From NCBI GenBank assembly GCA_900320815.1, contig ONTY01000111.1, forward strand, positions 1 through 11,661: a stretch of 11,661 nt of DNA, read 5' to 3'. The notes beneath the pieces are model-generated. The model saw only the letters and a list, made by a program, of their open reading frames with translations, had not been told where the DNA came from and made no database searches. Within the stretch, counting starts at the first letter, position 1; every line of letters starts with the position of its first letter. This DNA is from an uncultured Pseudomonadota bacterium. Lineage in GTDB: Bacteria; Pseudomonadota; Gammaproteobacteria; Burkholderiales; Burkholderiaceae_C. The translations under genes and the position numbers were made by a program. This document shows, one piece after another, positions 1 through 11,661 of this stretch.

Positions 1-48
1 TTCGCAGTGGCCGCAGGTCATGCCGGTGACGGTGAATTGCTGAGTCAT
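1..48 (-). CDS. Heavy-metal-associated (HMA) domain protein, N-terminus only
   Basis: Only the first 16 codons lie in the window; the gene runs off the left edge. They read MTQQFTVTGMTCGHCE, which contains the GMTCxxC metal-binding signature of HMA domains (CopZ-type copper chaperones, MerP, and N-termini of P-type metal ATPases). The two cysteines bind the metal, usually Cu(I). The ATG at 48 has a good Shine-Dalgarno sequence (AGGA, about 8 nt upstream). The gene lies 25 bp downstream of lysA on the same strand and may be cotranscribed with it. Starting directly with the HMA domain fits a small chaperone of about 65-70 residues, but a longer ATPase cannot be excluded. Confidence 0.75.
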   Translation of the reverse strand, partial: MTQQFTVTGMTCGHCE

Positions 49-73
49 GGTGGCGTTCCTTTTTTTCATAGGG

Positions 74-1381
74 TCAGGAAAGTTCGTGCTGCCAGGCGTC
101 TTGCGGCGCTTCGCGGCGGCGGATGAGGCGTGCGTGGCTGCCGTCAACAAGGACTTCGGCGGGCAGCGGACGGCTGTTGTAGCGGCTGGCCATGCTCATG
201 CAGTATGCCCCGGCGCCGAGTGCAGCAAGAAACTCGCCGGGCTGCACAGCCAGAGGCCGGTCGCGGCCAAGCCAGTCGCCGCTTTCGCATATGGGGCCGA
301 CCACGTCCCACACCGGCGGGGTGCTGCCCACTGGCGGCTCGTTGAGCGGCACGATGCGGTGCCAGGATTGGTAGAGCGCGGGGCGGGGCAACTCGCTCAT
401 GGCGGCGTCGACGATGCAGAAGTTTTTTGCTTCGCCCGCTTTCAGGCGCAGCACTTGCGTCAGGCACACGCCGGCGTTGCCGACGATGGAGCGGCCAGGC
501 TCCACGATGAGGCGGCGCGCGCCGAAGCCGCGTGCGTCCAGCCGCGCGAACAGCTCGCCCCAGAGCGCAGCGGGCGCGGGGGGCGCCTCGCCTGCGTAGT
601 CAATGCCCAGACCGCCGCCCAGGTCAATATGCGCCAGCGCAGTGCCATCGGCTTCGATGGCTTCTGCAAGGTCCAGCACGCGCTCGAGCGCCTCGGCGTA
701 GGGCGCGCTTTCGGTGATTTGCGAGCCGATGTGGCAGTCAATGCCCACCACGCGCACCCACGGCAGCGTGGCGGCATGGCGGTAGGCGGCGCGCGCCTCG
801 GCGTGCGCGATGCCGAACTTGTTGCCCCGCAAGCCGGTGCTGATGTAGGGGTGCGTGCGCGCGTCCACATCAGGATTGACGCGGATAGCGATGGGCGCAG
901 CAACGCCGCACTCGCTGGCCACTGCGGAGAGTTCGTCCAGTTCCGCCAGGCTTTCGACGTTGAAGCAAGCGATGCCCGCTTGCAGCGCGCGGCGCATTTC
1001 GGCGTGCGTTTTGCCCACGCCGGAAAAGACGATGCGCCCGGGCTGCGCGCCAGCGGCGAGCACGCGCTCGAGCTCGCCGCCGGAGACGATGTCAAAGCCG
1101 CAGCCCGCCGCCGCCAGCAGCCGGAGGATGGCCAGGGAGGCGTTGGCCTTGACGGCGTAGCACACCAGGGCGTCGCGCCCCTTGAAGGCATCCTGCCAGG
1201 CGCGGGCGGCGCCCAGAATGGCAGCTTGCGAATAGACAAACAGCGGCGTGCCGTGCTCGCGTGCCAGCGTGTGCAGCGGCACGTCTTCCAGATGAAGCTG
1301 GCCGTCGCGCCAGGCAAGCGGCGTGCCAGCGGGCAGCTGCGGCACGTGGGCGGGGACAGGGGTGGTGGCAGGGGCACTCAT
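74..1381 (-). CDS. lysA: Diaminopimelate decarboxylase
   Basis: LysA decarboxylates meso-diaminopimelate to L-lysine, the last step of lysine biosynthesis; it is a cytosolic PLP enzyme. The 435-residue product has the fold-type III decarboxylase layout: an alanine-racemase-like barrel with the PLP lysine in YAVKAN (Lys78), HIGSQ (217-221), the glycine loop GGGLG (255-259) that holds the PLP phosphate, EPGR (294-297), then a C-terminal beta domain with CESGD (365-369, catalytic Cys365) and the GAY tyrosine (393). Length is normal. At 328-334 it reads MSELPRP where the family usually has MNDL-RP, a mild substitution. The ATG at 1381 overlaps the lptM stop by 4 bp (ATGA), so the two are translationally coupled. 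The HMA protein gene follows 25 bp downstream. Confidence 0.96.
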   Translation of the reverse strand: MSAPATTPVPAHVPQLPAGTPLAWRDGQLHLEDVPLHTLAREHGTPLFVYSQAAILGAARAWQDAFKGRDALVCYAVKANASLAILRLLAAAGCGFDIVSGGELERVLAAGAQPGRIVFSGVGKTHAEMRRALQAGIACFNVESLAELDELSAVASECGVAAPIAIRVNPDVDARTHPYISTGLRGNKFGIAHAEARAAYRHAATLPWVRVVGIDCHIGSQITESAPYAEALERVLDLAEAIEADGTALAHIDLGGGLGIDYAGEAPPAPAALWGELFARLDARGFGARRLIVEPGRSIVGNAGVCLTQVLRLKAGEAKNFCIVDAAMSELPRPALYQSWHRIVPLNEPPVGSTPPVWDVVGPICESGDWLGRDRPLAVQPGEFLAALGAGAYCMSMASRYNSRPLPAEVLVDGSHARLIRRREAPQDAWQHELS

Positions 1382-1719
1382 GGCTCGATGAGGACGGGGA
1401 TGTTGGGCGAGTCGGCGTCAGTGTTTGTGGTGTAGGCGCTGCCGCTGTCATCCAGCACGCTGGGCACGAGGGTTGCCTCGGCGGCAGAGGCGGCAGAGGC
1501 GGCGCTGGCTTTGGCGGCAGCAGCCGTTGCCGCAGGGACATCGTCTTCATCAGCGGCATCGTGGCCGGGCCAGCGCAAGAGGGTTTGCCCTAATGTGGCG
1601 CGCTCCACGCCTTTTGGGGTTTGCGGCAGATACAAGCCACCAGTTTGCCCGCAGGCGGTGAGCATGAAAAACATCAGCGCGGCGGCGGCGCTGGCTAAAA
1701 TTTGACGGGGCTGCGGCAT
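1378..1719 (-). CDS. lptM: LPS-assembly lipoprotein LptM (YifL-like)
   Basis: Small outer-membrane lipoprotein of the LptM/YifL family; in E. coli LptM assists disulfide maturation of the LptD translocon. A signal peptide (hydrophobic from about residue 7) ends in the lipobox LTAC, with Cys23 as the lipidated residue, directly followed by GQTGGLYLP, the family's hallmark (CGQKGPLYLP-like). The rest is a low-complexity Ala-rich, acidic tail, as is usual for these proteins. The start is uncertain: ATGs at 1749, 1728 and 1719 are in frame and none has a clear Shine-Dalgarno. I chose 1719 because it gives a normal 22-residue signal peptide. The gene is directly upstream of lysA with a 4-bp overlap, a common arrangement in beta- and gammaproteobacteria. 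Confidence 0.85.
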   Translation of the reverse strand: MPQPRQILASAAAALMFFMLTACGQTGGLYLPQTPKGVERATLGQTLLRWPGHDAADEDDVPAATAAAAKASAASAASAAEATLVPSVLDDSGSAYTTNTDADSPNIPVLIEP

Positions 1720-1758
1720 ATCAATCATGGCGCGGCAGAGTGTAATCATTTTTTGTCA

Positions 1759-1784
1759 ACCCGCGTGCGCGCGGGTGTTTTTTT
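1759..1784 (+). terminator. Terminator-like hairpin in the cyaY leader
   Basis: A 7-bp GC-rich stem (ACCCGCG 1759-1765 with CGCGGGT 1770-1776, loop TGCG) is followed by G and seven Ts (1778-1784) on the plus strand. This has the form of an intrinsic terminator for plus-strand transcription. It ends 6 nt before the cyaY ATG, and no plus-strand gene lies upstream in the window, so it is either an attenuator of cyaY or a stop for antisense transcripts from the lptM side. Read on the minus strand it lacks a U-tract. Confidence 0.55.
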
Positions 1785-1790
1785 ACGCAA

Positions 1791-2123
1791 ATGAACGACG
1801 CACATTTTTTGGACTTGGCAGAAACCCTGCTGCGGCGCATTGAAGCACAATGCGATGAAATCAACGACGCAGGCGACGTGGATATTGATAATAGCCGCGC
1901 AGGCGGCGTGGTCACGCTGGCGTTTGAAAGCGGCGGGCAAATTGTGGTGAATCTGCAAAAACCGCTGCATGAAATATGGCTGGCATCGCGCGCCGGCGGC
2001 TGGCACTACCGCTGGGACGGTGCAGCGTGGCGCGACACGCGCACAGGCGAAGATTTCTACGCGCGCCTGTCGACAGAGGCCAGCGGCTGCGCCGGGCAGA
2101 CGCTGGCATTGACAGCGGGCTAG
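1791..2123 (+). CDS. cyaY: Iron-sulfur cluster assembly protein CyaY (bacterial frataxin)
   Basis: Bacterial frataxin, a small cytosolic protein that binds iron and the IscS-IscU complex and tunes the rate of Fe-S cluster assembly. The 110-residue product aligns along its length with E. coli CyaY (106 residues): MNDAHFLDLAETLLRRIE, the acidic first helix and loop (CDEINDAGDVDID) that carries the iron-binding acidic ridge, and the conserved sheet residues around NLQKPLHEIWLASRAGGWHY and the GEDFY segment. The ATG at 1791 matches the family start but has no Shine-Dalgarno; a hairpin and T-tract lie immediately upstream. It is the only plus-strand gene here, divergent from lptM-lysA (a common beta/gammaproteobacterial arrangement) and convergent with the LysE-type exporter gene. 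Confidence 0.95.
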   Translation: MNDAHFLDLAETLLRRIEAQCDEINDAGDVDIDNSRAGGVVTLAFESGGQIVVNLQKPLHEIWLASRAGGWHYRWDGAAWRDTRTGEDFYARLSTEASGCAGQTLALTAG

Positions 2124-2132
2124 GCCGAACAA

Positions 2133-2189
2133 ATACCCTCATACTTGCAGATTCATTACCGGCACAAGTAGCCGGCAACAAGATGATAC
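2133..2189 (+). repeat. 57-nt palindromic repeat, copy 1
   Basis: It begins with ATACCCTCA 10 bp after the cyaY stop codon. After ATAC come 19 nt, then a 23-nt imperfect palindrome (2156-2178; arms CCGGC 2159-2163 and GCCGG 2171-2175, 7-nt loop), then 7 nt, and a second ATAC at 2186-2189. The spacing equals that of the other three copies exactly. Confidence 0.6.
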
Positions 2190-2276
2190 CATGAACATCA
2201 TTACGATTGCTGCGGTTTTCATGTGAAACATCGACAAGACTGGCGCCCGTGCGCGTGATTTGAAGAAACGCTTTAT

Positions 2277-2333
2277 ATACTCCAACGATAAAGCATTGTC
2301 TGCCGGCATACATTACCGGCAGACAACGGATAC
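2277..2333 (+). repeat. 57-nt palindromic repeat, copy 2
   Basis: ATACTCC at 2277, a palindrome at 2300-2322 and a closing ATAC at 2330-2333, in the same geometry as copy 1 and 144 bp from it. This copy has the best hairpin: TTGTCTGCCGG (2296-2306) pairs perfectly with CCGGCAGACAA (2316-2326) around a 9-nt loop. It lies 20 bp beyond the stop codon of the LysE-type gene, so the hairpin could also mark the 3' end of that transcript, though no U-tract follows on the minus strand. Confidence 0.65.
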
Positions 2334-2352
2334 CCCAAAGGTTCTCCCACCC

Positions 2353-3000
2353 TTATTCGGCGCCCTGCCCCGCCAGCAGCAACGCTGCGCCCATGAACAT
2401 GAGCACGCCGCCGCACAGGCGGTTTTGTGCACGTTTGGCAGCGGGGGAGCGCAGCCAGCGCGCCAAGTGCGCGGCCACTGCGGCGTAGCCAAGCATGACG
2501 GCGCTATCAATGACCAGCGTGGTCAGCAGCAGGATGAAAAGCTGCGGCGCAATGGGGCGCGTGGTTTGCATGAATTGCGGCAGCATGGCTGCCATAAATA
2601 CAATACTTTTCGGGTTGCTGGCGTTGCATAGAAAACCGGCCAACAGTTTTTGATGCCTCGGTATATCGTGCGCTGCTGCATTTTTGGGTGCGTTTTCTTG
2701 CGCATACGCGCCGGGCACGCGGGCGCACCATTGGCGCAGTCCCAGCCATATCAAATACAGCGCACCGCACAATTTGACGGCAGAAAATGCAGCGGGCGCA
2801 GCGGCCAGCAGTGCGCCCACGCCACTGCCAGCGGCCAGCAGCAGCAGGGCGACGGCGGCTTCGGCGCCAGCGATGGTGGGTAAAGTGCGGTGCGTGCCAA
2901 AGCGCAGCCCGTGCCCCACGATGAGCACGGCAGCCGGGCCGGGCGCCAGCGAGAGCAGCAAGACAGCGAGCGCGTAGGCCAGCCACAGGTGCAGGCTCAT
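2353..3000 (-). CDS. LysE/RhtB-family amino-acid exporter
   Basis: An inner-membrane exporter of the LysE/RhtB superfamily, whose members expel lysine, homoserine, threonine or other amino acids. The 215 residues are of family length and show about six hydrophobic segments. The first ends in the hallmark LAPGPA near residues 18-23; the central NPKSIVFMAAMLPQF (about 128-142) is the second conserved block. A polar cytoplasmic loop of about 30 residues separates the two halves. The ATG at 3000 overlaps the recX stop by 4 bp, so it is translated behind recX although function links the two poorly. The substrate cannot be read from sequence. lysA lies nearby but in a separate transcription unit, so lysine is only a guess. 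Confidence 0.9.
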   Translation of the reverse strand: MSLHLWLAYALAVLLLSLAPGPAAVLIVGHGLRFGTHRTLPTIAGAEAAVALLLLAAGSGVGALLAAAPAAFSAVKLCGALYLIWLGLRQWCARVPGAYAQENAPKNAAAHDIPRHQKLLAGFLCNASNPKSIVFMAAMLPQFMQTTRPIAPQLFILLLTTLVIDSAVMLGYAAVAAHLARWLRSPAAKRAQNRLCGGVLMFMGAALLLAGQGAE

Positions 3001-3485
3001 GGCTGCCAGCCAGCGTCCTCAGCATCTTCGGCGGCGCTGCCGATGACGCGGCGTGCCGTGTCAAAGGAAAAACCGCGCGCCGCCAGAAAGCGCAGCTGCC
3101 GTGCGCGCTCGGCTGCGCTCTGCGGCGGCTGGCCAAACTTGCGCTGCCATACGGTGCGGGCGCGCGCAACTTCGCTGGCGCGCAGTTCGGCGGCGGCGTG
3201 CTCAACGAGTGCTTCTGGCGTGCCCTGCTCGCGCAGTTCGCGCAGCACGCGCGCCGCGCCCAGTCGCGGAGCGCGGCGGCGCAGCAGGCTTTCAGCGGCG
3301 CGCTCTTCGCTGATGAGGCCGGCGCGCTCGAGCGCATCCAGCACCGCAGTGATGTCCGCCTCGCCCTCCTCTTCGGTCAGGCGGCGTGCCAGCCTGGCGT
3401 GCAACTGGGCGCGTGTGTATTCACGGGCAGCGAGCAGGCGCAGGGCGCGCGCCTTGAGCGAGGGGGGAGGGCTGCCCGGTGGCAT
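2997..3485 (-). CDS. recX: Recombination regulator RecX
   Basis: RecX binds RecA filaments and limits their growth and their coprotease activity. The 162-residue product (E. coli: 166) is made of the family's three-helix repeats. It starts with LKARALRLLAAREYTRAQL, matching the typical ALxLLxxREyTRaEL block, then AVLDALERAGLISEERAAES, and ends with RQLRFLAARGFSFDTARRVI, the usual C-terminal block. It lies 26 bp downstream of recA on the same strand, the canonical arrangement, and overlaps the exporter gene by 4 bp. The start at 3485 places the first family block near residue 10. It is rich in Arg and Ala, as usual for RecX in high-GC genomes. Confidence 0.94.
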   Translation of the reverse strand: MPPGSPPPSLKARALRLLAAREYTRAQLHARLARRLTEEEGEADITAVLDALERAGLISEERAAESLLRRRAPRLGAARVLRELREQGTPEALVEHAAAELRASEVARARTVWQRKFGQPPQSAAERARQLRFLAARGFSFDTARRVIGSAAEDAEDAGWQP

Positions 3486-3511
3486 GGGGTGGCGGCGGCG
3501 ATGGCGGCGTG

Positions 3512-4666
3512 TCAGACGGTGGTGGCGCTGCCGCTGCCGGCGTCTTTGCTGTCCTTGGCGCTTTCTTTGGCGCCTTTTTTGCTGGCGGGCGCAGGTTCTG
3601 GGGCGGCGGCTGGGGTGATTTCAGGCAGCAGGGCAATGCCAAGTGCCGCGCGCACTTTGTTTTCAATTTCGCGCGCAAGGCTTGGGTTTTCGCGCAGAAA
3701 CTCGCGTGCATTGTCGCGCCCCTGGCCAATTTTCTCGCCATTGTAGGCATACCAGGCACCGGATTTTTCAATCACTTTGGCAGCGACGCCCATGTCAATA
3801 ATCTCGCCTTCGCGGCTGATGCCCTGGCCGTAGAGAATGTCAAACTCGGCCTGCTTGAAAGGGGGGCTGACCTTGTTTTTCACCACTTTCACGCGCGTCT
3901 CGCTGCCAATCGGCTCGTCGCCCTTTTTGATGGTGCCGATGCGGCGAATATCCATGCGCACGCTGGCGTAGAATTTGAGCGCGTTGCCGCCCGTCGTTGT
4001 CTCCGGGCTGCCAAACATGACGCCAATTTTCATGCGAATCTGGTTGATGAAAATGACGGTGCAGTTGGTTTTGTTGATGCTGGAGGTGAGTTTGCGCAGC
4101 GCCTGACTCATCAGCCGCGCCTGCAGCCCGGGGAGCTGGTCGCCCATGTCGCCTTCAATTTCGGCTTTGGGCACGAGGGCGGCAACAGAGTCAACGACGA
4201 CCATGTCAACGGCGCCAGAGCGCACGAGAGAGTCGACGATTTCCAGCGCCTGCTCGCCGGTGTCGGGCTGGCTGATGAGCAGCTCCGAGAGCTTGACGCC
4301 GAGTTTTTCAGCGTAGCCGCTGTCCAGCGCGTGCTCGGCGTCAATAAAGGCGCAGGTGCCGCCGATTTTTTGCATTTCGGCAATCACCTGCAGCGTCAGC
4401 GTGGTTTTACCGCTGGATTCTGGCCCAAAAATCTCAATCACGCGCCCGCGCGGCAGTCCGCCGACGCCCAGCGCAATATCCAGCCCGAGTGAGCCAGTTG
4501 AGACGGTCTGAATATCCTCAACTTTTTCGCCTGCGCCCAGGCGCATGATGGTGCCTTTGCCAAACTGCTGCTCAATTTGTTTGAGCGCCGCTTGCAGGGC
4601 TTTGGCTTTTTCTTCGGCGTCTTCAATGCGGGCGACGGGGGGCGGGGCAGAGTTTTTGGTGGCCAT
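3512..4666 (-). CDS. recA: Recombinase RecA
   Basis: RecA forms ATP-dependent filaments on single-stranded DNA, drives strand exchange in recombinational repair, and triggers LexA self-cleavage in the SOS response. The 384 residues are complete: N-terminal polymerisation helix, Walker [10 protein letters not shown] (81-89), [10 protein letters not shown], Walker B region [22 protein letters not shown]-binding loops L1 (around [10 protein letters not shown]) and L2 ([16 protein letters not shown]), [18 protein letters not shown], and a C-terminal tail rich in Ala, Lys and Ser that is longer and less acidic than in E. coli. It starts 24 bp behind the murA stop and precedes recX. No LexA box of the CTGT-N8-ACAG type is visible in the 24-bp spacer or the end of murA, so expression probably depends on a promoter within or before murA. 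Confidence 0.97.
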
Positions 4667-4690
4667 GATGGATTCCAGGAAAAAATGGGG

Positions 4691-5889
4691 TCAGGAAATG
4701 CGCTCAATGTCGGCGCCGAGGGCGCGCAGTTTTTCGTCCATGCGGTCGTAGCCGCGGTCCAGGTGGTAGATGCGCTCGATGCGCGTTTCGCCTTCGGCCA
4801 CGAGTGCGGCAATCACCAGGCAGGCAGAAGCGCGCAGGTCGGTGGCCATGACGGTGGCGCCTGAGAGCTGCGGCACGCCGTCAATGACGGCAGTGCGCGC
4901 GTCGGTGCTGATGCGCGCGCCCATGCGTGCGAGTTCGCCCACGTGCATGAAGCGGTTTTCAAAAATGGTTTCGGTGACGCTGCTGGCGCCAGCGGCTACG
5001 CAGTTGAGCGCCATGAATTGCGCCTGCATGTCGGTGGGAAAGCCAGGGTATTCGCTGGTGCGAAAGCTCTGCGCGCGCAGCGCCATGCCGCCGAGGCTGT
5101 GCAGGTGGATGGCGCCATCGGCGCCAGTGTGGATGTCGGCACCGGCGTCACGCAGTTTGTCGAGTACGGCGTCCAGGTGCTCGGCGCGTGCGCCCTGCAC
5201 TTCAATGGCGCCGCCGCTCGCCGCTGCGGCAACAAGGAAGGTGCCGGCTTCAATGCGGTCAGCCACGACGCTGTGTTCGCAGCCATGCAGGGCGTCAACG
5301 CCTTGTACGTGGATGCGGCGGCTGCCGTGCCCTTCAATGCGCGCGCCCATCGCAATGAGCATGTCGGCAAGGTCAGTGACTTCGGGTTCCTGCGCGGCGT
5401 TTTCCAGCACGGTTTCGCCTTCGGCTGGCGTCCGGCAGGCAGGCGTGCCTGGATGTAGCCGTGCTCCACGTCAATGAGTGCGCCCATCGCCTGCAGGCCA
5501 CGGATGTGCTGGTCCACGGGGCGCGAGCCGATGGCGCAGCCGCCGGGCAACGAGACACGTGCACGCCCCAGCCGCGCGAGCAAGGGGCCGAGCACAAGGA
5601 TGGAGGCGCGCATGGTTTTCACCATCTCATAGGGCGCCTCGTGCCCAAGCTGACCAGCGGCCTCAAAGCCCATGCCGCCGCGCTCGCCAAAGGTGGCGGT
5701 GTGTGCGCCCAGGTGGTCCAGCAGGCGGCGCATGGTGCGCACGTCGTTGAGGCGCGGCACGTTGCGCAGCCGCACTGGCTCGGGCGTGAGCAGCACGGCG
5801 CACATTTCGGGCAGGGCGGCGTTTTTGGCCCCTGAAATACGCACCTGCCCCTTGAGCGGGCGCCCGCCGCGGATGAGGAGTTTGTCCAT
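4691..5889 (-). pseudogene. murA: UDP-N-acetylglucosamine 1-carboxyvinyltransferase with internal out-of-frame deletion
   Basis: MurA transfers enolpyruvate from PEP to UDP-GlcNAc, the first committed step of peptidoglycan synthesis. Frame 1 runs from the ATG at 5889: [14 protein letters not shown], Lys22-Asn23 in SGAKNAALP, and catalytic Cys118 in [15 protein letters not shown], up to [13 protein letters not shown] (residue 154, ending at 5428). The family continuation (RLKGARITTD...TGTENFLMAATLA) is absent. Homology resumes in another frame at 5422 with [15 protein letters not shown] and runs to the stop at 4691, including FPTDMQAQ (the E. coli Asp305 site) and [12 protein letters not shown] (Arg397 site). 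About 27 residues are missing, a net loss of about 79 bp, including the part equivalent to E. coli residues 160-163 that contact UDP-GlcNAc. As written, the product would be inactive. MurA is normally essential, so a second copy or an assembly error must be considered. Confidence 0.85.
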
Positions 5890-5908
5890 GATGGATAAAA
5901 ATGCTCTT

Positions 5909-5931
5909 CTGCCCGCAAGATATGCGGGCAG
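5909..5931. repeat. Perfect 9-bp hairpin between bolA and murA
   Basis: CTGCCCGCA (5909-5917) pairs perfectly with TGCGGGCAG (5923-5931) around loop AGATA. It sits between the bolA stop and the murA start. On the minus strand a short T-run follows only 6 nt later (ATTTTTATCC), so it could be a weak terminator or a stabilising structure. It has the same 23-nt length and a TGCCsGCA core like the 57-nt repeats but lacks their ATAC boxes, so membership in that family is doubtful. Confidence 0.55.
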
Positions 5932-5935
5932 TGTG

Positions 5936-6181
5936 CTATGAATTGATGATTTTCTCGTATTCCGCTGGCGTGTACGCCTGTATCGAGATGGCGTGCAGCG
6001 CCTGGCTGCTGAGTGCGCCGTCAAGAGCGGCGTAGACCTGCCGGTGGCGCGCCAGCGGGCGCTGCCCCTCAAAGGCGACAGAGACGATGAGGGCAAACCA
6101 GTGCTGCCCGTCGCCTGTGATGTCGATGCGCTCACTGGGCAAGGCGGTGGCAATCAGGTGTTTGATGTGCTCGGCGTCCAC
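5936..6181 (-). CDS. BolA/IbaG family protein
   Basis: A BolA-family protein of the IbaG (YrbA) type, a small cytosolic protein that binds Fe-S clusters together with monothiol glutaredoxins. From the chosen GTG start it has 81 residues: [43 protein letters not shown] with the conserved histidine of the family (His46), and the C-terminal [14 protein letters not shown] block. No ATG fits; GTG at 6181 gives the normal family start and has GGGAAG 8 nt upstream. The frame stays open further upstream, but that part shows no family resemblance. The position between the mla genes and murA matches ibaG (yrbA) next to murA in many proteobacteria. Confidence 0.9.
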
Positions 6182-6335
6182 GGTGTGTGCTTCCCGTCGG
6201 TTTTCGGCAATAAAACAAGCGCCACTCCCGTGTGCTCGGCGAGGCTGGCGCTCCTGAATAAAGAGTTTGACGTATTTTTTGCGCTCTGTTTTGCGCCACT
6301 GCCCGTCAAAGATGAGGGCACTGCGCTCTCTTTTT
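6182..6335. other. 154-bp spacer between mlaB and bolA
   Basis: This is the longest gap inside the right-hand gene group. It is open in the bolA frame but its translation resembles nothing I know. On the minus strand it begins with an A-run (AAAAAAAGAGAGC) after mlaB; a TTGACG lies near 6300-6305 with no convincing -10 at 16-18 bp. A bolA-murA promoter could sit here but is not demonstrable by eye. Related genomes, as I recall them, often carry an ABC-2 transporter pair at this point; none is present. Confidence 0.3.
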
Positions 6336-6638
6336 TTATGTAATCTCCCCTTCCAGCGGCGCTTCACACAGCAGCGGCGCCGTGCCATAGAGCACCGCCA
6401 GCGTGCGCAGGCGCAGCGGCAGTCCTTTGACGGCAAAGCCGCGCTGCTGGCGCAGCGCCTCGCGGCGGCACGCCAGCAGCACCGCCAGCGCCGAGGAGTC
6501 AAAGCTCTCGAGCGCGCTGGCGTCCACCACCAGGCAGCCAGCCGCTTTGCGTTTGGGTTTGCGGCGGGCAGCCTCCAGCAGCATGGCCAGACAGGTGCCT
6601 GCCTGCACATGGGTGAGGACGGCGGGGAGTACGAGCAT
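6336..6638 (-). CDS. mlaB: STAS-domain subunit of the Mla phospholipid transporter
   Basis: MlaB is the cytoplasmic STAS-domain subunit that binds the MlaF ATPase and stabilises the MlaFEDB inner-membrane complex. The 100-residue product carries the STAS core: LVVDASALESFDSSALAVLL (about 37-56), with Ser48/Ser49 at the conserved Ser/Thr position, followed by LACRREALRQQRGFAVKGLP, matching the helix and strand of anti-sigma-antagonist-like folds. The N-terminus is shorter and less typical than in E. coli MlaB (97 residues in total). It starts 14 bp after the mlaC stop and is the last mla gene. Assignment rests mainly on position plus the STAS core. Confidence 0.82.
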   Translation of the reverse strand: MLVLPAVLTHVQAGTCLAMLLEAARRKPKRKAAGCLVVDASALESFDSSALAVLLACRREALRQQRGFAVKGLPLRLRTLAVLYGTAPLLCEAPLEGEIT

Positions 6639-6652
6639 GGCGCGGGGCGGCG

Positions 6653-7300
6653 TTATCGCGCGGCGTTGTTGCGGTTGCGCTCAGCCAGGGATTGGATGAG
6701 CGCGTCAATGCCGCCCTTGTTGATTTGCTGCGCGAACTGCGGGCGATAGTTATCGACCAGCCACACGCCAAGTACGTTCAGGTCATAGATGCGCCAGGCG
6801 CCGCTGGCGCTGCGCTCCAGGCGATAGTCAAGCTGGATGGGTTCGCCGCCGCCGCGAATGAGCGTGCGCACCAGCACCTCCTTGTCCGCTGCACTGCCAC
6901 GGAAGGGGCGCATCTCAATGCTCTTGTCGCCCACTTGCTTCAAGGCGCCGGCGTAGGTGCGCACCAGCAGCGTTTTGAACTCCTGCTGCAGCTGCTGGCG
7001 CTGCGCAGCGCTGGCCTGTCGCCAGGCGGGGCCAGTGGCCGATGCCGTCATGCGGGTGAAGTTCACGTGCGGCATGATGCGGCTGTCCACAAGCCGCATC
7101 AGACGCGACAAGTCGCCGCGCTGCAGCGCGGCGTCGCCTTTGATGGTGTTGAGCAGGTCGGTGGACAGGCGCTCCACCATGCCGTTGGGTGTTTCCTGTG
7201 CCAGCGTCCAGTGCGGGGCAGCCAGCAGTGCGGCAGGCAACAGCGCCAGGAAGGCGCGGCGCGAAGCGGGAAGGAGGTTCGTGCGTGTCATGAGGTTCAT
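6653..7300 (-). CDS. mlaC: Periplasmic phospholipid-binding protein MlaC
   Basis: MlaC is the soluble periplasmic carrier that moves phospholipid between the outer-membrane MlaA-porin complex and MlaFEDB. The 215 residues show an N-terminal signal peptide and the MlaC domain: NGMVERLSTDLLNTI, RIMPHVNFTRMTASATGPAW, a QRQQLQQEFKTLLVRTYAGAL helix region, LIRGGGEPIQLDYRLE, and AWRIYDLNVLGVWLVDNYRPQF. The signal peptide contains SRRAFLALL (13-21), which fits the twin-arginine (Tat) consensus S/T-R-R-x-F-L, followed by a moderately hydrophobic stretch and a likely cleavage after TLA at residue 34. The ATG at 7300 overlaps the mlaA stop (ATGA); an in-frame ATG at 7291 is an alternative start. Confidence 0.95.
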   Translation of the reverse strand: MNLMTRTNLLPASRRAFLALLPAALLAAPHWTLAQETPNGMVERLSTDLLNTIKGDAALQRGDLSRLMRLVDSRIMPHVNFTRMTASATGPAWRQASAAQRQQLQQEFKTLLVRTYAGALKQVGDKSIEMRPFRGSAADKEVLVRTLIRGGGEPIQLDYRLERSASGAWRIYDLNVLGVWLVDNYRPQFAQQINKGGIDALIQSLAERNRNNAAR

Positions 7301-8064
7301 GGCTCCGGTGTGTTGTCAGTGTCCAGGTCGTAACGCTCCCCGTCCGACGGGGGATTACCGTCATAAATATCGTTGCGGCGCTTTTGCAGATAGGCGTCGC
7401 GCTGGAAGCTGTAATCGTCCAGCGCCGCGCCTTCCAGCACGTCGGTGGCGGCGAGCGCATTGGCGCGCGTGTCCACGATGCGCAGCACCGCCAGACCGTT
7501 GCGCAGCCGCAGGTCTTTGAAATATGTCAACGGGTTGCCGTAGTAGTCCACGGGCAGCGCAGCGGTGTCGCGCACGGTGGAGGGGCCAAGGAAGGGCAGC
7601 ACGAAATACGGTCCGTCTTTCACGCCCCATACGCCCAGCGTTTGTCCAAAGTCCTCGCGCTGGCGCTCCAGGTGCATTTCTGTGGCCGGGTCAAGCACAC
7701 CGCCCAGCCCGATGGTGGTGTTGATGAGCACACGCCAGAACGAGGTCAGCGCCCCTTCGGGTTTGCCCTGCAGCGTGTGGTTGACGAAGGACCAGGCGTC
7801 GCTCAGGTTGCCGAAGAAGTTGCCCACGCCACGGCGCACGGGCTGCGGTATGGCGCTCTTGTAGGCAGTGGCGGCTGGCTTGAGCACCGCGCGATCCACG
7901 GTGTCGTTGAACTTGTACATGGCGCGGTTGTAGCCCTCCCCCGGGTCGCGAGCATCACGCGGCTGGTCGGCAGGCAGGCTGGCGCAGCCGGCGACCAGCA
8001 ACGCCAGAGTGGCGACTGCGGCAGCCGCTGCGCGGCGCCACAAGGGGGTGGTGTTTTTTTTCAT
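7297..8064 (-). CDS. mlaA: Outer-membrane phospholipid-removal lipoprotein MlaA (VacJ)
   Basis: MlaA sits in the outer membrane with a porin and extracts mislocalised phospholipids from the outer leaflet, passing them to MlaC. The 255-residue lipoprotein has a signal peptide ending in LLVAGC (Cys27 lipidated), then the VacJ domain: DPGEGYNRAMYKFNDTVDRA, PQPVRRGVGNFFGNLSDAWS, INTTIGLGGVLDPAT, and REDFGQTLGVWGVKDGPYFV followed by LPFLGPSTVRDT, all strongly conserved. The C-terminus continues with an acidic tail rich in Asp and Pro. Unlike in E. coli, where mlaA stands alone, it lies inside the mla operon between mlaD and mlaC, as is usual in betaproteobacteria. The gap to mlaD is 36 bp. Confidence 0.96.
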   Translation of the reverse strand: MKKNTTPLWRRAAAAAVATLALLVAGCASLPADQPRDARDPGEGYNRAMYKFNDTVDRAVLKPAATAYKSAIPQPVRRGVGNFFGNLSDAWSFVNHTLQGKPEGALTSFWRVLINTTIGLGGVLDPATEMHLERQREDFGQTLGVWGVKDGPYFVLPFLGPSTVRDTAALPVDYYGNPLTYFKDLRLRNGLAVLRIVDTRANALAATDVLEGAALDDYSFQRDAYLQKRRNDIYDGNPPSDGERYDLDTDNTPEP

Positions 8065-8100
8065 GGCAGTAAATGGAGCATAAAAAATGGATGCCCCTGA

Positions 8101-8574
8101 TTATTTCTTGTCTTCGCCGCTGGCAGCTGCGCTATTGTAGAGAAATTGGCCAATCAGATTTTCCAGCACCACGGCGGACTGGGTATCGTTCAACAGGTCA
8201 CCAGCGGCAAGATTTTCATCGCTGGCGCCCGGTTCGATGCCGATATATTGCTCGCCCAGCAAGCCGCTGGTGAGTATTTTCAGGGAACTGTCTTTGGGAA
8301 AGCTAAAACGTGCATCCATATCCAGCTCGACAGACGCACGGTAGATTCCATCGTCAAAACCCACAGACGCCACGCGCCCGACGACGACGCCGGCGCTTTT
8401 TACGGCGGCTTTTGGTTTCAGTCCGCCAATGTTGTCAAAGCGCGCTGTGATGCGGTACGTAGGCTGCCAGGAGAGCGTGAGCAGATTCGCCGACTGCAGC
8501 GCCAGAAACACCAGTGCAGCCAACGCCAGCATCACAAACAGGCCAACCCACAAATCATTGCGTGAGCGTTCCAT
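8101..8574 (-). CDS. mlaD: MCE-domain phospholipid transporter subunit MlaD
   Basis: MlaD is anchored in the inner membrane; its periplasmic MCE domain forms a hexameric ring that passes lipid between MlaC and the MlaFE transporter. From the ATG at 8574 the product has 157 residues: MERSRNDLWVGLFVMLALAA, a single N-terminal membrane helix (about 8-27), then the MCE domain with ARFDNIGGLKPKAAVKSAGV, VGRVASVGF, SLKILTSGLLGEQYIGIEPG and the C-terminal helix QSAVVLENLIGQFLYN. The start was chosen because the family begins with M-x-R-S-x-N-D. An upstream in-frame TTG at 8601 would add 9 atypical residues and overlap mlaE. An AGGA lies upstream of the ATG. Spacing to mlaE is 19 bp. Confidence 0.95.
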   Translation of the reverse strand: MERSRNDLWVGLFVMLALAALVFLALQSANLLTLSWQPTYRITARFDNIGGLKPKAAVKSAGVVVGRVASVGFDDGIYRASVELDMDARFSFPKDSSLKILTSGLLGEQYIGIEPGASDENLAAGDLLNDTQSAVVLENLIGQFLYNSAAASGEDKK

Positions 8575-8593
8575 TTTTCCAGTATTCCTTTTT

Positions 8594-9373
8594 TCAGGCA
8601 AACATCAGTGCCGTGAGCACAAAATCCAGCCCCAGTACCATGAGCGAAGCCATGACAACGGTGCGCGTGGTGGCGTGCGAGACACCCTCGGCGGTGGGGC
8701 GTGCGCACCAGCCTTGCAGCAACGCCACAAAAGTCACGCACACACCAAACACGATGCTTTTTATGACGCCATTGCCCAAGTCAGCAAACACATCCACGCC
8801 GCCCTGCATCTGGCTCCAGAACGCCCCTTCATCCACGCCAATCATGGGCACACTCACCAGCCAGCCACCCAGCACGCCCACGGCGCTGAACACGGCAGTG
8901 AGCAGTGGCAGCGCGATGACACCCGCCCAAAAGCGCGGCGCGATGATGCGGCGCATGGGGTCAACGGCCATCATCTCCATTGCCGAAAGCTGCTCGCCTG
9001 CCTTCATCAGCCCAATTTCAGCCGTCAGCGACGTGCCCGCGCGCCCAGCAAACAGCAGCGCCGCCACCACCGGGCCGAGTTCGCGCAGCAGCGACAGCGC
9101 CACCATCATGCCCACTGCCTCGGCGGAGCCGTAGCGTTGCAAAATGTTGTAGCCTTGCAGCGCCAGCACAAAACCGACAAACAGACCAGACACCGCAATA
9201 ATGAGCAGTGAATAATTGCCCAAAAAATGAATCTGGTCACGCACCAGCGAAAAACGCCGCAGCGTCGCGGGCAACAGCGCAAACAGGCGCCAGAAAAAGC
9301 GTGCGCCAAAACCAATATCAGCCAGTTTGACGCGCACCGCAGCGCCAATATCAGCGGGGTGCCAAAACCTCAT
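8594..9373 (-). CDS. mlaE: Phospholipid ABC transporter permease MlaE
   Basis: MlaE is the membrane permease of the MlaFEDB ABC transporter and dimerises in the inner membrane. The 259 residues are of family length. An amphipathic N-terminal helix is followed by several membrane segments and conserved blocks: ISGLF-type [21 protein letters not shown], the signature [20 protein letters not shown], the coupling-helix region [20 protein letters not shown] followed by PMRR, and a C-terminal [26 protein letters not shown] segment (split here: [25 protein letters not shown]). The ATG at 9373 overlaps the mlaF stop by 4 bp (ATGA), coupling permease to ATPase translation. Confidence 0.96.
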
Positions 9374-10209
9374 GCCACAGCTCCCACGCCAAAATCTTCT
9401 GCCACATCCGGCCCCGGGTAATGGAACTGTACCGGCCCGTCCGCATCTGCCCCGATAAACTGGCGCACCAGCGGGTGCGCGCTGGCGGCCACTGCGGTAG
9501 GTGTGCCATATTCCAGCAATTCACCCTCCGCCAATATCGCCACATAATCGGCAATTTCAAAGGTTTCTGCCACGTCATGCGACACGATGATGCTGGTAAT
9601 GCCGAGTGCGTCGTTCAACTGGCGAATCAGTCGTGCAGCAGTGCGCAGCGAAATTGGGTCGAGACCGGAAAATGGCTCGTCATACAGCACCAATTCCGGA
9701 TCCAGTGCAATCGCGCGTGCCAGCGCCACACGCCGCGCCATACCGCCAGAGACTTCGGCGGGCATCAAATCACGCGCGCCGCGCAGCCCGACGGCATCCA
9801 ATTTCATCAGCACAATATCGCGAATTAATTCTTCCGGCAGACTGGTGTGCTCGCGCAACGGAAAAGCGACATTGCCAAATACCGATACATCAGTAAACAG
9901 CGCACCAAACTGGAACAACATACCCATACGCCGGCGCATGGCGTAAATCTGCGCGGCGCCCATCGCTCCCACGTCTTGCCCAAAAACGAGCACCTGCCCC
10001 GCCTGCGCCCGCTCTTGCCCACCGATAAGGCGCAGCAGCGTTGTCTTGCCCCCACCCGAAGCGCCCATGAGTGCCGTCACACTGCCCTGCGGCACAGCAA
10101 GCGAGAGGTTCCTGAAGATAGGGCGCCCTTCGCCGTAGCCAAAGCGCACGCCGCGCAGCTGCACGAGTGGAGTTGCGGCATCTTGCGGGGTATCAGGGTG
10201 TGAAGGCAT
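9370..10209 (-). CDS. mlaF: Phospholipid ABC transporter ATP-binding protein MlaF
   Basis: MlaF is the cytoplasmic ATPase of the MlaFEDB transporter. The 279-residue product has all ABC motifs: Walker [10 protein letters not shown] (49-57), Q-loop near LFQFGALF (98-105), signature [14 protein letters not shown] (153-166), Walker [14 protein letters not shown] (173-185) and the switch His211 in VSHD. The C-terminal extension is as long as in MlaF homologues, which use it to contact the partner ATPase and MlaB. The start at 10209 is preferred because the ABC domain begins about 15 residues later; it has no visible Shine-Dalgarno and is preceded by a C8 run on the coding strand. Upstream in-frame residues do not resemble ABC proteins. 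First gene of the mlaFEDACB group, so its promoter should lie at 10210-10500. Confidence 0.95.
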
Positions 10210-10215
10210 AGCGCA

Positions 10216-10223
10216 GGGGGGGG
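10216..10223. repeat. Homopolymer of eight G upstream of mlaF
   Basis: A run of eight G (eight C on the coding strand) lies 7 to 14 nt upstream of the mlaF ATG, in the place where a Shine-Dalgarno sequence would be expected. Such runs can change length by slippage. In this position that would alter leader spacing rather than reading frame. Confidence 0.5.
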
Positions 10224-10637
10224 AAAAGAAAGAGCCAGTGCACGCATGAGTGGGCTGCTGGCTGCACGATTGCCCCATTTTAGCGGGCGCGCTGGCGCCC
10301 GCCTTTCCCCCTCTAGGCAGCAGGGCATTGCACTGCGCGTTTTTTTGCACACCACACGAGAGAGCGCAATGAGACGCCAAAGACTGCGGTGCGGTCAGTC
10401 TGACGAATGGCAGTGCATTTTCTCAAAATTTTGACTCTTTGGGCACAGGAATAATTTCAAAAATTTGCTCTAAATATACGCAAAAGCACAAGGGCAGCTG
10501 AATATATTCCTATATGGCGCAATATGCGAAAATTCGATACTCCAAAAATACCTTCAATATCGTGTCTGGCTCCACGGGCAGCCCGCCCAAGGTGGGGCAA
10601 CTGGGGGAAAGCAGCCAATACAGAGCAGGCTGCTCAT

Positions 10638-10694
10638 ATACCCTCAGTATTAGAACTCTATTGCCGGCGTATATTGCCGGAAGTTACAAGATAC
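10638..10694 (+). repeat. 57-nt palindromic repeat, copy 3
   Basis: ATACCCTCAG at 10638 shares its first nine bases with copy 1. The palindrome is at 10661-10683 (arms CCGGC 10664-10668 and GCCGG 10676-10680, 7-nt loop) and the closing ATAC at 10691-10694. Geometry is identical to copies 1 and 2: 19 nt and 7 nt between the ATAC boxes and the palindrome. A separate inverted repeat (AGCAGCC/GGCTGCT) lies immediately to its left. Confidence 0.6.
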
Positions 10695-10788
10695 CCACCT
10701 TTCAAGACTCTGAATGCACATTTCAAGGTGTGTGCCGACTGGCGGAGATGTATGCATATCTCGCTGCGAAAGAGTCGTCGTTGCCAGT

Positions 10789-10845
10789 GTATGCTTTCAT
10801 TACCCGTATATATTGCAGGCAACAGAGTGTTGTATTGTAGAGTAT
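10789..10845 (-). repeat. 57-nt palindromic repeat, copy 4, inverted
   Basis: Read on the minus strand it begins with ATACTC at 10845, has a 23-nt degenerate palindrome at 10822-10800 (TTGCC at one end, GGGTAA at the other) and a closing ATAC at 10792-10789. The 19-nt and 7-nt spacings match the other copies exactly. The palindrome is the weakest of the four. With copy 3 it forms an inverted pair spanning 208 bp. Confidence 0.5.
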
Positions 10846-10864
10846 AAAGGCGGTCAAGGTGTTT

Positions 10865-11032
10865 TCAGCCGCCGGTGAATGCCCAGCGCCAGAGCGCGTA
10901 GAGCGCCAACGCCGCAACGCTCATGGCAGCGCCCCAGCGGGCACGGCGGGCAAAGACGGGGGCTTCGTCGGCGAGTTCAGCGTCGCGCCGGCAGGCAGCG
11001 GCACGCAGCAGCGCCATAAGGGTGTAGAGCGC
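10865..11032 (-). pseudogene. Possible 3' end of an unidentified membrane-protein gene
   Basis: In a frame different from the GST gene, 56 codons end at a TGA at 10865 and read ALYTLMALLRAAACRRDAEL, then ADEAPVFARRARWGAAMS, then VAALALYALWRWAFTGG. The alternation of hydrophobic and Arg-rich parts, with a last hydrophobic segment close to the C-terminus, looks like the tail of an inner-membrane protein. Third codon positions are mostly G or C, as in real genes here. No start with a Shine-Dalgarno is visible; the first ATG is at 11017. It overlaps the last 112 bp of the GST frame. It may be the remnant of a gene whose 5' part was lost when it was joined to the GST gene, or a small overlapping gene. 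The family is not recognised. Confidence 0.35.
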
Positions 11033-11661
11033 TGCACTTCGGGGCGTTCCAGGAAGTTTTCCAGCACGCGCTGCACCTGGCTGTATTTGTGCAGTTCCAG
11101 GGCCTCGCCTGCGCCATAGTTTTCAGACAGGCAGTTGACCCAGGGGAAAATGGCAATGTCGGCGATGGTGTAGTTGCGCCCCATCACCCAGGAGCGACCT
11201 TTGAGGTGCGCGTCGAGCACGCCCAGCAGCCGCTTGGCTTCGTTGGTATAGCGTTCCAGTGGGCGTTTTTCTTCCAGCAGCCGCCCGTCAAATTTATAGA
11301 AATAGCCAAACTGTCCAAACATGGGGCCAATGCCGCCAACCTGGAACATGAGCCATTGCAGCGTCTGCGCGCGCGCGAGCGGACTGGAGGGCAAGAATTG
11401 GTTGGTTTTCTCCGCCAGATACAGCAGGATGGCGCCAGATTCAAACAGCGCAATGGGTTCGCCGCCGGGGCCGTCGGGGTCAATAATGGCGGGGATTTTG
11501 CCGTTGGGAAAGGTGCCGAGAAACTCGGGGCTGTGCTGCTCGTCGGCTTCAAAGCGCACGCGGTGCGCCTCATATGACAGGCGGGTTTCTTCCAGCATGA
11601 TGCTGACTTTGGCGCCATTGGGGGTGGGCGCGGAGTAGAGCTGGATTTGCTCGGCCTGGCG
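10921..11661 (-). CDS. Glutathione S-transferase, YfcG/YghU-like, 5'-partial with abnormal C-terminus
   Basis: The frame is open through the right edge, so the true start is outside or right at the edge. The first visible residues (RQAEQIQLYSAPTPNGAKVS) carry the thioredoxin-fold start of nu-class GSTs, with the TPNG motif whose Thr/Asn contacts glutathione. FPNGKIPAIID and ESGAILLYLAEK follow (glutathione-binding cis-Pro and Glu-Ser), then an alpha-helical C-domain with GRNYTIADIAIFPWV. Such cytosolic enzymes conjugate or reduce substrates with glutathione, often as disulfide-bond reductases. Up to about 11033 (ENFLERPEVQR) it is normal. The last 35 residues (from STPLWRCC) do not resemble the usual short end and are rich in Pro, Ala and Cys. 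They are probably an out-of-frame reading of a neighbouring gene's tail. Confidence 0.85.
   Translation of the reverse strand, partial: RQAEQIQLYSAPTPNGAKVSIMLEETRLSYEAHRVRFEADEQHSPEFLGTFPNGKIPAIIDPDGPGGEPIALFESGAILLYLAEKTNQFLPSSPLARAQTLQWLMFQVGGIGPMFGQFGYFYKFDGRLLEEKRPLERYTNEAKRLLGVLDAHLKGRSWVMGRNYTIADIAIFPWVNCLSENYGAGEALELHKYSQVQRVLENFLERPEVQRSTPLWRCCVPLPAGATLNSPTKPPSLPAVPAGALP

Follow-up and report, generated by a model that had tools for sequence, protein, structure and literature searches.

Two gut Ottowia genomes carry several hundred copies of a 57-nt three-part element, in which a 23-bp palindromic core with matching arms sits at fixed distances between two ATAC motifs. The elements are enriched at gene 3' ends, are shared between orthologous sites of the two genomes, and keep a helical register towards neighbouring copies. 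We favour, at a probability of about 0.5, the reading that each element is a protein-bound (DNA-bending) site, specific to this lineage, selectively kept at gene ends and BIME-like in role, without a REP tag.

A rigid element family restricted to one lineage

The window, i.e. the whole 11,661-nt stretch of DNA analysed here, stems from a 2.1 Mb genome (G000). Our search pattern ATAC-N20-TRCC-N13-GG-N10-ATAC (57 nt) matches it exactly at four places only. Genes, including their start codons (e.g. for the ABC ATPase gene below), were called with a purpose-written codon-usage script. Copy 1 (2133..2189, plus strand; ATAC at 2133-2136, 23-bp core at 2156-2178 centred on 2167, second ATAC at 2186-2189) begins nine nt past the end of a frataxin-like (CyaY-like) gene (1791..2123, plus strand; Pfam PF01491). 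It shares this convergent gap with copy 2 (2277..2333, plus strand; core 2300-2322, centre 2311), which stops ~20 nt short of the 3' end of the convergent partner, a LysE-type translocator gene (2353..3000, minus strand; PF01810). Copy 3 (10638..10694, plus strand; core 10661-10683, centre 10672) lies in an intergenic stretch upstream of a gene for an ABC-transporter ATPase (9370..10164, minus strand; PF00005) that adjoins copies 3 and 4 and neighbours an MlaE gene (8594-9373; PF02405). Copy 4 (10789..10845, minus strand; first ATAC 10842-10845, core 10800-10822 centred on 10811, second ATAC 10789-10792) is located downstream of a glutathione S-transferase-like gene (10921..11598, minus strand; Pfam GST models), which points towards copies 3 and 4. 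The coordinates and geometry reported for these copies in the earlier note were all verified in the window. Allowing up to three mismatches yielded 5 matches against 0.64 expected, a number reached by 1 of 200 shuffles. The further statement that all copies lie in gaps is correct for these four, which fall between called genes, but is not general, because 6 of 132 elements in G000 and 6 of 282 in the second carrier genome overlap called coding sequence.

This second genome is Ottowia sp. RGIG2912 (G027), which belongs to the same genus and is 97% complete. Over whole genomes, the exact pattern occurs 300 times in G000 (154 on the plus and 146 on the minus strand) and 366 times in G027, while the reversed pattern has 0 matches in either. 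Thus, the proposal of a true family, in which the spacing is constant and the sequence drifts, is borne out by hundreds of copies, and the opposite outcome, a pattern no commoner than in shuffled DNA or four copies with no further relatives, did not hold. The site family is limited to this lineage: it was absent from the other 27 same-genus genomes searched with the pattern and with a covariance model (best 150 candidates per genome scored). G067 gave four pattern matches and nothing by the covariance model among its best 150 candidates. Viral contigs, searched for a phage source, held no match to a stricter pattern.

Further analyses employed sampled contigs, of which one G000 set and one G027 set were picked for holding matches and further sets mostly by number; copy density in the samples is therefore biased upward, whereas the whole-genome strict counts are unaffected. 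A scored scan found 132 (G000) and 282 (G027) elements of at least 14 bits and 3 in each genome between 8 and 14 bits, badly decayed copies being invisible to such a fixed-spacing scan; an earlier run on reversed sequence returned 0. When the spacers were left free (2295 combinations, first samples), (20,13,10) gave 76 matches in G000 and 91 in G027. Two combinations that add up to the same length, (20,12,11) with 25 and 4 matches and (20,16,7) with 2 and 10, probably represent the same copies read differently. The combination (20,13,11), which is one base longer on the 3' side of the core, gave 12 and 5. Cores lacking any ATAC arm made up 9 of 81 and 9 of 234.

The core consists of two inverted half-sites TTGCCGGC flanking a 7-bp AT-rich spacer that varies between copies, and ATAC motifs are centred ~33 bp to one side of the core and 20 bp, in some cases 33 bp, to the other. 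Terminal inverted repeats are absent, as the ends are direct ATAC repeats and the palindrome is internal; a 4-bp target-site duplication may be present at the elements. Compensatory changes, for which the earlier note had proposed a test, were detected: the two arms match better than shuffled arms within each genome (786 pairs versus 742 ± 9 in G000, 1934 versus 1876 ± 9 in G027), and also when pooled and, per genome, without near-duplicates. Since matching arms are predicted by a hairpin and by a symmetric duplex site alike, these tests do not tell one from the other. Within the eight-pair stem, G.T pairs numbered 188 against a shuffled mean of 213 in G027 and 87 against 93 in G000 (only ~1.4 sd below), and A.C pairs 77 against 104 and 61 against 72; this somewhat stronger depletion of A.C is a mild lean towards folding. 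Mutual information reflected mostly near-neighbour correlation.

IS200/IS605-type ends carry subterminal hairpins with cleavage tetranucleotides outside, at a fixed distance from the palindrome. The geometry of our element resembles this arrangement, and it might accordingly be a single-strand mobile element, whose hairpin would be recognised by an HUH transposase that cuts at the ATACs, 19 nt before and 7 nt after the palindrome. The high copy number and the arm matching would suit such an origin, and G000 holds one Y1_Tnp insertion sequence. However, no Y1_Tnp gene is present in G027 despite its 366 copies and 97% completeness, the 3.3-kb locus of the G000 Y1_Tnp contains no element, and the most similar pair among 107 G000 copies is identical at only 46 of 57 positions. 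We thus consider this explanation unlikely. A RAYT/IS200 origin is disfavoured by the absence of Y1_Tnp from G027, and the dedicated endonuclease of this kind that had been suggested finds no support there, the two tyrosine-recombinase genes of G027 being XerC/XerD-like in length. The GTAG (or CGTC) tag at the palindrome foot, which belongs to the REP definition given in PMC3733652, is also absent; the consensus there reads ATTG/CAA.

Position at gene ends and at orthologous sites

In the sampled DNA, elements occupied 30 of 39 convergent gene pairs in G000 and 56 of 71 in G027, compared with 10 of 34 and 13 of 75 divergent pairs and 33 of 175 and 118 of 407 tandem pairs. For elements within 250 nt of a stop codon, the median distance was 42.5 nt in G000 and 23 nt in G027. 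Their orientation relative to tandem genes was nearly neutral (30:23 and 83:62, respectively).

Elements often lie 0-40 nt past stop codons and contain a GC-rich palindrome with matching arms, as an RNA-level element, be it a transcription terminator, an mRNA 3'-end protector or a regulatory hairpin, might do. The nearly neutral orientation and the consensus after the core, which has no T-run, speak against this, and hairpin-plus-T terminators were about equally frequent at convergent ends with and without an element (17/54 versus 5/18 in G000; 33/92 versus 14/36 in G027) and showed no clear difference at tandem ends (4/30 versus 10/63; 22/107 versus 28/116). A function at the RNA level therefore appears improbable. 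An intrinsic terminator in particular was rejected, given the missing T-run and a terminator frequency without clear dependence on the element. Rfam gave no match at the gathering threshold in the window and none at E ≤ 1 in 2100-2360.

Among orthologous 3' ends of the two genomes, 22 carried an element in both, 6 in G000 only, 8 in G027 only and 47 in neither, so that presence is shared at 22 ends against 10.1 expected (Fisher p 1.4e-8). At the G027 gene end orthologous to that of the frataxin-like gene (L088), an element lies 7 nt past the stop in the same orientation as copy 1. In 13 same-orientation orthologous places, motif positions were 0.87 identical versus 0.90 in random cross-genome pairs, and variable positions 0.45 versus 0.335. 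Orientation differed in 4 of 17 close orthologous pairs, one G000 element being paired twice. Part of this sharing could have arisen where the same permissive gap received insertions more than once.

In one ABC ATPase-permease gene, the linker is filled by a doublet of elements; the G005 relative (72% identical) has a different, shorter linker. Paralogous ankyrin-lipoprotein-like genes alternate with elements. Moreover, duplicated flanks in G027 often cease matching at the element edge (24 + 12 one-sided pairs; 1 in G000); these breakpoints are not relied on because independent events are few and the motif common to the copies biases where alignments end.

A once-mobile, MITE-like family that is now functionless might also be found after genes, because insertions into promoters and genes would have been removed. 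The restriction to one lineage, the doublet in the permease linker, the 6 + 8 gene 3' ends that differ between the genomes and the flanks that stop matching at element edges are in line with this. On the other side stand the scarcity of intermediate-scoring copies, the lack of terminal inverted repeats, the neighbour register described below, and the orthologous sites, which keep the motif and are close to random at their remaining positions. Judging from this balance, we regard a functionless MITE-like family as rather unlikely.

The core layout is likewise reminiscent of a tyrosine-recombinase core, in which a 7-bp overlap separates the half-sites. The element might then be an attachment site (an 8-7-8 core plus arm sites), with genes and elements moving as cassettes, to which the alternating ankyrin-lipoprotein-like paralogues and the homology breaks that fall at the core or edges would correspond. 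Yet core spacers differ between copies, the elements in the window adjoin ordinary housekeeping genes, and the only two PF00589 genes in G027 have open frames of 317 and 356 aa, a XerC/XerD-like length, beyond which no dedicated tyrosine recombinase was found in that genome. This makes an attachment site very improbable.

Helical register of neighbours and flanking composition

Core centres of the 62 element pairs within 100 bp were 72-74 bp (16 pairs), 82-85 bp (35), 93-97 bp (10) or 99 bp (1) apart. Thus, 61 of the 62 pairs fall into three discrete classes, which hold in all three relative orientations, and none is closer than 72 bp. The edge gaps between neighbours are strongly phased as well (Rayleigh R 0.80 versus a simulated maximum of 0.42); their apparent period differs per orientation, and the pattern simplifies when measured between core centres. 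This register also counts against the HUH mobile-element origin discussed above. The literature searched yielded no description of an orientation-independent helical register of neighbours for REP-like repeats.

Oscillation of AT content in the DNA next to the element is clear on the left, and weak on the right beyond 36 bp. The profiles of G000 and G027 correlate in the left flank (r 0.67, p ~0.009) and the immediate right flank (r 0.81, p ~0.001), while the correlation from 36 to 78 bp past the centre on the right is not significant (r 0.41, p ~0.08). Best periods range from 10.5 to 12.4 bp depending on the set: at 10.5 bp, none of the 400 jitter controls reached the value of the G027 left flank, and the G000 left flank had its best period at 12 bp and no power at 10.5. 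In the far right stretch of G000, where nothing was expected, a level was found that only 2 of 400 controls reached, and weak AT maxima persist past 65 bp. A search for extra phased ATACs outside the elements gave nothing clear except the mirror arm.

A putative protein-bound site, gyrase and known repeats

A structured, protein-bound unit, along the lines envisaged in the earlier note, is the best reading of such a family. In the protein-bound site that we favour, one protein complex would assemble on each element, most likely on double-stranded DNA, with the core as its dyad, the ATAC motifs as auxiliary contacts or flexible steps and the adjacent DNA bending in register. The sites would have spread in an ancestor of the two Ottowia lineages and, through selection on binding, now be retained for the most part at the 3' ends of genes, and particularly where two genes converge. 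The bound protein, possibly the same one throughout, would probably handle transcription-generated supercoiling or insulate converging transcription, and a comparable role has been considered for gyrase and the BIME-2 sites of E. coli. Copy numbers of HU/IHF and H-NS were unremarkable across 12 genomes, and a search for an extra paralogue turned up nothing special. The sites are strict, numerous, common to two species and absent from the other same-genus genomes searched; if our reading is right, the sequence would directly reveal where one architectural or topological protein acts, and even how the helix is rotationally set there, and the role of extragenic palindromic repeats at gene ends would become testable.

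Gyrase is a candidate binder only. Its motif in E. coli is described as 130 bp long, with wings of 10.75-bp period (PMC6379681), and transcribed operons of that species have an excess of gyrase cleavage sites downstream of them (Sutormin et al. 2018, PMC6379681). The GyrA C-terminal domain carries 36 lineage-specific residues of 272, compared with 16 of 407 in the N-terminal part (p 1.2e-5), and is fast on this branch relative to this part and to XerD; the C-terminal part of ParC is as fast (27 of 148, p 0.20). The GyrA and ParC comparisons included six other genomes and that of XerD four, and an earlier one included seven and left out the ParC row. Rows in which the ParC or XerD reading frames were wrong were likewise dropped. 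Of a 130-bp dyad-symmetric oscillation of 10-11 bp, the left and immediate right flanks are reproducible, and the right beyond 36 bp is not significant. Furthermore, as neighbours never come closer than 72 bp, a footprint of ~72 bp would account for their spacing better than the 130 bp of gyrase. It is thus doubtful, if conceivable, that the lineage hard-wired several hundred evolved, high-specificity sites for gyrase as a DNA-wrapping topoisomerase, one at most convergent junctions, and also remodelled the gyrase wrapping domain, the sites forming a genome-wide supercoil-management grid in rotational register.

Next to the dyad of the element, base composition oscillates with a period of roughly one helical turn, as it does in the E. 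coli gyrase motif. That motif is degenerate, and its enrichment downstream is reportedly not hard-wired (PMC6379681), whereas the Ottowia sites have a strict core and ATAC arms, a 130-bp field seen in part and an exclusion distance of 72 bp, gyrase cleavage at them being hypothetical. IS200/IS605 ends, too, have a tetranucleotide whose distance from a palindrome is fixed, but in the Ottowia element the same tetranucleotide stands on both sides of one palindrome, and no transposase gene was found in G027. CGTC-tagged REPs and Rickettsia palindromic elements are likewise palindromic repeats without a dedicated transposase, and REPs inside genes have been reported (Di Nocera et al. 2013, PMC3733652); the Ottowia element differs in its length and architecture and has no CGTC tag. 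BIME/REP sequences, including BIME-2 with gyrase or IHF, are similarly short, high-copy extragenic palindromes whose arms match; they frequently occur as close pairs, and a protein-binding role has been proposed for them (PMC2817692, PMC6379681). As in BIME mosaics, the copies are numerous and extragenic and form regularly spaced pairs of varying orientation. Unlike these, the Ottowia element has neither the GTAG/CGTC tag nor a Y1 transposase gene in G027, and consists of three parts that together span 57 nt, with an ATAC at either side; the centres of neighbours are quantised at 72/83/95 bp.

A repeat family carried by two genomes

All four copies of the 57-nt element, which the earlier note had placed at 2133-2189, 2277-2333 and 10638-10694 on the plus strand and at 10789-10845 on the minus strand of the window, were confirmed at exactly these positions. 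The window also holds a MurA-type gene (EPSP synthase fold; 4691-5891, minus strand) that is apparently split into two frames near 5410-5440, reflecting either a sequencing error in the draft genome or a broken gene.

Searching the source genome (G000; 2.10 Mb in 339 contigs as searched) with the pattern ATAC-N20-TRCC-N13-GG-N10-ATAC yielded 300 exact matches (154 plus, 146 minus), and the reversed pattern gave none in the whole genome. Among G000 and 59 relatives, the sole other carrier was Ottowia sp. RGIG2912 (G027; same genus, 2.0 Mb), where the pattern matches 366 times; none of the 27 remaining genomes of the genus has a match. Samples across the family (399 genomes) and the phylum (398 genomes) contained matches in 4 and 7 genomes besides G000, respectively, one per genome except for four in G067. 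With 110 copies as input, a covariance model gave no match at E ≤ 0.01 among the best 150 candidates per genome in 28 genomes, i.e., those 27 and G067. A narrower pattern with TTATGTT as the spacer was run against named genomes, a scan that may omit the window's own records, and returned ten stretches, every one from Ottowia sp. isolate RGIG2912, whose source is goat omasum. A stricter pattern had no match in viral contigs.

The consensus reads approximately ATACYC-N16-ATTGCCGGC-(7, AT-rich)-GCCGGCAA-N7-ATACCC, with a fixed 5' spacer and a 3' spacer of 10 or 11 bases. A weight matrix, blind to copies with indels or heavy decay, detected 132 elements of at least 14 bits in 359 kb of G000 and 282 in 725 kb of G027, and few between 8 and 14 bits (3 + 3 in the same samples); on reversed sequence, in an earlier run with a smaller G027 sample, it detected none. 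Scaled from the strict and matrix counts, copy numbers extrapolate to roughly 520 (G000) and 800 (G027) per genome. Scanning for the core alone yielded 81 cores in G000 and 234 in G027, of which 9 in each genome lacked any ATAC arm; a looser core pattern gave more armless cores, many presumably by chance. A mirror arm replaced the usual one (ATAC-19-core-19-GTAT) at 13 of the 234 G027 cores, and short arms alone (GTAT-7-core-7-ATAC) occurred at none of them.

Placement and sharing at gene ends

The elements are located at the 3' ends of genes. They occupy 30/39 convergent gene pairs in G000 and 56/71 in G027, compared with 10/34 and 13/75 divergent and 33/175 and 118/407 tandem pairs, and their orientation relative to tandem genes is near neutral (30:23 and 83:62). 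Called coding sequence is overlapped by 6 of 132 elements in G000 and 6 of 282 in G027. One clear case is an ABC ATPase-permease gene with a translated element doublet in its linker; the relative in G005, a related genome, is 72% identical and has a shorter, different linker at this place.

Two further features lie close to elements (coordinates within sampled loci). By eye, ankyrin-repeat lipoprotein-like paralogues are interleaved with elements at L143:174-2600, L097:4908-7054 and L184:5264-6007 in cassette-like arrays, with about 14 nt between a gene and the element and about 14-25 nt between the element and the next gene. In G027, another dispersed repeat, about 65-70 bp long, often starts about 8 nt past the right ATAC (L096:9418-9488, L183:8138-8206, L159:15934-16006 and L200:2248-2312).

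Placement is partly shared between the two carriers. For 83 of 97 reciprocal-best gene pairs the 3' end was assessable in both genomes; an element was present in both at 22, in G000 only at 6, in G027 only at 8 and in neither at 47 (10.1 shared expected; Fisher p 1.4e-8). The corresponding numbers at 5' ends were 8, 8, 8 and 57 (3.2 shared expected; p 0.002). Orientation was the same in 13 and different in 4 of 17 close cross-genome element pairs, one G000 element being counted twice. The 13 same-orientation pairs were 45% identical at variable positions, compared with 33.5% (sd 9.8) in random cross-genome pairs, and 87% identical at motif positions, compared with 90%. Thus, where a trace of descent persists, the non-motif positions are near the random level and the motif is preserved roughly as well as elsewhere. 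When strict adjacency was required, an element was present in either genome at just 6 of 45 conserved gene pairs, and one of these was common to both, so elements also turn over.

Matching core arms and helical register

The two core arms match more often than shuffled arms, with 786 Watson-Crick cells of 1056 in G000 (742 ± 9 shuffled) and 1934 of 2256 in G027 (1876 ± 9), and this excess persists in both genomes once near-duplicates are removed. Tested singly, arm pair 28-40 reached significance in both genomes; 24-44 did so in G000, and 23-45, 25-43 and 26-42 in G027. The remaining pairs were not significant or hardly varied. The pooled test agrees, with a covariation of 0.219 versus 0.157 for shuffled arms; none of 500 shuffles reached the observed value. 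A wobble-tolerant hairpin is expected to spare G.T and lose A.C. G.T pairs fell below the shuffled mean (188 vs 213 in G027, 87 vs 93 in G000) and A.C pairs further below it (77 vs 104 and 61 vs 72); within the inner six pairs the two were roughly equal (G.T/A.C 56/47 and 42/39 in the two genomes). Matched half-sites are equally expected from a symmetric dimer bound to duplex DNA, from a hairpin or cruciform, and from subfamilies.

Our main argument for a double-stranded complex is the helical register of neighboring elements. The gaps between neighbors already appeared quantized. Core centers of close neighbors are 72-74 (16 pairs), 82-85 (35), 93-97 (10) or 99 bp (1) apart; of the 62 pairs within 100 bp in the G000 and G027 samples, 61 thus fall into three distance classes, regardless of relative orientation. 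Rayleigh R is 0.89 for these 62 pairs and 0.75 for the 77 within 150 bp, the maximum in 3000 simulations of the 77 pairs being 0.40. None of the 62 pairs is closer than 72 bp; the 57-nt unit would permit tandems at about 57 bp.

Mean AT content around the core center peaks near -63, -54, -41, -33, -21, -11, -1, 20, 30, 40, 52 and 62, with no maximum at +10 and weak ones further out; the maxima within about 33 bp are largely due to the motif itself. Among elements without a close neighbor, the profiles of the two genomes agree in the left flank (38 to 79 bp; r 0.67, p about 0.009) and the immediate right flank (26 to 68 bp; r 0.81, p about 0.001). Agreement was not significant at 36 to 78 bp on the right (r 0.41, p about 0.08) and absent beyond. 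At 10.5 bp, the G027 left flank exceeded 400 of 400 jitter controls (best period 12.4) and its right flank all but 4 of 400. The G000 left flank had no power at 10.5 bp (best period 12) and the near right flank was ordinary; one far right stretch was matched by just 2 of 400 controls. With close neighbors included, the best left-flank period was 10.5 in both genomes. We interpret this as DNA bent in register with the element, a reading with good support on one side only.

Known repeat classes and a candidate binder

Searches of the open-licence PMC literature returned no paper with a description of the family in its title or abstract opening. PMC3733652 and PMC2817692 define REPs by a GTAG/CGTC tag and a RAYT (Y1_Tnp). 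The tag is absent from the element consensus and G027 has no Y1_Tnp gene; by this definition the element is not a RAYT REP. It does not pass defining tests for REP, MITE, attachment site or terminator. Some G027 elements adjoin hairpins GTAGGGGCG...CGCCCCTAC that by eye are GTAG-type and REP-like (L155:7000-7090, L084:2970-3160, L083 near 10412), despite no Y1_Tnp being found. G000 carries an IS200/IS605-type insertion sequence (PF01797; L031:1500-2140) with, by eye, an apparent TnpB fragment; its 3.3-kb locus has no element.

As the binder of the element, gyrase would be an unlikely candidate. The C-terminal wrapping domain of GyrA lies at a distance of 0.247 between the two carriers and the others, compared with 0.127 among six others and 0.081 between the carriers. 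Of its columns invariant in the others, 36/272 changed alike in both carriers, versus 16/407 in the N-terminal part (p 1.2e-5). Its identity (gyrA loci L275 and L276) is 93% between the carriers and 74-78% to seven other genus members, to which the N-terminal part is 78-88% identical. The domain diverged on the branch leading to both carriers and has changed little since. The ParC C-terminal part is similarly fast, however (27/148), and the 72-bp exclusion suits a smaller complex; we rate gyrase low. Copy numbers of HU/IHF and H-NS do not set the carriers apart from the compared genomes.

Among known systems, the element resembles BIMEs in placement and pairing. According to PMC6379681, the E. 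coli gyrase motif spans 130 bp with wings at -63:-17 and 20:66 and a period of 10.75, and gyrase cleavage sites are commoner behind operons with high transcription. The elements are reminiscent of this motif in their location, their palindromic dyad and the oscillation of their flanks. Downstream gyrase enrichment in E. coli is, according to that paper, not hard-wired in sequence; at the elements it would be.
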